DNA from: Streptomyces piniterrae
Lineage (GTDB): Bacteria; Actinomycetota; Actinomycetes; Streptomycetales; Streptomycetaceae
Direction of reading: 5' to 3'
Length of the DNA: 64,000 bases
NCBI RefSeq assembly: GCF_005048155.1
Contig: NZ_SUMB01000007.1
Location: forward strand, 1-64,000
This document shows positions 1-64,000 of this stretch, one piece after another (the first letter of the stretch is position 1; each line of letters begins with the position of its first letter). Position numbers and translations under genes: made by a program. Under the pieces are notes generated by a model, which did not search any database, had not been told where the DNA came from, and was given only the letters and a program-made list of their open reading frames with translations.

Positions 1-326
1 GTGGCCGGGGCGGGCTCGGGCTGGGCGGCCGGGGCCGGGGCCTCGGCGGCGGCAGCGGCCGGAGCCGGGGCGGCGGCCGGCACACCGGTGCCGTCGTCGA
101 TGAGGGCCAGCTCGGCGCCGACCTCCACGGTCTCGTCCTCGGCCACCTTGATGGAGGCCAGGATGCCGGCGGCCGGCGCCGGGATCTCGGTGTCGACCTT
201 GTCGGTGGAGACCTCGAGCAGCGGCTCGTCGGCCTCTACGCGCTCACCCTCGGCCTTCAGCCAGCGGGTGACGGTGCCCTCGGTGACGCTCTCGCCGAGC
301 GCCGGCAGGGTTACGGAAACCGCCAT
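1..326 (-). CDS. sucB: Dihydrolipoamide acyltransferase (E2), N-terminal part only
   Basis: This is the 5' end of an E2 component of a 2-oxoacid dehydrogenase complex; the rest lies beyond the left edge. The ATG at 326 opens [19 protein letters not shown], the start of a lipoyl domain. The lipoylated lysine sits in [14 protein letters not shown] near residue 43. After about residue 80 the visible part becomes an Ala/Pro-rich linker, as between lipoyl and peripheral-subunit-binding domains. It lies 53 bases downstream of lpdA on the same strand, so the E3 and E2 genes are probably co-transcribed. Whether the complex uses 2-oxoglutarate or another 2-oxoacid cannot be decided without the catalytic domain. 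Confidence 0.9.
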
Positions 327-379
327 GGTTTCGGTTGCTCCTTACGAATTGCGGGATGTGGTCGCGCCCGGGACTGGGG

Positions 380-1768
380 TCAGTCGTGGGAGTGGAGGGG
401 CTTGCCGGCCAGGGCCAGGTGGGCCTCGCCGAGAGCCTCGTTCTGCGTCGGGTGCGCGTGAACCAGCTGCGCAACCTCGGCCGGCAGAGCCTCCCAGTTG
501 TAGACCAGCTGGGCCTCGCCGACCTGCTCGCCCATACGGTCACCGACCATGTGGACGCCGACCACGGCACCGTCCTTGACCTGGACGAGCTTGATCTCGC
601 CCGTGGTCTTGAGGATCTTGCTCTTGCCGTTGCCCGCGAGGTTGTACTTGAGAGCGACGACCTTGTCGGCGCCGTACAGCTCCTTCGCCTTCGCCTCGGT
701 GATACCCACCGAAGCGACCTCGGGGTGGCAGTACGTCACGCGCGGCACGCCGTCGTAGTCGATCGGCACGGTCTTGAGACCGGCCAGCCGCTCCGCCACC
801 AGCATGCCCTCGGCGAAGCCGACGTGCGCGAGCTGGAGCGTGGGCACCAGGTCACCGACGGCCGAGATGGTCGGCACGTTGGTCTGCATGTACTCATCGA
901 CCAGGACGTAGCCGCGGTCCGTCGCGACGCCCTGCTCCTCGTAGCCCAGGCCCGCCGAGACCGGCCCGCGGCCGATCGCGACCAGCAGCACCTCGGCCTC
1001 GAAGGTCTTGCCGTCCGCCAGCGTGACCCGCACGCCGTCCTGCGTGTACTCGGCCTTGTCGAAGAAGGTGCCGAGGTTGAACTTGATGCCGCGCTTACGG
1101 AACGCGCGCTCCAGCAGCTTGGAGCTGTTCTCGTCCTCCACCGGCACGAGGTGCTTGAGGCCCTCGACGATGGTGACGTCGGTGCCGAAGGACTTCCACG
1201 CGGAGGCGAACTCGACGCCGATGACGCCGCCGCCCAGCACGATCGCGGACTTCGGGACCCGGTCCAGCTTCAGCGCGTGGTCCGAGGAGATGATGCGGTT
1301 GCCGTCGATCTCCAGGCCCGGCAGCGACTTCGGCACGGAGCCGGTCGCCAGCAGGACGTGGCGGCCCTGCACACGCTGGCCGTTGACGTCGACGGAAGTC
1401 GGGGAGGAGAGCCGGCCCTCGCCCTCGATGTACGTCACCTTGCGGGAGGCGACCAGGCCCTGCAGGCCCTTGTAGAGGCCGGAGATCACGTCGTCCTTGT
1501 ACTTGTGGACGGCGTTGATGTCGATGCCCTCGAAGGTGGCCTTGACACCGAACTGCTCGGCTTCACGGGCCTGGTCGGCGATCTCGCCGGCGTGCAGCAG
1601 AGCCTTGGTGGGGATGCAGCCGTTGTGCAGGCAGGTGCCGCCGAGCTTGCTCTTCTCGATCAGGGCGACGTCCAGGCCCAGCTGCGCCCCGCGCAGGGCC
1701 GCGGCGTAACCACCGCTACCGCCGCCGAGGATCACTAGGTCGAAAACGGTGCTGGCGTCGTTCGCCAC
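380..1768 (-). CDS. lpdA: Dihydrolipoyl dehydrogenase (E3)
   Basis: A flavoprotein of 462 residues that reoxidises dihydrolipoamide on E2 and passes electrons to NAD+. The N-terminal FAD-binding motif GGGSGG and the redox-active disulfide in GGTCLHNGCIPTKALL are present. A second Rossmann motif (GGGVIGVEFA) follows for NAD, and the C-terminal dimerisation domain carries the His-Glu pair in HAHPTQNE. The start chosen is the GTG at 1768, preceded by GGAGG seven bases upstream; an upstream in-frame ATG at 1786 lies before that ribosome binding site. Length is normal for the family. It is first in the pair with sucB. Confidence 0.95.
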   Translation of the reverse strand: MANDASTVFDLVILGGGSGGYAAALRGAQLGLDVALIEKSKLGGTCLHNGCIPTKALLHAGEIADQAREAEQFGVKATFEGIDINAVHKYKDDVISGLYKGLQGLVASRKVTYIEGEGRLSSPTSVDVNGQRVQGRHVLLATGSVPKSLPGLEIDGNRIISSDHALKLDRVPKSAIVLGGGVIGVEFASAWKSFGTDVTIVEGLKHLVPVEDENSSKLLERAFRKRGIKFNLGTFFDKAEYTQDGVRVTLADGKTFEAEVLLVAIGRGPVSAGLGYEEQGVATDRGYVLVDEYMQTNVPTISAVGDLVPTLQLAHVGFAEGMLVAERLAGLKTVPIDYDGVPRVTYCHPEVASVGITEAKAKELYGADKVVALKYNLAGNGKSKILKTTGEIKLVQVKDGAVVGVHMVGDRMGEQVGEAQLVYNWEALPAEVAQLVHAHPTQNEALGEAHLALAGKPLHSHD

Positions 1769-2103
1769 GTCACGTCCTCCATGCATGGGTACGCCGGAGC
1801 CGGTCTCCGATGACCGGGCGGCGGCTGTTGTTCGGCCGCTTTATCTTCGGCCCTTGGTAAGGGGGGCCCTGTCCTGCCGAGAACCCATCTTCGCACTTGT
1901 TGAAAGGCGACGGGACGGCGGGCCGGGCTATGGGACGGCCGATCAGGCGCCCCAAGGGGGTTACCGGCGCGTACGCACGTGCGGATTGAAGCACGGAGCG
2001 ATGTACGGATTTCGTTGTGGGCGAACGCACCGCGGACATCACGCCGACGGCCCCGGGCCGTGAGCTCGGGGCCGTACGGACGCATGGGGCGAAACGGAAA
2101 GTG
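1769..2103. other. Intergenic region upstream of lpdA
   Basis: About 335 bases between the pepA stop and the lpdA start, both genes running leftwards. It should hold the lpdA promoter. I see no convincing gene, strong hairpin or riboswitch; the open frames across it lack a ribosome binding site and read as high-GC shadows. Confidence 0.5.
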
Positions 2104-3648
2104 TCAGCCGAGATCGCCGGCGGCGGTGCGCTCGGCGAGCCGCACCAGGGTGCGTACCGCGGATCCGGTGCCGCCCTTGGGGGTGTAGCCCCAGGGCGCG
2201 CCCTCGTGGAAGGCCGGGCCCGCGATGTCCAGGTGCGCCCAGGCGATGCCCTCGCCGACGAACTCCTTGAGGAACAGTCCGGCGACCAGGCCGCCGCCCA
2301 TCCGCTCACCCATGTTGGCGATGTCGGCAACCGGCGAGTCCATGCCCTTGCGGAGGTGACCGGGCATCGGCATCGGCCAGGACTGCTCGCCGACCTCCTC
2401 CGCGATCTCGTGGATCGAGGTGCGGAAGGCGTCGTCGTTCGCCATGATCCCGAAGTGGCGGTGGCCCAGCGCCAGCACCATCGCGCCGGTCAGCGTCGCC
2501 ACGTCCACGATCGCGTCCGGCTTCTCCTCCGAGGCGCGGGTCAGCGCGTCGGCCAGCACCAGCCGGCCCTCGGCGTCGGTGTTGAGCACCTCGACCGTCT
2601 TGCCGCTGTACATGGTCAGGACGTCACCGGGACGGGTGGCGCTGCCCGACGGCATGTTCTCGGCGAGCGCCAGCCAGCCCGTGACATTCACCTCAAGGCC
2701 GAGCCGGGCGGCGGCCACGACCGCGGCGAACACCGCGGCGGCACCGCTCATGTCGCACTTCATCGTCTCGTTGTGGCCGGCCGGCTTGAGCGAGATGCCG
2801 CCCGAGTCGTAGGTGATGCCCTTGCCGACCAGGGCCAGGGTCTTCTTCGCCTTGGCGTGGGTGTGCGCGATCCGCACCAGCCGCGGCGGGGCCTCCGAGC
2901 CCTGGCCGACGCCCAGCAGACCGCCGTAGCCGCCCTTCTTGAGCGCCTTCTCGTCCAGCACCTCGACCTTGAGGCCGAACTCCTTGGCGGCGGCCTGCGC
3001 CTGCGCCGCGAAGGACTTCGGGTCGAGGTCGTTGGAGGGCATGTTGATCAGGTCACGGGCACGGTTGATCTCCGCGGTGACCGTCTGCGCGCGCTCGGCG
3101 GCGGCCTTGAACTCCTTGTCGCGCGGCTTGGCGCCGAGGATCGCGGCCTCCGCCAGCGGCGCCTTGGCGTCGTTGTTCTTCTTCCCGCCCTTGCCGTTCG
3201 CGCCGTTGCCGTTGCTGCGGTACGCGGTGAAGGAGTACGCGCCGAGCAGCGCGCCCTCCGCGACCGCGGCGGCCGCCTCGGCGTCCTCCAGGGGCAGCGC
3301 GAAGCCGGCCTTCTTGCTGCCGTGCAGGGCGCGGGCCGCGCTGCCCGCGGCGCGCCGCAGCGCCTCGTTGTCGTAGGCGTCGCCCTTGGCCGGGGCGTCG
3401 CCGAGGCCGACCGCCAGCACGACCGGCGCCTTCAGGCCGTCGGCGGCGGGCAGCTTGGTCACCTCGCCCTCGGCACCACTCGCGCCGAGGGTCTCCAGCA
3501 CCGCGGCGAGCTTGCCGCCGAAGGCCTTGTCCACGGCCTCCGCGCCGGGGGCCACGAGGACGCCCTTGGCGCCCTTGGCCACGCCGACGACGACGGCGTC
3601 CGCACGCAGCGTTGCGGCGGAGGAAGTACTGAGGGTCAGTGCAGTCAC
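2104..3648 (-). CDS. pepA: Leucyl aminopeptidase, M17 family
   Basis: A cytosolic zinc/manganese aminopeptidase of 514 residues that releases N-terminal amino acids from peptides. The M17 signature NTDAEGRL, which supplies metal ligands, is near residue 355. Other metal-site segments are GKGITYDSGG and KCDMSGAAAV. The N-terminal third is the non-catalytic domain and contains an odd Gly/Asn/Lys-rich insert (NGNGANGKGGKKNN). The start is a GTG at 3648 with only a weak ribosome binding site. It has the same orientation as lpdA but is separated by 335 bases, so it is probably a separate transcript. Confidence 0.95.
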   Translation of the reverse strand: MTALTLSTSSAATLRADAVVVGVAKGAKGVLVAPGAEAVDKAFGGKLAAVLETLGASGAEGEVTKLPAADGLKAPVVLAVGLGDAPAKGDAYDNEALRRAAGSAARALHGSKKAGFALPLEDAEAAAAVAEGALLGAYSFTAYRSNGNGANGKGGKKNNDAKAPLAEAAILGAKPRDKEFKAAAERAQTVTAEINRARDLINMPSNDLDPKSFAAQAQAAAKEFGLKVEVLDEKALKKGGYGGLLGVGQGSEAPPRLVRIAHTHAKAKKTLALVGKGITYDSGGISLKPAGHNETMKCDMSGAAAVFAAVVAAARLGLEVNVTGWLALAENMPSGSATRPGDVLTMYSGKTVEVLNTDAEGRLVLADALTRASEEKPDAIVDVATLTGAMVLALGHRHFGIMANDDAFRTSIHEIAEEVGEQSWPMPMPGHLRKGMDSPVADIANMGERMGGGLVAGLFLKEFVGEGIAWAHLDIAGPAFHEGAPWGYTPKGGTGSAVRTLVRLAERTAAGDLG

Positions 3649-3850
3649 GGTGATAAGGGTCCTGTTCCGTCCGGGAATCCGTTTTGCGCCTTGGGCGCTG
3701 CTGCGGCCGAGCCTACGCTCGGCGGCGCCGCAAGGCCCGGCCCGAGAGCCTACGGACCGGCGGTGTGCCGCCGCCGGATGGCCGGTTCCACCGGTGAAGG
3801 GTGGTCAATCAGCCAATCTGGTACGGGAGTTGGACGCAGGACACGCGGGT

Positions 3851-4675
3851 TCAGCCCAGCGCGAGCACGACCAGCGCGGTCAGCCCGGCGCTCTCTTCGA
3901 GCGCCCCGAACACATCGCCGGTCACCCCGCCGAACCGCCGCCGGCAGTGCCGCAGCACCAGCTCGGCGAGCCCGAGGCCGGCCAGCGCCGCCAGCCCGGC
4001 GTGCAGCGCGCCGTACCCGATGGCCGGGCCGAACACCCCGCCCGCGGCGGCGCACAGGGCCGCCACCAGCGCCGCGCAGAGCAGCGCCGCACCCACCGGG
4101 ACGGTGCCCGCGACCGCCGCGCCCAGCCCCTCCGGACGGGCGGCCGGCACCCCCGTACGGGAGGCGAGGGTCAGCGCGCAGCGCGCCGCGACCGCCGCGA
4201 CCACGGCGGCCAGTGCGCCGCGTGCCCAGCCTGCCGCGTACAGCTCGTGGAGTGCGGCCACTTGGGCCAGCAGGGTGAACAGCAGCGTGATGACGCCGAA
4301 CGGGCCGATGTCGGACTGCTTCATGATGCGCAGCGCGTCCTCGGCGGGCTTGCCGCTGCCCAGACCGTCGGCGGTGTCGGCGAGCCCGTCCAGATGCAGT
4401 CCGCGGGTGAGCGCGGCGGGCACCGCGGCGCTGCCGACCGCGGCGAGCAGCGGGCCGCCGCCGAGCAGGAGCAGCGCCCCGCCGAGCGTCGCCGCGCACA
4501 GCCCGACGACCAGCCCGGCCAGCGGCGCGCAGAGCATCCCGCCGCGAGCCGTCGCACGGTCCCAGCGGCCGACCCGTACGGGCAGCACGGTCAGCGTCCC
4601 GAAGGCGAAGCGCAGGGCGTCGGCGGGGGACGGCGGGTGGCCGGCGGCAAGGGGCTCGTCGGGGGTTCGGTTCAC
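3851..4675 (-). CDS. cobS: Adenosylcobinamide-GDP ribazoletransferase (cobalamin synthase)
   Basis: An integral membrane enzyme of 274 residues that joins adenosylcobinamide-GDP to alpha-ribazole at the end of the cobalamin nucleotide-loop pathway. The family motif GLHLDGLADTADGLG, with acidic metal-binding residues, is near residue 90 and is followed by KPAEDALRIMKQSDIGPFG. Several Ala/Leu-rich membrane segments fill the C-terminal half, as in CobS. The start is the GTG at 4675. CobT and CobU are encoded on the same strand further right (8.2-11.5 kb), separated by unrelated membrane genes, so the pathway genes are clustered but are not one uninterrupted operon. Confidence 0.93.
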   Translation of the reverse strand: MNRTPDEPLAAGHPPSPADALRFAFGTLTVLPVRVGRWDRATARGGMLCAPLAGLVVGLCAATLGGALLLLGGGPLLAAVGSAAVPAALTRGLHLDGLADTADGLGSGKPAEDALRIMKQSDIGPFGVITLLFTLLAQVAALHELYAAGWARGALAAVVAAVAARCALTLASRTGVPAARPEGLGAAVAGTVPVGAALLCAALVAALCAAAGGVFGPAIGYGALHAGLAALAGLGLAELVLRHCRRRFGGVTGDVFGALEESAGLTALVVLALG

Positions 4676-4774
4676 CGCGGCAGGCTAACGCGGGCCCGCC
4701 GGCTACCGGTTCCCGGCCCTGATCACCCGGATACTGCCTAATTGTCCTCGGCCGACACCTCGGGAGGGTGCGCA

Positions 4775-5512
4775 ATGGGCCACTGGCTGTACCGCAACAT
4801 CATCGAGCCGGGGAAGCTGCCGCTGCTGCTCGCCCTGGCCTCGTTCGTGCTGACCTTCCTGGTCACCCGTGCGATCACCCGGCTCATCCGGGCGGGCAAG
4901 GGGCCGTTCCGCGACATCACCCCGGGCGGGGTGCATGTCCACCATGTGGTGCCGGGCGTGGTCCTGATGGTCGTCGGCGGGTTCATCGCGCTGGCCGGCG
5001 GCCGCCGCGGATTCGGCTCCGGCCTCGCGGCCGTGCTCTTCGGCATGGGCGTCGGCCTGGTGCTGGACGAGTTCGCGCTGATCGTCCATCTCGACGACGT
5101 GTACTGGACCGAGGAGGGCGCCAAGAGCGTCGAGATCGTCATTCTCACCGCCGCGCTGGGCGCCCTCGTCCTCGGCGGGTTTCTGCCGTTCGGGGTGAAC
5201 GCGCTGAGCCCGGACGAGTCCCGTGACCGCTTGACGGTCGTCGAGACCGTCGGCGCCAACTTCCTGCTGGCGGTGATCGCGCTCATCAAGGGGAAGGGCC
5301 GGATCGCCGTCGTCGGGGTGCTGGTGCCGTTCGTGGCGCTCTTCGGCGCCGTCCGGCTGGCCCGGCCCAACTCGCCCTGGGCCAGGCGCTTCTACCGCAA
5401 GCGGCCCAGGGCGCGGGCGCGCGCGACGGTCCGCGCGTACCGCCATGACCGCCGCTGGTCGGCGTTCCGTCGCACGGTCGAGCAGTTCATCGGGGGTGCT
5501 CCCAGCCGCTGA
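4775..5512 (+). CDS. Integral membrane protein of unknown function
   Basis: A protein of 245 residues with about six hydrophobic segments between residues 10 and 200 and a very basic C-terminus (RKRPRARARATVRAYR). It has a histidine cluster, GGVHVHHVVPG, between the first two membrane segments, and acidic motifs LDEFALIVHLDDVYW, which could bind metal. I do not recognise a characterised family. The ATG at 4775 is preceded by GGGAGGG; an in-frame TTG at 4742 lacks such a site. Its 3' end overlaps the convergent rhomboid-like gene by 26 bases. Confidence 0.8.
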   Translation: MGHWLYRNIIEPGKLPLLLALASFVLTFLVTRAITRLIRAGKGPFRDITPGGVHVHHVVPGVVLMVVGGFIALAGGRRGFGSGLAAVLFGMGVGLVLDEFALIVHLDDVYWTEEGAKSVEIVILTAALGALVLGGFLPFGVNALSPDESRDRLTVVETVGANFLLAVIALIKGKGRIAVVGVLVPFVALFGAVRLARPNSPWARRFYRKRPRARARATVRAYRHDRRWSAFRRTVEQFIGGAPSR

Positions 5513-6284
5513 CGCGCTGTGCGTCCCGCGGTTTGCGCTCGACGAACTGCCACACCGCGCACAGCGCCAGCACCACCAGCACCGCCGCGACATGCTCCTT
5601 GCCGGCCAGGTTGTTCTTGATGAACACCACCTCGAAGACCATCGCGGCCACCACCGCCGCACAGGTCACCCAGGCGCGGAAGCGCCAGCACACGAAGACC
5701 GCGAGCCCCACCACGGCCGCCGACGGGCCGGTGTCGATGACATACGCGTCCGAGTCGGGCAGTCCTACGGGGCTGTCCGGGCCGATCCAGATGCCGATCC
5801 GCGCGTACATCGTCCCGGCGAGCGTGGCGACATAGGCGACCACCATCATCCGGCGCCAGCCCACACAGATCTCGGCGATTCCGAAAACCACCAGAATCTG
5901 CGCCAGCGCGCCCCAGACCGGCAGATCCAGCGCGGGCACGAACAACGAAAGGGGGGTGCGGAGCAGCGCCAGCCAAAGGTGCTCGTCGGCCTGTACGGAG
6001 CCGATGTTCTGGACCGGCTGATAGCCCCAGGACTGGTTCTGTACGACCTGGAAAACCGTCGTCAGGCATACCGCGGCGAGCGTCACCGGGATCGCCCGCC
6101 AATTCCGCGCGGCCAGTGCGGACCACACCGTCCGCAGGAGCGGGCCCCACTCCGCGCGCGCGGCGCGACGCAGGGCGGATGTCTCCCGCCGCCCCGGCGG
6201 TGCCGCTTCCCGCCGCCCCGGCGCCGCCTTCTCCCGCCGCCCCGGCGCCGCCTTCTCCCGCCGCCCCGCCCGGCGTTCGGTCAT
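5487..6284 (-). CDS. Rhomboid-like membrane protein
   Basis: A protein of 265 residues with a basic N-terminal tail of about 45 residues built on an 8-residue repeat (GRREKAAP and variants), then six or so membrane helices. The segment TGPSAAVVG has the spacing of a rhomboid serine loop (GxSxxxxG), and a later helix carries a histidine (GKEHVAAVLVV), so a Ser-His pair is plausible. Proteolysis is not proven. The ATG at 6284 overlaps the stop of the upstream DUF2156 gene (ATGA), so the two are probably translationally coupled. This differs from the typical rhomboid at 46.6 kb, which has GASGSISG. Confidence 0.75.
   Translation of the reverse strand: MTERRAGRREKAAPGRREKAAPGRREAAPPGRRETSALRRAARAEWGPLLRTVWSALAARNWRAIPVTLAAVCLTTVFQVVQNQSWGYQPVQNIGSVQADEHLWLALLRTPLSLFVPALDLPVWGALAQILVVFGIAEICVGWRRMMVVAYVATLAGTMYARIGIWIGPDSPVGLPDSDAYVIDTGPSAAVVGLAVFVCWRFRAWVTCAAVVAAMVFEVVFIKNNLAGKEHVAAVLVVLALCAVWQFVERKPRDAQRVSGWEHPR
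6185..6273. repeat. 24-base tandem repeat inside the rhomboid-like gene
   Basis: Two identical 24-base units lie at 6209-6232 and 6233-6256, with a degenerate unit at 6185-6208 and a partial one from 6257. The unit length keeps the frame and encodes the repeated octapeptide in the cytoplasmic tail of the rhomboid-like protein. Confidence 0.85.
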
Positions 6285-8050
6285 CTCATGTTCTCCAGGT
6301 GCTTGCGGTTCAGCCATTTCGGCAGACCGGGTGCTTCGAGGAATCCCTCGGCTCGGGCGGCGGCTATTCCTATGCGCAACAAATCCGTGCTCTTCTCGAA
6401 GAGCATGTACCGGGGTTCCCAAATAGGCCGATATTTCGCATTGGCGCGATAGAGCGATTCGATCTGCCACCACCGGGAGAAGAAGCTGAGCAGTGAGCGC
6501 CACAGGCGCAGCACCGGGCCCGCGCCAAGTCGCGATCCACGTTCGAAGACGGAGCGGAACATCGCGAAGTTCAGTGAGATCTGAGTGATCTCCACCTCTT
6601 TCGCGCGCTGGATCATCTCCAGCACCATGAACTCCATCAGGCCGTTCTCGGAATCCCGGTCGCGCCGCATCAGATCGAGCGAAAGCCCCTTCGCGCCCCA
6701 CGGCACGAAGCTGAGCAGCGCGCGGGGCACACCCTTCTCGTCGGCGCATTCGAGCATCACGCAGCGCCCGTCGCCGGGGTCGCCGAGCCGGCCGAGCGCC
6801 ATGGAGAAGCCGCGCTCGGTCTCCCCGTCGCGCCAGTCGTCGGCCAGCCGCAGCAGCCGGTCCAGCTCCGGAGCCGGAATGTCCTCGTGGCGACGGATGC
6901 GGACGGTGTAGCCGGCCCGCTGCACCCGGTTGTACGCCTGCCGGACGGTGCGCATCGCGCGGCCGCCCAGCGTGAACTCCTCGGCGTCCACGATCGCCTC
7001 GTCGCCGAGCTCCAGCGCGTCCAGCCCGTGCCGGGCGTAGATCGTGCCGCCCTCCTCGCTCGCGCCCATCACGGCCGGCGCCCAGCCGTGCGCGCGGGCC
7101 TCGGCCAGCCATACCTCGATCGCGCCGGGCCAGGCCTCGGGGTCGCCCAGCGGATCGCCGGAGGCCAGCGACACCCCGCCGACGACGCGGTAGGTGACCG
7201 CCGCCTTCCCGCTGGGGGAGAAGAGGACGCTCTTGTCGCGGCGCAGCGCGAAATAGCCCAGCGAGTCGCGGTCGCCGTGCCGGGCGAGGAGGGCCCGCAG
7301 CCGCTCCTCGTCGTCCTCGGTGATCGGGTCGGTGCTGCGGACGGACCGGAACGCCGCCCACAGCACGGCCACCAGCAGCGCCGTGCTCAGGACGTTGATG
7401 GCGACGTTCACCCAGTTCGGGGTGTCGATCCCGGGGAACGCGTGATCATCGGCGGTCAGCGACACCAGCCGCATCACCCCGTAGCGCCAGCGCTCGCAGA
7501 CCGTCGAGGACGCCACGGAACCGGCGGACGCGTCCTGCGCGGTGTTGGTGACCGTGACCAGCAGCGCCGCCAGCAGCGAGGCGGCCAGCAGCCCGCCGGC
7601 GGCGGTGACCGCGGCCAGCTTCGGATTGGCGCGGTCGCCCTTCGCGTAGAACTCCCGCCGGCCGACGACCAGCGCCACGAAGAACACCAGGGTCAGCGCC
7701 AGCGACACCCAGTTCTGCGCATGCCCCCGGAACTCGGGCGCGGCCGCCAGGGCGAAGCCGAACAGCAGCAGAAGCAGTCCGGACAGCGCCAGGTTCAGGA
7801 TCCAGGCCGCGCGCTTGCGCCGCCGCAGGGTGACCGACAGGAACAGCGAGAAGGCGCCGGAGGCGAAGCCCGCGGTGAGCAGATACGGGGTGAAGAACTC
7901 CTCGATGTTGTGCCGTCGGATGTCGTTGCCGAACGACACCCATACCGCACTCAGGAGATTCACAAAGGTGACGATGCGCAGATACCAGACACCGAACGCG
8001 GCGGCGCGCTCCGACCAAGGGCCGCGGGGGCGGTCTTCATCCGGACTCAA
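6281..8050 (-). CDS. MprF-type DUF2156 protein (putative aminoacyl-phosphatidylglycerol synthase)
   Basis: A protein of 589 residues. The N-terminal third has about six membrane helices; residues from roughly 235 onwards form a DUF2156 (tandem GNAT-fold) domain with segments GYFALRRDKSVLFSPSG and VMGASEEGGTIYARHG. In MprF/LysX proteins this domain moves an amino acid from aminoacyl-tRNA to phosphatidylglycerol and raises resistance to cationic peptides. No LysRS domain is fused. The N-terminal part is shorter than a full MprF flippase, so lipid modification is an inference. The start is a TTG at 8050 behind GGGAGAA. It is coupled to the downstream rhomboid-like gene. Confidence 0.85.
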   Translation of the reverse strand: MSPDEDRPRGPWSERAAAFGVWYLRIVTFVNLLSAVWVSFGNDIRRHNIEEFFTPYLLTAGFASGAFSLFLSVTLRRRKRAAWILNLALSGLLLLLFGFALAAAPEFRGHAQNWVSLALTLVFFVALVVGRREFYAKGDRANPKLAAVTAAGGLLAASLLAALLVTVTNTAQDASAGSVASSTVCERWRYGVMRLVSLTADDHAFPGIDTPNWVNVAINVLSTALLVAVLWAAFRSVRSTDPITEDDEERLRALLARHGDRDSLGYFALRRDKSVLFSPSGKAAVTYRVVGGVSLASGDPLGDPEAWPGAIEVWLAEARAHGWAPAVMGASEEGGTIYARHGLDALELGDEAIVDAEEFTLGGRAMRTVRQAYNRVQRAGYTVRIRRHEDIPAPELDRLLRLADDWRDGETERGFSMALGRLGDPGDGRCVMLECADEKGVPRALLSFVPWGAKGLSLDLMRRDRDSENGLMEFMVLEMIQRAKEVEITQISLNFAMFRSVFERGSRLGAGPVLRLWRSLLSFFSRWWQIESLYRANAKYRPIWEPRYMLFEKSTDLLRIGIAAARAEGFLEAPGLPKWLNRKHLENMR

Positions 8051-8223
8051 GCGACTTCTCCCATAAAGCGTGATCTTATGGGGCGTCGCGAACGGTCCGG
8101 AATGGGCGATACGCCGCGGTGCGACCCGCGAAACGGGTGTTACCCACGAGACGTGACGGTGTTGTCCACCAGCGCTCTTCCGATCGCGCCGACCGGCCGC
8201 CGGCCGCTACCGGCCGGCGCCGC

Positions 8224-9270
8224 TCAGTCGCGTACGGGCAGTTCTGCCGCCAGGGCCGCGGCCGCCTGCACCAATGGCAGAGCCAGCAGCGCCCCTGTCC
8301 CCTCGCCAGCAGTGACGCCGTGGTCGAGCAGAGGGTTGAGCGCGATCCGGTCCAGCGCCTTCGCCTGCGCCGGCTCACCGCTCGCCTGCCCGGCCACCCA
8401 CCAGTCCGGCGCCCGGAACGCCACCCGCTGCGCCACCAGCGCACAGGCCGCCGAGACCACCCCGTCCAGGATCACCGGCGTGCGCCGTAGCGCGCTCTGC
8501 AGCAGGAAACCGGTCATCGCCGTCAGATCCGCGCCGCCGGCCGTGGCCAGCAGCTCCAGCTGGTCGCCGAGCACCGGCCGGGCCCGCCGCAGCGCGTCCC
8601 GGATCGCCGCGCACTTGCGCATCCACGCCAGATCGTCGATCCCCGCCCCGCCCCGCCCGGTGACCACCGAGGCGTCCGTCCCGCACAGCGCGGCGATCAG
8701 GGTGCTCGCCGCCGTCGTGCCGCCGACGCTCAGATCGCCCAGCACCACCAGATCCGTGCCGGCGTCCGCCTCCTCGTCCGCGATGGCCATCCCGGCCCGG
8801 AACGCCGCCTCCGCCTCCTCGGCGGTCAGCGCGTCCTCGATGTCGATCCGCCCCGAACCGCGCCGCACCCGATGCCGGGTGACCTCCTCCGGCAGCTCCT
8901 CGGGATCGCAGTCCACCGCCATGTCCACGACCCGCACCTGGGCCCCGGCGCCGCGCGCCAGCACCGCGGCCGGGCTCACCCCGTCCAGCACGGCCCGCAC
9001 GAGTTCCCTGGTGCTCCCGGCCGGGCGGGCCGAGACACCCAGCTCCGCCACCCCGTGATCACCGGCGAACAGCAGCAGCCGCGGCCGCTCGACGGGCCGC
9101 ACCGGCACCTGCTGCTGCGCCGCGGCCAGCCACTCGCCCAGCTCGTCGAGACGGCCGAGCGCACCCGGCGGCACCGCCAGCCGGGCCCGCCGCTCCTCGG
9201 CGTCACGGCGCACACCGCCGTCGGGGCGCTCGATCAAGTGGGCGAAGTCATCGAGGTTCAGGTCGCTCAT
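8224..9270 (-). CDS. cobT: Nicotinate-nucleotide-dimethylbenzimidazole phosphoribosyltransferase
   Basis: A protein of 348 residues that makes alpha-ribazole phosphate, the lower-ligand nucleotide of cobalamin. Typical segments are present: LLLFAGDHGVAELGVSA near the N-terminus, LGDLSVGGTTAASTL in the middle and GEGTGALLALPL near the C-terminus. The last includes the catalytic glutamate of the family. The start is the ATG at 9270, with in-frame upstream sequence that is less protein-like. It is followed to the left by 173 bases before the DUF2156 gene and preceded by the methyltransferase and cobU genes on the same strand. Confidence 0.95.
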   Translation of the reverse strand: MSDLNLDDFAHLIERPDGGVRRDAEERRARLAVPPGALGRLDELGEWLAAAQQQVPVRPVERPRLLLFAGDHGVAELGVSARPAGSTRELVRAVLDGVSPAAVLARGAGAQVRVVDMAVDCDPEELPEEVTRHRVRRGSGRIDIEDALTAEEAEAAFRAGMAIADEEADAGTDLVVLGDLSVGGTTAASTLIAALCGTDASVVTGRGGAGIDDLAWMRKCAAIRDALRRARPVLGDQLELLATAGGADLTAMTGFLLQSALRRTPVILDGVVSAACALVAQRVAFRAPDWWVAGQASGEPAQAKALDRIALNPLLDHGVTAGEGTGALLALPLVQAAAALAAELPVRD

Positions 9271-9372
9271 TGGCCGCAGATTACCGTCAACTCGGCGCTG
9301 ACAACGCGTCATGGGCCCGACGGCCGGATGACGCGGGTCCGGCGGGTCCGGCCCGCGCCCGTCGGACAGCCC

Positions 9373-10152
9373 TCAGGGCCCCGCGAACCGCACCTCGCAC
9401 ACCAGCGGCAGCACCTCGCGCAGCACCGGGAGACGGCCGTACACAGCACGGCGCACGCCGAGTTCGCGCACCTCGGCGATGTGCGGGTGCACGCTCGCCA
9501 GCCGCGGCAGCTCGGCGCGGTCCAGGCCCCAGCGCGCGGGCGCGGGCCACCGGCCGCCGGACAGTCGATGAGCAGCCGCGCCGCGCCGGGCCAGCGCGGC
9601 CGCCGAGCGCGGCAGCGCGTCGAAGACCAGCACACCGTCGGGGAACCGCTCCGCGCAGGCCGCCAGCAGTGCCCGCACCGCGAGCGGCGCCAGCCGCATC
9701 AGCGCGCCCTGCGCCATCACGATCACCCCGCGCCGAGGCTCCCGTACCGCGTTCAGCCAGCCGTGATCGGACACGGCGCGGGCCACCGTACGCCGCCGCG
9801 CCCCGTCCGGCAGCAGCATCCGGCGTACCGCGGCGGCCTCCGGCGGCTGCACCGTCAGCCAGGTCAGCCGCCCGTTGTCCAGCCGCCAGAACCCGGTACC
9901 GAGCCCCTCGCCGAGCGCGACCACCGTCGCCTCCGGACGCCGCTCCAGATAGCCGCGTACGGCGGCCTCGAAACACCGGGTGCGCGGGCCGGGCGCCCCC
10001 GCACCGCGGTACGGGCCGGTCTCCCCGCGCACTTCCGGGCGCCGCCGGCCGGCGCGGGCGGGGGCGGCCGGCGCCGCCGCGTCATCGCGCCCCGCCCGCC
10101 CGCCGTTCGCTCCGGCCACCAACTCGGCTTCGCTCAGCTCGGATTCGGTCAC
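9373..10152 (-). CDS. Class I SAM-dependent methyltransferase, LCM/Tcmp type
   Basis: A protein of 259 residues resembling leucine carboxyl methyltransferase and polyketide O-methyltransferases. The SAM-binding region reads VVALGEGLGTGFWRLDNG near residue 78, matching the family's GxGxDTRxxR pattern with partial loss of charged residues. The first 45 residues are Ala/Arg-rich and probably disordered. The start is a GTG at 10152. It lies between cobT and the cobU fusion on the same strand, only 62 bases from cobU. A role in corrinoid metabolism would be a guess; the substrate is unknown. Confidence 0.8.
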   Translation of the reverse strand: MTESELSEAELVAGANGGRAGRDDAAAPAAPARAGRRRPEVRGETGPYRGAGAPGPRTRCFEAAVRGYLERRPEATVVALGEGLGTGFWRLDNGRLTWLTVQPPEAAAVRRMLLPDGARRRTVARAVSDHGWLNAVREPRRGVIVMAQGALMRLAPLAVRALLAACAERFPDGVLVFDALPRSAAALARRGAAAHRLSGGRWPAPARWGLDRAELPRLASVHPHIAEVRELGVRRAVYGRLPVLREVLPLVCEVRFAGP

Positions 10153-10214
10153 CCCTCAAGAGCACCCGCCGCCGCGCCCCCGGGCAAGCGGACACGGGCT
10201 CCGCGAGCCCTCCG

Positions 10215-11483
10215 TCATCCACGCAGCGCAAGCGTCTGGCCCGCGACGACCAGCAGCACCTGCTCGCACTCCGCGCCGAACGCCGCGTTCAGCCGCCCCA
10301 GTTCGTCACGGAACCGGCGCCCTGCGGCGGTCGCCGGCACCACCCCGGACCCCACCTCGTTGCTCACCGCCACCACCGGCCGGTGCGCCGCCCGCACCGC
10401 CGCCACCAGCGCGTCCGTCCGCTCCCGCAGCGCCCGCCGGCCGCCCGCCTCCCAGGCCTCGTCGTCCCACGCCCCGACCTCGTCCATGGCATGCGTCAGC
10501 CACAGCGCCAGACAGTCGATGAGCAGCGGCGCCGCGTCGGCGGGCCGGCCGGTGCCCGGGTCGGCGCCGGGCCCCGCTGCGGCCAGCAACGGCACCAGAT
10601 CGCAGGTCTCGACGGTGCGCCAGCCGCTGGGCCGCCGCTCGCGGTGCAGCGCCACCCGCTCCGCCCACTCCGCGTCGCCCTCCCGGGTCCCGCCGGTCGC
10701 CACGTACAGCACATCGGGGAACGTTGCCAGCCGCCGCTCCGCCTCCGCCGACTTCCCGCTGCGCGCCCCGCCCAGTACGAGCGTCCGGCGCGGCACATCC
10801 GGCACCGCCTGATACTCGCCCACCACCACCGTGCCGCCGTCCGGCACCGTGCGCGCGCCCGCCGCCGCGAGCCTGCGGTGCAGCTCGGGCCCCGGCGGCA
10901 CCGTGTGGTCGATATGCACGCCGACCACGTCCGTCGCCGCGTCCACCGCCCCGCTCGCCCGCAGCCGGGCCAGCGCGTCGGGGCGCCCCAGCACGTCCAG
11001 CAGCACCAGGTCGTACGGGCCGCTGCCGCCCATCCCCTCGTACCCGCCGCCGTTCCCGTTCCCGAGCCCGGCCGGGGCGGCGCCCGGCGGCAGATACAGC
11101 AGCCGCTGCCCGTCCACCCCGCCGACCTCGTAGCCGGTGCCGGGGATGTCCACCGCGATGGCCCGCACCCGGTGCCCGCCGAGCAGCGCCAACTCCCGCC
11201 CGTCCGCGACCCGGCCCGGCGTCGGCAGCCCGGCCGGCACCTCCATGGCCGGCCCGTCGTGCGGATGCGAGAGCAGCACCTGCCGCACCCCGGCCAGCGA
11301 CTGGCCGGCTCGGGCCGCGGCGAACGCGGGCCCCGGCGTGAGGTCGATGAGCAGCGCGCCGTCGATCAGTACCGCGGTCGCCGCCCGCGCCTCGCCGCCG
11401 ACGGCGGTGGCACAGGCGGCACACGGGCAGCCGGGGCGCGGCAGCCCCTGCGGGGCTCCGGTGCCGAGGAGAGTCAGTTCCAC
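10215..11483 (-). CDS. cobU: Metallo-beta-lactamase-like/CobU fusion (adenosylcobinamide kinase/GTP guanylyltransferase)
   Basis: A protein of 422 residues with two parts. Residues 1 to about 230 resemble PhnP-type metallo-beta-lactamase-fold phosphodiesterases: LLGTGAPQGLPRPGCPCAAC matches their start and cysteine zinc site. The usual HxHxDH motif is reduced to SHPHDGPAM, so the metal site looks damaged. Residues from about 235 are CobU, with Walker A GGARSGKS and a conserved NEVGSGVVP segment. CobU phosphorylates adenosylcobinamide and converts it to the GDP derivative used by CobS. The start is a GTG at 11483. The role of the N-terminal domain is unknown; it may help bind substrate. Confidence 0.88.
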   Translation of the reverse strand: MELTLLGTGAPQGLPRPGCPCAACATAVGGEARAATAVLIDGALLIDLTPGPAFAAARAGQSLAGVRQVLLSHPHDGPAMEVPAGLPTPGRVADGRELALLGGHRVRAIAVDIPGTGYEVGGVDGQRLLYLPPGAAPAGLGNGNGGGYEGMGGSGPYDLVLLDVLGRPDALARLRASGAVDAATDVVGVHIDHTVPPGPELHRRLAAAGARTVPDGGTVVVGEYQAVPDVPRRTLVLGGARSGKSAEAERRLATFPDVLYVATGGTREGDAEWAERVALHRERRPSGWRTVETCDLVPLLAAAGPGADPGTGRPADAAPLLIDCLALWLTHAMDEVGAWDDEAWEAGGRRALRERTDALVAAVRAAHRPVVAVSNEVGSGVVPATAAGRRFRDELGRLNAAFGAECEQVLLVVAGQTLALRG

Positions 11484-11573
11484 CCGCCGATTTTCTCCCC
11501 TCCCGGTCCGAACAGCGCGCGGGGGGATGTCTCGACACGGCCGTTAGATGCGGTAGGGCGATCTAAGCTGCTG

Positions 11574-11605
11574 ATCAGCACGGCAGCACATCAGCACGGC
11601 AGCAC
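11574..11605. repeat. Two perfect 16-base tandem repeats
   Basis: The unit ATCAGCACGGCAGCAC occurs at 11574-11589 and again immediately at 11590-11605. The pair lies in the 200-base space between cobU and the small gene at 11682, probably in its leader or promoter. Confidence 0.85.
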
Positions 11606-11681
11606 GACACCGTGGCGGCGAGCGGACCAGCAGCCGCCCGGTGGCACAGCGACGTACTCGGTGGGATTCCAGGAGGCGGAC

Positions 11682-11897
11682 ATGGCGTGGACGTGGCGGT
11701 TCGAGAAGGCGGACGGTACGGAGGTGGCGCCCGCCGTGGAACCGGAGGAGTTCACCACGCAGGGGGACGCGGAGTCGTGGATCGGCGAGGTGTGGAAGGA
11801 CCTGGCGGACGGCGGCGCCGACCAGGTCACGCTCTTCGAGGACACCTCGGAGATCTACGGGCCGATGAGCCTGCACGCGGGCGCGGAAGAGGGCTGA
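11682..11897 (+). CDS. Small acidic protein, 71 residues
   Basis: A short protein beginning MAWTWRFEKADG and ending ADQVTLFEDTSEIYG plus a tail. The sequence is acidic and Trp-rich for its size, with no membrane segment. The ATG at 11682 has a strong AGGAGG ribosome binding site. I recall similar small uncharacterised proteins in actinomycetes but no function. The last ten codons lie in a 32-base segment that is duplicated just downstream, and the stop overlaps a second ATG. A strong hairpin follows, so it probably forms its own short transcript. Confidence 0.8.
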   Translation: MAWTWRFEKADGTEVAPAVEPEEFTTQGDAESWIGEVWKDLADGGADQVTLFEDTSEIYGPMSLHAGAEEG

Positions 11898-11928
11898 TGA
11901 GCCTGCACGCGGACGCGGAAGAGGGCTG
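11865..11928 (+). repeat. 32-base tandem duplication over the 3' end of the small gene
   Basis: Positions 11865-11896 and 11897-11928 are identical except for one G-to-A change. Each copy starts ATGAGCCTGCACGC. The unit is not a multiple of three, so the second copy lies outside the reading frame but keeps an ATG overlapping the stop (ATGA) and could encode an 11-codon-long echo of the tail. Confidence 0.9.
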
Positions 11929-11940
11929 AGGCGCTCCCCC

Positions 11941-11980
11941 GCCCCCTCCCCCTCTCCCCCTTCGGGGGAGGGGGAGGGGG
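11941..11980. terminator. Strong C/G-rich hairpin
   Basis: A run of C/T-rich sequence is followed by TTCG and the matching G/A-rich arm, giving a stem of roughly 17 pairs with a two-base bulge and a stable tetraloop. It lies just after the small gene and before the convergent methyltransferase gene, so it can end both transcripts. There is no T-tract. Confidence 0.8.
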
Positions 11981-12032
11981 TGGGTTCGGGGGTGGGGGGC
12001 GCAGGGCGGCGAAAGCCGCACCCGAGCCACCG

Positions 12033-12836
12033 TCAGCCCCGCACCCCGCACACATGCAGCAGCGCGGCCACCCCGCGGTACGGATCCGTCCGGCCCGCCC
12101 GTTCCTCGGCGTTCAGCAACTGCGTCAGCTCCGCTTCGGATTCCGGTGCGTCCGCGTCCCCCGAGAGATCCGTGAAGACGCGTACGCCGTACCAGGTGTG
12201 CAGTGGCGCGCCGATCCCGGCGAGCGTGCTGGTCAGCGCTTCCAGCCGGTCGGCGCGGGCCCGCAGTCCGAGGCGGTTGGTGTAGGTGGGGGAGTCGAAC
12301 GCCGCGAGCGCGGTGGCCCAGTCGCCGGCCAGCCCGGGACGCATGGCGAGCGCGTCGGCGTTGCGTACCACCAGCGACAGCAGACCGCCCGGCGCCAGCA
12401 CCCGCGCCAGCCCGGCCAGCATCGGGTCGGGCTCCGGCACGTACATCAGGACGCCGTGGCAGAGCACGACGTCGAACGAGCCGGGCGTGAAGTGCACCCC
12501 GGTCTCCCGGCCGTCACCGGCCAGCAGCCGGAACCGCTCCTGTATCCCGGCCGGCTCCGTGGCCAGCGCGGACCGGGCCGCCGCCAGCATCTCCGGATCG
12601 GACTCCAGCCCGGTGACCTGGTGGCCGGCCCTGGCCAGCCGCAGCGCCTGGGTGCCCTGCCCCAGGCCGACGTCCAGCACCCGCAGCCGCTGCCCGAACG
12701 GGAAGCGCGCCGCGATCTGCTCGTCGAGCTGCCGTGCCACCAGCTCCTGTCGGACGGTGTTCCGCAGACCACCCAGCCCGCCGAGCCACTTGCCGGCCCC
12801 ACCCTGGAAACCGGATCCGGACGGACTACCGCTCAG
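12033..12836 (-). CDS. Class I SAM-dependent methyltransferase
   Basis: A protein of about 267 residues with SAM motif I VLDVGLGQGTQALRLA near residue 55, an acidic residue ending motif II (GLESDPEM), and DVVLCHGVLMYV as motif IV. The C-terminal half is mostly alpha-helical. The substrate is unknown. The start is unusual: the frame has no ATG or TTG in the right place. The best candidate is a CTG at 12836-12834 overlapping the stop of the DUF3043 gene as CTGA, with GGAGAG seven to eight bases upstream. A GTG inside the gene would delete the first conserved helix and has poor spacing. Function is confident, start is not. Confidence 0.82.
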   Translation of the reverse strand: MSGSPSGSGFQGGAGKWLGGLGGLRNTVRQELVARQLDEQIAARFPFGQRLRVLDVGLGQGTQALRLARAGHQVTGLESDPEMLAAARSALATEPAGIQERFRLLAGDGRETGVHFTPGSFDVVLCHGVLMYVPEPDPMLAGLARVLAPGGLLSLVVRNADALAMRPGLAGDWATALAAFDSPTYTNRLGLRARADRLEALTSTLAGIGAPLHTWYGVRVFTDLSGDADAPESEAELTQLLNAEERAGRTDPYRGVAALLHVCGVRG

Positions 12837-13429
12837 GGCCGCTCTCCGCGCTTGACCTGCGGCTTGGGCAGCCGCAGCCGGCGCATCTGGAGTGTGCGCA
12901 TGACCGCGTAGGCCTTGACGCCCCTGGTGTTCTCGTCGGGGAAGCGTTCCCGCACCTGCTTGCCCATGCGGATCCAGATGAAGATCGAGTCGAGCACGAT
13001 CAGCACGATGATCACGAGCCAGAGCAGCAGCGCGATGTTCTGGATCTTCGGCACCCGGACCATGGTGAGCACCAGGATCACCACGGCCATCGGCAGGAAG
13101 AACTCCGCCACGCACCAGCGCGAGTCGACGTAGTCACGGGCGAACCGGCGCACCGGGCCCTTGTCGCGCACCGGCAGATAGCGCTCGTCGCCGCTGGCCA
13201 GGGCCTCGCGCTGGCGGGCCATATCGGCACGGCGGGCCTCTCGGGAGGCCTTCGCCGCGTCCTTGCGGTTGGTGGGCGTACTCGCACGGGCCCGGCGCTG
13301 CGACTGGGCGTCGCTGCGCTTGGGCGTCGGACGGCCCTTGGGGGCCTGCGGGTCGCGGGGCTGCTGGGGCTGGTCCGCGGTCGCCTTGGCGGGCGCGGCC
13401 TGCTCATCCTTCGAACGGCTTCGGAACAC
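12833..13429 (-). CDS. DUF3043 membrane protein
   Basis: A protein of 198 residues. The first 85 are charged and Gln/Pro/Ala-rich (probably disordered). The core FARDYVDSRWCVAEFFLPM leads into two membrane helices near residues 110-155, followed by a basic tail (RLRLPKPQVKRGERP). This arrangement matches the DUF3043 family of actinobacteria, whose function is not known. The GTG at 13429 gives MFRSRSKDEQ; in-frame sequence further upstream looks non-coding. The stop is shared with the downstream methyltransferase start. Confidence 0.88.
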   Translation of the reverse strand: MFRSRSKDEQAAPAKATADQPQQPRDPQAPKGRPTPKRSDAQSQRRARASTPTNRKDAAKASREARRADMARQREALASGDERYLPVRDKGPVRRFARDYVDSRWCVAEFFLPMAVVILVLTMVRVPKIQNIALLLWLVIIVLIVLDSIFIWIRMGKQVRERFPDENTRGVKAYAVMRTLQMRRLRLPKPQVKRGERP

Positions 13430-13712
13430 AAACCCAATGTACGTGGTCGTCCGGGTTGGGCCACCGTCCGATGGGGAACGATCCGGCAACGGCACCGGCT
13501 CACGAGCTCTCCCGGCCGGTGTCGCACACGGGAAGGTCCGGTGTCGCGCACAGGAAGATCCGGCGCCGTACCGGGGCGGCCCCGGTGCCGTAACAGGACA
13601 GAGCGGACGCCCCACCCGCCCCCCTGGCCCGCCCTACTCCCTGCAGGGGAGAAGCGGCGGCTCCTGATCGTCCTGGAGGAGGAGCGCATCCGGGTCTGAA
13701 CAGTGCGGTAAT

Positions 13713-13742
13713 GGAACCAAGGCCCGTACTGTGGGGTCTGTA
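13713..13742 (+). promoter_or_regulatory. Candidate ECF (sigma-E type) promoter of pspA
   Basis: The 371-base gap between the DUF3043 gene and pspA contains no gene that I can support. About 60-90 bases before pspA lies GGAACC, then 16 bases, then GGTCTG, close to the sigma-E-type pattern GGAAC-N16-CGTCTA. A cell-envelope-stress promoter suits pspA. The match is by eye and the -10 differs at one or two bases. Confidence 0.5.
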
Positions 13743-13800
13743 GATATGTGCTGGAGCCTAAGCCCGATGTAACTCGGTCAGAAGGGGGCGCGCGAGGCCC

Positions 13801-14601
13801 ATGAGCGATGGTGTCATGAAGCGGATGGGGATGATCTTCCGCGCGAAGGCCAACAAGGCCCTGGACCGGGCCGAAGACCCGCGCGAGACCCTCGACTACT
13901 CGTACCAGAAGCAGCTGGAACTGCTGCAGAAGGTGCGCCGCGGCGTCGCCGACGTGGCGACCTCCCGCAAGCGCCTGGAGCTGCAGCTGAACCAGCTTCA
14001 GGGCCAGTCCTCCAAGCTGGAGGACCAGGGCCGCAAGGCGCTCGCGCTCGGCCGCGAGGACCTCGCCCGCGAGGCGCTCTCCCGCCGTGCCGCGCTGCAG
14101 CAGCAGGTCACCGACCTGGAGACGCAGCACCAGACGCTGCAGGGCGAGGAGGAGAAGCTCACCCTCGCCGCCCAGCGCCTCCAGGCCAAGGTCGACGCCT
14201 TCCGTACGAAGAAGGAGACCATCAAGGCCACCTACACCGCGGCCCAGGCCCAGACCCGTATCGGCGAGGCCTTCTCCGGCATCTCCGAGGAGATGGGAGA
14301 CGTCGGCCTGGCCATCCAGCGGGCCGAGGACCGGACCGCGCAGCTGCAGGCCAGGGCGGGTGCCATCGACGAGCTGATGGCGTCCGGCGCGCTGGACGAC
14401 CCGTCCGGCATGGCCAAGGACGACATCGCGGCGGAGCTGGACCGGCTGTCCGGCGGCACCGACGTCGAACTGGAGCTGCAGCGGATGAAGGCCGAGCTCG
14501 CGGGCGGCTCGTCCGCAGGCCAGCAGGCCATCGAAGGCGGCCAGGCCGGCCAGGCCCAGCCGTCCCAGCCGCAGGACCAGCCGCGTTTCGACAAGCAGTG
14601 A
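13801..14601 (+). CDS. pspA: PspA/IM30 family envelope-stress protein
   Basis: A protein of 266 residues, largely coiled coil from residue 25 to 235, beginning MSDGVMKRMGMIFRAKANKA, the amphipathic N-terminus that binds damaged inner membrane. Segments DPRETLDYSYQKQLELLQKV and AQTRIGEAFSGI are typical. Family members oligomerise on the membrane and support proton motive force and membrane integrity. The Gln/Pro/Gly-rich tail after residue 240 is common in actinobacteria. It is followed after 56 bases by its PspA-associated partner, and a candidate sigma-E-type promoter lies upstream. Confidence 0.95.
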   Translation: MSDGVMKRMGMIFRAKANKALDRAEDPRETLDYSYQKQLELLQKVRRGVADVATSRKRLELQLNQLQGQSSKLEDQGRKALALGREDLAREALSRRAALQQQVTDLETQHQTLQGEEEKLTLAAQRLQAKVDAFRTKKETIKATYTAAQAQTRIGEAFSGISEEMGDVGLAIQRAEDRTAQLQARAGAIDELMASGALDDPSGMAKDDIAAELDRLSGGTDVELELQRMKAELAGGSSAGQQAIEGGQAGQAQPSQPQDQPRFDKQ

Positions 14602-14657
14602 GGGCCCACGGCGGTTAGCCTCGCAGTGATCGTCGGACCGGACCAAGGGAGATCGTC

Positions 14658-14936
14658 ATGATCGTACGGATCATGGGCGAGGGCCAGGTGAAGCTGGACG
14701 ACAGCCACTTCATAGAGCTCAACAAGCTGGACGATGAGCTGCTCGAAGAGATGGAGAGCGGCGACCAGGAAGGCTTCCGGCGCACCCTCGGAGCCCTGCT
14801 GGACGCGGTGCGCCGGCTGGGCACGCCGCTTCCGGACGACGCCCTGGAACCGTCCGAGCTGATCCTGCCGGCCGACGACGCGAGCCTCGAAGAAGTCCGG
14901 GAAATGCTGGCCGACGACGGCCTCATCCCGGGCTGA
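14658..14936 (+). CDS. PspA-associated protein PspAA
   Basis: A protein of 92 residues starting MIVRIMGEGQVKLDDSHF, acidic, with a helical middle (ELNKLDDELLEEMESGD). Small proteins of this type occur directly after pspA in many actinobacteria and are named PspAA; they are thought to work with PspA. The ATG at 14658 has GGGAG upstream. Co-transcription with pspA is likely. Confidence 0.88.
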   Translation: MIVRIMGEGQVKLDDSHFIELNKLDDELLEEMESGDQEGFRRTLGALLDAVRRLGTPLPDDALEPSELILPADDASLEEVREMLADDGLIPG

Positions 14937-15021
14937 ACCACCGGCACAGCCTGCTCCTCTCCAGCGCACAACGGTCAGCGCCCCGGTCCGATGTCGGACC
15001 GGGGCGCTACCGTTTGCTCTT

Positions 15022-16371
15022 GTGACCTCCCTCGACCCCGGACAGGAAGCGCCAGGGCAGGCCGTGCCCCCACAGGCCGCCGTGCCTGCACAGGAGGGGC
15101 CGCGCGCCGGCCGCTTCGCGTGGCCCCGGACGCATCCGCTCGCCTTCGACGTCGCCCTCGCGGTGGCCGTCTTCGCGGCGATCCTGTGCGGCTCGGTGGC
15201 CGAACCGCACGGCCCGCACGGCCCCCGCTTCGGCGAACGCCCGCTGCTCGCCTCGACCGTGGTGCTGGCCGCCCTCGCCTGCGCCGCCCTGGTCCTGCGC
15301 AGACGGCTGCCTCGTACGGTCCTCGCCGCCACGGGCTCGCTGACCATCGTCGAGCTGGTCGTCGAGTCCAACGACCCGCGCGCGCCGGTCGCCGCGGCCT
15401 CGGTGATCGCGCTGTTCACCGTGGCCTCCCGCACCGACCGGCCCACCACCTGGCGGGTCGGCGCGCTGACCGTCGTCGTGCTGACCGCCTCCGCGATGCT
15501 CTTCGGCGAGCACCCCTGGTACGCCCAGGAGAACCTCGCCATCTTCGCCTGGACGGGCATGGCCGCGGCCTGCGGTGACGCGGTCCGCAGCCGCCGGGCC
15601 TATGTGGACGCCATCCGGGAGCGCGCCGAGCGGGCCGAGCGCACCCGTGAGGAGGAGGCCAGGCGCCGGGTCGCCGAGGAGCGGATGCGTATCGCCCGCG
15701 AGCTGCATGACGTCGTCGCCCACCACATCGCGCTGGTCAACGTCCAGGCCGGGGTGGCCTCGCATGTCATGGACAACCGCCCCGACCAGGCCAAGCAGGC
15801 GCTGGCGCACGTCCGCGAGGCGTCCCGCTCCGCGCTGGAGGAACTCCGCGCCACCGTCGGCCTGTTGCGGCAGTCCGACGACCCCAAGGCGCCCACCGAA
15901 CCCGCGCCGGGCCTCGGCGTGCTGGACCAGCTCGTCGAGGGGTTCGTGCGCGCCGGCCTCCCCGTCGACCTGGAGATACCCCGCCCGCCCGGCGCGCTGC
16001 CCGGCTCCGTGGACCTCACCGCGTACCGGGTCGTCCAGGAGGCCCTGACCAACGTCCACAAGCACGCCGGGGCCGGCGCCCGTGCGACGGTCCGGATCGT
16101 CCGCTCCGAGGCCGTGCTGACGGTGACCGTGCTGGACGACGGCGCGGGCCGGGCCGGGGTGCCCCGGCAGCGCGGCGGCGACCGGCCGTCCGCGGAGCCC
16201 GGGGAGGCGGCCGAGCCGGCGGAGAGCGGCGGCGGCCACGGCCTGATCGGGATGCGCGAGCGGGTCTTCGCGCTGCGCGGCACGGTCGTGACCGGCCCGC
16301 GCGCGGCCGGCGGCTTCCAGGTCCGGGTCACCCTGCCACTTCAGGCCGTCCATACGGGGGAGCCCGCATGA
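15022..16371 (+). CDS. Sensor histidine kinase, NarL-type (HisKA_3)
   Basis: A protein of 449 residues with about four to five membrane helices in residues 40-185, a linker coiled coil, then the dimerisation/phosphoacceptor helix ARELHDVVAHHIALVN with the histidine near residue 229. The ATPase domain has the N-box segment VVQEALTNVHKHAGAG and a G-box GHGLIGMRERV, with a long Glu/Ala/Gly-rich insert between them. There is no extracellular sensor domain, as in DesK- and LiaS-like kinases that sense the membrane. The start is a GTG at 15022. It pairs with the response regulator 45 bases downstream, and an RND exporter follows. Confidence 0.93.
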   Translation: MTSLDPGQEAPGQAVPPQAAVPAQEGPRAGRFAWPRTHPLAFDVALAVAVFAAILCGSVAEPHGPHGPRFGERPLLASTVVLAALACAALVLRRRLPRTVLAATGSLTIVELVVESNDPRAPVAAASVIALFTVASRTDRPTTWRVGALTVVVLTASAMLFGEHPWYAQENLAIFAWTGMAAACGDAVRSRRAYVDAIRERAERAERTREEEARRRVAEERMRIARELHDVVAHHIALVNVQAGVASHVMDNRPDQAKQALAHVREASRSALEELRATVGLLRQSDDPKAPTEPAPGLGVLDQLVEGFVRAGLPVDLEIPRPPGALPGSVDLTAYRVVQEALTNVHKHAGAGARATVRIVRSEAVLTVTVLDDGAGRAGVPRQRGGDRPSAEPGEAAEPAESGGGHGLIGMRERVFALRGTVVTGPRAAGGFQVRVTLPLQAVHTGEPA

Positions 16372-16379
16372 TGACGGCG

Positions 16380-16409
16380 ACAACATGACGGGGGACAACA
16401 TGACGGGGG
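16380..16409 (+). repeat. Two perfect 15-base tandem repeats between kinase and regulator genes
   Basis: The unit ACAACATGACGGGGG occurs at 16380-16394 and 16395-16409. Each copy carries an ATG. From the first ATG (16385) a frame of 11 codons runs to a TGA at 16418-16420 that overlaps the response regulator ATG. The GGGGGAG of the second copy is also that regulator's ribosome binding site. Confidence 0.85.
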
Positions 16410-16416
16410 AGACCGT

Positions 16417-17106
16417 ATGACCACGATCAAGGTGCTGCTCGCCGACGACCAGACCCTGCTGCGCAGCGCGTTCCGGATACTCGTCGACTCCGAGCCCGAC
16501 ATGCAGGTGGTCGGCGAGGCGTCGGACGGCGCCCAGGCGTACGAGCTGACCCGGTCGACGGGCGCCGATGTCGTCCTGATGGACATCCGGATGCCCGGGG
16601 TGGACGGTCTCGCCGCCACCCGCATGATCAGCGAGGACCCGGAGCTCACCGGCGTCCGGGTGGTCATCCTGACCACCTTCGAGGTCGACGACTATGTGGT
16701 GCAGTCGCTGCGGGCCGGCGCCAGCGGCTTCCTCGGCAAGGGCGCCGAGCCCGACGAACTCCTCAACGCGATCCGCATCGCGGCCGCCGGCGAGGCGCTG
16801 CTCTCACCGGTCGCGACAAAGGGCCTGATCGCCAAGTTCCTCGCGCAGGGCGACAGTTCGGGCGACGGCGGGCCCGGCGGCCCGGGTGCCGAGCGGCTTT
16901 CCACGCTCACCGGGCGCGAGCGCGAGGTGCTCGTCCTGGTCGCCGGCGGCCTCTCCAACGACGAGATCGCCGAGCAGCTGGTCGTCAGCCCGCTCACCGT
17001 CAAGACGCATGTCAACCGTGCGATGGCCAAGCTCGGCGCCCGCGACCGCGCCCAGCTGGTGGTCATCGCCTACGAGTCGGGACTCGTACGCCCACGGGTG
17101 CAGTGA
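16417..17106 (+). CDS. NarL/LuxR-type response regulator
   Basis: A protein of 229 residues. The receiver domain starts KVLLADDQTLLRSAF and has the phosphoacceptor Asp56 in VVLMDIRMPGVDG, with the conserved Lys in GFLGKGAEPDELL. The C-terminal LuxR helix-turn-helix runs from LTGREREVLVLVAGGLSNDE to VKTHVNRAMAKLGARDRAQL. A Gly-rich linker separates them. It is the partner of the upstream kinase. The large RND exporter gene starts 152 bases downstream and is a natural candidate target. Confidence 0.94.
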   Translation: MTTIKVLLADDQTLLRSAFRILVDSEPDMQVVGEASDGAQAYELTRSTGADVVLMDIRMPGVDGLAATRMISEDPELTGVRVVILTTFEVDDYVVQSLRAGASGFLGKGAEPDELLNAIRIAAAGEALLSPVATKGLIAKFLAQGDSSGDGGPGGPGAERLSTLTGREREVLVLVAGGLSNDEIAEQLVVSPLTVKTHVNRAMAKLGARDRAQLVVIAYESGLVRPRVQ

Positions 17107-17258
17107 GGGTGGAGGCCCCGTACTCCGAACGCGGTACGAGGCCAGGCCCGAAACCGACCTGCGAGCGAGGAAAACCGGCCGGGACATGGCCGAGGGTTTA
17201 GGTGGGCCCCAAGAGGCCCCGCCGCCGTTTTCGGAACAGAAGAAGAGAGACCCCACCC

Positions 17259-20200
17259 ATGTCCTGGCTGTCCCGGCTCAGCCTCGTACAACGGGGCCTG
17301 ATAGCGCTGATATCGATCGTCGCGGTCGCCTTCGGCGCCATCGCGATCCCTCAGCTCAAGCAGCAGCTCCTGCCGTCCATCGAACTCCCCATGGTGTCCG
17401 TGCTGGCGCCGTATCAGGGCGCCTCGCCCGATGTCGTCGAGAAGCAGGTGATCGAGCCGCTGGAGGACGGAGTCCAGGCGGTCGACGGCATCAAGAGCGT
17501 CACCTCGACGTCGAGCGAGGGCTCGGGCGTCATCATGGCGCAGTTCGACTACGGCAACGACTCCAAGCGCCTGGTCGCCGATGTCCAGCAGGCCGTGAAC
17601 CGCGCCCGCGCGAAGCTGCCCAAGGACGTCGATCCGCAGGTCGTGGCCGGCTCGACGGACGACATCCCCACCGTCGTCCTCGCCGTCTCCAACGCCGACA
17701 AGGACCAGCAGACCCTCGCCGACCAGTTGGACCGCAGCGTCGTCCCGGACCTGAAGAACATCGACGGCGTGGGCCAGGTCACCGTGGACGGCGTCCAGGA
17801 CCGGATCGTCGCGGTCACCCCCGACGACAAGAAGCTCGCCGCCGCCGGGCTGACCTCGCAGGCGCTCGGACAGGCACTGGAGGCCGGCGGTACGTCGGTC
17901 CCCGCGGGTTCCTTCGCGGAGCGGGGCAAGAGCCGGACCGTCCAGGTCGGGGCGGGGTTCAGCTCCGTACAGCAGATCAAGGACCTGAGGATCGCGCCGA
18001 CCCCGGGAGCGGGTTCCGGAGCGGGCGGCTCCGCGGCCGGTGCGGGTGCGGCGGGCGGCCCGTCCGCCGAGCCGGTCCGCCTCGCCGACGTCGCCACCGT
18101 CAAGGAGGAGCCGGCCACCCCGACCTCCATCACCCGCACCAACGGCAAGCCCAGCCTCGCCGTCATGGTGACGATGGACCAGGACGGCAGCGCCGTCTCC
18201 ATCTCCGACGCGGTCAAGGACAAGCTCACCAAGATCCGCCAGGACCTGGGCAAGGGCACCGAGGTCACGGTCGTCTCCGACCAGGGCCCGGCCGTCTCCA
18301 AGTCGATCGACTCGCTGACCACCGAGGGCCTGCTCGGTCTGGTGATGGCGGTCATCGTCATCCTGGTCTTCCTGCTCAGCCTCCGCTCGACCCTCGTGAC
18401 CGCCGTCTCCATCCCCCTCTCGGTGGTCATCACGCTGATCGTCCTGTGGACCCAGGACCTCTCCCTCAACATGCTCACCCTCGGCGCGCTGACCATCGCG
18501 ATCGGCCGCGTCGTCGACGACTCGATCGTCGTCCTGGAGAACATCAAACGGCACCTGGGCTACGGCGAGGAGCGCCGCGAGGCCATCCTCTCCGCGGTCA
18601 AGGAGGTCTCCGGAGCGATCACCTCCTCCACCCTCACCACGGTCGCGGTGTTCCTCCCGATCGGCGTGGTCGGCGGCATGGTGGGCGCCCTCTTCGGCTC
18701 CTTCTCGATCACGGTCACGGTCGCCCTGCTGGCCTCCCTGATCGTCTCCCTGACCGTCGTCCCGGTCCTCTCCTACTGGTTCCTGCGCGCCCCGAAGATC
18801 CCCGAGGGCACGACCGCGGACGAGCTCCGCCGCAAGGCCGAGGAAAAGGAGACGAAGAGCCCCCTCCAGCGCCTCTATGTCCCGGTCCTCCGCTTCGCCA
18901 CCCGCCGCAGGTTCACCAGCCTGGTCATCGCCGTCGTCATCCTCGTCGGCACCTTCGCCATGGGCCCGCTGCTGAAGACCAACTTCTTCGACCAGGGCGA
19001 CCAGGACACCCTCACCGTCAAGCAGGAACTCAAGGCCGGCACCAGCCTGGGCGCCGCCGACGAGCAGGCCAAGAGGGTCGAGAAGCTGCTCGCCGGCAAC
19101 GACGACATCGCGGACTACCAGGTCACCGTCGGCTCCTCCGGCTTCATGGCGGCCTTCGGCGGCGGCACGGGCGCCAACCAGGCCACCTACCAGCTCAAGC
19201 TCAAGGACTCCGCCGACTCCGCCAAGGTCACCGACGACCTGCGGGACGACCTCGACAAGCTCGGCCGGAGCATCGGCGACACCACCGTCACCGCGGGCGG
19301 CGGCGGCTTCGGCAACCAGGACCTCAGCGTGGTCGTCAAGGCCGGCGACGCCGACGTCCTCAAGAAGGCCAGCGAGCAGGTCCGTAAGACGGTGGCCGGA
19401 CTCGACGACGTCACCGACGTCCAGAGCGACCTCGCGCAGAGCGTGCCCCGGATCTCCGTCACGCCCAACGCCAAGGCGGCCGCGGCCGGCTACAACCAGG
19501 CCACCCTCGGCGGCGCCGTCGCCCAGGCCGTCCGCGGCACCACCAGCGGCACGGCCATCCTGGACGACACCGAGCGCGACATCGTCATCAAGTCGGCCCA
19601 CCCGGCCACCACCGAGGCCCAGTTGAAGGCACTGGCCATCCCGACCCCGGCAGGACCGGTCGAACTGGGCGAGATCGCCACGGTCAAGACCGTTCCCGGA
19701 CCGGTCCAGATGACCCGTATCGACGGCGCCCGCTCGGCGACGATCACCGCCAAGCCGACCGCCGACAACACCGGCGCGGTCAGCACCAAGCTGCAGAGCG
19801 AGATCAAGGCCCTGAAGCTGCCGGAGGGCGCCACCGCGGAGATCGGCGGCGTCTCCCAGGACCAGACCGAGGCCTTCTCCTCGCTCGGCCTGGCCATGCT
19901 CGCCGCGATCGCCATCGTCTTCATGCTCCTGGTGGCGACGTTCAAGTCCCTGATCCAGCCGCTGATCCTGCTCGTCTCGATCCCCTTCGCGGCGACCGGA
20001 GCGGTCGGTCTGCTGCTCGCCACCGGCACCCCGCTGGGCGTCCCGGCGATGATCGGCATGCTGATGCTGATCGGCATCGTGGTCACCAACGCCATCGTCC
20101 TGATCGACCTCATCAACCAGTACCGGTCGCAGGGTTACGGCGTCGTCGAAGCGGTCATCGAGGGCGGCCGGCACCGCCTCCGCCCCATCCTGATGACGGC

Positions 20201-20468
20201 CCTGGCCACGATCATGGCGCTGCTCCCGATGGCCCTGTCCATCACCGGAGACAGCGGCTTCATCTCCCAGCCGCTCGCGGTGGTCGTGATCGGCGGTCTG
20301 ATCACCTCCACCCTCCTCACCCTTCTCCTCGTCCCGACGCTCTACGCGATGATCGAACTCCGCAAGGAACGCCGTACGAAGAAGAAGGCCGCGAAGCGGG
20401 CGAAGAAGGCGGGTGTTTCCGCACCCGTCGAGGACGCCGACCGCACGCCGGAGCCGGCGGGGGTGTGA
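17259..20468 (+). CDS. RND-family efflux permease (AcrB/HAE1-like)
   Basis: A protein of 1,069 residues with the classic RND plan: a first helix near residues 12-32, a large extracytoplasmic domain, a helix cluster from about 360, a second large domain from about 600, and a second helix cluster from about 890 to 1,040. Motifs include LGALTIAIGRVVDDSIVVLEN, with acidic residues typical of proton relay in helix 4, and the N-terminal QQLLPSIELPMVSV. It is a proton-driven exporter of lipids or drugs; no adaptor or outer-membrane gene is nearby, as expected in a Gram-positive. The ATG at 17259 fits the family's MSWLSRLSL start. Substrate unknown. Confidence 0.92.
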   Translation: MSWLSRLSLVQRGLIALISIVAVAFGAIAIPQLKQQLLPSIELPMVSVLAPYQGASPDVVEKQVIEPLEDGVQAVDGIKSVTSTSSEGSGVIMAQFDYGNDSKRLVADVQQAVNRARAKLPKDVDPQVVAGSTDDIPTVVLAVSNADKDQQTLADQLDRSVVPDLKNIDGVGQVTVDGVQDRIVAVTPDDKKLAAAGLTSQALGQALEAGGTSVPAGSFAERGKSRTVQVGAGFSSVQQIKDLRIAPTPGAGSGAGGSAAGAGAAGGPSAEPVRLADVATVKEEPATPTSITRTNGKPSLAVMVTMDQDGSAVSISDAVKDKLTKIRQDLGKGTEVTVVSDQGPAVSKSIDSLTTEGLLGLVMAVIVILVFLLSLRSTLVTAVSIPLSVVITLIVLWTQDLSLNMLTLGALTIAIGRVVDDSIVVLENIKRHLGYGEERREAILSAVKEVSGAITSSTLTTVAVFLPIGVVGGMVGALFGSFSITVTVALLASLIVSLTVVPVLSYWFLRAPKIPEGTTADELRRKAEEKETKSPLQRLYVPVLRFATRRRFTSLVIAVVILVGTFAMGPLLKTNFFDQGDQDTLTVKQELKAGTSLGAADEQAKRVEKLLAGNDDIADYQVTVGSSGFMAAFGGGTGANQATYQLKLKDSADSAKVTDDLRDDLDKLGRSIGDTTVTAGGGGFGNQDLSVVVKAGDADVLKKASEQVRKTVAGLDDVTDVQSDLAQSVPRISVTPNAKAAAAGYNQATLGGAVAQAVRGTTSGTAILDDTERDIVIKSAHPATTEAQLKALAIPTPAGPVELGEIATVKTVPGPVQMTRIDGARSATITAKPTADNTGAVSTKLQSEIKALKLPEGATAEIGGVSQDQTEAFSSLGLAMLAAIAIVFMLLVATFKSLIQPLILLVSIPFAATGAVGLLLATGTPLGVPAMIGMLMLIGIVVTNAIVLIDLINQYRSQGYGVVEAVIEGGRHRLRPILMTALATIMALLPMALSITGDSGFISQPLAVVVIGGLITSTLLTLLLVPTLYAMIELRKERRTKKKAAKRAKKAGVSAPVEDADRTPEPAGV

Positions 20469-20493
20469 CCCAACACCCGTCCGGAGTACGGAA

Positions 20494-20528
20494 TCAGCCC
20501 GTCCCAGCCACTCGCTGGGACGGGCTGA
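20494..20528. terminator. Perfect 14-pair hairpin between convergent genes
   Basis: Arms 20494-20507 and 20515-20528 pair without mismatch around a 7-base loop. The hairpin lies just after the RND gene and covers the last codons of the convergent gene on the minus strand, so it can serve both. Confidence 0.8.
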
Positions 20529-21009
20529 CCTGCAGCGATGCCTCCGTGAAGAAGTACGGTCCCGGCCGCCGGGGCTTCTTCCGCGCCGAGGGCTCCTCGG
20601 GACGTACCGGCCCCCTGCCGAGCCGCAACTCGCCGATGCGGGCGGTGCCGTGGTGCGATGCGGGGACGCGCGGGAGCCCCTGCTCCCGCAGCGCCTGTAG
20701 AACGTCGTCGGCCGACCACCCGAAGACATCGACGCCCAGGAAGCCGACCGGCCAGGCGTCATCGGTGGCGGACTGCCACCTGCTCACCCACACACAGTCG
20801 AGAAGCGCGCCTTCATGGGCCGACAACCCGACCGAGCCACCCGGAATCGGGAACCCGAGCGCCCATTGCGTCCGGCAGACCCAACTGCTCGTCACCCCGC
20901 CGTGCGGCTCCATCAGCCGACGGATCTCCTGCTCGGACAGCCCGAACGGGAGGTCCGGCCAGGGCCGTTGCAGCCGGGCCCCGAAGCCGGGTACGAGGTC
21001 GATGGTCAG
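20494..21009 (-). CDS. Uncharacterised protein following DUF397
   Basis: A protein of about 171 residues starting TIDLVPGFGARL after the initiator. It has conserved-looking segments DLPFGLSEQEIRRLM, VWVSRWQSATDDAWPVGFLGV and DVFGWSADDVLQALREQG, and a basic C-terminus. I know no function. The start is unusual: the only candidate is a CTG at 21009-21007 that overlaps the DUF397 stop as CTGA, with AAGGCGGAA just upstream. The same arrangement occurs at 12.8 kb. Its three-gene unit with the DUF5753 regulator and DUF397 suggests translational coupling. Confidence 0.72.
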   Translation of the reverse strand: MTIDLVPGFGARLQRPWPDLPFGLSEQEIRRLMEPHGGVTSSWVCRTQWALGFPIPGGSVGLSAHEGALLDCVWVSRWQSATDDAWPVGFLGVDVFGWSADDVLQALREQGLPRVPASHHGTARIGELRLGRGPVRPEEPSARKKPRRPGPYFFTEASLQVSPSQRVAGTG

Positions 21010-21209
21010 CGTTCCGCCTTGAGGGCGGTGACGAAGTCCGTCCAGGCGGCGGCGGGTATGAGGAGCGCCGGGCCGTGGGGGTTCTTGCTGTCGCGTACGG
21101 GGACGACGCCGGGGAAGTCGTCGGAGACCTCGACGCAGTCGGCCCCGTCGCTGTTGCTGTAACTGCTCTTGCGCCAAGTGGCGTTGCTCAGTTCGGCCCT
21201 GATGCGCAT
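21006..21209 (-). CDS. DUF397 protein
   Basis: A protein of 67 residues with the family hallmarks: TWRKSSYSNSDGADCVEVSD, then VPVRDSKNPHGPAL and a C-terminal AAAWTDFVTALK helix. DUF397 proteins are encoded beside XRE/DUF5753 regulators in Streptomyces, as in whiJ- and bldB-type loci, and some pairs behave like toxin-antitoxin or developmental switches. The ATG at 21209 lies inside the upstream regulator gene (22-base overlap) and has AAGGGG as ribosome binding site within that coding sequence. Confidence 0.93.
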   Translation of the reverse strand: MRIRAELSNATWRKSSYSNSDGADCVEVSDDFPGVVPVRDSKNPHGPALLIPAAAWTDFVTALKAER

Positions 21210-22033
21210 TGCTCGTACCCCTTAATCGCTTTCCGGATCATGTCCGCAGAGTCCCTCGGCGACAGAGCGTACGCTCGCAACTCGTCGTACCCCCTCCAGC
21301 GCTGGTTCACATCTGCCGGATCTTCCATGAGGTGGCCGCTGACGCGGAATTCGTCATACGCCACGACCTTTCCGCCCGGAAGCCTCATGAGCAGCGTCGG
21401 GCCATCCATCAGGTGGTGTGCACCATGGTCGAACGGGAGCACCTGAACTTTGGTGGACGGCGTATCGGCCAGCGACAACAGCGCTTTCAGCTGCTCGCAC
21501 ATGACCTGGGGACCGCCGACATGCCGCCGGAGGACCGCCTCGTCCAGGATTGCCCAGTGGCGCGGAGGCGCGGCGGAACGCAGTCGCGCTTGGCGGCCGA
21601 GCCGAGCCTGTACACGTTCCTCGACCAGTTCCGGTGTTACCCCGTGAGGCACGCTCAGTACGGCGCGTGCGTATGCCTCGGTCTGTAGCAGCCCAGGCAC
21701 GATGTGCGTCGCCCAGGCTTCGATCACGTCCGCCTGCGCCTCGAAGTCCATAAGCCGACGGAAGTAGTCCGGAACGGTCTCCTTCTTGGCCAGTTGGTAC
21801 AGCCCGTAAAAGTGCTTGTCCGTGCCGAAGGCCGCATCGAGCGCGGCCGGGAGGTCCGGCGGCGGCATCAGCTCCGCCTTCTCAATGCGCCCGAGAGTGC
21901 TCTTGCTGGAGTTCAGGATGTCCGCCAGCGCCGCGAGCGACAGCTTCGCGCGCTCCCGATGGCGACGTTGCTCCGAGCCGAAGTAGTGGCGGGCGGAGAT
22001 GTACGGGTTCAGGTCCTGCGGGGTGAACTTCAT
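21188..22033 (-). CDS. XRE-family regulator with DUF5753 domain
   Basis: A protein of 281 residues. An N-terminal helix-turn-helix (residues about 25-70) reads AKLSLAALADILNSSKSTLGRIEKAE. The DUF5753 domain begins around residue 100 with HIVPGLLQTEAYARAVL and includes VQARLGRQARL and KVQVLPFDHGAH. These are DNA-binding regulators that pair with DUF397 proteins and often act in Streptomyces development or antibiotic control. The ATG at 22033 is the first good start. An inverted repeat lies just upstream and could be an autoregulatory operator. Confidence 0.92.
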   Translation of the reverse strand: MKFTPQDLNPYISARHYFGSEQRRHRERAKLSLAALADILNSSKSTLGRIEKAELMPPPDLPAALDAAFGTDKHFYGLYQLAKKETVPDYFRRLMDFEAQADVIEAWATHIVPGLLQTEAYARAVLSVPHGVTPELVEERVQARLGRQARLRSAAPPRHWAILDEAVLRRHVGGPQVMCEQLKALLSLADTPSTKVQVLPFDHGAHHLMDGPTLLMRLPGGKVVAYDEFRVSGHLMEDPADVNQRWRGYDELRAYALSPRDSADMIRKAIKGYEQCASGPN

Positions 22034-22049
22034 GCGACTCGGCTCTCTG

Positions 22050-22075
22050 TCGTCCCATGCCCAACTCTGGGACGA
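22050..22075. promoter_or_regulatory. Inverted repeat upstream of the XRE regulator
   Basis: TCGTCCCA at 22050-22057 and TGGGACGA at 22068-22075 are perfect inverted copies separated by 10 bases, one helical turn between half-site edges. They lie 17 bases before the regulator start in the space shared with the divergent small gene. A binding site for the regulator itself is possible. Confidence 0.5.
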
Positions 22076-22211
22076 GAAGCCCCTGTTGAGGCCACATCCC
22101 ACAGGGCAACGATGGCGATACACACAGTAATCGCCGCCACTGACAACGTGCGAGACCCCCGCGACCAATGCCGGGTCCGGGGGCGCGGCCAACCTGACGG
22201 AGAAGGTCGAC

Positions 22212-22469
22212 ATGCTCCAACTTACCGCGAAACTCGTCGAGTTACTGCTGCGCCTCGTCATGCCCGCCTCCGGGCGCCACCGCGCCCACCTCGCCCCGCC
22301 CGCGCCCCGCCACCGGCAGGTACCGCCGCTGCCCCGATACCGCCGACGTCCCGAAGTCCCGCTCCCCGGCGAGGCGTCCGAGCTGATCCGGCCGTACGCC
22401 CTCACGCCGGAGGAATTCCGCGAGCGGCGGACGCAGTACGCGCAGTACGTGAAGGCGGGCGCCCGATGA
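22212..22469 (+). CDS. Small basic protein with a TTA codon, 85 residues
   Basis: A protein of 85 residues with a hydrophobic start (AKLVELLLRLVMPA), a Pro/Arg/His-rich middle and a C-terminal SELIRPYALTPEEFRERR segment. Function unknown. Leu11 is encoded by TTA at 22242-22244, the rare codon read by the bldA tRNA in Streptomyces, so translation may be restricted to late growth. A GGAGAAGG ribosome binding site precedes the ATG. Its stop overlaps the next ATG (ATGA). It is divergent from the XRE regulator, and small genes of this sort are often neighbours of such regulators. Confidence 0.75.
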   Translation: MLQLTAKLVELLLRLVMPASGRHRAHLAPPAPRHRQVPPLPRYRRRPEVPLPGEASELIRPYALTPEEFRERRTQYAQYVKAGAR

Positions 22470-23458
22470 TGCGGGACGACGAGGACGGCACGCCGCTGCG
22501 GCTGCTGCCCTGGACCACGCAGGACGGCGCGCCGTGCTACCTCAGTACGGACGACGTCGACAGCCGGCTCTCGCTGCTGGCCGACGACCTGGAGGACGAA
22601 CTCCTGGCCGGAGCCGAACGCCTGCTGGCCCATGTCAGCCCACAACTCGCCGCCCCGGACGCGGACTCGGAGGAACTGCGCCGTAGCGCCGTGTGGCTCA
22701 TCATCGGGCTGCGCGACGCGCTGCGGATCGCCAACAGCCGAGGCGCCCGGCTGCCGGTACCCGCCGCTGTCTCGTCAGACAGCGCGCCGGATCCGGGAGA
22801 AGGAGGGGACCGAGGCGAGGAACAGCCAGGTGGTGACGATGAAGGGCCAGGTGAGGGTGCGTCCGCCGAAGGGTGTGAAGTAGGCGTTCAGGGCGGCGGT
22901 CAGCACGGTGCTGGTGGCCACGCCCGCCAGGGTGTAGAGCGTGCTCGACACCGTTCCGGTCAGGAAGATGGTGCCCAGTGCGATGGCCACCAGGACCCCG
23001 TTGTAGCCGTAGACGCCCGCGGCGACCGCACCCGGCGGGGCACCGAGTGCCCAGGCCACGAGCACCGCGACGGCGCTGCCCAGGGTGGCGGCGAGCCCCG
23101 GACGGAGCCCGGCGACGAACAGCGCCATCAGCATGATCACGCCGACATGCCAGTGGGCCGAGAGTCCGACCTGGGAGATGTTGGTGAAGAACCCCTGCCA
23201 CAGGTCGGTCCACGAGTAATGGACGTCGGCGGTGGCCCTGACGGGCAGCGCGGCGGGGCTCCCGCCGTGCCAGACCCGCGTGAAGGCGGGGGCGGCGATC
23301 ACCACCACTCCGCAGACGATGCAGAACGGCGCGGTCAGCACCGGAATACTCCACGGCGCCAGCAGTGCGGACAGTGCCGCGAAGAGCAGCACGCAGAGGA
23401 CGGCACCGCCGACGGCCAGCAGGTAGGTGGAGGGGTGGTGGCCCAGGAAGATGAGTAA
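22466..23458 (+). CDS. Acidic small protein gene with no stop at its natural end
   Basis: The ATG at 22466 overlaps the stop of the upstream gene. The first 100 codons look like a real protein: MMRDDEDGTPLRLLPW, then CYLSTDDVDSRLSLLADDLE and SAVWLIIGLRDALRIANS. After RLPVPAAVSSDSA, near 22.78 kb, the frame stays open to 23458 but is simply antisense to the urea transporter gene, and its composition becomes low-complexity Gly/Glu. I infer that the gene's 3' end was lost by a rearrangement at about 22.77 kb. Only the first third is supported as meaningful protein. The function is unknown. Confidence 0.45.
   Translation: MMRDDEDGTPLRLLPWTTQDGAPCYLSTDDVDSRLSLLADDLEDELLAGAERLLAHVSPQLAAPDADSEELRRSAVWLIIGLRDALRIANSRGARLPVPAAVSSDSAPDPGEGGDRGEEQPGGDDEGPGEGASAEGCEVGVQGGGQHGAGGHARQGVERARHRSGQEDGAQCDGHQDPVVAVDARGDRTRRGTECPGHEHRDGAAQGGGEPRTEPGDEQRHQHDHADMPVGRESDLGDVGEEPLPQVGPRVMDVGGGPDGQRGGAPAVPDPREGGGGDHHHSADDAERRGQHRNTPRRQQCGQCREEQHAEDGTADGQQVGGGVVAQEDE
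22765..22784. terminator. Short 8-pair hairpin at the urea transporter stop
   Basis: CGCTGTCT and AGACAGCG pair around a 4-base loop. The hairpin includes the stop codon of the transporter gene on the minus strand and marks the point where the convergent plus-strand frame loses coding character. It could be a weak terminator. Confidence 0.4.
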
Positions 23459-23758
23459 GGCGATGCCGATCAGGCAGCCGCTGAACCCTTGCAGCCCGAT
23501 GTCGATGCTGCTCTTGTCGACGCCCAGGGCGTACGCCGTCGTGGTGGAGACCACGGTGCCGAGCAGCGCGAAGACACCCGTCTGCCAGCTGTCCACGAAG
23601 AGCGCGAGCAGGATGAGGCCGCCCGCCCATACGTTCGCCTGGAGGCTGAGCTGGGCGAAGCCGCGGGCCAACTGCGCCATGAGGCGGACCGGGCCGGGCG
23701 GGGCGGCGGCCTCCGGGGCGTCCGGTGCCCCCATGTCCGAGGTCTCCGAAGTGGTCAT
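22775..23758 (-). CDS. Urea transporter (UT/Yut) family channel
   Basis: A protein of 327 residues with about ten membrane helices. LQANVWAGGLILLALFVDSW, then GLQGFSGCLIGIALLIFLG and, in the second half, AGVYGYNGVLVAIALGTIF are the two internal-repeat segments of the urea transporter family. Family members form a passive channel for urea and related small amides. No urease gene is in the window. It is the last gene of an ATGA-coupled unit with a cysteine enzyme and a ligase-decarboxylase, so it might move a product or by-product of that pathway. The ATG at 23758 lies inside a 20-base tandem duplication that also carries an earlier ATG. Confidence 0.88.
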   Translation of the reverse strand: MTTSETSDMGAPDAPEAAAPPGPVRLMAQLARGFAQLSLQANVWAGGLILLALFVDSWQTGVFALLGTVVSTTTAYALGVDKSSIDIGLQGFSGCLIGIALLIFLGHHPSTYLLAVGGAVLCVLLFAALSALLAPWSIPVLTAPFCIVCGVVVIAAPAFTRVWHGGSPAALPVRATADVHYSWTDLWQGFFTNISQVGLSAHWHVGVIMLMALFVAGLRPGLAATLGSAVAVLVAWALGAPPGAVAAGVYGYNGVLVAIALGTIFLTGTVSSTLYTLAGVATSTVLTAALNAYFTPFGGRTLTWPFIVTTWLFLASVPSFSRIRRAV

Positions 23759-23780
23759 GGGGTCTCCGAAGTGGTCATGG
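23741..23780 (-). repeat. 20-base tandem duplication across the stop/start junction
   Basis: 23741-23760 and 23761-23780 are identical. Read on the minus strand, each copy starts CCATGACCACTTCGG. The first ATG (23778) overlaps the stop of the cysteine-enzyme gene. It now opens a 7-codon frame (MTTSETP) whose TGA overlaps the second ATG (23758), the transporter start. Confidence 0.92.
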
Positions 23781-24344
23781 CCCGCCGTGGGAGGGGGCCT
23801 GCGCGGCCGGGTCGAACTGCCACGGCCCGTCTTCCTCGCGCAGGGCGAGGACACGGCCGCTCGCCAGGTGCACCCCCGCGCCTGCGAACCAGCGGGCTTC
23901 ACTGGGGTCCCACCAGCGATTCCCGACCCGGAGCACCTCGTGGTGCACCACCGTCCGGCCGATCCACGCGTCGCTGGCCTGCGCCTCGTTCCAGCTGGCC
24001 CGCCAGTGCGCGGGAGCCAGCGGCGCCGTCAGCACCGCGGCGCGGCCGCGTGAGTGGGCGATGGCTTCCCGCGTGAGCAACGAAGCCGCCACGTCGGCAT
24101 GGACCCCGCAGTCGCCTCTCAACTCGTCCTGGTGTGCCAGCTCGCACCAGTGCGCCGGCCACCGCATGGGCCCCCACCGGATGAGCGCGGGAACGGCGGC
24201 GAGGGCGGCGCCCATGTCCGTGTACTGCGTGAGCCGGGCGAACACGCCGTGCCTGACCGCGTGGCAGCACGCCTTCCCGTGACTGGCCATACGGGACAGC
24301 CCGATCCCGTCGAACTGCTTCAGCTCCGCGACCAGGCCCGTCAT
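23775..24344 (-). CDS. Transglutaminase-like (papain-fold) cysteine enzyme
   Basis: A protein of 189 residues with no signal peptide. The motifs RGDCGVHADVAASLL, VVHHEVLRVGN and RWWDPSEARWF supply Cys, His and Asp in the order and rough spacing of transglutaminase/papain-fold enzymes. Such folds act as proteases, amidases, acyltransferases or lasso-peptide leader peptidases. The ATG at 24344 overlaps the stop of the ligase-decarboxylase gene (ATGA) and its own stop overlaps the next ATG, so the three genes are tightly coupled. A role in cleaving or transferring the ligase product is an inference. Confidence 0.7.
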   Translation of the reverse strand: MTGLVAELKQFDGIGLSRMASHGKACCHAVRHGVFARLTQYTDMGAALAAVPALIRWGPMRWPAHWCELAHQDELRGDCGVHADVAASLLTREAIAHSRGRAAVLTAPLAPAHWRASWNEAQASDAWIGRTVVHHEVLRVGNRWWDPSEARWFAGAGVHLASGRVLALREEDGPWQFDPAAQAPSHGGP

Positions 24345-26683
24345 GACTCCCCCAGTTCCCGCGGCGCGGTCCCGCGCCCGAACTCGTAGGCCATCGAGGT
24401 GTCGTACGCGCCGCACATGCCGAACGCGAGGTGGTCGCCCTCCCGGACGTCGTCCAGGTCGAGGCGCCATGCGAGGACATCGTGCTCCATGCAGGATCTG
24501 CCCAGAATCCTGCTCCGGCCGGGACGCAGCGGTACCCAGGCCGATCCGTCGAACCGGGCCACCGGGTGCAGCCGGTACGGCCCCTCGGGCATGTCGCCCT
24601 CGCCCGCGTCGACGACGATCTCGCAGTTCGAGCCGGTTTCCCGGCGCACCAGGACCTGTGTCACGACGGCGGCCGTCGGCTGGGTGAGGAGCTTGCCCGG
24701 CTCCAGCACCAGCAGCGGATCGGCCTCGCGTGCCGCGGCGGGGCCGTGCGCGAGCACATACTCCAGCGACGGACGCAGCCCCGTCATGTCGTCGACGTGC
24801 CACCCGCCGCCGACGTCCAGCACGGCCGGGGGCTGACCGAGCTGATCCGCCAGCGGATCGGCGGCTCTCAGCGCTGCCGCGCATTCGCGCTGCCAGCGCG
24901 GCGCGCCCAGGTTGCTCTGGGCGAAGTGGAAGTGCAGCCCCCACCGGGCGCCGAGCCGCCGGGCCAGCGTGCCGAGCAGCCGAGCCGCCTCGGCCATGAC
25001 CTCGCGCTCGTGCAGCGGGATGCCGAATCGGCTGCTGAGGGCGACGGGGGCGACGCGGATCCCGATGACCTCGGCCGTCAGCCGGAAGCCGTCGTCCAGC
25101 AGTGTGTGGAGTCTGCGCAGTTCCGCCACGGAGTCGGCGAAGAAGGCCCAGCAGCGCACGCGGTCGGTGGCCGGCCACCACTTCGCGGGCCCGTTGAGGA
25201 TCGCGCGGTCGGCCGACAGACCGAGGCCGTCGGCCACATCGAGCTCGGCCAGGCTGATCGCCTCGGCGACCATGCCCAGCCGTGCGGCCTCACGCAGCAC
25301 CGCGGGCTGGGGGCACGTCTTGATGCTGTGCGCGAGCAGCACCCTGCCGAGCCCTTCGACCTGCCGCTGCAGGGCGTGGACCTGCTCGGTGAACAGGGGG
25401 AGGAGGAGATGCCGACGGGGCGTGGCCCCGCGTCCGGGAGGTTCGAGCAGATCCTCGAACCCTCCTGCCTGCGCCGCTGTCGCCGGACGGCCGTCGACCG
25501 ACTCCTCGGCCACCACATTGCGTTCGTCCGGAAGCAGCCCTCGCCGGCCCAGCGAGGCCATCCCCGAGGGATGTTTGTCCGCCACACGGGACAACCCGCC
25601 GGCAGACCAGGTGAACGGGGTGATGCCCAGAGACGGGTGGACCGGGATCTCCTCGACCACACGGGTGAAGCCGGGGGCCAGGGGCCTGCCCCGGTCGGCG
25701 GCACGCCCCGCGACCAGGGCCGCGGGCAGGTTGGCGCCGCACACCGAAGCACCGTGGATCCAGGCGGGCAGGCGCGGGTTGACCTCCATGAGCGTGAGTT
25801 CGCCGTTCCAGCCGCGGATCAGTTCCAGCTCGCCGCCGCCGCTCCACAGGCTGTCGGCGACGAGAGCCGTCAGCCGGTCATGCAGCTCTCCGTCCAGTTC
25901 CGCGACTTCGGCGGCCCATGTCTTGCCCTCGCCCGTGACCATCGCCTTGGTGATGAACACCGCGTCGAGGAGCCGGCCGTCCAGGGCGCAGAACGCGATG
26001 CTGCACTCCTGGCCGGCGACATGTGCCTCCAGATGCCATCCGCCGCCCCACGTCTGCTCCAGCCGGGTTCCCAGGGCCAGCGCGTCCTGGGCGCTGAAAG
26101 CCTGAAAGGCGTCGTGGTGCTCGCCCTTCACCCATACGCCGTGCGGAGACCGGCGGATGAATCGTTCGACGGCCTGCCAGCTGGTGTCGGTCTCGTACTC
26201 CGCGGAGCGGACGCCGAGCCGTGCGGCGGCATCGACGGGAGGCTTGCACACCAGGTCAAGCGCGGTCTTCGAAGGGGCCAGAACCCGGTCGTGGGCACCC
26301 ATCTCCGTCGCGAGCAGCCGGACTTCCAGGTCCAGGCAGGGAATCAGCACCGCGTCGTCGGGCTCCAGAAGGCGCTCGATCTGCTCGGTCCAGGTGGCGA
26401 GGTGCATACGGCTCCACGGCGGCAGGCACACCAGGTCGTCGAGGACGTCCGAGTGCAGCCCCGAACTGTCCGGCGAGTAGTCCACGCCGACGAGCCGGAG
26501 ATCGGGCCAGGCGAGCCGCAGGGAGCGTGCCACGCTCAGGCCGGACGACGGGTTCGGGCCGCTGTGCATACCGCTGATGAAGACCGTGCCGATGGTGGCC
26601 GCAGGCCCCTTCGACGCCTCAGGTCTCGTGCCATCCCGGCTTACGTCCACCAACTCGCGGAGAGTACGTGCTCGGAGCCCCAT
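24341..26683 (-). CDS. ATP-grasp ligase fused to a PLP-dependent DAP/ornithine-type decarboxylase
   Basis: A protein of 780 residues. Residues about 28-390 are an ATP-grasp domain of the carbamoyl-phosphate-synthase type: TVFISGMHSGPNPSSGLSVA start, HGVWVKGEHHDAF with an ATP-site lysine, and LELIRGWNGELTLMEVNPRL with Mg-binding Glu and Asn. Residues about 420-780 are a fold-III decarboxylase: AHSIKTCPQPAVL with the PLP lysine near 455, LDVGGGWHV for phosphate binding, GRSCMEHDVL with the catalytic cysteine near 731, and AYDTSMAYEF. It probably ligates and decarboxylates an amino acid. The start is ambiguous: ATG 26683 or GTG 26719, neither with a good ribosome binding site. Confidence 0.82.
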   Translation of the reverse strand: MGLRARTLRELVDVSRDGTRPEASKGPAATIGTVFISGMHSGPNPSSGLSVARSLRLAWPDLRLVGVDYSPDSSGLHSDVLDDLVCLPPWSRMHLATWTEQIERLLEPDDAVLIPCLDLEVRLLATEMGAHDRVLAPSKTALDLVCKPPVDAAARLGVRSAEYETDTSWQAVERFIRRSPHGVWVKGEHHDAFQAFSAQDALALGTRLEQTWGGGWHLEAHVAGQECSIAFCALDGRLLDAVFITKAMVTGEGKTWAAEVAELDGELHDRLTALVADSLWSGGGELELIRGWNGELTLMEVNPRLPAWIHGASVCGANLPAALVAGRAADRGRPLAPGFTRVVEEIPVHPSLGITPFTWSAGGLSRVADKHPSGMASLGRRGLLPDERNVVAEESVDGRPATAAQAGGFEDLLEPPGRGATPRRHLLLPLFTEQVHALQRQVEGLGRVLLAHSIKTCPQPAVLREAARLGMVAEAISLAELDVADGLGLSADRAILNGPAKWWPATDRVRCWAFFADSVAELRRLHTLLDDGFRLTAEVIGIRVAPVALSSRFGIPLHEREVMAEAARLLGTLARRLGARWGLHFHFAQSNLGAPRWQRECAAALRAADPLADQLGQPPAVLDVGGGWHVDDMTGLRPSLEYVLAHGPAAAREADPLLVLEPGKLLTQPTAAVVTQVLVRRETGSNCEIVVDAGEGDMPEGPYRLHPVARFDGSAWVPLRPGRSRILGRSCMEHDVLAWRLDLDDVREGDHLAFGMCGAYDTSMAYEFGRGTAPRELGES

Positions 26684-26782
26684 GCCGACATCATCAGCAG
26701 ATGTCTCCCCCGGGGGCACCCGGTGGCATCCGGCAGGGTGAGAGGACGCCCCGGCTCACCGCCGCGGCGCCCGCCCATGAAC

Positions 26783-26820
26783 GACGGCGGGGCGCCCCGG
26801 TGAAAGGGCGCCCCGCCGTC
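26783..26820 (-). terminator. Perfect 15-pair hairpin downstream of nadA
   Basis: Arms 26783-26797 and 26806-26820 (GACGGCGGGGCGCCC and its complement) enclose an 8-base loop. It lies 33 bases past the nadA stop and 100 bases before the ligase-decarboxylase gene, both on the minus strand, so it should insulate the two transcripts. Confidence 0.85.
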
Positions 26821-26852
26821 ATATCGGCCTGTCTACGGCAACACCGGCCCGC

Positions 26853-28043
26853 CTACGGCAGCGCCAGCATCCGCTCCAGCGCCAGCTTCGCGAAGCTCTC
26901 GGTCTCCTTGTCGACCTCGATGCGGTTGACGACCTTGCCGGCCGCCAGCGACTCCAGCGTCCACACCAGGTGGGGGAGGTCGATGCGGTTCATCGTCGAG
27001 CAGAAGCAGACCGTCTTGTCGAGGAAGACGATCTCCTTGTCCTCAGCGGCGAAACGGTTGGCCAGGCGGCGGACCAGGTTCAGCTCGGTGCCGATCGCCC
27101 ACTTCGAGCCGGCCGGCGCGGCCTCCAGGGCCTTGATGATGTACTCCGTCGAGCCGACGTAGTCCGCCGCCGCCACGACCTCGTGCTTGCACTCGGGGTG
27201 GACGAGGACGTTCACGCCGGGGATGCGGGCGCGGACGTCGTTGACCGAGTCGAGCGAGAAGCGGCCGTGGACGGAGCAGTGGCCGCGCCACAGGATCATC
27301 TTCGCCGCGCGCAGCTCCTCGGCGGTCAGACCGCCGTTCGGCTTGTGCGGGTTGTAGACGACACAGTCGTCCAGGGACATGCCCATGTCCCGTACGGCGG
27401 TGTTGCGGCCCAGGTGCTGGTCGGGCAGGAAGAGCACCTTTGTTGAATTGGGCTCGCCCTGCTCGAAGGCCCAGTCCAGCGCCCGCTTCGCGTTGGAGGA
27501 GGTGCAGATCGTGCCGCCGTGCTTGCCCGTGAACGCCTTGATGTCGGCCGAGGAGTTCATGTACGAGACGGGCACGACCTGCTCGGCTATGCCCGCCTCC
27601 GTCAGCACGTCCCAGCACTCGGCGACCTGCTCGGCGGTCGCCATGTCGGCCATCGAGCAGCCGGCGGCCAGGTCGGGGAGGATGACCCGCTGGTCGTCGC
27701 CGGTGAGGATGTCCGCCGACTCGGCCATGAAGTGCACACCGCAGAAGACGATGTACTCGGCGTCCGGCCGGGCGGCCGCGTCGCGCGCGAGCTTGAACGA
27801 GTCGCCGGTCACATCGGCGAACTCGATCACCTCGTCGCGCTGGTAGTGGTGCCCCAGGACGAAGACCTTGTCCCCGAGCTTCGCCTTGGCCGCGCGGGCA
27901 CGCTCGACGAGGTCGGGGTCCGACGGGGCCGGCAGATCGCCGGGGCACTCCACGCCGCGCTCGCTCTTGGGGTCGGCCTCGCGGCCGAGGAGGAGCAGGG
28001 CCAGCGGGGTCGGCTGGACGTCCAGGGGCTGGGCGGTGGTCAC
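26853..28043 (-). CDS. nadA: Quinolinate synthase
   Basis: A protein of 396 residues that condenses iminoaspartate with dihydroxyacetone phosphate in de novo NAD synthesis. It has the GHHYQRDEVIEFAD start of the first domain and the cysteines that bind a [4Fe-4S] cluster, in VFCGVHFM, HPECKHEV and KTVCFCSTMNRI. YNPHKPNGGLT and GTELNLVRRLA are other conserved segments. Of two nearby GTG starts, 28043 is preferred because AGAGAGG lies about nine bases upstream; 28052 would overlap that site. No nadB or nadC is adjacent. Three palindromes upstream suggest repression. Confidence 0.95.
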   Translation of the reverse strand: MTTAQPLDVQPTPLALLLLGREADPKSERGVECPGDLPAPSDPDLVERARAAKAKLGDKVFVLGHHYQRDEVIEFADVTGDSFKLARDAAARPDAEYIVFCGVHFMAESADILTGDDQRVILPDLAAGCSMADMATAEQVAECWDVLTEAGIAEQVVPVSYMNSSADIKAFTGKHGGTICTSSNAKRALDWAFEQGEPNSTKVLFLPDQHLGRNTAVRDMGMSLDDCVVYNPHKPNGGLTAEELRAAKMILWRGHCSVHGRFSLDSVNDVRARIPGVNVLVHPECKHEVVAAADYVGSTEYIIKALEAAPAGSKWAIGTELNLVRRLANRFAAEDKEIVFLDKTVCFCSTMNRIDLPHLVWTLESLAAGKVVNRIEVDKETESFAKLALERMLALP

Positions 28044-28078
28044 GACACGCACCCTCTCTTTTCTGCAGACAGCCTTCT

Positions 28079-28149
28079 CGTCTATTTGACGCTATCTATC
28101 ATAACCTGCTTCACGTCAGTTTGACGATGGCCATACTGTCGATGTGACG
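28079..28149. promoter_or_regulatory. Three 13-base palindromes in the nadA/erpA divergent region
   Basis: CGTCTATTTGACG (28079-28091), CGTCAGTTTGACG (28114-28126) and TGTCGATGTGACG (28137-28149) share the pattern yGTC-N5-GACG. Between the first two lies TATGAT on the minus strand (28102-28107), a good -10 for nadA. A repressor of NAD synthesis binding here is likely; its identity is not given by the sequence. Confidence 0.7.
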
Positions 28150-28312
28150 CATCCGAACCCGCCGCATAAGCAGTCGACTACGGTCGACTAACGGGCATCG
28201 TGCGCGGGTGTGCGAGCATGAAGAGAGAAGTTGCGCCCAAGCCGGAATTAATCCGGGGCCCCGTGGGTTGCCACCGAGGGCAAGCGGTCCGTACAACCCG
28301 GGAGAGATGTAG

Positions 28313-28666
28313 ATGAGCGTTCAGGACGAGACCACCGTCAGCGACGGCATCATCCTGTCCGACGCGGCCGCGTCGAAGGTCAAGAGCCTGCTGGAGCAGG
28401 AGGGCCGGGACGACCTCGCGCTGCGGGTGGCCGTTCAGCCCGGTGGCTGCTCCGGTCTGCGCTACCAGCTCTTCTTCGACGAGCGGTCGCTCGACGGCGA
28501 TGTCGTGAAGGACTTCGACGGTGTCAAGGTCGTCACCGACCGGATGAGCGCCCCCTACCTCGGCGGTGCCTCCATCGACTTCGTCGACACCATCGAGAAG
28601 CAGGGCTTCACGATCGACAACCCGAACGCCACCGGCTCCTGCGCCTGCGGCGACTCCTTCAGCTAA
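28313..28666 (+). CDS. erpA: Iron-sulfur cluster insertion protein, ErpA/HesB type
   Basis: A protein of 117 residues of the A-type carrier family that hands Fe-S clusters to target enzymes. The three conserved cysteines are in QPGGCSGLRYQLFFD and the C-terminal GSCACGDSFS. The N-terminus SDGIILSDAAASKVKSLLEQ fits. It is divergent from nadA, which encodes an Fe-S enzyme, and close to the respiratory genes, where the Rieske protein also needs a cluster. The ATG at 28313 has GAGAGATG upstream. Confidence 0.95.
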   Translation: MSVQDETTVSDGIILSDAAASKVKSLLEQEGRDDLALRVAVQPGGCSGLRYQLFFDERSLDGDVVKDFDGVKVVTDRMSAPYLGGASIDFVDTIEKQGFTIDNPNATGSCACGDSFS

Positions 28667-28689
28667 GCGGCGAAGCGGGTACGAACAGC

Positions 28690-28730
28690 CGAAGGCGGCG
28701 CTCCCCACCGACCGGGGAACGCCGCCTTCG
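28690..28730. terminator. 17-pair hairpin between convergent genes
   Basis: Arms 28690-28706 and 28714-28730 pair with a single mismatch around a 7-base loop. It lies between erpA and the convergent secreted-protein gene and can stop both. Confidence 0.8.
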
Positions 28731-28747
28731 TCGTACCGCCGCCCTCG

Positions 28748-30283
28748 CTACTGCTTGGGCACGGCACGGCCCGTCGACGCGTCGATCACCTTGCGGCCGT
28801 CCAGCGGCTTCTCCAGCGTCACCGTCTTCGTGAACTCCTTGGCGATCTTGACGCAGATCTGGCCGGGCTTCTTGTCCTTGCCGACCACCTTCGTCCGCAC
28901 CGAGCCGCCCGACTCCTCGGCGCTCACCGAGTACGTGCTGCACACGCCGCCCCAGAAGTGCAGCGTCAGCGTCTTGCCGTCCCCGCCGACGGAGTACTCC
29001 TCCAGCGCCATCGCCCCGGGCTTCCCGGACGGCTTCTGCGGCCGCGCCGGGCTCTGCGACGTACCGCCGTCGTCCCGGTGCGCCAGATACTTCGGGTTCA
29101 CCGCCGGGTGCGCCACCGTCGACGTCGCGTCGGGGCCGTCGCCGGCGCCCGGCTGCCGCACCGTGTAGAGCCAGGACGGCACCAGCGCCGGCCCGCCGTT
29201 CACGTACTGCACCGCGAGCCCGAAGACCGCACCGGTCACCTCGGCCGGCTTCTGCGCCCTGGTCGGCGACGGCTCGCACGGGGCGATCCCGCCATCGCCG
29301 CTCTTCGCGGTGTGCGGTGCCTCACAACCCGGCCGGTTCGCGCCGCCGCCGCGCGAGTTCAGCCGGTCCAGCGTCTTGTCCGCGCCCAGCACCGGATACG
29401 TGGCGCCCTTGACCGGATCCGCCAACTGGCCGCTGCCGCCGACCACCTGACCGTCCGAGCCGACCTGCAGATCGCTCTGCCAGCCGTACGTCGGCAGCCC
29501 GCCGAGCACCGGATCCGCGGTGACGATCCGCACCGCGCCGGACAGCCCGCTCGCGTCGAGCTTCGCGTCCTGCTGGCCGAGCGCCTTCAGCACCGGCCGC
29601 ACCGCCTGCTTGGCCTTCTCCGGCGACACCGCGCCCTTGCCGCTGCCGTCGTCCTCGGTCGAGGCGTCCCCGCCGCCCCGGTACGACGGACAGCCGGGCC
29701 GGCTCGACGACACGGGTACGTCATCACCCGCGCCGGCCTTGGGGGAGCTGGGCAGTGCGCAGTTCGTCCCGCCCGGGGTGCCGTACTGCGAGTACGTCCA
29801 CGATCCGGAGCCGGTCTTGCTCACCTGGAGCACCGGATGGCGGGCATCCTGCGTCACCCCGCCGACCTTCCAGGTATTGCCCTCCGAACGCACCTTTCCG
29901 GCCACATCCAGGGCCTTCGCGAGCCGTTCCACCGACGCCTGGCTGATCTGCCCCTTCGGCCGGTACACCGGCGCGGACTTTGGGCCGCCGGGCAGCTTCT
30001 TCACCGCGCGGTACTTCGCACCCTGCGGATTGGGCTCACCGGCCGCGATCCCGCCACCGGCGTACCCGTCGAGGGCGAGCGGCGGCGGATCGCCCTGGGC
30101 CGCGGCATGGGTGCCGGAATCCCCGCCGCCGGACGCGGACGAGGCCCAGTACGCCGCGCCGCCCCCGGCGAGCAGCACCGCCGCGGCCATCGAGGCGACG
30201 ATCACAGGGGTGCGCCGCCTCCGCTCCGCGGGGTGCGCACCGGCGGGGGTGTCGGGGGTGTCCGGTGTGTCCTCGGTGTTCAC
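28748..30283 (-). CDS. Membrane-anchored extracytoplasmic protein of unknown function
   Basis: A protein of 511 residues: a Thr/Pro/Asp-rich N-terminal tail, one membrane helix near residues 23-48, then a long extracytoplasmic part. Four paired-looking cysteines occur in NCALPSS, RPGCPSYRG, NRPGCEAPH and APCEPSP, plus GGVCSTYS and GQICVKIA near the end. The C-terminal part (ALEEYSVGGDGKTLTLHFWG) may be a small beta domain. I do not recognise the family. The GTG at 30283 has AAGGAG seven bases upstream; the frame extends further upstream without such a site. It is convergent with erpA and separate from its right-hand neighbour. Confidence 0.82.
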   Translation of the reverse strand: MNTEDTPDTPDTPAGAHPAERRRRTPVIVASMAAAVLLAGGGAAYWASSASGGGDSGTHAAAQGDPPPLALDGYAGGGIAAGEPNPQGAKYRAVKKLPGGPKSAPVYRPKGQISQASVERLAKALDVAGKVRSEGNTWKVGGVTQDARHPVLQVSKTGSGSWTYSQYGTPGGTNCALPSSPKAGAGDDVPVSSSRPGCPSYRGGGDASTEDDGSGKGAVSPEKAKQAVRPVLKALGQQDAKLDASGLSGAVRIVTADPVLGGLPTYGWQSDLQVGSDGQVVGGSGQLADPVKGATYPVLGADKTLDRLNSRGGGANRPGCEAPHTAKSGDGGIAPCEPSPTRAQKPAEVTGAVFGLAVQYVNGGPALVPSWLYTVRQPGAGDGPDATSTVAHPAVNPKYLAHRDDGGTSQSPARPQKPSGKPGAMALEEYSVGGDGKTLTLHFWGGVCSTYSVSAEESGGSVRTKVVGKDKKPGQICVKIAKEFTKTVTLEKPLDGRKVIDASTGRAVPKQ

Positions 30284-30461
30284 CGCATCGCTCCTTCGGC
30301 TCCGCTGGACAGCTGACGTGCCATCCTCCGTGGGGGTGGACGTCGGTGTGACGGAGCGGGGGCGCGCGCGGTTCCCGGTGGGCGCCGGCAAGTCGCCCGC
30401 GGCGCCGTACGGGTGGCGTACGGACGCCATGCGGATGACGTGCGGCGCCGCGGACGCGACA

Positions 30462-30515
30462 CCGGCCATCGGCCGACGGGGTTGTCGATCAGCAGCCCCG
30501 TCGGCCGATGGCCGG
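30462..30515 (-). terminator. Perfect 20-pair hairpin
   Basis: Arms 30462-30481 and 30496-30515 pair exactly around a 14-base loop. It lies just past the stop of the small gene at 30532 on the minus strand and is well placed to end that transcript before the secreted-protein gene. Confidence 0.85.
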
Positions 30516-30531
30516 CTGTGGGTCGGTCGCC

Positions 30532-30747
30532 TCAGTCGCCGTAGTCGGACATCCCGTCGACGAGTTCCGCGGACTTGTCGGGGACCTTGATGCCATGCAG
30601 ATCGGACGCCCGGCCCGGTGGCGGTGCGTCGTGCCGCCGGCCCTTCCAGCGTGGTGCCATCCGCGCGCAGTCCCCGCGCAGCTGGTCGAGCGACTCCGGG
30701 TCGGTGGCGGCGTCGTCGGGAGTGACGCCTTTCACATGCTTGGTCAT
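30532..30747 (-). CDS. Small hydrophilic protein, 71 residues
   Basis: A short charged protein starting MTKHVKGVTPDDAATDPESL, with LRGDCARMAPRWKGRRHD in the middle and a C-terminal PDKSAELVDGMSDYGD. No membrane segment or known motif. The ATG at 30747 has no strong ribosome binding site, so it may be poorly or leaderlessly translated. Support comes from its codon use, a bounding 20-pair terminator and an upstream gap shared with the divergent kinase gene. The function is unknown. Confidence 0.7.
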   Translation of the reverse strand: MTKHVKGVTPDDAATDPESLDQLRGDCARMAPRWKGRRHDAPPPGRASDLHGIKVPDKSAELVDGMSDYGD

Positions 30748-30888
30748 ACGACGAACCGTACGCATCTCACGGCCTGAGGAGAAAGACCTACTATTGGGTA
30801 AATTCGCCAGGTAGGAGGGGCCGGGCCGACCGGGTAGCGTAAGTCCACGTCCGACAGCCCTTACGCCTCCCGCAGGAGCAGACCCGTC

Positions 30889-31863
30889 GTGCGTATCGCA
30901 GTCACCGGCTCCATCGCCACCGACCACCTGATGACCTTCCCCGGCCGCTTCGCCGACCAGCTGGTCGCCGACCAGCTGCACACGGTCTCGCTCTCCTTCC
31001 TGGTCGACGGCCTCGACATCCGGCGGGGCGGCGTCGCCCCCAACATCTGCTACGGCATGGGCCTGCTCGGCCTGCGCCCGATCCTGGTCGGCGCCGCCGG
31101 CACCGACTTCGCCGAATACCGCGCCTGGCTCGACCGGCACGGCGTCGACACCGCCTCCGTCCGGATCTCCGAGGTCCTGCACACCGCGCGCTTCGTGTGC
31201 ACCACGGACAGCGACCACAACCAGATCGCGTCCTTCTACACCGGCGCCATGAGCGAGGCCCGCCAGATCGAGCTGCAGCCGGTCGCCGACCGGGTCAGCG
31301 GCCTGGACCTGGTGCTGATCGGCGCGGACGACCCCGAGGCGATGATCCGGCACACCGAGGAGTGCCGCTCGCGCGGCATCCCGTTCGCCGCCGACCCCTC
31401 GCAGCAGCTCGCGCGCATGGAGGGCGACGACATCCGCGTCCTGATCGAGGGCGCCGAGTACCTCTTCACCAATGAGTACGAAAAGGCCCTGATCGAGTCC
31501 AAGACCGGCTGGACCGGCGACGAGATCCTGGCCAAGGTCGGCACCCGCGTCACCACCCTCGGCGCCCAGGGCGTCCGCATCGAGCGGCTCGGCGAGTCCG
31601 CCGTCGAGGTCGGCGTCCCGGAGGAGGAGGCCAAGGTCGACCCCACCGGCGTCGGCGACGCCTTCCGCGCCGGCTTCCTGGCCGGCCGCGCCTGGGAGCT
31701 GGGCCTGGAGCGCTCCGCCCAGCTCGGCTGCATGCTCGCCACCCTCGTCATCGAGACCCTGGGCACCCAGGAGTACGAGCTGCGCCGCGGCCACTTCATG
31801 GACCGCTTCACCAAGGCGTACGGCGACGTGGCCGCCGACGAGGTCCGCGCGCACCTGGCGTGA
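30889..31863 (+). CDS. PfkB-family carbohydrate/nucleoside kinase
   Basis: A protein of 324 residues of the ribokinase superfamily. It starts RIAVTGSIATDHLMTFPGRF, has the GGVAPNICYGMGLLG segment near residue 47, and the C-terminal signature VDPTGVGDAFRAGFLAG with the catalytic aspartate and anion hole. It may phosphorylate adenosine or a sugar; the IATDHLM start resembles adenosine-kinase-like members of actinobacteria. The GTG at 30889 has AGGAG about ten bases upstream. It stands alone between a divergent small gene and the convergent desulfurase fusion. Confidence 0.92.
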   Translation: MRIAVTGSIATDHLMTFPGRFADQLVADQLHTVSLSFLVDGLDIRRGGVAPNICYGMGLLGLRPILVGAAGTDFAEYRAWLDRHGVDTASVRISEVLHTARFVCTTDSDHNQIASFYTGAMSEARQIELQPVADRVSGLDLVLIGADDPEAMIRHTEECRSRGIPFAADPSQQLARMEGDDIRVLIEGAEYLFTNEYEKALIESKTGWTGDEILAKVGTRVTTLGAQGVRIERLGESAVEVGVPEEEAKVDPTGVGDAFRAGFLAGRAWELGLERSAQLGCMLATLVIETLGTQEYELRRGHFMDRFTKAYGDVAADEVRAHLA

Positions 31864-31927
31864 CATGAATCGGGCGGGACGGGCGGGGGCGCGTGGAGCG
31901 TTCCCGCCCGTGTGCGTTGTCCGCCGC

Positions 31928-33337
31928 CTACGCCCGCCGCCGCACCACATACGCCGTGCCGCCCGTGGTCGGGTGCTCGCCCACGTACTCCTGGTCGCGC
32001 ATCGTGCACCACGCCGGGATGTCCTGGCGCGCCGCCTCGTCGTCGGACAGCACCGTCACCGTGTCGCCGAGCGGCACCTCGCCGATCACCTTCGCCAGTT
32101 CGATGACCGGGATCGGGCAGCGCTTGCCGAGCGTGTCGAGGACCAGTCCGGACCCGTCCTCCGGGGTCCGCGCCCCGGCCGGTGCCTCGGGCGCCGCCGT
32201 CGGCACGCCCAACCGGTCCCGTACCGACCGCACCGCCTCCGGCAGCACCTCCAGGAACCGGTCCACGTCCGCCTCGGGCGTCCCGTACGGGAGCGAGACC
32301 CGGACGTTTCCCTCGGACAGCACACCCATCGCGCGCAGCACATGGCTCGGCGTCAGCGTGCTGGACGTACAGGACGATCCGGACGACACCGAGAAGCCCA
32401 GCCGGTCGAGTTCGTGCAGCAGTGCCTCTCCGTCGACGTAGAGGCAGGAGAAGGTGACGAGGTGCGGGAGGCGGTGGACGGGCGCGCCGACCACCTCCAC
32501 GTCCGGGACCAGTTCCGGAACCCGGCCCCGGATCCGGTCCACCAGGCCCCGCAGCCGGGCCGCTTCGTCCGGGCCGGTCTCCGCCGTCGCGCGCAGCGCC
32601 CGCAGGGACGCGGCGGCGGCCACGATGGCCGGGAGGTTCTGGAAGCCGGGGCTGCGGCCCGACTCCCGCTCGTCCTTGGGTCCCTGGGGCGAGAACCGGG
32701 TGCCCTTACGGACCGCCAGCAGCCCCACTCCGGGCGGGCCGCCCCACTTATGGGCGCTCGCCGCCGTCACCGACCAGGCGCCGGGCACCGGGCCCCAGGG
32801 CAGCGTCTGGGCCGCGTCCACCAGCAGGGGCACACCCGCCTCCTGGCACAGTTCGGCCACCTCCTCGACCGGCTGCTCGGTCCCCACCTCGTGATTGGCG
32901 GACTGCAGGCAGACCAGCGCGGTGTCCGGACGCAGCGCGGTGGCGACGTCCCCGGCCGCCACCCGGCCCGTACGGTCCACCGGGATCTCGGTCAGCGTGC
33001 CGCCGGCCGCCTCATGGACCTCGGCGGCGTGCAGCACCGAGGAGTGCTCGACGGCGGAGTGCACCAGCTGCCGGCCGACACGCCGACGGGCCGCGAGCAC
33101 GGCGAAGAGCCCGGAATGTACGGCCTGCGTCCCCGAAGGGGTGAAAACCAGCTCGTCCGGGCGGCAGCCCACGGCCTCCGCCGCGGCTTCCCTGGCGGCG
33201 TCCAGCAGCAGCCGGGCCCGCCGCCCCTCGCGGTACAGCCGGGCCGGGTCGGCCCAGCCCTCGTCGAGGGAGGCGAGCAGCGCCTCCCGGGCCACGGGGT
33301 GCAGCGGAGCGGAGGATGCGGCGTCGAAGTAGGGCAC
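31928..33337 (-). CDS. Cysteine desulfurase fused to a TusA sulfur carrier
   Basis: A protein of 469 residues. Residues 1 to about 370 are a NifS/IscS-type class V aminotransferase: PYFDAASSAPLHPVAREALL, the PLP lysine in VTAASAHKWGGPPGVG, and the active cysteine in SVSSGSSCTSSTLTPSHVL. Residues from about 395 form a TusA/SirA domain with DTLGKRCPIPVIELAKVIGE, whose cysteine accepts persulfide. The fusion would pass sulfur within one chain, for thiolation of tRNA or cofactors. The GTG at 33337 was chosen because the protein begins there like other desulfurases; the frame upstream is not protein-like. It is divergent from ctaC. Confidence 0.9.
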   Translation of the reverse strand: MPYFDAASSAPLHPVAREALLASLDEGWADPARLYREGRRARLLLDAAREAAAEAVGCRPDELVFTPSGTQAVHSGLFAVLAARRRVGRQLVHSAVEHSSVLHAAEVHEAAGGTLTEIPVDRTGRVAAGDVATALRPDTALVCLQSANHEVGTEQPVEEVAELCQEAGVPLLVDAAQTLPWGPVPGAWSVTAASAHKWGGPPGVGLLAVRKGTRFSPQGPKDERESGRSPGFQNLPAIVAAAASLRALRATAETGPDEAARLRGLVDRIRGRVPELVPDVEVVGAPVHRLPHLVTFSCLYVDGEALLHELDRLGFSVSSGSSCTSSTLTPSHVLRAMGVLSEGNVRVSLPYGTPEADVDRFLEVLPEAVRSVRDRLGVPTAAPEAPAGARTPEDGSGLVLDTLGKRCPIPVIELAKVIGEVPLGDTVTVLSDDEAARQDIPAWCTMRDQEYVGEHPTTGGTAYVVRRRA

Positions 33338-33666
33338 GTACGAGACGTTAGTCCGCCGGCCGGCGTCAGGGCCCCTCCGACCCGGGACCGCCGCAGCGCC
33401 CCGGGTCCTGGCGGCCGCCGGGCATGCCGTCAGATGCCTGGTGGGAGCGGGGAATCGGGGGTCCGGGCGGCCTCCCGCACAAGCCCCGGCCACCCCATCG
33501 GAGGGCGACGCGGCGCGTTGGGCACCCTCCCCGCGCGACCCCAAATAGCGTCCAGTAGGGTTTGGTCCGCATAAACATCCAAACCCCTGCCCGACGCAGG
33601 GCGGCGACCGACCAGCGAGTAAGGCCGCAGCCGACCGCGCGGGCGAGACTCTCGGGAAGGCGCTAC
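33338..33666. promoter_or_regulatory. ctaC/desulfurase divergent region with inverted repeat
   Basis: A 329-base gap without a supported gene. GGGTTTGG (33558-33565) and CCAAACCC (33579-33586) are perfect inverted copies separated by 13 bases, about 80-110 bases before the ctaC start. They may be a regulator site or a leader hairpin for the oxidase operon. Both divergent promoters should lie here. Confidence 0.5.
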
Positions 33667-34629
33667 GTGAGTCCCAACGGCTCCGACCGCTCGTCGCGGC
33701 GCCCGATGCGGCGGAAGCTGCCGCAGGTGCTTGCTGCGGGCCTGGTCCTGGCGACCGCGACTGGTTGCACATATAAGGACTTCCCCCGCCTCGGCATGCC
33801 AACGCCCGTCACCGACGAGGCGCCGCGGATCCTCTCTCTTTGGCAGGGCTCCTGGGCCGCCGCCCTCGCAACGGGCGTACTGGTCTGGGGCCTGATCATC
33901 TGGAGCGTGATCTTCCACCGCCGCAGCAGGACCAAGGTGGAGGTCCCCGCACAGACGCGGTACAACATGCCGATCGAGGCGTTGTACACGATTGTGCCTT
34001 TCATCATCATCGCGGTGCTCTTCTACTTCACCGCGCGCGATGAGAACGCCCTCCTGAAAACCTCCAAGAAGCCCGACCACGTCATCAACGTCGTGGGCTT
34101 CCAGTGGAGCTGGGCGTTCAACTACCTGGAGAACGTGGACGGCGACAAGTCGACCTCGAACATCGACTCCAGCGCTCTCTCCGCTGTCCCGGACAAGTGG
34201 AAGAAGGGCGCCCCGGCCGGTGCCGACGGCGTCTACGACGAGGGCACTCCGGGCGAGCGCAACCCGCAGACCGGCAACCCGGGCCCGACCCTGTGGCTGC
34301 CCAAGGGTGAGAAGGTCCAGTTCGTGCTGACGTCGCGTGACGTCATCCACTCCTTCTGGGTGGTGCCGTTCCTGATGAAGCAGGACGTCATCCCGGGCCA
34401 CACCAACGTCTTCGAGGTGACCCCCAACAAGGAGGGCACCTTCATGGGCAAGTGCGCCGAGCTCTGCGGCGTCGACCACTCCCGGATGCTCTTCAACGTC
34501 AAGGTCGTCTCCCCTGAGCGGTACAAGGCGCACCTGAAGGAACTGGCGAAGAAGGGCCAGACCGGTTACCTGCCGTCCGGCATCGAGCAGACGGACCACG
34601 CCAGGAACGCGGAGATCAAGAACCGATGA
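33667..34629 (+). CDS. ctaC: Cytochrome c oxidase subunit II
   Basis: A lipoprotein of 320 residues that holds the binuclear CuA centre of the aa3 oxidase. A signal peptide ends in the lipobox ATATGC near residue 33. Two membrane helices follow (about residues 60-80 and 105-125), then the cupredoxin domain with [24 protein letters not shown] and the CuA ligands in [14 protein letters not shown]. The GTG at 33667 has GGGAAGG upstream; the long upstream extension of the frame is rejected. It overlaps ctaD by ATGA. Confidence 0.95.
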
Positions 34630-36365
34630 GCATCCTCAACGAACCCCAGGGTGCCGCAGCAGAGGACTCTTACGAGAACGAGCTGCCGCTGCGCTCGAAG
34701 AAGCCGGGTAACTCGGTGGTCAAGTGGCTGACGACCACCGACCACAAGACCATCGGCACGATGTACCTGGTCACCTCGTTCGCCTTCTTCTGCGTCGGCG
34801 GCCTCATGGCGCTCCTCATGCGCGCCGAGCTGGCCCGCCCGGGTACGCAGATCATGTCGAACGAGCAGTTCAACCAGGCGTTCACGATGCACGGCACGAT
34901 CATGCTGCTGATGTTCGCGACGCCGCTGTTCGCCGGATTCGCGAACTGGATCATGCCGCTGCAGATCGGCGCGCCCGACGTGGCGTTCCCGCGGCTGAAC
35001 ATGTTCGCCTACTGGCTCTACCTCTTCGGCTCGCTGATCGCCGTGGCCGGCTTCCTCACCCCGCAGGGTGCGGCGGACTTCGGCTGGTTCGCGTACTCGC
35101 CGCTCTCGGACGCGGTGCGTTCGCCGGGCGTCGGCGCCGACATGTGGATCATGGGTCTGGCCTTCTCCGGCTTCGGCACCATCCTCGGCTCGGTCAACTT
35201 CATCACCACCATCATCTGCATGCGCGCTCCCGGCATGACGATGTTCCGGATGCCGATCTTCACCTGGAACGTGCTGCTGACCGGTGTGCTGGTCCTGCTC
35301 GCCTTCCCCGTGCTGGCGGCGGCGCTGTTCGCGCTGGAGGCGGACCGTAAATTCGGTGCGCATGTCTTCGACGCGGCAAATGGCGGCGCATTGCTCTGGC
35401 AGCACCTCTTCTGGTTCTTCGGCCATCCAGAGGTGTACATCATCGCGCTGCCGTTCTTCGGCATCGTTTCCGAGATCGTGCCGGTGTTCTCCCGTAAGCC
35501 GATGTTCGGTTACATCGGTCTTATCGCGGCGACCGTTTCGATTGCCGGTCTTTCGGTCACGGTCTGGGCCCACCACATGTATGTGACGGGCGGCGTGCTG
35601 TTGCCGTTCTTCTCCTTCATGACCTTCCTTATCGCGGTCCCGACCGGTGTGAAGTTCTTCAACTGGATCGGCACGATGTGGAAGGGCTCGCTGTCCTTCG
35701 AAACGCCGATGCTCTGGGTGATCGGCTTCCTGGTCACCTTCACCTTCGGTGGTCTGACCGGCGTCATCCTGGCCTCGCCGCCGATGGACTTCCACGTCTC
35801 GGACTCGTACTTCGTCGTGGCGCACTTCCACTACGTCGTCTTCGGCACCGTCGTCTTCGCGATGTTCGCCGGCTTCCACTTCTGGTGGCCGAAGTTCACC
35901 GGCAAGATGCTGGACGAGCGACTCGGCAAGATCACGTTCTGGACGCTGTTCATGGGCTTCCACGGCACCTTCCTCGTCCAGCACTGGCTGGGCGCCGAGG
36001 GCATGCCGCGGCGCTACGCGGACTACCTCGCGGCCGACGGCTTCACCGCGCTGAACACCATCTCCACGATCAGCTCGTTCGTGCTGGGCCTGTCGATGCT
36101 GCCGTTCATGTACAACGTCTGGAAGACGGCGAAGTACGGCAAGAAGATCGAGGTCGACGACCCGTGGGGCTACGGCCGCTCGCTGGAGTGGGCGACGTCC
36201 TGCCCGCCGCCGCGGCACAACTTCCTCACCCTGCCGCGTATTCGCTCCGAATCCCCGGCGTTCGACCTGCACCACCCGGAGATCGCGGCCCTCGACGCGC
36301 TGCACAACGGTCACGGCGCCGCGGACGACAAGTCCCTCGCCGGCGGCAAGGAGGCGGGCAAGTGA
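34626..36365 (+). CDS. ctaD: Cytochrome c oxidase subunit I
   Basis: The catalytic subunit of 579 residues with twelve or so membrane helices that carries heme a, heme a3 and CuB. Family motifs: [15 protein letters not shown] with a heme a histidine, [14 protein letters not shown] with the CuB histidine-tyrosine pair, [11 protein letters not shown] with the other CuB histidines, and [13 protein letters not shown] for heme ligands. The start overlaps the ctaC stop and its own stop overlaps the ctaF GTG, so all three are coupled. Confidence 0.97.
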
Positions 36366-36760
36366 AGATCCAGGGCAAGATGTTCATCTGGCTCTCCGTC
36401 TTCGTCCTGGCCATGGCGATCGTCTATGGCGTCTGGTCGAAGGAGCCGGCGGGCACCACCGCACTGTTCCTCGCCTTCGGCCTGTGCATCATGATCGGCT
36501 ACTACCTGGCCTTCACGGCCCGGCGGGTCGACGCGGGTGCCCAGGACAACGAGAACGCCGAGGTCTCGGACGACGCGGGCGAGCTGGGCTTCTTCAGCCC
36601 GCACAGCTGGCAGCCGCTGTCCCTGGCCGTCGGTGGCGCGCTCGCCTTCATGGGCGTCGTCTTCGGCTGGTGGCTGCTGTACTTCTCCGCTCCGGTGATC
36701 CTGGTCGGCCTGTTCGGCTGGGTGTTCGAGTACTACCGCGGCGAGAACCGCACGCAGTGA
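36362..36760 (+). CDS. ctaF: Cytochrome c oxidase subunit IV (actinobacterial type)
   Basis: A protein of 132 residues with four hydrophobic helices: two at the N-terminus ([20 protein letters not shown] and the following segment) and two at the C-terminus. This matches the small subunit of actinobacterial aa3 oxidases. The GTG at 36362 overlaps the ctaD stop (GTGA). It is last in the ctaC-ctaD-ctaF unit and is followed by a hairpin. Confidence 0.92.
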
Positions 36761-36782
36761 CCACGCGGTAAAGCAGTACGGG

Positions 36783-36816
36783 CGGGCCCGGGCACCTCAA
36801 CAGGTGTCCGGGCCCG
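36783..36816 (+). terminator. Hairpin after the ctaCDF operon
   Basis: CGGGCCCGGGCACCT pairs with AGGTGTCCGGGCCCG across a 4-base loop (one wobble), and outer bases extend the stem. It follows ctaF by 22 bases and should end the oxidase operon. Confidence 0.82.
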
Positions 36817-36893
36817 GCCCGTTTCGGCGCGGGGGAGACCCGTTTGCAGTCTTCCAGCGCGCTGAAACAGGTGATTCTTCATAGTTTTGGGTC

Positions 36894-38153
36894 ATGAGCC
36901 AGAGACCTCGTACCCGGAAAGCGCTGAGCTGCGGCCTCCTGATAGTGCCCCTGGCGGTGAGCGCCACCGCTTGCGGGAGCTCCTCGGAGTCGCTCTCCGC
37001 CAAGCCCTACGACGCGGCCGACCAGATATCGGCCAACATCCCGGACGGCAAGCACAAAGCGGATCCGAACAAGCCGCTGGAGGTCTCCGTCACGGGTGAC
37101 GAGGCGCGGATCACCGACGTGACCGCCACCGACGCCTCAGGCCGCTACATCCGCGGCGAACTGACCGCCGACGGCAAGCGCTGGCACACCACCGTGCCAC
37201 TGGCCGCCGGCACCCGCTACACGGTGCGGGTCAGCACCGAGGACGAGGACGGCGCACCGGGCCGCAAGGCGTTCGTGGTCGACACCACCGACGCGGACGA
37301 GCGACTCCGCGTCACCTTCGGCCCGGACAGCGGCTCGTACGGCGTCGGCCAGCCCGTCACCGCGGAGCTCAGCAAACCGATCAACGACCCCAAGGCCCGC
37401 GCCGTCGTCGAGAGCGCCCTGAAGGTCGACTCCACGCCCCGCGTCGAAGGCTCCTGGCACTGGGTGGACGGCAAGTCGCTGCACTTCCGCCCCAAGGAGT
37501 ACTGGCCCGCCCACGCCACCATCGCCGTGCACAGCAACCTGGACGGCCTGAAGGTCTCCGGCGGCCTCTACGGGGGCCCCGCCAAGCCCGTACGGCTCAC
37601 CACGGGCGACCGGGTGGAGGCCGTCACCGACGCCTCCTCGCACCAGATGACGGTGATGCGCAACGGCAAGGCCGTGCACACCATCCCCGTCACCACCGGC
37701 AAGCCCGGCTATTCGACCCGCAACGGCGTCAAGGTCATCCTCGGCAAGGAGAGCTTCGTACGGATGACCAGCGCCAGCATCGGCGCCTCGGACTTCTACG
37801 ACCTGCCGGTCTACTGGGCCACCCGGGTCACCTGGAGCGGCGAATATGTGCACGCCGCACCCTGGTCCGTCGGTTCACAGGGCGCGGCCAACGTCAGCCA
37901 CGGCTGCACCGGAATGTCCACCGCCAACGCCCAGTGGTTCTTCAACAACGTCGAGATCGGCGATGTCGTGAAGGTCGTCAACAGCGAGGGCGACTCGATG
38001 GCGCCGTTCGGGAACGGCTTCGGCGACTGGAACATGCCCTGGAAGGAATGGCGCGACGGCAGCGCGCTGCGGAACAAGGGCGTCACCAAGACCGGAGCGG
38101 CCGAGCGGGAGTCGCGGGCCGACGACGCCGCCCGGCTGCGCCCGGAGGTCTGA
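36894..38153 (+). CDS. L,D-transpeptidase lipoprotein (YkuD domain)
   Basis: A protein of 419 residues. A lipoprotein signal ends at about residue 27 (SATACGSS). Two immunoglobulin-like domains follow (DPNKPLEVSVTGDEARITDV, and FGPDSGSYGVGQPVTAELSK), then the YkuD domain from about residue 245, with SSHQMTVMRNGKAVHTIPVT and the active-site segment NVSHGCTGMSTANAQWF. The enzyme makes 3-3 crosslinks in peptidoglycan on the outer membrane face. The domain order matches actinobacterial Ldt enzymes such as LdtMt2. It is a monocistronic unit between respiratory genes. Confidence 0.94.
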   Translation: MSQRPRTRKALSCGLLIVPLAVSATACGSSSESLSAKPYDAADQISANIPDGKHKADPNKPLEVSVTGDEARITDVTATDASGRYIRGELTADGKRWHTTVPLAAGTRYTVRVSTEDEDGAPGRKAFVVDTTDADERLRVTFGPDSGSYGVGQPVTAELSKPINDPKARAVVESALKVDSTPRVEGSWHWVDGKSLHFRPKEYWPAHATIAVHSNLDGLKVSGGLYGGPAKPVRLTTGDRVEAVTDASSHQMTVMRNGKAVHTIPVTTGKPGYSTRNGVKVILGKESFVRMTSASIGASDFYDLPVYWATRVTWSGEYVHAAPWSVGSQGAANVSHGCTGMSTANAQWFFNNVEIGDVVKVVNSEGDSMAPFGNGFGDWNMPWKEWRDGSALRNKGVTKTGAAERESRADDAARLRPEV

Positions 38154-38201
38154 GGGCCCCTCAGAGAGCCGCTCAGCCGGGCGCCGGAGCCCGAGCCCGG
38201 T

Positions 38202-38603
38202 TCAGACCTGGGTGAGGAGCCTGCGGCGCAGCAGAGAGGCCAGCGCGTCCGCGAACGCCACCGGGTCCAGGGGATGCGTCACCGCGGCGTCCGCCCGGCT
38301 CCAGGTGGCCAGCCAGGCGTCCTGCGGGCGGCCGATCAGCAGCAGCACCGGCGGGCACTGGAAGATCTCGTCCTTGATCTGCCGGCAGACGCCCATCCCA
38401 CCGGCCGGCGCGGTCTCGCCGTCCAGCACACAGACATCGATACCGCCCTGCTCCAGGGCCTCCAGCACGGCGGGCTGGGTGGCGCACTCCAGGATCTCGA
38501 TCTGCGGCACGTCGGGCGCGGGCCGCCGGCCGGCCGCCAGCCTGACCTGCTCGCGGGTGTTGGCGTTGTCGCTGTAGACCAGCACCGTGGCAGTCGCCTG
38601 CAT
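38202..38603 (-). CDS. Receiver-domain-like protein
   Basis: A single-domain protein of 133 residues resembling a response-regulator receiver: ATVLVYSDNANTREQVRLAA, an acidic residue in GGIDVCVLDGETAPAGGMGV at the phosphoacceptor position, and a C-terminal helix region. The paired acidic residues of a normal receiver's first loop are reduced (YSDN), so phosphorylation is uncertain. There is no output domain. The ATG at 38603 has GGAGG four bases upstream. It lies divergent to ctaE and may be a regulator for it or a stand-alone adaptor. Confidence 0.8.
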   Translation of the reverse strand: MQATATVLVYSDNANTREQVRLAAGRRPAPDVPQIEILECATQPAVLEALEQGGIDVCVLDGETAPAGGMGVCRQIKDEIFQCPPVLLLIGRPQDAWLATWSRADAAVTHPLDPVAFADALASLLRRRLLTQV

Positions 38604-38863
38604 CGTTCCTCCACGCTTGAGTAGCGGCACAGCATCGGGTCGCACTAGCGCGGATGCTACTCCCGCACCGGGCGTCCGCAGCAGGGTTCGGACGTATCCA
38701 AGATCTGCCCGACGGGCCGTCAGGACCGGCCGCGGCGGGACCCTGCGGGCGCGCGCGGGGGCCCGGCTTCCCTCCTTCGAGCGACCGGCGGAATGGTCCG
38801 CACGAGCAGGCCATACGTCCTTGACACACCGAACGGGACCCCCCGGAGTGAGGGCGGGATAAG

Positions 38864-38884
38864 CGACCGACATAATGTCGGTCG
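38864..38884. promoter_or_regulatory. Perfect 21-base palindrome over the ctaE start
   Basis: CGACCGACAT (38864-38873), a central A, and ATGTCGGTCG (38875-38884) form a perfect palindrome. Its right arm contains the ATG of ctaE (38875). No ribosome binding site is seen at normal spacing before this ATG. It could be an operator or a hairpin that hides the start; an in-frame GTG at 38884 is the alternative start. Confidence 0.65.
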
Positions 38885-39495
38885 TGGCGACAGCAACGAC
38901 AGTAGAAACCGGGCACGCGCACCCGTCGGTCAATCGGCCGAACCTCACCAGCGTCGGAACCATCATCTGGCTGAGTTCCGAGCTGATGTTCTTCGCGGCC
39001 CTCTTCGCGATGTACTTCACCCTTCGATCGGTGACCGGAACGGAGTATTGGAAGGAACAGGCCGAAGCCCTGAATCTTCCGTTCTCCGCGACGAACACCA
39101 CGATCCTGGTGCTGAGCTCCCTGACCTGCCAGCTCGGTGTTTTTGCGGCCGAGCGCGGCGACGTCAAGAAGCTCCGGGCCTGGTTCGTGGTCACCTTCAT
39201 CATGGGTGCGATCTTCATCGGCGGTCAGGTCTTCGAGTACACGGAGCTGGTCAAGCACGAGGGCATGTCGCTCTCGTCCGGCCCGTACGGCTCGGTGTTC
39301 TACCTGACCACCGGTTTCCACGGACTGCACGTGACGGGCGGTCTGATCGCCTTCCTGCTGGTCCTGGGCAGGACGTACGCGGCCAAGAGGTTCACCCACA
39401 CGCAGGCCACCGCGGCCATCGTCGTGTCCTACTACTGGCACTTCGTCGATGTCGTCTGGATCGGCCTCTTCGCCACGATCTATCTGATCCGGTAA
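38875..39495 (+). CDS. ctaE: Cytochrome c oxidase subunit III
   Basis: A protein of 206 residues with five membrane helices: [40 protein letters not shown], and the conserved [20 protein letters not shown] and [19 protein letters not shown]. This is the short actinobacterial form without the first two helices of the mitochondrial subunit. The ATG at 38875 lies inside a palindrome with no clear ribosome binding site; GTG 38884 is in frame. It is followed after 86 bases by qcrC, and an oxidase/bc1 supercomplex is expected. Confidence 0.94.
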
Positions 39496-39581
39496 CCGGT
39501 ACCGGGCCTGATCACGGGCCCGCGCTTCCGACAGACATAGCCAAAGCATCGACGCAGAAGATCCTGACACCGGGGTAATCC

Positions 39582-40391
39582 GTGAAAAAGCTCTCCGCAC
39601 GACGGCGCCATCCGCTGGCGGCGCTCGTCGTCCTACTCTTCGCGCTGGCGGTCACTGGGGGGCTGTACGCCGCGTTCGCGCCGGCGGACAAGGCTCAGGC
39701 CGATGACTCCGCCCAGTCCCTCGCCATCGAGGAGGGCAAAAAGCTCTACGCCGTGGGCTGTGCAAGCTGCCACGGCACCGGCGGTCAGGGCACCTCCGAC
39801 GGACCGAGCCTGGTCGGCGTCGGCGCCGCAGCCGTCGACTTCCAGGTCGGCACCGGCCGCATGCCGGCCCAGCAGCCCGGCGCTCAGGTGCCGCGGAAGA
39901 AGAACATCTACAGCAACGCCCAGATCGACCAGCTCGCGGCGTATGTCGCGTCCCTGGGCGCCGGCCCCACCGTGCCGGACAAGGAGCAGTACAGCCCGGA
40001 CGGCGCCGACATCGGCAAGGGCGGCGAACTGTTCCGTACGAACTGCGCGCAGTGCCACAACTTCACCGGTAAGGGCGGCGCCCTCACCGACGGCAAGTAC
40101 GCACCGACGCTCGAGGGCGTGGACCCGAAGCACATCTACGAGGCCATGGAGACCGGCCCGCAGAACATGCCTTCGTTCGGTGACGGCTCGCTGTCGAAGG
40201 AGAACAAGAAGGACATCATCGCGTACCTCGGCGCCGTCAACGGCGATGAATCCGAGAGCCCCGGCGGCCTGGACCTCGGTGGTCTCGGTCCCGTCAGTGA
40301 GGGTCTCTTCGGTTACATCTTCGGCCTCGGCACGCTGATCGTTGTCGCCATCTGGGTCGCTGCCCGGACTACGAAGGCCAAGAAGTCATGA
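39582..40391 (+). CDS. qcrC: Diheme cytochrome c subunit of the bc1 complex
   Basis: A protein of 269 residues with an N-terminal membrane helix and a C-terminal one, and two c-type heme motifs: AVGCASCHGTGGQG near residue 58 and TNCAQCHNFTGKGG near residue 158. In actinobacteria this fused diheme cytochrome c replaces a soluble carrier and passes electrons directly to the aa3 oxidase. Axial methionines may lie in GRMPAQQPGA and QNMPSFGDGS. Its stop overlaps the qcrA ATG (ATGA). Confidence 0.96.
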   Translation: MKKLSARRRHPLAALVVLLFALAVTGGLYAAFAPADKAQADDSAQSLAIEEGKKLYAVGCASCHGTGGQGTSDGPSLVGVGAAAVDFQVGTGRMPAQQPGAQVPRKKNIYSNAQIDQLAAYVASLGAGPTVPDKEQYSPDGADIGKGGELFRTNCAQCHNFTGKGGALTDGKYAPTLEGVDPKHIYEAMETGPQNMPSFGDGSLSKENKKDIIAYLGAVNGDESESPGGLDLGGLGPVSEGLFGYIFGLGTLIVVAIWVAARTTKAKKS

Positions 40392-41449
40392 GTGAGACTG
40401 GACGACACGCAGACGTGCCAGAAGAAACCCTTCCCAGTGAGCGGGAAACGGCTCACGTCTCGGTGGAGAAGGCGGAGAACCCCTTCGCCGACCCGGGGCT
40501 GCCGCCCCACGAGCACCGCATCCAGGACATCGACGAGCGGGCGGCCAAGCGCTCCGAGCGCGTCGTCGCCCTCCAGTTCCTGGTGTCCATGCTCGCCACG
40601 GTCGCCTTCATCGCCTCGTACGTGGCCGTCCCGGTCGACAAGATCGTCTACATCTGGCCGATCGGTCACATCAGCGCGCTGAACTTCGCGCTCGGTCTGT
40701 CCCTCGGTGTGGCGCTCTTCTGCATCGGCGCCGGTGCGGTCCACTGGGCCCGCACGCTGATGTCGGACGTGGAGGTCGCCGACGAGCGGCACCCGATCGA
40801 GGCCGAGCCCGAGGTCAAGGCCAAGGTCATGGAGGACTTCGCGCAGGGCGCGAAGGAGTCCGGCTTCGGCCGGCGCAAGCTGGTCCGCAACACGCTGTTC
40901 GGCGCGCTGGCCATGGTGCCGCTCTCCGGCGTCGTCCTGCTGCGCGACCTCGGGCCGCTGCCCGGGACCAAGCTGCGCACCACCGGCTGGAAGCGGGGCG
41001 TCCGGCTGGTCAACCAGTCCACCAACCTCCCGCTGCGTCCCGAGGACATCGCGGTCGGTTCGCTGACGTTCGCCAAGCCGGAGGGCCTGGAGGACGACGC
41101 CGAGGACTTCAACGTCCAGATCGCCAAGGACGCCCTGATGATCGTCCGGATCAAGCCGGAGGACATCAAGGACAAGCAGGAACTGTCCTGGTCGTACGAC
41201 GGCATCGTGGCGTACTCGAAGATCTGCACCCACGTCGGTTGCCCGATCAGCCTGTACGAGCAGCAGACGCACCACGTGCTGTGCCCGTGCCACCAGTCGA
41301 CGTTCGACCTCTCCGATGGTGGTCGTGTCATCTTCGGCCCGGCCGGGCACGCCCTGCCGCAGCTGCACATCATGGTGAAGGACGGCTTCCTGGAAGCCGC
41401 AAGCGGCTTCGAGGAGCCCGTCGGCCCGAGCTTCTGGGAGCGCGGATGA
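40388..41449 (+). CDS. qcrA: Rieske iron-sulfur subunit of the bc1 complex
   Basis: A protein of 353 residues. Three membrane helices (about residues 60-80, 95-120 and 165-190) are the actinobacterial variation on the usual single anchor. The C-terminal Rieske domain has the cluster motifs KICTHVGCPISLYEQ and VLCPCHQSTFDLSDGG. It transfers electrons from menaquinol to cytochrome cc. The N-terminus contains a charged cytoplasmic tail. Both ends overlap neighbouring genes by 4 bases. Confidence 0.96.
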   Translation: MSETGRHADVPEETLPSERETAHVSVEKAENPFADPGLPPHEHRIQDIDERAAKRSERVVALQFLVSMLATVAFIASYVAVPVDKIVYIWPIGHISALNFALGLSLGVALFCIGAGAVHWARTLMSDVEVADERHPIEAEPEVKAKVMEDFAQGAKESGFGRRKLVRNTLFGALAMVPLSGVVLLRDLGPLPGTKLRTTGWKRGVRLVNQSTNLPLRPEDIAVGSLTFAKPEGLEDDAEDFNVQIAKDALMIVRIKPEDIKDKQELSWSYDGIVAYSKICTHVGCPISLYEQQTHHVLCPCHQSTFDLSDGGRVIFGPAGHALPQLHIMVKDGFLEAASGFEEPVGPSFWERG

Positions 41450-43083
41450 GTAACGAGACGAGCGCGACCACCACGCGCCGCGGCAAGGCGCCGCGGGGCG
41501 AGCGGGTCGCCGACTGGGCGGACGGCCGGCTGGGCATCTACAGCCTCGCCAAGGCCAATATGCGCAAGATCTTCCCGGACCACTGGTCCTTCATGCTGGG
41601 TGAGGTCGCGCTCTACAGCTTCATCATCATCATCCTGACCGGTGTCTATCTGACGCTGTTCTTCCACCCGAGCATGGCCGAGGTCGTCTACCACGGCTCC
41701 TACGTGCCGATGCACGGGATCCGGATGACGCAGGCCTTCGAGTCGACGCTGGCCATCAGCTTCGACGTCCGCGGTGGTCTGCTCATCCGCCAGATCCACC
41801 ACTGGGCCGCGCTGGTCTTCCTGGCCGCGATGATGGTCCACATGATGCGGGTGTTCTTCACCGGCGCGTTCCGCAAGCCGCGTGAGGTCAACTGGCTGTT
41901 CGGCTTCCTGCTGTTCGTGCTGGGCATGTTCACCGGCTTCACCGGCTACTCGCTCCCCGACGACCTGCTCTCCGGTACCGGTGTGCGGTTCATCGAGGGC
42001 GTCATCCTGGCGATGCCGCTGGTCGGTTCGTACCTGCAGATGTTCATCTTCGGCGGGGAATTCCCGGGCCACGACATCATTCCGCGGTTCTTCACGGTGC
42101 ACGTGCTGCTGCTGCCCGGCATCATGCTGGGCCTGCTGGTGGCGCACCTGATCCTGGTCTTCTACCACAAGCACACGCAGTTCCCGGGTGCCGGCAAGAC
42201 CAACAACAATGTCGTCGGCATGCCGCTGCTGCCGGTCTACATGGCCAAGGCCGGAGGCTTCTTCTTCCTGGTCTTCGGTGTGATCTCGGTGATCGCCGCG
42301 GTCGCCAGCATCAACCCGGTGTGGGCGATCGGCCCCTACCGTCCTGACCAGGTGTCCACCGGCGCCCAGCCCGACTGGTACATGGGCTTCGCCGAGGGTC
42401 TGGTGCGAGTGATGCCGGGCTGGGAGTGGAACTTCTGGGGCCACACGGTCAACTTCGGCGTGCTGATCCCGATCCTGGTCTTCCCGCTGGTCCTGGTCGC
42501 CATCGCGGTCTACCCGTTCGTCGAGTCGTGGATAAGGGGTGACAAGCGCGAGCACCACATTCTGGACCGCCCGCGCAACGTCCCGACCCGGACCGGCTTC
42601 GGTGTGGCCTGGCTGGTCGCGTACTTCGTGATGCTGATCGGCGGCGGCAACGACCTGTGGGCGACGCACTTCCACCTGTCGATCAACTCGATCACCTGGT
42701 TCGTCCGGATCGCGTTCTTCGTCGGGCCGGTGCTGGCCTTCATCGCCACCAAGCGGATCTGCATGGGCCTCCAGCGCCGCGACCGGGACAAGGTGCTGCA
42801 CGGACGCGAGTCCGGCATCATCAAGCGCCTGCCGCACGGTGAGTTCATCGAGGTCCACGAGCCGCTCGACCAGGAGCAGCTGCACGTGCTCACCCAGCAC
42901 GAGCAGCCCACGCCGATCGAGCTCGGCCCGGAGGTCGACGAGAACGGTGTCGAGCGCAAGGTGTCGCGTACGCAGAAGCTCCGCGCCAAGCTCTCCAAGA
43001 GCTACTACGGCGAGGACAGCGTCATTCCGAAGCCCACGGTGGAGGAGTACAAGGAGATCACCAGCGGCCACGGCCACCACTGA
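41446..43083 (+). CDS. qcrB: Cytochrome b subunit of the bc1 complex
   Basis: A membrane protein of 545 residues with b-type heme helices: IHHWAALVFLAAMMVHMMRV and RFFTVHVLLLPGIMLGLLVAH carry heme histidines, and PDWYMGFAEGL is the quinol-site region. A hydrophilic C-terminal tail of about 120 residues (from RDRDKVLHGRESG) is longer than in mitochondrial cytochrome b, typical of actinobacteria. The ATG at 41446 overlaps the qcrA stop. A strong hairpin follows the gene. Confidence 0.96.
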   Translation: MSNETSATTTRRGKAPRGERVADWADGRLGIYSLAKANMRKIFPDHWSFMLGEVALYSFIIIILTGVYLTLFFHPSMAEVVYHGSYVPMHGIRMTQAFESTLAISFDVRGGLLIRQIHHWAALVFLAAMMVHMMRVFFTGAFRKPREVNWLFGFLLFVLGMFTGFTGYSLPDDLLSGTGVRFIEGVILAMPLVGSYLQMFIFGGEFPGHDIIPRFFTVHVLLLPGIMLGLLVAHLILVFYHKHTQFPGAGKTNNNVVGMPLLPVYMAKAGGFFFLVFGVISVIAAVASINPVWAIGPYRPDQVSTGAQPDWYMGFAEGLVRVMPGWEWNFWGHTVNFGVLIPILVFPLVLVAIAVYPFVESWIRGDKREHHILDRPRNVPTRTGFGVAWLVAYFVMLIGGGNDLWATHFHLSINSITWFVRIAFFVGPVLAFIATKRICMGLQRRDRDKVLHGRESGIIKRLPHGEFIEVHEPLDQEQLHVLTQHEQPTPIELGPEVDENGVERKVSRTQKLRAKLSKSYYGEDSVIPKPTVEEYKEITSGHGHH

Positions 43084-43125
43084 TCACCACGGCGCCGTGT
43101 AGCGCACCGTAGGTAACGCCACCCA

Positions 43126-43158
43126 GAGGGCCCCGTCCGGACATCGGACGGGGCCCTC
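43126..43158 (+). terminator. Perfect 14-pair hairpin after qcrB
   Basis: GAGGGCCCCGTCCG and its complement flank a 5-base loop, 42 bases after the qcrB stop. It should end the ctaE-qcrCAB transcript before trpD. Confidence 0.87.
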
Positions 43159-43221
43159 CGGCGTTCCGGGGGGTCGATAGGGTGACCGGTAGGAGCAGAG
43201 GACAAACCAGGAGTGTGGACC

Positions 43222-44286
43222 ATGAACGTTGTGACCCCGGTTGGCGGCGACAGCGTGGCGGCCCACACCTGGCCGGGCCTGCTGAACGCCCTCCTCGACG
43301 GTCGTGACCTCACCGCGGACGACACCGCCTGGGCGATGGACAGGATCATGCGGGGCGAGGCCAGCGACGCCCAGATCGCCGGCTTCGCGGTGGCCCTGCG
43401 GGCCAAGGGCGAGACCGTCGCCGAGATCTCCGGGCTCGTGCGGACGATGTACCAGCACGCCCGGCTGATCGAGGTGCCGGGACCCAGCGTCGACATCGTC
43501 GGCACCGGCGGCGACGGCGCCAAGACCGTCAACATCTCCACGATGTCCTCGATCGTGGTCGCCGGCACCGGCGCGAAGGTCGTCAAGCACGGCAACCGCG
43601 CGGCGTCCTCGGCCAGCGGTGCCTCCGACGTCCTGGAAAAGCTCGGCGTCAATCTCGACCTGACCCCGCAGCGGGTCACCGAGGTCGCCCAGGAAGCCGG
43701 CATCACGTTCTGCTTCGCGGTGAAGTTCCATCCGTCGCTGCGGCATGTCGCGCCCGCCCGCCGGGAGCTGGGCATCCGCACCACGTTCAACGTGCTGGGC
43801 CCGCTGACCAACCCCGCGCGGGTCCGCGCCCAGGCGACCGGCGTCGCCGACGCCAGGATGGCGCCGATCCTGGCCGGGGTGCTCGCCGAGCGCGGCTCCT
43901 CGGCGCTGGTCTTCCGCGGTGACGACGGCCTGGACGAGCTCACCACGACCGCCACCTCCCGGGTGTGGATCGTCCGGGACGGCACGGTCCGCGAGGAGTC
44001 CTTCGACCCCCGGGACGTCGGCATCGACCTCGTCCCGGTGGAGGCGCTGCGCGGCGCGGACGCGTCGTACAACGCGGATGTGGCGCGCCGCCTGCTGGAC
44101 GGCGAGACCGGCCCGGTACGCGAGGCGGTGCTGCTGAACTCCGCGGCGGCGCTGGTGGCCCTGGAGCCCGCCGACGCCCCGCTGGCGGAGCAGATCCGGG
44201 CGGGCATCGACAAGGCCGCCGAGGCCATCGACTCCGGGGCGGCGAAGCGGGTGTTGGAGCGCTGGGTGGCCGCCAGCAACAGATGA
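43222..44286 (+). CDS. trpD: Anthranilate phosphoribosyltransferase
   Basis: A protein of 354 residues catalysing the second step of tryptophan synthesis, transfer of phosphoribosyl from PRPP to anthranilate. Family motifs: [20 protein letters not shown] (PRPP glycine-rich loop and metal-binding), [18 protein letters not shown], and [16 protein letters not shown]. The ATG at 43222 has AGGAG eight bases upstream, better than the GTG at 43213. No other trp genes are nearby, so it stands alone. Confidence 0.95.
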
Positions 44287-44312
44287 GCGCCCGGTGACGC
44301 AGGGTGTGACGC

Positions 44313-44343
44313 AGGGCTCAGTCCGTCATATGGACTGGGCCCT
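44313..44343 (+). terminator. 12-pair hairpin after trpD
   Basis: AGGGCTCAGTCC and GGACTGGGCCCT pair with one wobble around a 7-base loop, 26 bases past the trpD stop. A SAM-IV riboswitch begins shortly after. Confidence 0.82.
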
Positions 44344-44378
44344 TGCGGCTGCATGCTCTTGTGGCATGATTCTGCGCA

Positions 44379-44511
44379 GGTCACGAGTGACAGCGATGTA
44401 GGCCCCGGCCCGCTGTCCGGCAACCCTCCGTCCGTGGCGGGGTGCCCCGGGTGATGACCAGGCCGCAGGCAGCGAGGTCTGCGGCAAGCGCGGATCCCTC
44501 GCCAGGGATCC
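44379..44511 (+). ncRNA. SAM-IV riboswitch
   Basis: The leader between trpD and the class V aminotransferase contains GGTCACGAGTGACAGC, then GCTGTCCGGCAACCCTCC, GGCGGGGTGCCCCGGGTG and the closing ATGACC, the order of elements of the SAM-IV riboswitch in actinomycetes. GGTCA at the start pairs with TGACC near 44458. A further stem follows, with a perfect hairpin GGATCCCT-CGCC-AGGGATCC (44492-44511) that may be part of the expression platform. It should bind S-adenosylmethionine and turn the downstream gene off. This was recognised from memory; no covariance model was run. The rest of the 415-base gap shows no gene. Confidence 0.82.
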
Positions 44512-44701
44512 TGGTCCTCGAGGGAGCTCCTTCCGTGATTCAGCGAATGCGATAGGGCCCGACGGCCCCTTTCCCGCAACCCTTTCCGAGCCCTTCGCTC
44601 TTTTCCGCGCTGCGGTGCCGCGCCGTGCATCCTGCTCTGCACGCACACCCTTCGACGCACCCGCCCGCAGCGAATTCGCTTATCTCTCACGGGAGTTCGC
44701 C

Positions 44702-46081
44702 ATGTCTGTTTCCGCCGTTGCCGCCGACCGTTCCGTTTGTGCCCCGCTGCCGGTTCTGGGACGGGATGTCCGCGTCCCGCTGGTGACCGGCGGCGAAGTC
44801 GACTACGCCGCGCTGGACTACGCCGCCAGCGCGCCGGCACTGCAGCGGGTCTGGGACGACGTGGCCGCCTACGCCCCGTACTACGGCAGCGTGCACCGCG
44901 GCGCCGGGTACCTCTCGCAGCTCTCCACCGACCTGTTCGAGAACAGCCGCCGGACGATCGCGGAGTTCCTCGGCTGCCGCACCGACGACCAGGTCGTCTT
45001 CACCCGCTCCACTACCGACTCCCTCAACCTCCTGGCCGCCGTACTCCCGCAGGACACCCGGGTGTTCGTCTTCGAGACCGAGCACCACGCCTCGCTGCTG
45101 CCCTGGGAGCAGCGCGGGGACGCCAAGGGGGGTGCCGTGACGTACCTCAACGCGCCGCGCACCCCGGGCGAGGCGGTCGACACCCTGGAGAAGGCGCTGG
45201 CCGCGCGCGAGCCCTACGGACCGGCCCTGGTGTGCGTGACCGGCGCGTCCAACGTCACCGGTGAGCTGTGGCCGGTGCGCGAACTGGCCGCCGCGGCGCA
45301 CGCCCACGGCGCACGGATCGTGCTGGACGCGGCGCAGCTCGCCCCCCATCACCCCGTCGACATCGCCGAACTGGACGTCGACTGGGTCGCCTTCTCCGGA
45401 CACAAGCTGTACGCGCCGTTCGGCGCGGGTGTGCTGGCGGGCCGGGCGGACTGGCTCCAGGACGCGGAGCCGTACCTCGCCGGCGGCGGCGCCAGCCGCA
45501 AGGTGTCCCGCCGTACGGACGGCGGCGTGGACGTCGAATGGCACACCACCGCGGCCCGGCACGAGGCCGGTTCGCCCAACGTCATCGGCGCCTACTCCAT
45601 CGCCGCCGCCTGCCGGGCGCTGACCGAGGCCGGTTTCGACGACCTCGTGGCCCGCGAGCAGGCGCTGATCGCCCGGGTCCGGGCGGGCCTGGCCGAGGTC
45701 CCCGAGGTCAACGTGCTCTCCCTCTTCGGCGACGACGCCCCGCGGGTGGGCGTCATCTCCTTCGTCGTCGAGGGCTGGAACAGCTCGCACTTCGCGGCCG
45801 CGCTCTCCGCGGAGTACGGCATCGGCGTCCGCGACGGCCTGTTCTGCGCGCACCCGCTGGTGCGGACGCTGCTGGGCAGTGACCCGCAGACCCAGGGCGA
45901 GTGCGGGGCCCCGGAGGCCGCTCCGGGCGAGAAGTCCCTCAACGCGATCCGGGTGAGCTTCGGGGCCGGGACGCCGGACGAGCACGTCGAGCGGTTCGTG
46001 AACGCCGTGAAGGAACTCGTGGCGGACGGCGCGCGGTGGAACTACCGCACGGAGGACGGCCGTTGCGTTCCGCTGCGGTGA
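44702..46081 (+). CDS. Class V aminotransferase (cysteine-desulfurase-like), SAM-riboswitch controlled
   Basis: A protein of 459 residues. VDYAALDYAASAPALQRVWD is the start of a class V fold, ETEHHASLLPWEQ binds PLP phosphate, ARIVLDAAQLAPHHPVDIAE carries the cofactor aspartate, and DWVAFSGHKLYAPFGAGVLAG has the PLP lysine. The equivalents of the desulfurase cysteine loop are less clear (SAEYGIGVRDGLFCAHPL with one Cys). It may act on a sulfur amino acid, since a SAM-IV riboswitch precedes it. The ATG at 44702 has CGGGAG. A hairpin follows. Confidence 0.9.
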   Translation: MSVSAVAADRSVCAPLPVLGRDVRVPLVTGGEVDYAALDYAASAPALQRVWDDVAAYAPYYGSVHRGAGYLSQLSTDLFENSRRTIAEFLGCRTDDQVVFTRSTTDSLNLLAAVLPQDTRVFVFETEHHASLLPWEQRGDAKGGAVTYLNAPRTPGEAVDTLEKALAAREPYGPALVCVTGASNVTGELWPVRELAAAAHAHGARIVLDAAQLAPHHPVDIAELDVDWVAFSGHKLYAPFGAGVLAGRADWLQDAEPYLAGGGASRKVSRRTDGGVDVEWHTTAARHEAGSPNVIGAYSIAAACRALTEAGFDDLVAREQALIARVRAGLAEVPEVNVLSLFGDDAPRVGVISFVVEGWNSSHFAAALSAEYGIGVRDGLFCAHPLVRTLLGSDPQTQGECGAPEAAPGEKSLNAIRVSFGAGTPDEHVERFVNAVKELVADGARWNYRTEDGRCVPLR

Positions 46082-46171
46082 CGCGGCGCTTGGGCTGAGC
46101 CGGCTTGGATCCCGCCGTTGACTCGGCACCCGACGCTCGCCCCCACTCGGCTTCTCCACCCACCCACGGGA

Positions 46172-46210
46172 GGTGACAGCTCTCAGGACGGAGTCCGGAG
46201 GGCTGTCACC
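46172..46210 (+). terminator. 13-pair hairpin after the aminotransferase gene
   Basis: GGTGACAGCTCTC and GAGGGCTGTCACC pair with one wobble around a 13-base loop, about 90 bases past the stop of the aminotransferase gene. It can stop that transcript. Confidence 0.75.
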
Positions 46211-46237
46211 GCACCCGTAAAACCCACGCCCGCCGCA

Positions 46238-46274
46238 TGGGGGCACCTCCCACGCCCTTTAGGCAGTGGGGGAG
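46238..46274 (+). repeat. Dispersed TGGGGG/TGGGGGAG element, intergenic copy
   Basis: A 37-base element with TGGGGG at one end, a C-rich stretch, an A/T-containing middle, and TGGGGGAG at the other end. A second copy on the opposite strand lies at 54395-54430 inside a coding sequence. Similar GGGGGAG-bearing palindromic sequences are scattered in Streptomyces genomes, to my knowledge. Confidence 0.6.
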
Positions 46275-46347
46275 CAACGGCGAACAACCCCCACGGCGGG
46301 AAAGCCGACAACGGCGGGATCCGAGCCGGCCCGCGCCAAGCGCAGCG

Positions 46348-46629
46348 CTACGCGTCCAGGCCGATGGCGAACGCCGCCTCCAGGTCATGCTGGGAATACG
46401 TGCGGAACGCGATGTGCGTCTCCGTGGACGCGACGCCCGGGACCTTGCTGATCCGGCCGGGGATGACGTCCGCGAGGTCGTCGTGCGCGGCGACCCGGAC
46501 CATGGCGATCAGGTCGTGTGCCCCGGTGACGGAGTAGACCTCGCTGACGCCCTCCAGCGCGGCGATCTTCTCGGCGATCTCCGGGATCTGGTCCACGCTG
46601 GTCTTGATGAGCACGATCGACGTGATCAC
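46348..46629 (-). CDS. Lrp/AsnC ligand-binding domain protein
   Basis: A protein of 93 residues consisting only of the RAM/AsnC effector-binding domain (ITSIVLIKTSVDQIPEIAEK, then VYSVTGAHDLIAMVRVAAHD and VPGVASTETHIAF). No DNA-binding domain is fused. Such stand-alone domains can assemble with full-length Lrp proteins or bind amino acids. The GTG at 46629 overlaps the rhomboid stop (GTGA), so the two are coupled. Amino-acid metabolism neighbours (trpD, the class V aminotransferase) fit the domain, but no link is proven. Confidence 0.92.
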   Translation of the reverse strand: MITSIVLIKTSVDQIPEIAEKIAALEGVSEVYSVTGAHDLIAMVRVAAHDDLADVIPGRISKVPGVASTETHIAFRTYSQHDLEAAFAIGLDA

Positions 46630-47414
46630 GGCTGGCTCTCTCCCTCGGTCGCCCGGTCGTTCCCCCCGGTGGCCACCACACTATCCCTCCCGTAGCGCAC
46701 CCACGCGTACAGGAAACCCAGCGCGAAGCCGACCACATGGGCGAGGTAGGCGACGCCGGGCCCGTTGGGGTCGTCCTGCGCGGCCTGCCACTGGAGGAAG
46801 AACCAGAAGAGCAGCACGATCCAGGCCGGGAAGCGCAGCGGCAGGAAGAACAGGAACGGGAAGACGCTGGTGACCCGGGCCTTCGGGAAGAGGTAGAGGA
46901 AGGCGCCCAGGATCCCGGAGATCGACCCGGAGGCGCCGACCAGCGTCTGTCCTGACGTGGCGTGCGCGGCCGCGTAGCCGAGGAGTGCCAGGTAGCCGAT
47001 GCCGAGGTAGAAGGCGGCGAACGGCAGCCGGCCCATCCGCTCCTCGGTCATGCCGCCGAAGACGTACAGAAACAGCATGTTGCCGAGCAGATGCAGCCAG
47101 CTGCCGTGGACGAACAGCGCGGTCAGCGGGGTGAGCAGGGCCCGCACCGAGCCGCTCCACAGGTCCAGCGGAATCACGCCCCAGTGCTCGAAATAGGCGG
47201 TCTGGGCGTGCGCGAGGGCGTCGCCGGTGCCGTATGCCCGGTTGAGGCCCGAGGCGGGTCCGATGACGAAGATCGCGCAGCACAGCGCGGTCAGTACGTT
47301 CGTCATCCGGGAGAACACGGCCCGCAGGGACCGGGGGGTGGGGCGCGAGGGGCGGAGGAAGGCCAGGGAACGCGGAGAACGGGAGGGCGGGGGAGGGGGA
47401 GACGGCGCCGTCAT
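46626..47414 (-). CDS. Rhomboid-family intramembrane serine protease
   Basis: A protein of 262 residues with six membrane helices after a Pro/Ser-rich N-terminal tail. The catalytic serine lies in TLVGASGSISGILGAFL, and the histidine in YLAHVVGFALGFLYAWV. HGSWLHLLGNMLFLYVFGG is the helix-2/loop signature. These proteases cut membrane-embedded substrates. The ATG at 47414 precedes the Lrp gene, with a 4-base overlap between the two. It is a regular rhomboid, unlike the diverged member at 5.5 kb. Confidence 0.94.
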   Translation of the reverse strand: MTAPSPPPPPSRSPRSLAFLRPSRPTPRSLRAVFSRMTNVLTALCCAIFVIGPASGLNRAYGTGDALAHAQTAYFEHWGVIPLDLWSGSVRALLTPLTALFVHGSWLHLLGNMLFLYVFGGMTEERMGRLPFAAFYLGIGYLALLGYAAAHATSGQTLVGASGSISGILGAFLYLFPKARVTSVFPFLFFLPLRFPAWIVLLFWFFLQWQAAQDDPNGPGVAYLAHVVGFALGFLYAWVRYGRDSVVATGGNDRATEGESQP

Positions 47415-47609
47415 GAAGTGATCATGGCGTAATGCCGGGCATTCGGGACAGAGCGCCTCGCCGCGTCCCGCCTCCTGGGCAGCGCCCGCACCGGCCCCCT
47501 GTCAGGCCGTAGGGTTACAGGCAGTACTTTGCGCACTTCCGCAGTCCGACGGCGCACCGCGTGAACCGCACCCCGCACGAGCACGACGAGCACGAAAGAG
47601 GACTACACG

Positions 47610-47849
47610 ATGGCTGTTCCCCTGCCGACGGCCGAAACCCGGTGGCGCTGCACGCTGTGCGGCAACCTCACGCGTTTCGATGTGACCCGCCGGTCCAAAG
47701 TGGTGGAGTACGTCCACCTGGACCTGGCCGGGGAGCCGAAGGTGGAGGAGCGCGAGGTCCTCAGTGAGAGCATCGAGTCCGTGCGCTGCCGTTGGTGCAA
47801 CGCGGTCGACCAGATCGAGCTGGTGGACCGGCCGGGCGCGAACGCCTGA
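47610..47849 (+). CDS. Small zinc-ribbon protein
   Basis: A protein of 79 residues with two CxxC pairs: RWRCTLCGNLTRFD near residue 14 and VRCRWCNAVDQIEL near residue 60, a four-cysteine zinc ribbon. The middle is acidic. Similar small proteins occur upstream of an NYN-domain gene in actinobacteria, as here, and may bind RNA or partner proteins. The ATG at 47610 follows GAGGACTACACG. It ends 18 bases before the NYN gene. Confidence 0.88.
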   Translation: MAVPLPTAETRWRCTLCGNLTRFDVTRRSKVVEYVHLDLAGEPKVEEREVLSESIESVRCRWCNAVDQIELVDRPGANA

Positions 47850-47867
47850 GATCGGAGCGATGCAGCC

Positions 47868-49241
47868 GTGGTGGAGCGTCCAGAAGGGGAGCGGGGGGCG
47901 GAGCACATCGACGCATCCGAGGGTGCGGCCGACGAAGTGCTGGACCGTCCGCTGCCCGAGGGCGTACGGCGCCGGGTCGTGGCGCTCACCGCGGAGTCTT
48001 TCGGCGGCCTGACCGTCGCCGAACTGCCGCCCCCCTTGCGGCAGTACGCCCGTTTCACCCCGACTCGCCGGGCCAAGTTCGCCGGTAACGCGATGGCCGC
48101 CGCGCTGGAGAGCGACCCGGTCTTCCGGCAGCGGATCGCCGGCAAGCTCCGTGAGGCCCAGCCGGAGCTCGCCGAGGCCCTGGACCACGGCACACCGCCC
48201 GCGGCCGCCGATCCGCTGGACGTCGCGGCGGCGGCGTACGTGCTGCGCCCCGAAGGCTGGGTCAAGCTGGTCGCGGCGGCCGGCGAGGAGGCCCAGCGGG
48301 CGCGTGCCGAGCGGGCCGGCGAGGAGGCCGAGCGGGAGCTGGACCGGCTGCGCGAGGAGTTGGCGCAGGCGCGTGCGGAGGCCCGTACGGACGCCGACCG
48401 GATCCGGTCGGACCTGGACGCCGTCCGCAAGGAGAACGAGTCGCTCCAGCGCAAGCTGCGCAGCGCGCAGAGCGACGTCAAGCGCGGCGAGGCGGCGGTG
48501 CGCAAGGCCGAGACCGCGCTGGAGGCCGTACGGTCCCAGGCGGCGACGGAGAAGACCGCCACGGACAGCGAGGTGCGGCGGCTCAAGGCCCGGATCGCCG
48601 AGGTCGAGACGGCGCTGGAGACCAGCCGGCGGGCCGCCCGCGAGGGCCGCAGCGTCGAGGACATGCGGCTGCGGCTGCTGCTGGACACGGTGCTGGACGC
48701 GGCCCAGGGGCTGCGCCGGGAGCTGGCGCTGCCGCCCGCCAGCGTCCACCCGGCGGACACCGTGGACGCGGTGGCGCCGGGCAAGATGACGCCGAAGGAC
48801 ATCGCGACGCGGGCGCTGTCGGAGACGGATCCGGCGCTGCTGGACCAGCTTCTGGCCCTGCCGCAGGCGCATTTGGTGGTGGACGGCTACAACGTCACCA
48901 AAACCGGCTATCCGACCATGCCGTTGGAGAAGCAGCGGCTGCGGCTGCTGGGCGGGCTCGCGGTCCTGGCGGCGCAGACCGGCGCGGAGATGACCTGCGT
49001 CTTCGACGGTGCGGAGCTGGCGGCGCCGGTGCTGCTCGCGCCGCCGCGCGGGGTGCGGGTGCTGTTCAGCAAACCGGGCGTCACGGCCGACGAGTTGATC
49101 CGTCAGCTGGTGCGGGCCGAGCCGCCCGGCCGTCCGGTCGTCGTGGTCTCCACGGACCGGGAAGTGGCCGACGGCGTCGCGAAGGCCGGTGCACGGCCCG
49201 TCGCATCGGCCTTGCTGCTCAAGCGACTTGCCCGGACCTGA
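47868..49241 (+). CDS. NYN-domain RNA-binding protein with coiled coil
   Basis: A protein of 457 residues. Residues 25-125 are a helical domain (PEGVRRRVVALTAESFGGL, RFTPTRRAKFAGNAMAAALE). A long coiled coil rich in Glu/Arg/Ala runs about 140-265, and the C-terminal PIN-like NYN domain begins near 338 with HLVVDGYNVTKTGYPTMPLE, containing catalytic-type Asp and Asn. VVVVSTDREVADGVAKAGA is the final NYN motif. Family members are YacP-like nucleases. The GTG at 47868 follows the zinc-ribbon gene by 18 bases, so the two are probably an operon. Confidence 0.9.
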   Translation: MVERPEGERGAEHIDASEGAADEVLDRPLPEGVRRRVVALTAESFGGLTVAELPPPLRQYARFTPTRRAKFAGNAMAAALESDPVFRQRIAGKLREAQPELAEALDHGTPPAAADPLDVAAAAYVLRPEGWVKLVAAAGEEAQRARAERAGEEAERELDRLREELAQARAEARTDADRIRSDLDAVRKENESLQRKLRSAQSDVKRGEAAVRKAETALEAVRSQAATEKTATDSEVRRLKARIAEVETALETSRRAAREGRSVEDMRLRLLLDTVLDAAQGLRRELALPPASVHPADTVDAVAPGKMTPKDIATRALSETDPALLDQLLALPQAHLVVDGYNVTKTGYPTMPLEKQRLRLLGGLAVLAAQTGAEMTCVFDGAELAAPVLLAPPRGVRVLFSKPGVTADELIRQLVRAEPPGRPVVVVSTDREVADGVAKAGARPVASALLLKRLART

Positions 49242-49437
49242 CGCGATGCGTCACGTGGGCGCCTGACCTGGGCGATATGCCCCTTGTGATCCGTCTCTGA
49301 GCGTCAAGTGCCGCTCACTGCCTGTGTGATGTTGGTAAAGGATGGGTCCGCTGGGGCATTTTTTGCCCGTGAGGATTTGAAGCGATCACAGCTCGGTTAC
49401 TAAGGTCGGCTCGATCCTTCATGCAGATGATTATCCA

Positions 49438-49530
49438 ACCGGGATGGTCAGTGGAGGAACCGCCGAGTCCGCGGCGTTCGCGCGGAGCCGGGGTATCAAC
49501 CCCCCACTTCCCGGTAGGCGGCTGGAGGAA
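49438..49530 (+). ncRNA. Candidate c-di-AMP (ydaO-type) riboswitch leader
   Basis: The 305-base gap between the NYN gene and the first NlpC/P60 gene holds no supported gene. Within it, CGCCGAGTCCG followed by GCGGAGCCGGGGTATCAA resembles elements of ydaO-type leaders found before cell-wall hydrolase genes in Streptomyces. The 3' part (expected GGGGTGAATC) is poorly matched. No counterpart is seen before the second NlpC/P60 gene. Confidence 0.4.
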
Positions 49531-49546
49531 GAAGGAGCTCGCCCCC

Positions 49547-50569
49547 GTGGCGTCCCACCGTCGACCCAAGCAGCCGAGCCGCACCCGCGTCACCGTGCTC
49601 ACCGCGACCGCAGCCGCGGCCGTCGCCCTCTCGTCGCAGGCCGCCCAGGCCGACCCGTCGCAGAAGAAGCAGGACGTCAAGGCCGAGGTCGACAAGCTCT
49701 ACGAGCAGGCGGAGCAGGCCACCGAGAAGTACAACGGCGTCAAGGAGGACCAGGAGCGCCTCCAGAAGGAGGTCGAGGACCTCCAGGACAAGGTCGCCCG
49801 CGGCCAGGGGGAGCTGAACCAGCTCCGCAAGGGCCTCGGCGCCGTCGCCTCCGGCCAGTACCGCAGCGGCAGCATCGACCCGTCCGTCCAGCTGTTCCTC
49901 TCCGGCGACCCGGACACCTACCTGGAGAAGGCCGCCACCCTCGACCAGTTGAGCGGCAAGCAGGCCGAGCAGCTGAAGACCATCGCGGACAAGCAGCGCC
50001 GGCTCGCCCAGGAGCGCGCGGAGGCCGCCAGCAAGATCCAGGACCTCACCGACACCCGCAAGGCGCTCGGTGACAAGAAGGACGAGATCAAGGACAAGCT
50101 CGGCAAGGCGCAGGAGCTGCTCAACACCCTCACGGCCAAGGAGCGCGCGGCCATGGAGGCCAAGGAGCAGCGCGCCAACCGTGACAACAGCCGGGTCAAC
50201 CTGGGCGATGACGTGCCGGCCTCGCAGCGCGGTGCGGCCGCACTGTCCGCCGCGCAGTCCAAGATAGGCTCGCCGTACGTCTGGGGGGCCACCGGACCGT
50301 CCTCGTTCGACTGCTCCGGTCTGACCTCCTGGGCCTACCAGCAGGCGGGCCAGTCGCTGCCGCGCACCTCGCAGGAGCAGGCCAACGCCGGCACCCGGAT
50401 CTCGCAGGACGCGCTCAAGCCCGGCGACCTGGTGCTCTTCTACGACGACCTGCACCACATCGGCCTGTACGCGGGCAACAACACGGTGCTGCACGCGCCG
50501 AAGCCCGGCGCCTCGGTGCGCTACGAGTCGATCAACAACATGCCGTTCGCGTTCGGCGTGCGGGTCTGA
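49547..50569 (+). CDS. NlpC/P60 peptidoglycan endopeptidase
   Basis: A secreted protein of 340 residues with an Arg-rich signal peptide (residues 1-38, cut near ALSSQAAQADP), a long coiled coil (about 45-215), and a C-terminal NlpC/P60 domain with the catalytic cysteine in SSFDCSGLTSWAYQQ, the histidine in DLHHIGLYAG and a third polar residue after it. Such enzymes cleave D-gamma-glutamyl-diaminopimelate bonds. The GTG at 49547 has GAAGGAG nine bases upstream and gives ASHRRPKQPSRTR. It is paralogous to the gene at 50847. Confidence 0.93.
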   Translation: MASHRRPKQPSRTRVTVLTATAAAAVALSSQAAQADPSQKKQDVKAEVDKLYEQAEQATEKYNGVKEDQERLQKEVEDLQDKVARGQGELNQLRKGLGAVASGQYRSGSIDPSVQLFLSGDPDTYLEKAATLDQLSGKQAEQLKTIADKQRRLAQERAEAASKIQDLTDTRKALGDKKDEIKDKLGKAQELLNTLTAKERAAMEAKEQRANRDNSRVNLGDDVPASQRGAAALSAAQSKIGSPYVWGATGPSSFDCSGLTSWAYQQAGQSLPRTSQEQANAGTRISQDALKPGDLVLFYDDLHHIGLYAGNNTVLHAPKPGASVRYESINNMPFAFGVRV

Positions 50570-50673
50570 GCCCCGAGGGCCGCGACCGACCTGGAGATCT
50601 CTGGCTGAAAAGCCTCATAACCGCCTCAACCTGCCGCCCGAACGGGCGATTTGCGGCCCCCGCCGCTGACTTC

Positions 50674-50712
50674 CCGCCCCGCCGGTGACCTGCACAGTCA
50701 CCGGCGGGGCGG
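50674..50712 (+). terminator. 16-pair hairpin with T-tract
   Basis: CCGCCCCGCCGGTGAC and its complement flank a 7-base loop; CGTTTT follows. It lies between the two NlpC/P60 genes and should separate their transcripts. Confidence 0.87.
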
Positions 50713-50846
50713 CGTTTTGCGCCGGGGCGGAGGTCTTTGGCCGGTGCGGTTGCGTGCGGTTACTGTCTGGCCTCGCACCAGCTGCCGGTCACCATCCGCC
50801 TTCCCTGGGCGGCAGGGACCGCACATGGAAAAGGAGTGCGGCTCTC

Positions 50847-51899
50847 GTGGCGTCCCATCGCCGTACCTCGCAGCCCGGCCAGATCATGTCCACCGGGTTC
50901 GCCGGTGTCACCGTCCTGTCCGCCGCCCTGGCGACCGCGGCCGCGGCGCTCTCGGCACCGCGGGCGTCCGCCGACCCCGCGGAGCAGCCCGCGGCCCGCG
51001 ACGCGGCCATCGCACAGGTCGACCTGCTCCTCGAACAGGCGGAGCGGGCCACCGAGAGGTTCAACGGCGCCGGCGAGCGGGCCCGGAAACTGCGCCACGA
51101 GGTGGCACACCTCCAGGACCGCACCGCCCGCGTCCAGGAGTGGGTCAACCGGATGCGCGGCCGGCTCGGCGCGCTGGCCGCCGCCCAGTACCGGGAGGGC
51201 GGCATCGATCCCACCGTCCGGCTGGTGCTCTCCGAACGGCCGGAGAGCTACCTGGAGAAGGCCGCCGCCCTCGACCGGTTCAACCGCACCCGCGCCGGCG
51301 AGCTGCACGAACTCCGGGTGGCGCAGCGGGAGCTGGACCAGCAGCGCCTGGAGACCGCGGGGAAGCTGGCGGATCTGGCGGCCATCCGCAAGGACGTGAC
51401 CCGCCACAAGAAGGATGTACAGCGCAAACTGGCCACCGCGCACCGGCTGCTGACCGCGCTCCCCGCTGACGCCAGGGCGGCCTACGAGCGGATCTCCAGG
51501 GGCGACGGGCGGGACGAGGCGCTCCCGGACCTCTCCGGCGTCGTACCGGCCTCAGGGCGGGCAGCAGCGGCCGTCGCCGCGGTCCGAGCCGCCGTCGGCG
51601 CCCCCTACGCCTGGGGCAGCACCGGACCCGCGTCCTTCGACTGCTCCGGACTCACCCAATGGGCCTACCGGCAGGCCGGTGTCTCCCTGCCGCGCACCTC
51701 ACAGGGCCAGCGCGGCGCGGGCCAAACGGTGCCGCTCGACCAGGCGCAACCCGGTGACCTGGTCATCTACCACCCGGACGGCAGTCACGTCGGGATGTAC
51801 GTCGGCAACGGGCAGGTCGTGCACGCGCCGTATCCGGGGGCGCGGGTGCGCTACGACCCGGTCACCATGATGCCGGTCCACGGGGTCACCCGGCCGTAG
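50847..51899 (+). CDS. NlpC/P60 peptidoglycan endopeptidase, paralogue
   Basis: A secreted protein of 350 residues with the same plan as the preceding gene: signal peptide (ATAAAALSAPRASADP), coiled coil (about 50-215), NlpC/P60 domain with the catalytic cysteine in ASFDCSGLTQWAYRQ and the histidine in DGSHVGMYVGNG. Both genes start with the same MASHRR... N-terminus, showing a tandem duplication. The GTG at 50847 has AAAGGAG about ten bases upstream. This copy lacks the long leader of its neighbour, so control is probably different. Confidence 0.93.
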   Translation: MASHRRTSQPGQIMSTGFAGVTVLSAALATAAAALSAPRASADPAEQPAARDAAIAQVDLLLEQAERATERFNGAGERARKLRHEVAHLQDRTARVQEWVNRMRGRLGALAAAQYREGGIDPTVRLVLSERPESYLEKAAALDRFNRTRAGELHELRVAQRELDQQRLETAGKLADLAAIRKDVTRHKKDVQRKLATAHRLLTALPADARAAYERISRGDGRDEALPDLSGVVPASGRAAAAVAAVRAAVGAPYAWGSTGPASFDCSGLTQWAYRQAGVSLPRTSQGQRGAGQTVPLDQAQPGDLVIYHPDGSHVGMYVGNGQVVHAPYPGARVRYDPVTMMPVHGVTRP

Positions 51900-51980
51900 C
51901 GCCGGGAGCGGGCAGGCAAGGTCGCGCCTGGCCGATCCCACCGTTTTTGCCCGGCCCGCACCGCACATACGATCGGCCGC

Positions 51981-53384
51981 ATGTCAGGTCAGCGGAGGAG
52001 ACGGCGGCGGCCGTCGCGCGCCGGGGCGGTCGCCGCCGTCCCGCTTCTCGCACTGCTCGCGCCGCTCGCCGGCTGCGCCTCCGAACCTCCGCCCGCCGCC
52101 CGGTTCCCGGACGTCCAGCGGATGCTCGACGCCCGCGCGCGGGCCGTGCAGGGCCGGGACGCCGCCGGGTTCCTCGACTCCGTCGACCCGCGCGCCACCG
52201 GCTACCGCGACCGGCAGCGGCGGGTCTTCGGCAGTCTCACCGCCCTGCCGCTCACCGACTGGCACTACGACCTGGTCTCCACCGGCGCCTTTCCGCTCCC
52301 GGCCGGCGGCAGCGGTGAGCGGCTGGCCGCCGAGGTGCGGCTGCGCTACCGCCTCAAGGGCTACGACACCGCGCCGGTCACCACCATCCAGTACCTGACG
52401 CTGACCGAGCGGGACGGCCGCTGGCGGATCTCCTCGGACAGCGACGGGGCGAAGGCGGGCCGGACCGGCACCCGCCAGTTGTGGGACCAGGGCCCGGTGC
52501 GGCTGGTCCGCGGCCGGCACAGCCTGGTGCTCGGCGGCGCGTCGGACCCGGCGCGGCTGCGCGATCTCGCGCGCCGGGTGGACGCGGCGGTGCCCGCGGT
52601 CTCCGCCGCCTGGAAGGGGGCGTGGTCGGGCAAGGTGATCGTCGAGGCGCCGGACTCCGTGGCGCGGATGGCGCAGCTGCTGGGCGGCGACGATCCGTCC
52701 GGCTACGCGGGGATCGCGGCGGTCACCACCGGCGAGGCGGGAGCCTCGACGACGGCCCCCGCGGACCGGGTGATCATCAACCCGGAAGCGTACGAGGAAC
52801 CCAGCGACCTCGGCCGCAAGATCGTGCTCACCCACGAGACCACCCATGTCGCGACCCGCGCGGCCACCACGGCCGCCACCCCGCTGTGGCTCTCCGAGGG
52901 CTTCGCGGACTGGGTCGCCTACCGCGGGACCCACCGCAAACCGGCCGTCGCCGCCCCCGAACTCTCCCGTGCGGTCGCGACCGGCCGGCCGCCCGCCCGG
53001 CTGCCCGGCGATGCCGATTTCGGCTTCGACGCCGGCGCCGCCCGGCTGGCGAGAGCGTACGAGGGCGGCTGGCTGGCCTGCCGGATGATCGCCGACAAGT
53101 GGGGCGAGGCCAAGCTGATCGCGTTCTACCGGGCGGTGGGCAAGGCCGGCGGCGCGACATCGGCGGGGATGGCGGTGGCGCCCCTGGAGGCGGTGCAGCC
53201 GGACGCCACGGCGGCCGTGGGGGAGGAGGCGCCCACGGCGGGGGCGTCTCCCGGAACCGGCGACGACCACCGGCGGCCGGCCCGCGCCGGCCGCCTCGAC
53301 CGGGCGATGCGGGCCCAACTGGGCGTCGGAACGGCCGAGTTCACCCGTCAGTGGCGCGCTTATGTGAAGCGGCAGTTGAGGTGA
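51981..53384 (+). CDS. Lipoprotein with gluzincin-type metalloprotease motif
   Basis: A protein of 467 residues. The lipobox LAPLAGC lies at about residue 32. A domain of roughly residues 40-160 follows, with no recognised function, and then a region with KIVLTHETTHVATRAATTAA and PLWLSEGFADWVAYRG. HETTH plus the downstream SEGFADW glutamate matches the HExxH...E zinc motif of gluzincin peptidases. The C-terminal region contains a disordered insert (PTAGASPGTGDDHRRPARAG). Substrate unknown. Its end overlaps the convergent GT87 gene by 44 bases. Confidence 0.83.
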   Translation: MSGQRRRRRRPSRAGAVAAVPLLALLAPLAGCASEPPPAARFPDVQRMLDARARAVQGRDAAGFLDSVDPRATGYRDRQRRVFGSLTALPLTDWHYDLVSTGAFPLPAGGSGERLAAEVRLRYRLKGYDTAPVTTIQYLTLTERDGRWRISSDSDGAKAGRTGTRQLWDQGPVRLVRGRHSLVLGGASDPARLRDLARRVDAAVPAVSAAWKGAWSGKVIVEAPDSVARMAQLLGGDDPSGYAGIAAVTTGEAGASTTAPADRVIINPEAYEEPSDLGRKIVLTHETTHVATRAATTAATPLWLSEGFADWVAYRGTHRKPAVAAPELSRAVATGRPPARLPGDADFGFDAGAARLARAYEGGWLACRMIADKWGEAKLIAFYRAVGKAGGATSAGMAVAPLEAVQPDATAAVGEEAPTAGASPGTGDDHRRPARAGRLDRAMRAQLGVGTAEFTRQWRAYVKRQLR

Positions 53385-54777
53385 GGGCGGGGGCGGAAGG
53401 CGCTGGTGCCGCCGAGGGCTCCGGGCCCTCCGGCGCGCCGGCGGCCCGGCCGCGCGGCGCGATGACGGCACCTGGCACGGCGCTCTCGCCCCGCTCCGCG
53501 CCGCCGCCCCGCCGGCCGGAATCCGCCCGCCGCCCCGCGCCCGTCGCCACCCAGAGCCGACGGGCGGCGACCAGCGACGCCGCGACGAGCAGGCCGTTGC
53601 GGAGCGCGAGCAGCGCGATGCCCCGGGCGTCGCCGGCCACGACGTGCGGGAACGAGACCGGGAACTCCAGCAGCGTGACGCCCGTCGCCACCAGCACGAG
53701 GGCCGCGGGCAGCCCCTGCCGGCTGGCGCGTACGGTCATGCAGACCGCCGCGAGACCCACCAGCCAGAGCATGTACTGCGGGCTGATGACCCGGCTGGTG
53801 GTGGTGAACAGGAGCGTCGCGGTGAACGCGGCATCGCAGAGCGTCGCGCCGCCGAGCGTACGGGCGCGCAGCCGCCACAGCAGCAGCCAGCCCATGGCCG
53901 TGACGGTCAGCACCAGCGCGAGGGTGCTGACGAACGGGACACCGGGGCCGAGGAACTCCACCGAGCCGTAGTTCAGCCGCGCCTCACCGCTCCACCCGTA
54001 GTGCCGCGCGACATGGAAGACCAGCCCGCCGAGCGACTCGATCTCCGTACCGCGGTCGCGCTGGAAGGTGACGAAGGCGAGGGCGCCGGGCGCCAGGGAC
54101 ACGAAGAACAGGGTGAGTCCGGTCGCGGTGCCCGCCGCGCTCAGCCACAGGGCGCGCGCCCGACGGCGGCCCGGCCAGGGCCACGCCGCCCCGCACAGCA
54201 GCAGTACGGGCCAGACCTTCAGCAGCGCGCCGAACGCGACCAGGGCGCCCGCCGCCCCGGGCCTGCGGGCGGCCGCGAAGAGGGCCGCGGCGGCGACGAC
54301 GGTGACCATCAGGTCGTAGCGGGCGTACGCGGTCGGGCCGAGCAGCGCGACGCCCGCGATCCACACCCAGGCCCCCAGCGGACGGTGCCCGTGCCTCCCC
54401 CAAGCTCTGAAGGAGCAGGGGGGACCCCCATCCGCGCGCAGGAACAGCGCCAGGCCCGCCGCGTCCACGACCAGGACCAGGGCGAAGAACGCCGGCGCGT
54501 AGCCGAGGAACGGCAGCAGGCCGGGGGCGAGGACGGGCAGGGCGGCGGCCGGTGGGTACTGCCAGGTCACATCGTCCAGCGGGAAGGTGCCGGTCCTCAG
54601 GACCTCGGACCAGCCCTGGTAGATCACCGAGACATCGCTGGTGACGTCGGGTCCCGGCAGCACCAGCACCTTGAGCACGCACAGCAGGAGCACGGCACGG
54701 GTCGCCGCCCAGGCCGCGACCGGCAGCCACACCCGCCGGGGGCCGCCGCTGCCGCCGCTGACCGTCTGATGGCTCAC
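53341..54777 (-). CDS. GT87-family membrane mannosyltransferase
   Basis: A membrane protein of 478 residues with about ten helices. SDVSVIYQGWSEVLRTGTFP and the DVTWQYPPAAALPVLAP loop resemble the GT87 polyprenyl-phosphate-mannose transferases of actinobacteria that extend glycolipids. GALLKVWPVLLLCGAAWPWP is another typical segment. The C-terminal 60 residues are Ala/Pro/Gly-rich. The GTG at 54777 was chosen. An in-frame insert of a 36-base repeat (54395-54430) adds about 12 residues. It is divergent from the PimB-like gene, whose product may be in the same pathway. Confidence 0.82.
   Translation of the reverse strand: MSHQTVSGGSGGPRRVWLPVAAWAATRAVLLLCVLKVLVLPGPDVTSDVSVIYQGWSEVLRTGTFPLDDVTWQYPPAAALPVLAPGLLPFLGYAPAFFALVLVVDAAGLALFLRADGGPPCSFRAWGRHGHRPLGAWVWIAGVALLGPTAYARYDLMVTVVAAAALFAAARRPGAAGALVAFGALLKVWPVLLLCGAAWPWPGRRRARALWLSAAGTATGLTLFFVSLAPGALAFVTFQRDRGTEIESLGGLVFHVARHYGWSGEARLNYGSVEFLGPGVPFVSTLALVLTVTAMGWLLLWRLRARTLGGATLCDAAFTATLLFTTTSRVISPQYMLWLVGLAAVCMTVRASRQGLPAALVLVATGVTLLEFPVSFPHVVAGDARGIALLALRNGLLVAASLVAARRLWVATGAGRRADSGRRGGGAERGESAVPGAVIAPRGRAAGAPEGPEPSAAPAPSAPALTSTAASHKRATDG
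54395..54430 (-). repeat. Dispersed TGGGGG/TGGGGGAG element inside the GT87 gene
   Basis: Read on the minus strand, TGGGGG, a C-run, a 15-base middle and TGGGGGAG match the intergenic copy at 46238-46274. It is 36 bases long, so the GT87 reading frame is kept. It falls in a hydrophilic loop (ADGGPPCSFRAWGRHGHRPL) of the protein. Confidence 0.6.
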
Positions 54778-54969
54778 TGATCCCGCCTGACTCCGTCGGT
54801 GGTGCCTGCACACGACCGTAGAGGAGCCACGGGCACGGACCGCGCCCGCCGCCCCCGTCCCGACGGCCCGGTTCCGCCAACCCGGTACCCTCGGCCGAGA
54901 CCCAGACCCGCCCCATCGGACAAGGCCCCAGGCGCAGACAGCCCGCCGCCCGACCGTCGAGAGACCCGC

Positions 54970-56112
54970 GTGCACAAGACCCTGATCGTCACCAACGACT
55001 TTCCGCCACGGCCCGGCGGCATCCAGGCTTTCCTGCACAGCATGGCGCTGCGCCTGGACCCCACCCAGGTCGTCGTCTACGCCTCGACCTGGAAGCGGAG
55101 CGCGGAGGGCGTCGAGGCCACCGCCGCCTTCGACGCCGAGCAGCCGTTCCCGGTGATCCGGGACCGTACGACGATGCTGCTGCCCACGCCCCGGGTGACC
55201 CGGCGTGCCACCTCGCTGCTGCGCGAACACGGCTGCTCCGCCGTCTGGTTCGGCGCCGCCGCCCCCCTCGGCCTGATGGCGCCCGCGCTCCGCTCGGCCG
55301 GCGCGCGCCGCATCGTGGCGACCACCCACGGCCACGAGGCGGGCTGGGCGCAGCTGCCGGCCGCCCGTCAACTGCTGCGCCGGATCGGCGAGGGCACCGA
55401 CACCCTCACCTACCTCGGCGAGTACACCCGCTCGCGGATCGCCGGGGCGCTCACCCCCGAGGCCGCCGCGCGGATGGTCCAACTCCCGCCCGGCGTCGAC
55501 GAGAAGACCTTCCACCCCGGCTCCGGCGGCGACGCGGTACGGGCCCGGCTCGGCCTCGCCGGCCGCCCGGTCGTGGTGTGCGTCTCGCGTCTCGTCCCGC
55601 GCAAGGGCCAGGACACCCTCATCGAGGCGATGCCCGCCATCGTGGCCGCGGTGCCCGACGCGGTCCTGCTGATCGTCGGCGGCGGCCCGTACGAGAACGA
55701 GCTGCGCGCGCTGGCCGTGGCGAAGGGTGTCGGGGACTCGGTGCGCTTCACCGGCGCCGTCCCCTGGGACGAGCTGCCGGCCCACTTCGGCGCGGGCGAT
55801 GTCTTCGCGATGCCGTGCCGCACCCGCCGCGGCGGGCTGGACGTCGAGGGCCTGGGCATCGTCTACCTGGAGGCGTCCGCCACGGGGCTCCCGGTGGTCG
55901 CGGGGGACTCCGGAGGCGCGCCGGACGCGGTCCTGGACGGGGAGACCGGCTGGGTGGTCCCTGGCGGCTCCCCGACGGCCGCCGCCGAGCGGATCGTCAC
56001 GCTGCTCCAGGACCCGGCCCTGCGCCGTCGGATGGGCGACCGCGGCCGGATGTGGGTGGAGGAGAAATGGCGCTGGGACCTGCTGGCCGAGCGCCTCAGG
56101 GAACTGCTGTAG
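54970..56112 (+). CDS. pimB: GT4-family glycosyltransferase, PimB-like
   Basis: A protein of 380 residues with a GT-B fold. It starts KTLIVTNDFPPRPGGIQAFL, the typical opening of phosphatidylinositol mannosyltransferases. VSRLVPRKGQDTLIEAMP and the E-x7-E motif DVEGLGIVYLEASATGLPV (sugar-nucleotide binding) are present. PimB transfers a second mannose to PIM1; MgtA-like members act on other glycolipids, so the substrate is not certain. The GTG at 54970 gives the usual N-terminus. The neighbouring GT87 gene supports glycolipid synthesis. Confidence 0.85.
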   Translation: MHKTLIVTNDFPPRPGGIQAFLHSMALRLDPTQVVVYASTWKRSAEGVEATAAFDAEQPFPVIRDRTTMLLPTPRVTRRATSLLREHGCSAVWFGAAAPLGLMAPALRSAGARRIVATTHGHEAGWAQLPAARQLLRRIGEGTDTLTYLGEYTRSRIAGALTPEAAARMVQLPPGVDEKTFHPGSGGDAVRARLGLAGRPVVVCVSRLVPRKGQDTLIEAMPAIVAAVPDAVLLIVGGGPYENELRALAVAKGVGDSVRFTGAVPWDELPAHFGAGDVFAMPCRTRRGGLDVEGLGIVYLEASATGLPVVAGDSGGAPDAVLDGETGWVVPGGSPTAAAERIVTLLQDPALRRRMGDRGRMWVEEKWRWDLLAERLRELL

Positions 56113-56132
56113 CGGTTTCCCCAGGTGTGGCG

Positions 56133-56157
56133 GTCCCCCTGGGACTCCCAGGGGGAC
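56133..56157. terminator. 10-pair hairpin between convergent genes
   Basis: GTCCCCCTGG and CCAGGGGGAC pair around a 5-base loop midway between pimB and fadD stops. It can serve both strands. Confidence 0.82.
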
Positions 56158-56164
56158 GCACCGG

Positions 56165-57961
56165 CTAGCCGCGGTAGATCGCCTCGATCTCCTCGGCGAA
56201 GTCCTTGGCCACCACGTTCCGCTTCAGCTTCAGCGACGGCGTGACATGGCCCGACTCCTCGGTGAACTGGGTCGGCAGGATACGGAACTTGCGTACCGAC
56301 TCGGCCTTCGAGACCGCCGCGTTGCCGTCGTCGACCGCGCGCTGCACGGCGGCCAGCAGCTCCGGGTCGTCGGCGAGCTCGGCCGGGGTCACACCGGCCG
56401 GGTGCCCGTGCTCCTCGGCCCAGCGCGGCAGGAACTCCTCGTCCAGGGTGATCAGCGCGCCGATGAACGGACGGGCGTCGCCGACGACCATGCACTCGGC
56501 GATCAGGGCGTGCGCCCTGATCCGGTCCTCGATCACCGCCGGGGCGACGTTCTTGCCGCCCGCCGTGACCAGTATTTCCTTCTTGCGCCCGGTGATGGCG
56601 AGGTAGCCGTCCTCGTCGAGGGTGCCGATGTCGCCGGTGTGGAACCAGCCGTCGGACAGGGCTTCCTTGGTGGCCGGCTCGTTGTTCCAGTACTCGGTGA
56701 AGAGGTGCTCGCCGTGCAGCAGCACCTCGCCGTCGTCGGCGATACGGACGACGGAGCCGGGCAGCGGCTGGCCGACGGTGCCGATCTTCTGGCGGTCCCA
56801 GGGGTTGAACGCGGTGGCCGCACAGGACTCCGTCAGGCCGTAGCCCTCCAGGGCGGTGAAGCCGATGCCGCGGTAGAAGTGGCCCAGGCGCTCACCGAGC
56901 GGGGCGCCGCCGGAGATGGCGTGGGTGGCGCGGCCGCCGAGGACGTTCCGCAGCTTGCCGTAGACCAGCCGGTCGAAGACCTTGTACTTGAACTTCAGGC
57001 CCAGGGACGGCCCGTCGGGCGTGTCCAGCGCGCGGCTGTAGGCGATCGCGGTGTCCGCCGCCTTGTCGAAGATCTTGCCCTTGCCCTCGGCCTGCGCCTT
57101 GGCGCGCGCCGAGTTGTAGACCTTCTCGAAGACCCGGGGCACGCCCAGGATCATCGTCGGCCGGAAGGAGGCCAGGTCGTCGGTGAGGTGCTTGATGTCC
57201 GGCGCGTGGCCCAGCTTGATCGGCGCCATGACCGAGGCGACCTGCACCAGGCGGCCGAAGACATGGGCAACGGGGAGGAAGAGCAGCACGGAGGACTCGC
57301 CGGTACGGAACAGCGGGCGCAAACGCTCGACGACGTTGCCGCACTCGGCGAAGAAGCTGCGGTGGCTGAGCACACAGCCTTTGGGACGCCCTGTGGTGCC
57401 GGAGGTGTAGACGATCGTGGCGGGCGAGTCCGCGTCGGCGATCGCGCTGCGCTCGTCCACCTCCTCGTCGGTGATCCCGTCGCCCGCGGCCCGCAGCCGG
57501 GCGATGGCGTCCCGCTCGATCTGCCAGACGTTCGCCAGCTCGGGCAGCCGGTCGCGGACCGACTCGACGGCTGCCTCGTGCGAGGGGGTCTCCACCAGGC
57601 AGGCCACCGCGCCCGAGTCGCCGAGGATCCACTGGATCTGCTCGGCGGAGCTGGTCTCGTACACGGGGACGGTGATCGCGCCGGCGCTCCAGATGGCGAA
57701 GTCCAGCAGCGTCCACTCGTAGCGGGTACGCGACATCAGGCCGACTCTGTCGCCGGGCCGGACACCGGAGGCCATCAGGCCCTTGGCGGCGGCGCGGACC
57801 TCGGCCAGGAAGGTGGCGGCGGTGACGTCCTGCCAGGCACCGTTCACCTTGCGGCCCACGACCGCGACATCAGGATGCTGCGCGGCATTTCGGCGGATCA
57901 GATCCGTCAGGTTGCCGTCCGCGGGGACCTCGTACAGGGCCGGAAGGCTGAACTCGCGCAA
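56165..57961 (-). CDS. Long-chain acyl-CoA ligase, FadD15-like
   Basis: A protein of 598 residues of the adenylate-forming superfamily. The P-loop is in ATIVYTSGTTGRPKGCVLSH near residue 180, GYGLTESCAATAFNP is motif A5, DGWFHTGDIGTLDEDGYLAI is A7, and the C-terminal KRNVVAKDF segment carries the A10 lysine region. It activates fatty acids to acyl-CoA through an acyl-AMP. The start is TTG at 57961 with GAGGAG eight bases upstream. The gene stands alone between a convergent pimB and a divergent phosphoesterase. Confidence 0.94.
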   Translation of the reverse strand: MREFSLPALYEVPADGNLTDLIRRNAAQHPDVAVVGRKVNGAWQDVTAATFLAEVRAAAKGLMASGVRPGDRVGLMSRTRYEWTLLDFAIWSAGAITVPVYETSSAEQIQWILGDSGAVACLVETPSHEAAVESVRDRLPELANVWQIERDAIARLRAAGDGITDEEVDERSAIADADSPATIVYTSGTTGRPKGCVLSHRSFFAECGNVVERLRPLFRTGESSVLLFLPVAHVFGRLVQVASVMAPIKLGHAPDIKHLTDDLASFRPTMILGVPRVFEKVYNSARAKAQAEGKGKIFDKAADTAIAYSRALDTPDGPSLGLKFKYKVFDRLVYGKLRNVLGGRATHAISGGAPLGERLGHFYRGIGFTALEGYGLTESCAATAFNPWDRQKIGTVGQPLPGSVVRIADDGEVLLHGEHLFTEYWNNEPATKEALSDGWFHTGDIGTLDEDGYLAITGRKKEILVTAGGKNVAPAVIEDRIRAHALIAECMVVGDARPFIGALITLDEEFLPRWAEEHGHPAGVTPAELADDPELLAAVQRAVDDGNAAVSKAESVRKFRILPTQFTEESGHVTPSLKLKRNVVAKDFAEEIEAIYRG

Positions 57962-58236
57962 GACTGCTGCTCCTCATTGGCGCCGGCGCCACGACGCTGT
58001 GTGTACACCGGCTGCGGTCCATGATTCAGGCAGGGGGGATCGGACTGCCCGGACGTTACCCACCGGTATTGCTTCAGGGATAGGGGGGTACGGCCAGATG
58101 TTTGATGCGTCACATACATAGGGACACGCCATGGGGACTGCTTCGCGCAGACTAAACCAGGCCATTGGTGACCCGAAAGTAACCGCAGGTCCAGGAGGCC
58201 CTCCCGGGCGCGCCCCGCGGGATCTAGGGTGGCGCC

Positions 58237-59013
58237 ATGCGTGTGCATGTGGTCAGTGACGTCCATGGCAACAGCCGGGACCTGGCGCGGGCCGGAATCG
58301 GCGCCGACGCCGTGGTCTGCCTCGGTGACCTGGTGCTCTTCCTTGATTACCACGACCATTCGCGCGGCATCTTCCCCGATCTCTTCGGCGTCGCGCACGC
58401 CGACACCCTGGTCGAACTGCGCACCGCCCGCCGCTTCGAGGAGGCCCGTGAGCTGGGCCGCAGGCTGTGGGGCGAGCTGGACGGCACGGGCCGGAGCCGG
58501 GAGTCGGTCATCGAGTCCGCGGTCCGCAAGCAATACGCGGAACTGTTCGCCGCGTTCCCCACACCCACGTACGCCACCTACGGCAATGTCGACATGCCGC
58601 GGCTGTGGCCGGAATACGCCGGACCTGGCACCACCGTCCTCGACGGGGAGCGGGTGGAGATCGGCGGCCGGGTCTTCGGCTTCATCGGCGGCGGACTGAC
58701 CAGCCCGATGCGGACTCCCTACGAGATCAGCGACGAGGAGTACGCCGCCAAGATCGAGGCGGTCGGCGAGGTGGACGTGCTGTGCACGCATATCCCGCCG
58801 GACGTCCCCGAGCTCTGCTACGACACCGTCGCCCGCCGCTTCGAACGCGGCAGCGCCGCGCTGCTGCACGCCATCCGCCGTACCCGGCCCCGCTATTCGC
58901 TCTTCGGCCATGTCCATCAGCCGCTCGCCCGGCGGGCCCGGATCGGCGGTACGGAATGCGTCAACGTCGGGCACTTCAACGCGACCGGGACGCCGTACGT
59001 CCTGGAGTGGTGA
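58237..59013 (+). CDS. Metallophosphoesterase (calcineurin-like)
   Basis: A protein of 258 residues with motif D-x-H in VVSDVHGNSRDL, the second metal site in VCLGDLVLFLDY, GN-x-D in YATYGNVDMPRL, HIPPD in the fourth, and the final GHVHQP motif. This family hydrolyses phosphodiesters or phosphomonoesters with two metal ions. It lacks a signal peptide, so it acts inside the cell. It is 190 bases before the SRPBCC gene and divergent from the acyl-CoA ligase. Confidence 0.92.
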   Translation: MRVHVVSDVHGNSRDLARAGIGADAVVCLGDLVLFLDYHDHSRGIFPDLFGVAHADTLVELRTARRFEEARELGRRLWGELDGTGRSRESVIESAVRKQYAELFAAFPTPTYATYGNVDMPRLWPEYAGPGTTVLDGERVEIGGRVFGFIGGGLTSPMRTPYEISDEEYAAKIEAVGEVDVLCTHIPPDVPELCYDTVARRFERGSAALLHAIRRTRPRYSLFGHVHQPLARRARIGGTECVNVGHFNATGTPYVLEW

Positions 59014-59202
59014 GCCCGGCCGCACGGGGGCGGACGGCGTTCGGCGCCGGGGGCGGGCCGGTGGCCGATAGCGCACGGGCCCGTCGTACAGGGACCGCTG
59101 GTGTCCGCCCGCCGTTCGCCGCGCGGTAGCCTTCAGCAGCAGAGACACGGAATGTGACGCGAGTCGGCGGACCGGCATGAATCGGCATGGAGGAGCACGG
59201 CG

Positions 59203-59697
59203 ATGGCCGAACACACCAGCTCGAGCATCACGATCGAGGCGGCACCCGCCGACGTGATGGGAGTGATCGCCGACTTTGACCGCTACCCGGAGTGGACCGG
59301 CGAGGTCAAAGAGGCGCAGGTGCTCGCCAAGGACGACCGGGGGCGCGCGGAGCAGGTCCGCCTGCTGCTGGACGCCGGCGCGATCAAGGACGACCACACC
59401 CTCGCCTACACCTGGACCGGTGACAACGAGGTCAGCTGGTCGCTGGTCAAGTCGCAGATGCTGCGCGCCCTCGACGGCTCCTACCGGCTCGCCGCGCTCG
59501 GCGACGGCAAGCGGACCGAGGTGACCTACCGCCTCACCGTCGACGTCAAGATCCCCATGCTGGGAATGATCAAGCGCAAGGCGGAGAAGGTCATCATCGA
59601 GCGGGCGCTGGAGGGTCTGAAGCGGCGCGTGGAGAGCGGTCCCGAGGGTGCCGCTGACGCCACCGGGAAGCCCACCGACGAGGCCAAGAAGCTCTGA
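59203..59697 (+). CDS. SRPBCC-family protein (polyketide cyclase/dehydrase type)
   Basis: A protein of 164 residues with a START-like fold. SSITIEAAPADVMGVIADFD at the N-terminus and YTWTGDNEVSWSLVKSQMLR in the middle are typical; a C-terminal helix (KAEKVIIERALEGLKRRVES) closes the pocket. Such proteins bind hydrophobic ligands such as lipids or polyketides. Only two bases separate its stop from the downstream ArsA-like gene. The ATG at 59203 has GAGGAG upstream. Ligand unknown. Confidence 0.92.
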   Translation: MAEHTSSSITIEAAPADVMGVIADFDRYPEWTGEVKEAQVLAKDDRGRAEQVRLLLDAGAIKDDHTLAYTWTGDNEVSWSLVKSQMLRALDGSYRLAALGDGKRTEVTYRLTVDVKIPMLGMIKRKAEKVIIERALEGLKRRVESGPEGAADATGKPTDEAKKL

Positions 59698-59699
59698 GC

Positions 59700-60905
59700 G
59701 TGCGCACCCTTCTCGTCACCGGCCCCGGCGGCGCGGGCCGCACCACGCTCGCCGCCGCGACCGCCCTGGCCGGCGCCCGACGGGGAGCCCGCGTACTGCT
59801 GCTCACCACCGAGAGCGACACCGCGGAAACCGTGCTGGGCTCCGGGCGCCTCGCCGCCGACGCGCCCACCCCGATAGTCCCCGGACTGCACGCCCGCCGG
59901 ATCGACCCCGGCGACCGCTTCCGCCGGGAGTTCCTCGCCTTCCAGGAACGCGCCGGGGTCGCCCTCGACCTGCTCGGCGCCGCCCCCCTCGAAGAGGACG
60001 AACTCACCGAACTCCCCGGCTCCGAAGCCTTCGCGCTGCTGCACGCCCTGCGCGCCGAACACGCCTCGGGCGCCTGGGACTTGGTCGTCGTCGACACCCC
60101 GCCGGCCGCCGAAACGATCCGGTTGCTGGCGCTGCCCGCCCAGGTCCGCCGCTATCTGCGCCGGCTGCTGCCGCCCGAACGCCAGGCCGCCCGCGCACTG
60201 CGCCCGGTCCTCGCCCAGCTCGCCGGCGTCCCGATGCCGGCCCAGAAGCTGTACGAGGCCGCCGAGCGCTGGGAGAGCGAACTCGCCGCCGTCCAGCGGG
60301 TGATCGACGACCCCGGCACCTCCGTACGCCTGGTCACCGAAGCCGGCCCGGTCGCCGCCGCCAACCTGCGCGGCCTGCGCGCCGGACTCGCACTGCACGG
60401 CCGTCGCACCGACGCCGTCCTCGTCAACCGGCTGCTGCCCACCGGTTCCGCCGACCCCTTCCTCGGCGCGCTCTCCGGCAGCCAGCAGTCCGCCCTCAAG
60501 GCGCTGCGCGAGGAATTCCCCGACGTGCCCGTCCACGAGGTGCCGCACCTGGGCCGCGACCCCCAGGGCGTCGAGGAGCTGGACGAGCTGATCGACGGGC
60601 CGACCGGCGAAATCGGCGACGGCGACCCCGCGGACCGGGCGCACCCCGACCCGTGGGCCGTCGAGGACCGCCTCGCCACCGACGGCATCCTCGTCTGGCG
60701 GGTGCCGCTGCCCGGCGCCGAGCGGGACGCCCTCGGCCTGGTGCGCCGCGGCGACGAGATCGTCGTCACCGTCGGCCGCTACCGCCGGATCCGTACGCTC
60801 CCCTCCGCACTGCGCCGCTGCACCGTCTCCGGCGCCGGGCTGCGGGACGGCGTCCTGGACATCCGCTTCACCCCCGATCCCGCGCTGTGGCCCGAGAGCC
60901 GCTGA
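59700..60905 (+). CDS. ArsA/MinD-like ATPase with degenerate P-loop
   Basis: A protein of 401 residues that looks like an anion-transporting ArsA-family ATPase. The deviant Walker A motif (usual GKGGVGKTT) reads GPGGAGRTTLAAAT: both lysines are lost. The ADP-switch/Walker B segment DLVVVDTPPAAETIRLLALP is intact, as are VVTVGRYRRIRTLP and other C-terminal segments. It may bind a nucleotide weakly or have a scaffold role. Two bases separate it from the SRPBCC gene, and the GTG at 59700 follows that stop directly. No arsenite pump gene is present. Confidence 0.88.
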   Translation: MRTLLVTGPGGAGRTTLAAATALAGARRGARVLLLTTESDTAETVLGSGRLAADAPTPIVPGLHARRIDPGDRFRREFLAFQERAGVALDLLGAAPLEEDELTELPGSEAFALLHALRAEHASGAWDLVVVDTPPAAETIRLLALPAQVRRYLRRLLPPERQAARALRPVLAQLAGVPMPAQKLYEAAERWESELAAVQRVIDDPGTSVRLVTEAGPVAAANLRGLRAGLALHGRRTDAVLVNRLLPTGSADPFLGALSGSQQSALKALREEFPDVPVHEVPHLGRDPQGVEELDELIDGPTGEIGDGDPADRAHPDPWAVEDRLATDGILVWRVPLPGAERDALGLVRRGDEIVVTVGRYRRIRTLPSALRRCTVSGAGLRDGVLDIRFTPDPALWPESR

Positions 60906-61070
60906 ACGGCCCGTGAGCCGTGAACGCCATACCACCATTCGGGTAACGTCGTGAGTGAGCGGCGCTCAGGGGCGCTCGTCGTGAGTACCCTTCCCGACCC
61001 GCCCCGCACACGCCGCTCGGCCGTACCACCCGCCGTACCCGCCGCGCCGCAGGAGTCCACGGAGTTCATC

Positions 61071-61559
61071 ATGAGTGATGCCACCGAGCGTCCCGCCGAC
61101 CGCCAGGCCGATGTCGATGCCGATGCCTGGGCGACGGCCTGCGCCGAGGACCTCGCCGCGCTCAAGGCCCGCCGCCGCGCGGAGAACGGCCAGCAGCCCG
61201 GCAGCGCCGCCGACGAGCTGCGCAAGCTCGCCGAGGCGGTGACCGAGAAGCTCAGCGGCATCCAGCTGCCCGGCGCGCTGGGCGGGATCGCCGCGCAGGG
61301 CGCCGTCAACCAGCTCTTCCGGCAGGCCAAGGCCGCCGTCGAGCCGGTCATCGAGCGCAACCCGGAGATCTTCGACCACCTCGCCGCGGCCGGCTCCGAG
61401 CTGCTCGCCGCCTACCGCTCGGCCGTCGAGAGCAGCGAGCGCCGCTGGACCCGCGAGGACCTCGGCGACCGGCCCGGCGGCACCACCGGAACGAACCGCG
61501 GCGACGATCCCCGCGACGACGACGGTCCCACCGGCACCGAGCGCATCGATCTCGACTGA
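61071..61559 (+). CDS. DUF5304 protein
   Basis: A hydrophilic protein of 162 residues: an N-terminal charged region (SDATERPADRQADVDADAW), a helical middle (AADELRKLAEAVTEKLSGIQ and QLFRQAKAAVEPVIERNPEI), and an Asp/Gly/Thr-rich tail (GDDPRDDDGPTGTERIDLD). It corresponds to DUF5304 of Streptomyces; no function is known. The ATG at 61071 has GGAG upstream. It is in line with the ArsA-like and glk genes but is spaced 165 bases from the former. Confidence 0.85.
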   Translation: MSDATERPADRQADVDADAWATACAEDLAALKARRRAENGQQPGSAADELRKLAEAVTEKLSGIQLPGALGGIAAQGAVNQLFRQAKAAVEPVIERNPEIFDHLAAAGSELLAAYRSAVESSERRWTREDLGDRPGGTTGTNRGDDPRDDDGPTGTERIDLD

Positions 61560-61614
61560 CCTCGTCTCCGGTACGGTTGGTCCCGGCGGGGTTCGAGCGA
61601 ATACTGAGGGACAC

Positions 61615-62556
61615 ATGGGACTCACCATCGGCGTCGACATCGGCGGCACGAAGATCGCGGCCGGCGTGGTCGACGAAGAGGGCTCGATCCTTGAGACGTG
61701 CACGGTGCCGACCCCGCAGGCCACCGACGCGCTGACCGAGGCCATCGCGGACGCCGTCCGGAAGGTAGGGGCCGACCACCAGATCGAGGCGGTCGGTATC
61801 GGCGCCGCCGGCTATGTCGACGAGAAGCGGGCCACGGTCCTCTTCGCGCCCAACATCGACTGGCGTCACGAACCGCTCAAGGACAAGGTCGAGCAGCGCG
61901 TCGGCCTCCCCGTCGTCGTCGAGAACGACGCCAACGCAGCGGCCTGGGGCGAGTACAAGTTCGGCGCCGGCCAGGGCCACAGCGACGTCATCTGCATCAC
62001 CCTGGGCACCGGCCTGGGTGGCGGCATCATCATCGGCAACAAGCTGCGCCGCGGCCGGTTCGGCGTCGCCGCCGAGTTCGGCCACATCCGGGTCGTCCCC
62101 GACGGCCTGCTCTGCGGCTGCGGCAGCCAGGGCTGCTGGGAGCAGTACGCGTCCGGGCGCGCCCTGCTGCGCTACGCCCGCCAGCGTGCCTTCGCCACCC
62201 CCGAGAGCGCGCAGATCCTGCTGGGCCTGGGCGACGGCACCTCCGAGGGCATCCAGGGCAAGCACGTCAGCGAGGCCGCCCGCAAGGGCGACCCGGTCGC
62301 CATCGACTCCTTCCGCGAGCTGGCCCGCTGGGCCGGCGCCGGCCTCGCCGACCTGGCCTCGCTCTTCGACCCGTCCGCCTTCATCGTCGGCGGCGGCGTC
62401 TCGGACGAGGGCGAACTGGTCCTCGACCCGATCCGCAAGTCCTTCCGCCGCTGGCTGGTCGGCAACCAGTGGCGCCCGCACGCCCAGGTACTCGCCGCCC
62501 AGCTGGGCGGCAAGGCGGGACTGGTGGGCGCCGCCGACCTGGCCCGCCAGGGCTAG
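61615..62556 (+). CDS. glkA: ROK-family glucokinase
   Basis: A protein of 313 residues. The phosphate-binding start GVDIGGTKIAAGVVDEEG, VENDANAAAWGEYKFGAGQG with the catalytic aspartate, and the zinc-binding LLCGCGSQGCWEQYASG motif of ROK kinases are present. In Streptomyces this enzyme phosphorylates glucose and is needed for carbon catabolite repression. The start ATG at 61615 follows a plausible ribosome binding site in GAGGGACAC. A 23-pair hairpin lies 25 bases downstream. Confidence 0.93.
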   Translation: MGLTIGVDIGGTKIAAGVVDEEGSILETCTVPTPQATDALTEAIADAVRKVGADHQIEAVGIGAAGYVDEKRATVLFAPNIDWRHEPLKDKVEQRVGLPVVVENDANAAAWGEYKFGAGQGHSDVICITLGTGLGGGIIIGNKLRRGRFGVAAEFGHIRVVPDGLLCGCGSQGCWEQYASGRALLRYARQRAFATPESAQILLGLGDGTSEGIQGKHVSEAARKGDPVAIDSFRELARWAGAGLADLASLFDPSAFIVGGGVSDEGELVLDPIRKSFRRWLVGNQWRPHAQVLAAQLGGKAGLVGAADLARQG

Positions 62557-62581
62557 CACGCCGGCAGCGGCCGCTCATCCG

Positions 62582-62630
62582 TAGGGCAACGGCCCGTCGC
62601 GTCCCGGGGACGCGACGGGCCGTTGCCCTA
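62582..62630 (+). terminator. Perfect 23-pair hairpin after glkA
   Basis: Arms 62582-62604 and 62608-62630 pair exactly around a 3-base loop. It lies 25 bases past the glkA stop and its 3' edge is only 2-11 bases before the likely starts of the next gene, an unusually tight fit. Confidence 0.88.
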
Positions 62631-62641
62631 TCTTGGCGCGG

Positions 62642-63400
62642 GTGACCTTACCGTTGAACCCGCTCCCCGACTCCCACACCGATCCCGACGGTTCGGCCGT
62701 CATCCGGGTGCTCAGCTACAACATCCGCTCGATGCGCGACGACCGGGCCGCGCTGGCCCGGGTCATCAGGGCCTGCGCCCCCGACCTCGTGCTGATCCAG
62801 GAGGCGCCGCGGTTCTTCCGCTGGCGCAAGGCCGCCGAGCGGCTGGCCCGCGCGTCCGGCCTGGTCCATGTCACCGGCGGCGGGACGACCGCGGGCCCGA
62901 TGATCCTCTCCACCCTGCGCGCCCATGTGGAGCGCACGGAGGACATCCTGCTGCCCCGTACCCCCGGCCTCCACCAGCGCGGTTTCGCGACCGCCGTGGT
63001 ACGGATCGGCCGGGCCCGGCTCGGTGCGCTCAGCTGCCATCTCAGCCTCGCCGCCGAGGAGCGTTACGAGCAGGCCGGGCTGCTCCTGGAACGGCTGGCG
63101 CGGCTGGACGTCCCGCACGCGGTCGCCGGGGGCGACCTCAACGACCGGCCGGACGGCCGGAGTTTCCGGCGGCTGGCGGGCGCGCTCACCGACGGCTGGA
63201 CGGCGAAGCCGTGGGGCGGCGAGTTCACCTCCACGCCCCATGACCCGCATCAGCGGATCGACGCGGTGTTCACGACGGCGGGGGTGGAGGTGCTCGGCTG
63301 CGGGGTGCCGCACGGCCTGCCGGGCGTACACGAGGCGGATCTCAGGGCCGCCACGGACCATCTGCCGGTGCTGGCGGCGCTGCGGGTGCCGGCCGGCTGA
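62642..63400 (+). CDS. Endonuclease/exonuclease/phosphatase family protein
   Basis: A protein of about 252 residues of the EEP superfamily (DNase I-like). VIRVLSYNIRSMRDDRAALA starts the fold, LVLIQEAPRFFRW supplies the metal-binding glutamate, AVAGGDLNDRPDGRSF the catalytic Asp/Asn, and ATDHLPVLAALRV the final His. It may hydrolyse nucleic acid or phospholipid head groups. The start is uncertain: TTG 62633, GTG 62642 or GTG 62708. The first two crowd the terminator hairpin and lack a ribosome binding site; the last would start just inside the fold. Confidence 0.85.
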   Translation: MTLPLNPLPDSHTDPDGSAVIRVLSYNIRSMRDDRAALARVIRACAPDLVLIQEAPRFFRWRKAAERLARASGLVHVTGGGTTAGPMILSTLRAHVERTEDILLPRTPGLHQRGFATAVVRIGRARLGALSCHLSLAAEERYEQAGLLLERLARLDVPHAVAGGDLNDRPDGRSFRRLAGALTDGWTAKPWGGEFTSTPHDPHQRIDAVFTTAGVEVLGCGVPHGLPGVHEADLRAATDHLPVLAALRVPAG

Positions 63401-63402
63401 GG

Positions 63403-64000
63403 TCAGACCACCGCGCCGCTGCCCGGCGTCCCGTCGTCGTCCTCGTCGTCGTTCTTCATCCGGGCCACCAGGGTGGCGAAGCCGCCGAGGAAGCCGCCGA
63501 TGCCCAGGACCGTGATCCACCATGTCACCGGCTGCTGGAGCAGCATCATCAGCACCAGCAGCAGCGGACCGCCGAGCACCGCGATCCAAGCGAACTTGGT
63601 GGTGACGTCGGCGTGCGGCAGCGGCGGCGGTTCGGGCGGGGTGAAGTGCCCCTCGTCCGTCTCGTCGAAGTCGTCGTCGGACGGTTCGGCGGTGCTCCAG
63701 TCGCGCGGTCCGACACCGGGGGCGTAGACGATGAAGCTGCCAGGACGGGAGGCGTCGCCGCCGGACTTCGCGTCGCCGGATTTCGCATCGTCGGAGCCGG
63801 GGCCGGAGCCGGGGCTGGAGCCGGAGCCGGAGCCGGGACCGGACGCGGACCCGGGACCGGGTGCGGCCCCGGCGTCGTCGCCCGCCGCCGCGCTGCCCGC
63901 GGCCTTCCCGTCGCCGTCCCCGTTCCTGCCGCCGTCCTTCTCCCCGTCCGTGCCGTCATCCGTCGTGGGGAACTCCGGCTGCTCGCCGTAGCCCGCGACG
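63403..64000 (-). CDS. Membrane protein with long acidic extracytoplasmic or cytoplasmic tail, 5' end missing
   Basis: A frame open from the right edge to the TGA at 63403-63405; the start lies beyond the window. The visible 198 residues begin with a low-complexity Gly/Asp/Ser/Pro-rich tail containing repeats such as GSGSGSSPGSGPGSD and AKSGDAKSGGDAS, then GPRDWSTAEPSDDDFDETDE and HFTPPEPPPLPHADVTTKF. Two membrane helices follow (IAVLGGPLLLVLMMLL and TWWITVLGIGGFLGGF), with a short acidic C-terminal tail. Paired helices near the C-terminus occur in small uncharacterised actinobacterial membrane proteins. The function is unknown. Confidence 0.8.
   Translation of the reverse strand, partial: VAGYGEQPEFPTTDDGTDGEKDGGRNGDGDGKAAGSAAAGDDAGAAPGPGSASGPGSGSGSSPGSGPGSDDAKSGDAKSGGDASRPGSFIVYAPGVGPRDWSTAEPSDDDFDETDEGHFTPPEPPPLPHADVTTKFAWIAVLGGPLLLVLMMLLQQPVTWWITVLGIGGFLGGFATLVARMKNDDEDDDGTPGSGAVV

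What the first reader, a model, noticed from the sequence alone, without database searches (positions are those of the whole stretch)
22775..26683. Coupled operon of an ATP-grasp/PLP-decarboxylase fusion, a papain-fold cysteine enzyme and a urea-channel protein
Three genes on the minus strand are chained by ATGA overlaps (26683 to 24341, 24344 to 23775, 23758 to 22775). Their products are a ligase plus decarboxylase in one chain, a Cys-His-Asp transglutaminase-like protein, and a UT-family channel. I know of no characterised system with this set. A partial parallel is butirosin, where separate BtrJ (ATP-grasp) and BtrK (PLP decarboxylase) load and decarboxylate glutamate on a carrier; no carrier protein is visible here. 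A pathway making a small decarboxylated amide or amine that leaves through the channel is my inference.
Basis: partly seen in the sequence, partly recalled or inferred. Interest (0 to 1): 0.78.

Follow-up and report, generated by a model that had tools for sequence, protein, structure and literature searches.

The report
Ligase-decarboxylase cassette with urea-type channel
Three genes in a Streptomyces make an enzyme that probably joins two small molecules and then removes CO2, a second enzyme that probably trims or transfers the product, and a urea-type pore; the enzyme pair recurs in unrelated bacteria, and the pore seems to have joined it twice independently, which suggests an undescribed pathway for a small amide or urea-like compound.

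Summary
Three co-directional genes encode an ATP-grasp/fold-III PLP-decarboxylase fusion (780 aa), a 189-aa Cys-His-Asp protein, and a UT-family channel. One detail is wrong: only the first junction is an ATGA overlap; the second is a 16-nt gap.

The fusion plus Cys-protein pair is conserved in order in Streptomyces, Bdellovibrionota and Alphaproteobacteria (~33% identity for the fusion; distance matrices correlate at r=0.98). A UT gene follows it in one Streptomyces clade and in three Bdellovibrionota genomes. A UT tree favours two separate recruitments. The three Bdellovibrionota genomes have no detected urease.

The decarboxylase is not an ordinary ODC or DapDC. Among solved structures its family profile scores best with N-citrylornithine decarboxylase FigC, and it shares FigC's Met in place of the Asp that binds a free side-chain amine. 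FigC's predicted citrate-contacting Arg is replaced by invariant Met. This points to an amide-capped, non-citryl amino acid made by the fused ligase.

The butirosin parallel is only partial: no carrier is seen in the cassette, and BtrK is not the nearest relative. The Cys-protein is a new family of probable transglutaminase-like fold. Substrates remain unknown. No published description was found, but literature access was limited.

The parts
24341..26683 (-). ATP-grasp / fold-III PLP decarboxylase fusion, 780 aa (ATG 26683; an in-frame GTG at 26719 exists, but the closest orthologues start MGL at the ATG)
25649..26593 (-). ATP-grasp domain (about residues 31-345), with E287, E300, N302 and R304 of the E-x-N-P-R type metal/ATP site
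   Evidence: ATPgrasp_Ter in 13/14 members; model pLDDT 79, Foldseek 2pn1 8.1e-15, PurK, RizA, PylC
24368..25396 (-). PLP-decarboxylase domain (about residues 430-772): K455 (PLP Lys), H586, E661, C731-M732-E733-x-D735
24479..24493 (-). Cys loop C731-M732-E733-H734-D735, Met in place of the Asp of ODC/DapDC, as in FigC C354-M355
   Evidence: PMC7857480
23775..24344 (-). Transglutaminase-like Cys-His-Asp protein (TGL), 189 aa; C79, H135, D146 invariant; start overlaps the fusion's stop by 4 nt
22775..23758 (-). UT-family channel, 327 aa, one TTA codon (codon 101)
23739..23778 (-). Direct duplication of ATGACCACTTCGGAGACC(C/T)C spanning the UT start; the upstream ATG is out of frame

Best explanation
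A compact, horizontally mobile biosynthetic cassette. The ATP-grasp domain forms an amide (or acyl-urea) at the side chain of an alpha-amino acid. The fused PLP domain then removes the alpha-carboxylate of that capped amino acid, as FigC does with N-citrylornithine, giving a decarboxylated N-acyl amine. The separate transglutaminase-like Cys enzyme then hydrolyses or transfers the acyl group through an acyl-enzyme. The UT channel carries urea or a small neutral urea-like amide that is a substrate, by-product or product of the set. Shown: anatomy, intact catalytic residues, co-inheritance of the enzyme pair, its link with UT in two lineages, and FigC-type rather than ODC-type specificity residues. 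Inferred: order of steps, substrates, product and direction of transport.
For: FigC/7kh2 is the best PDB match to the family profile, 2.6e-42 against 1.9e-34 for the best DapDC and 1e-29 for BtrK, and the nearest reference in a tree. PLP-site residues are conserved; M732 equals FigC M355 and is invariant; FigC R387 is invariant M764 here (with PMC7857480). The ATP-grasp fold and its E/N/R site are kept. The Cys-His-Asp triad is invariant. Fusion and TGL distance matrices correlate at r=0.98, p=2e-4. The TGL start overlaps the fusion's end by 4 nt in the window's Streptomyces clade and 26-50 nt in the proteobacterial loci. UT is third in six Streptomyces and three Bdellovibrionota loci, and the UT tree favours separate recruitments. 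No urease was found in the three Bdellovibrionota genomes. Flanking genes are not shared between most loci.
Against: UT is absent in other lineages: a fatty-acid-desaturase-like gene follows in Streptomyces L006/L007/L020, and an ABC importer plus a 2OG-oxygenase-like gene follow in L027. The channel is therefore not obligatory and the product may differ between lineages. Tree branches are long. As single sequences, lysA scores above FslC in NCBIfam. No substrate was tested. The fold match of the Cys-protein is weak.
Confidence: 0.5

Rival explanations
1. Urea (or a close analogue) is a reagent: the channel supplies it, the ATP-grasp domain couples it to a side-chain carboxylate (acyl-urea), the PLP domain decarboxylates, and the Cys enzyme resolves the acyl-urea.
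For: The Streptomyces cassette UT sits next to a urease-linked urea transporter in the tree and keeps Q24, T130 and T/S294 with Q at 187. UT appears to have been recruited twice. No urease was found in the Bdellovibrionota genomes, so urea breakdown there is not the obvious purpose. A neutral side chain would suit the Met pocket.
Against: No ATP-grasp enzyme that uses urea this way is known to me. F27, F190 and F243 of the urea slot are changed in the Streptomyces UT, and T130 is lost in the Bdellovibrionota UTs.
Confidence: 0.15
2. Polyamine circumvention: a diamino acid is capped, decarboxylated and uncapped by the Cys enzyme, releasing a free diamine and recycling the cap.
For: Ligase, capped-amino-acid decarboxylase and likely amidase are enough for such a cycle; FigC itself is part of a putrescine bypass (PMC7857480).
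Against: Does not explain the UT gene; very rare distribution for a core metabolite (3 of 394 Streptomyces).
Confidence: 0.14
3. Carrier-free butirosin-like side-chain synthesis: the amino acid is ligated to a protecting group, decarboxylated, then transferred to an acceptor by the Cys enzyme.
For: Same enzyme classes as BtrJ and BtrK; BtrK is among the better PDB matches (1e-29).
Against: No carrier protein in the cassette in any locus read; no acceptor-synthesis genes shared nearby; the decarboxylase is nearer FigC.
Confidence: 0.12
4. Siderophore-type (FigA/FigC-like) pathway making a citryl-diamine.
For: Closest decarboxylase relative is FigC.
Against: ATP-grasp instead of a NIS synthetase in the cassette; the predicted citrate-contacting R387 is invariant Met; a urea-type pore is too narrow for a siderophore (established UT structure knowledge).
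Confidence: 0.04
5. Chance neighbours: UT and the middle gene merely adjoin the fusion.
For: UT is not universal.
Against: Pair conserved across three phyla with matching distances; UT adjacent to it in nine loci from two lineages, mostly with different flanks.
Confidence: 0.03

Closest known systems
N-citrylornithine decarboxylase FigC/FslC (with NIS synthetase FigA)
   Same: Best PDB match of the decarboxylase family profile; same PLP residues; NGPxK and SCM motifs; Met in place of the amine-binding Asp
   Different: Fused to ATP-grasp instead of paired with a NIS synthetase; predicted citrate-contacting Arg387 is Met; extra Cys enzyme and channel
Butirosin BtrJ/BtrK
   Same: ATP-grasp ligase plus fold-III PLP decarboxylase logic
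   Different: One chain here, no carrier protein seen in the cassette, BtrK less similar than FigC or the best DapDC
ATPgrasp_Ter / PRK12767 ATP-grasp group, PylC, RizA
   Same: Fold and E-x-N-P-R type active site
   Different: Sub-threshold for the curated Pfam model in the window protein; fused to a decarboxylase
Transglutaminase-like / NAT / papain superfamily cysteine enzymes
   Same: Invariant Cys-His-Asp; weak fold match to 3isr, transglutaminases and arylamine N-acetyltransferases
   Different: No sequence match to any Pfam, NCBIfam or PDB entry; a new family with invariant W57, P59, W62, P63 and W66
UT urea channels (dvUT, Yut)
   Same: PF03253 2e-79; Q24, T130, T294, F80 kept in the window protein
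   Different: F27 and F190 to Leu, F243 to Tyr; encoded with a ligase-decarboxylase, not urease

Membership tests
Diaminopimelate decarboxylase (TIGR01048) | Curated score cut-off | tested here: not met
   81.4 bits against 297.9
ODC / DapDC / ADC group | Acidic residue after the catalytic Cys to bind the free side-chain amine | tested here: not met
   Invariant Met732; role of the residue from PMC7857480
N-citrylornithine decarboxylase FigC/FslC (NF041039) | Curated score cut-off | tested here: not met
   48.2 bits against 500
N-citrylornithine decarboxylase FigC/FslC (NF041039) | Predicted citrate-contacting Arg387 | tested here: not met
   Met764 in all 15 sequences
N-citrylornithine decarboxylase FigC/FslC (NF041039) | Met355 after the catalytic Cys | tested here: met
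Butirosin BtrJ/BtrK system | Acyl carrier protein | tested here: not met
   No carrier-like gene shared by the cassette loci; among neighbours scanned a PP-binding domain appears only in the divergent S. radicis locus L009
ATP-grasp ligases | Fold and E/N/R active-site motif | tested here: met
   the motif is lost in L009
ATP-grasp ligases | ATP-dependent amide formation | not testable with these tools
   needs purified enzyme
Transglutaminase-like / papain superfamily | Cys-His-Asp triad | tested here: met
   C79, H135, D146 invariant in 14 sequences
Transglutaminase-like / papain superfamily | Significant fold match | tested here: inconclusive
   3isr probability 0.95, E 0.02, TM 0.39; no PDB hit under 0.001
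UT urea channel family (PF03253) | Family score and pore residues | tested here: met
   2e-79; Q24, T130, T294 kept, two Phe replaced by Leu
UT urea channel family (PF03253) | Conducts urea | not testable with these tools
   needs flux assay

The most novel reading that the evidence does not exclude
A biosynthetic pathway in which urea itself (or a urea-like amide) is a reagent or released product of an ATP-grasp/decarboxylase fusion, with a urea channel recruited at least twice to serve it, and with a new transglutaminase-like enzyme family finishing the product.
Probability: 0.22. Interest if true: 0.8.

Novelty: new variant of a known kind. Interest (0 to 1): 0.56.

Why it matters
If right, a three-gene unit encodes ligation, decarboxylation, trimming and transport in under 4 kb, with an unnamed cysteine-enzyme family and a urea-type channel tied to biosynthesis rather than to urease. 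It is small enough to express whole and read by mass spectrometry. The apparent twofold recruitment of the channel gives a rare clue to the size and charge of the compound.

Tried and rejected
Ordinary DapDC/ODC: rejected by NCBIfam cut-offs and the Met after Cys. Siderophore: rejected as main reading because the citrate-contacting Arg is lost and the cassette has ATP-grasp rather than a NIS synthetase. Defence system: no PADLOC match. Viral spread: no relative in IMG/VR. Plasmids: one relative, S. zaomyceticus. Literature: no paper found with this gene set in the held open-licence library; the 2009 amidoligase survey PMC3268129 is not held (one search opened a wrong id). UT for urea nitrogen use: in the window genome another UT and urease genes exist elsewhere, and the Bdellovibrionota cassette genomes show no urease (MAGs may be incomplete). 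Arginase-family genes are present in all eight genomes tested, so urea could be made inside the cell and this does not discriminate.

Full report
Observation. Translation of the stated coordinates gives three intact proteins of 780, 189 and 327 aa. The fusion and the middle gene share ATGA (GAGTCATGACG). The UT gene starts 16 nt after the middle gene's stop, next to an 18-20 bp direct duplication that creates a second, out-of-frame ATGA.

Domains. In the window protein Pfam finds the PLP-decarboxylase barrel above threshold; the decarboxylase C-terminal sheet domain and ATPgrasp_Ter fall just below their cut-offs. The third gene is a clear UT. The ATP-grasp call becomes solid with the family: 13 of 14 members match ATPgrasp_Ter, the AlphaFold model (mean pLDDT 79, disordered linker 312-390 of the modelled stretch) matches PDB ATP-grasp folds at E-values around 1e-14 to 1e-12 (2pn1, PurK, RizA, PylC), and the E-x-N-P-R site is kept except in S. 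radicis L009, where it reads AVKPT. The middle protein has no sequence relative in Pfam, NCBIfam or PDB. Its model is confident (pLDDT 92), C79, H135 and D146 are invariant, and the sensible fold matches are transglutaminase-like, NAT and papain-superfamily enzymes, but weak.

Which decarboxylase. With the family profile, N-citrylornithine decarboxylase FigC (7kh2) scores best of all PDB chains, 2.6e-42, ahead of DapDC 1.9e-34 and BtrK 1e-29. In a tree of the domain the fusions (with two Cellulomonas stand-alone domains) form a 100/99 clade and FigC is the nearest reference, with long branches. Against this, single-sequence NCBIfam scans rank lysA above FslC, both far below cut-off. Residue mapping shows the FigC PLP residues conserved (R290 is Lys or Arg). 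FigC Met355, which replaces the Asp that binds a free side-chain amine in ODC/ADC/DapDC (PMC7857480), is invariant Met732. FigC Arg387, predicted there to contact citrate, is invariant Met764. Inference: the substrate's side chain is capped, and the cap is not citrate.

Co-occurrence. A scan of GTDB species genomes and profile searches of roughly 1,600 further genomes found the pair rarely: 3 of 394 Streptomyces including the window's, no other genome among 397 Actinomycetota, 3 of 58 in the Bdellovibrionota phylum, 2 of 385 Alphaproteobacteria. In every locus with both, the order is fusion then middle gene, and the distance matrices agree (r=0.98, p=2e-4). UT follows in the window, L003, L004, L005, L008 and L029 and in the Bdellovibrionota loci L010-L012 (UT 2e-22 to 1.5e-26). 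The sets sit in different surroundings: no flanking gene of the window recurs, and among the other loci only L005/L008 and the three Bdellovibrionota loci share neighbours. The likely mobile unit is therefore the cassette itself.

The channel. In a UT tree the Streptomyces cassette UTs nest with ordinary Streptomyces UTs, next to one (L043) whose downstream genes read as urease accessory genes, while the Bdellovibrionota cassette UTs branch apart (ultrafast bootstrap 82-94). The same enzyme pair thus appears to have acquired a urea-type channel at least twice; fast divergence of one lineage is the alternative. The window UT keeps the Gln/Thr pore residues but has Leu at F27 and F190. The window genome has another UT (43% identical) and urease genes elsewhere. 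The three Bdellovibrionota genomes have no detected urease and this UT only, though they are MAGs.

Variants. In a second Streptomyces clade (L006, L007, plasmid L020) a fatty-acid-desaturase-like gene takes the third place. In an alphaproteobacterium (L027) the pair lies in a larger set: AMP-binding enzyme, a 575-aa unknown, fusion, TGL, SBP_bac_5 ABC importer and a PhyH oxygenase, with another fatty-acid-desaturase gene nearby. So the core is the fusion plus the Cys enzyme; channel and oxygenase are alternatives.

Mechanism. Best supported: side-chain capping by ATP-grasp, alpha-decarboxylation by the FigC-like domain, hydrolysis or transfer by the Cys enzyme, and movement of urea or a small neutral amide by UT. 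The first two rest on conserved active sites; the third on the triad and operon; the fourth on recruitment and family only. No chemistry was tested. Novelty claims are limited to the collections and open-licence papers searched.

Noticed in passing
window 23739-23778: 18-20 bp direct duplication at the UT start that creates a second, out-of-frame ATG on the preceding stop codon.
   Followed up: partly
L027:2772-16617: Alphaproteobacterial version lies in a larger set with an AMP-binding enzyme, a 575-aa unknown protein overlapping the fusion start, an ABC peptide-type importer, a PhyH oxygenase and a fatty-acid-desaturase gene.
   Followed up: partly
L006:4009-5697, L007:11171-12868, L020:11908-13425: Second Streptomyces clade has a fatty-acid-desaturase-like gene in place of UT.
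   Followed up: partly
L013:10001-11161, L015:10001-11086: Cellulomonas encode the decarboxylase domain alone, divergent from a gene that reads as gamma-glutamyltranspeptidase.
   Followed up: no
L009:9962-12190: S. radicis fusion has lost the ATP-grasp E/N site and lies among PKS/NRPS-type genes without the Cys enzyme.
   Followed up: partly
L010:13875-16285, L011:9469-13467, L012:13933-16254: The three Bdellovibrionota loci share a ~600-aa DeoR-HTH protein and a small secreted-looking protein next to the cassette.
   Followed up: no
L037, L038, L039: Three other Bdellovibrionota genomes carry UT domains in ~700-aa proteins, apart from the cassette.
   Followed up: no
L014:14150-14929: A TerC gene lies 1.2 kb from an alphaproteobacterial cassette whose ATP-grasp matches ATPgrasp_Ter; may be chance.
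   Followed up: no
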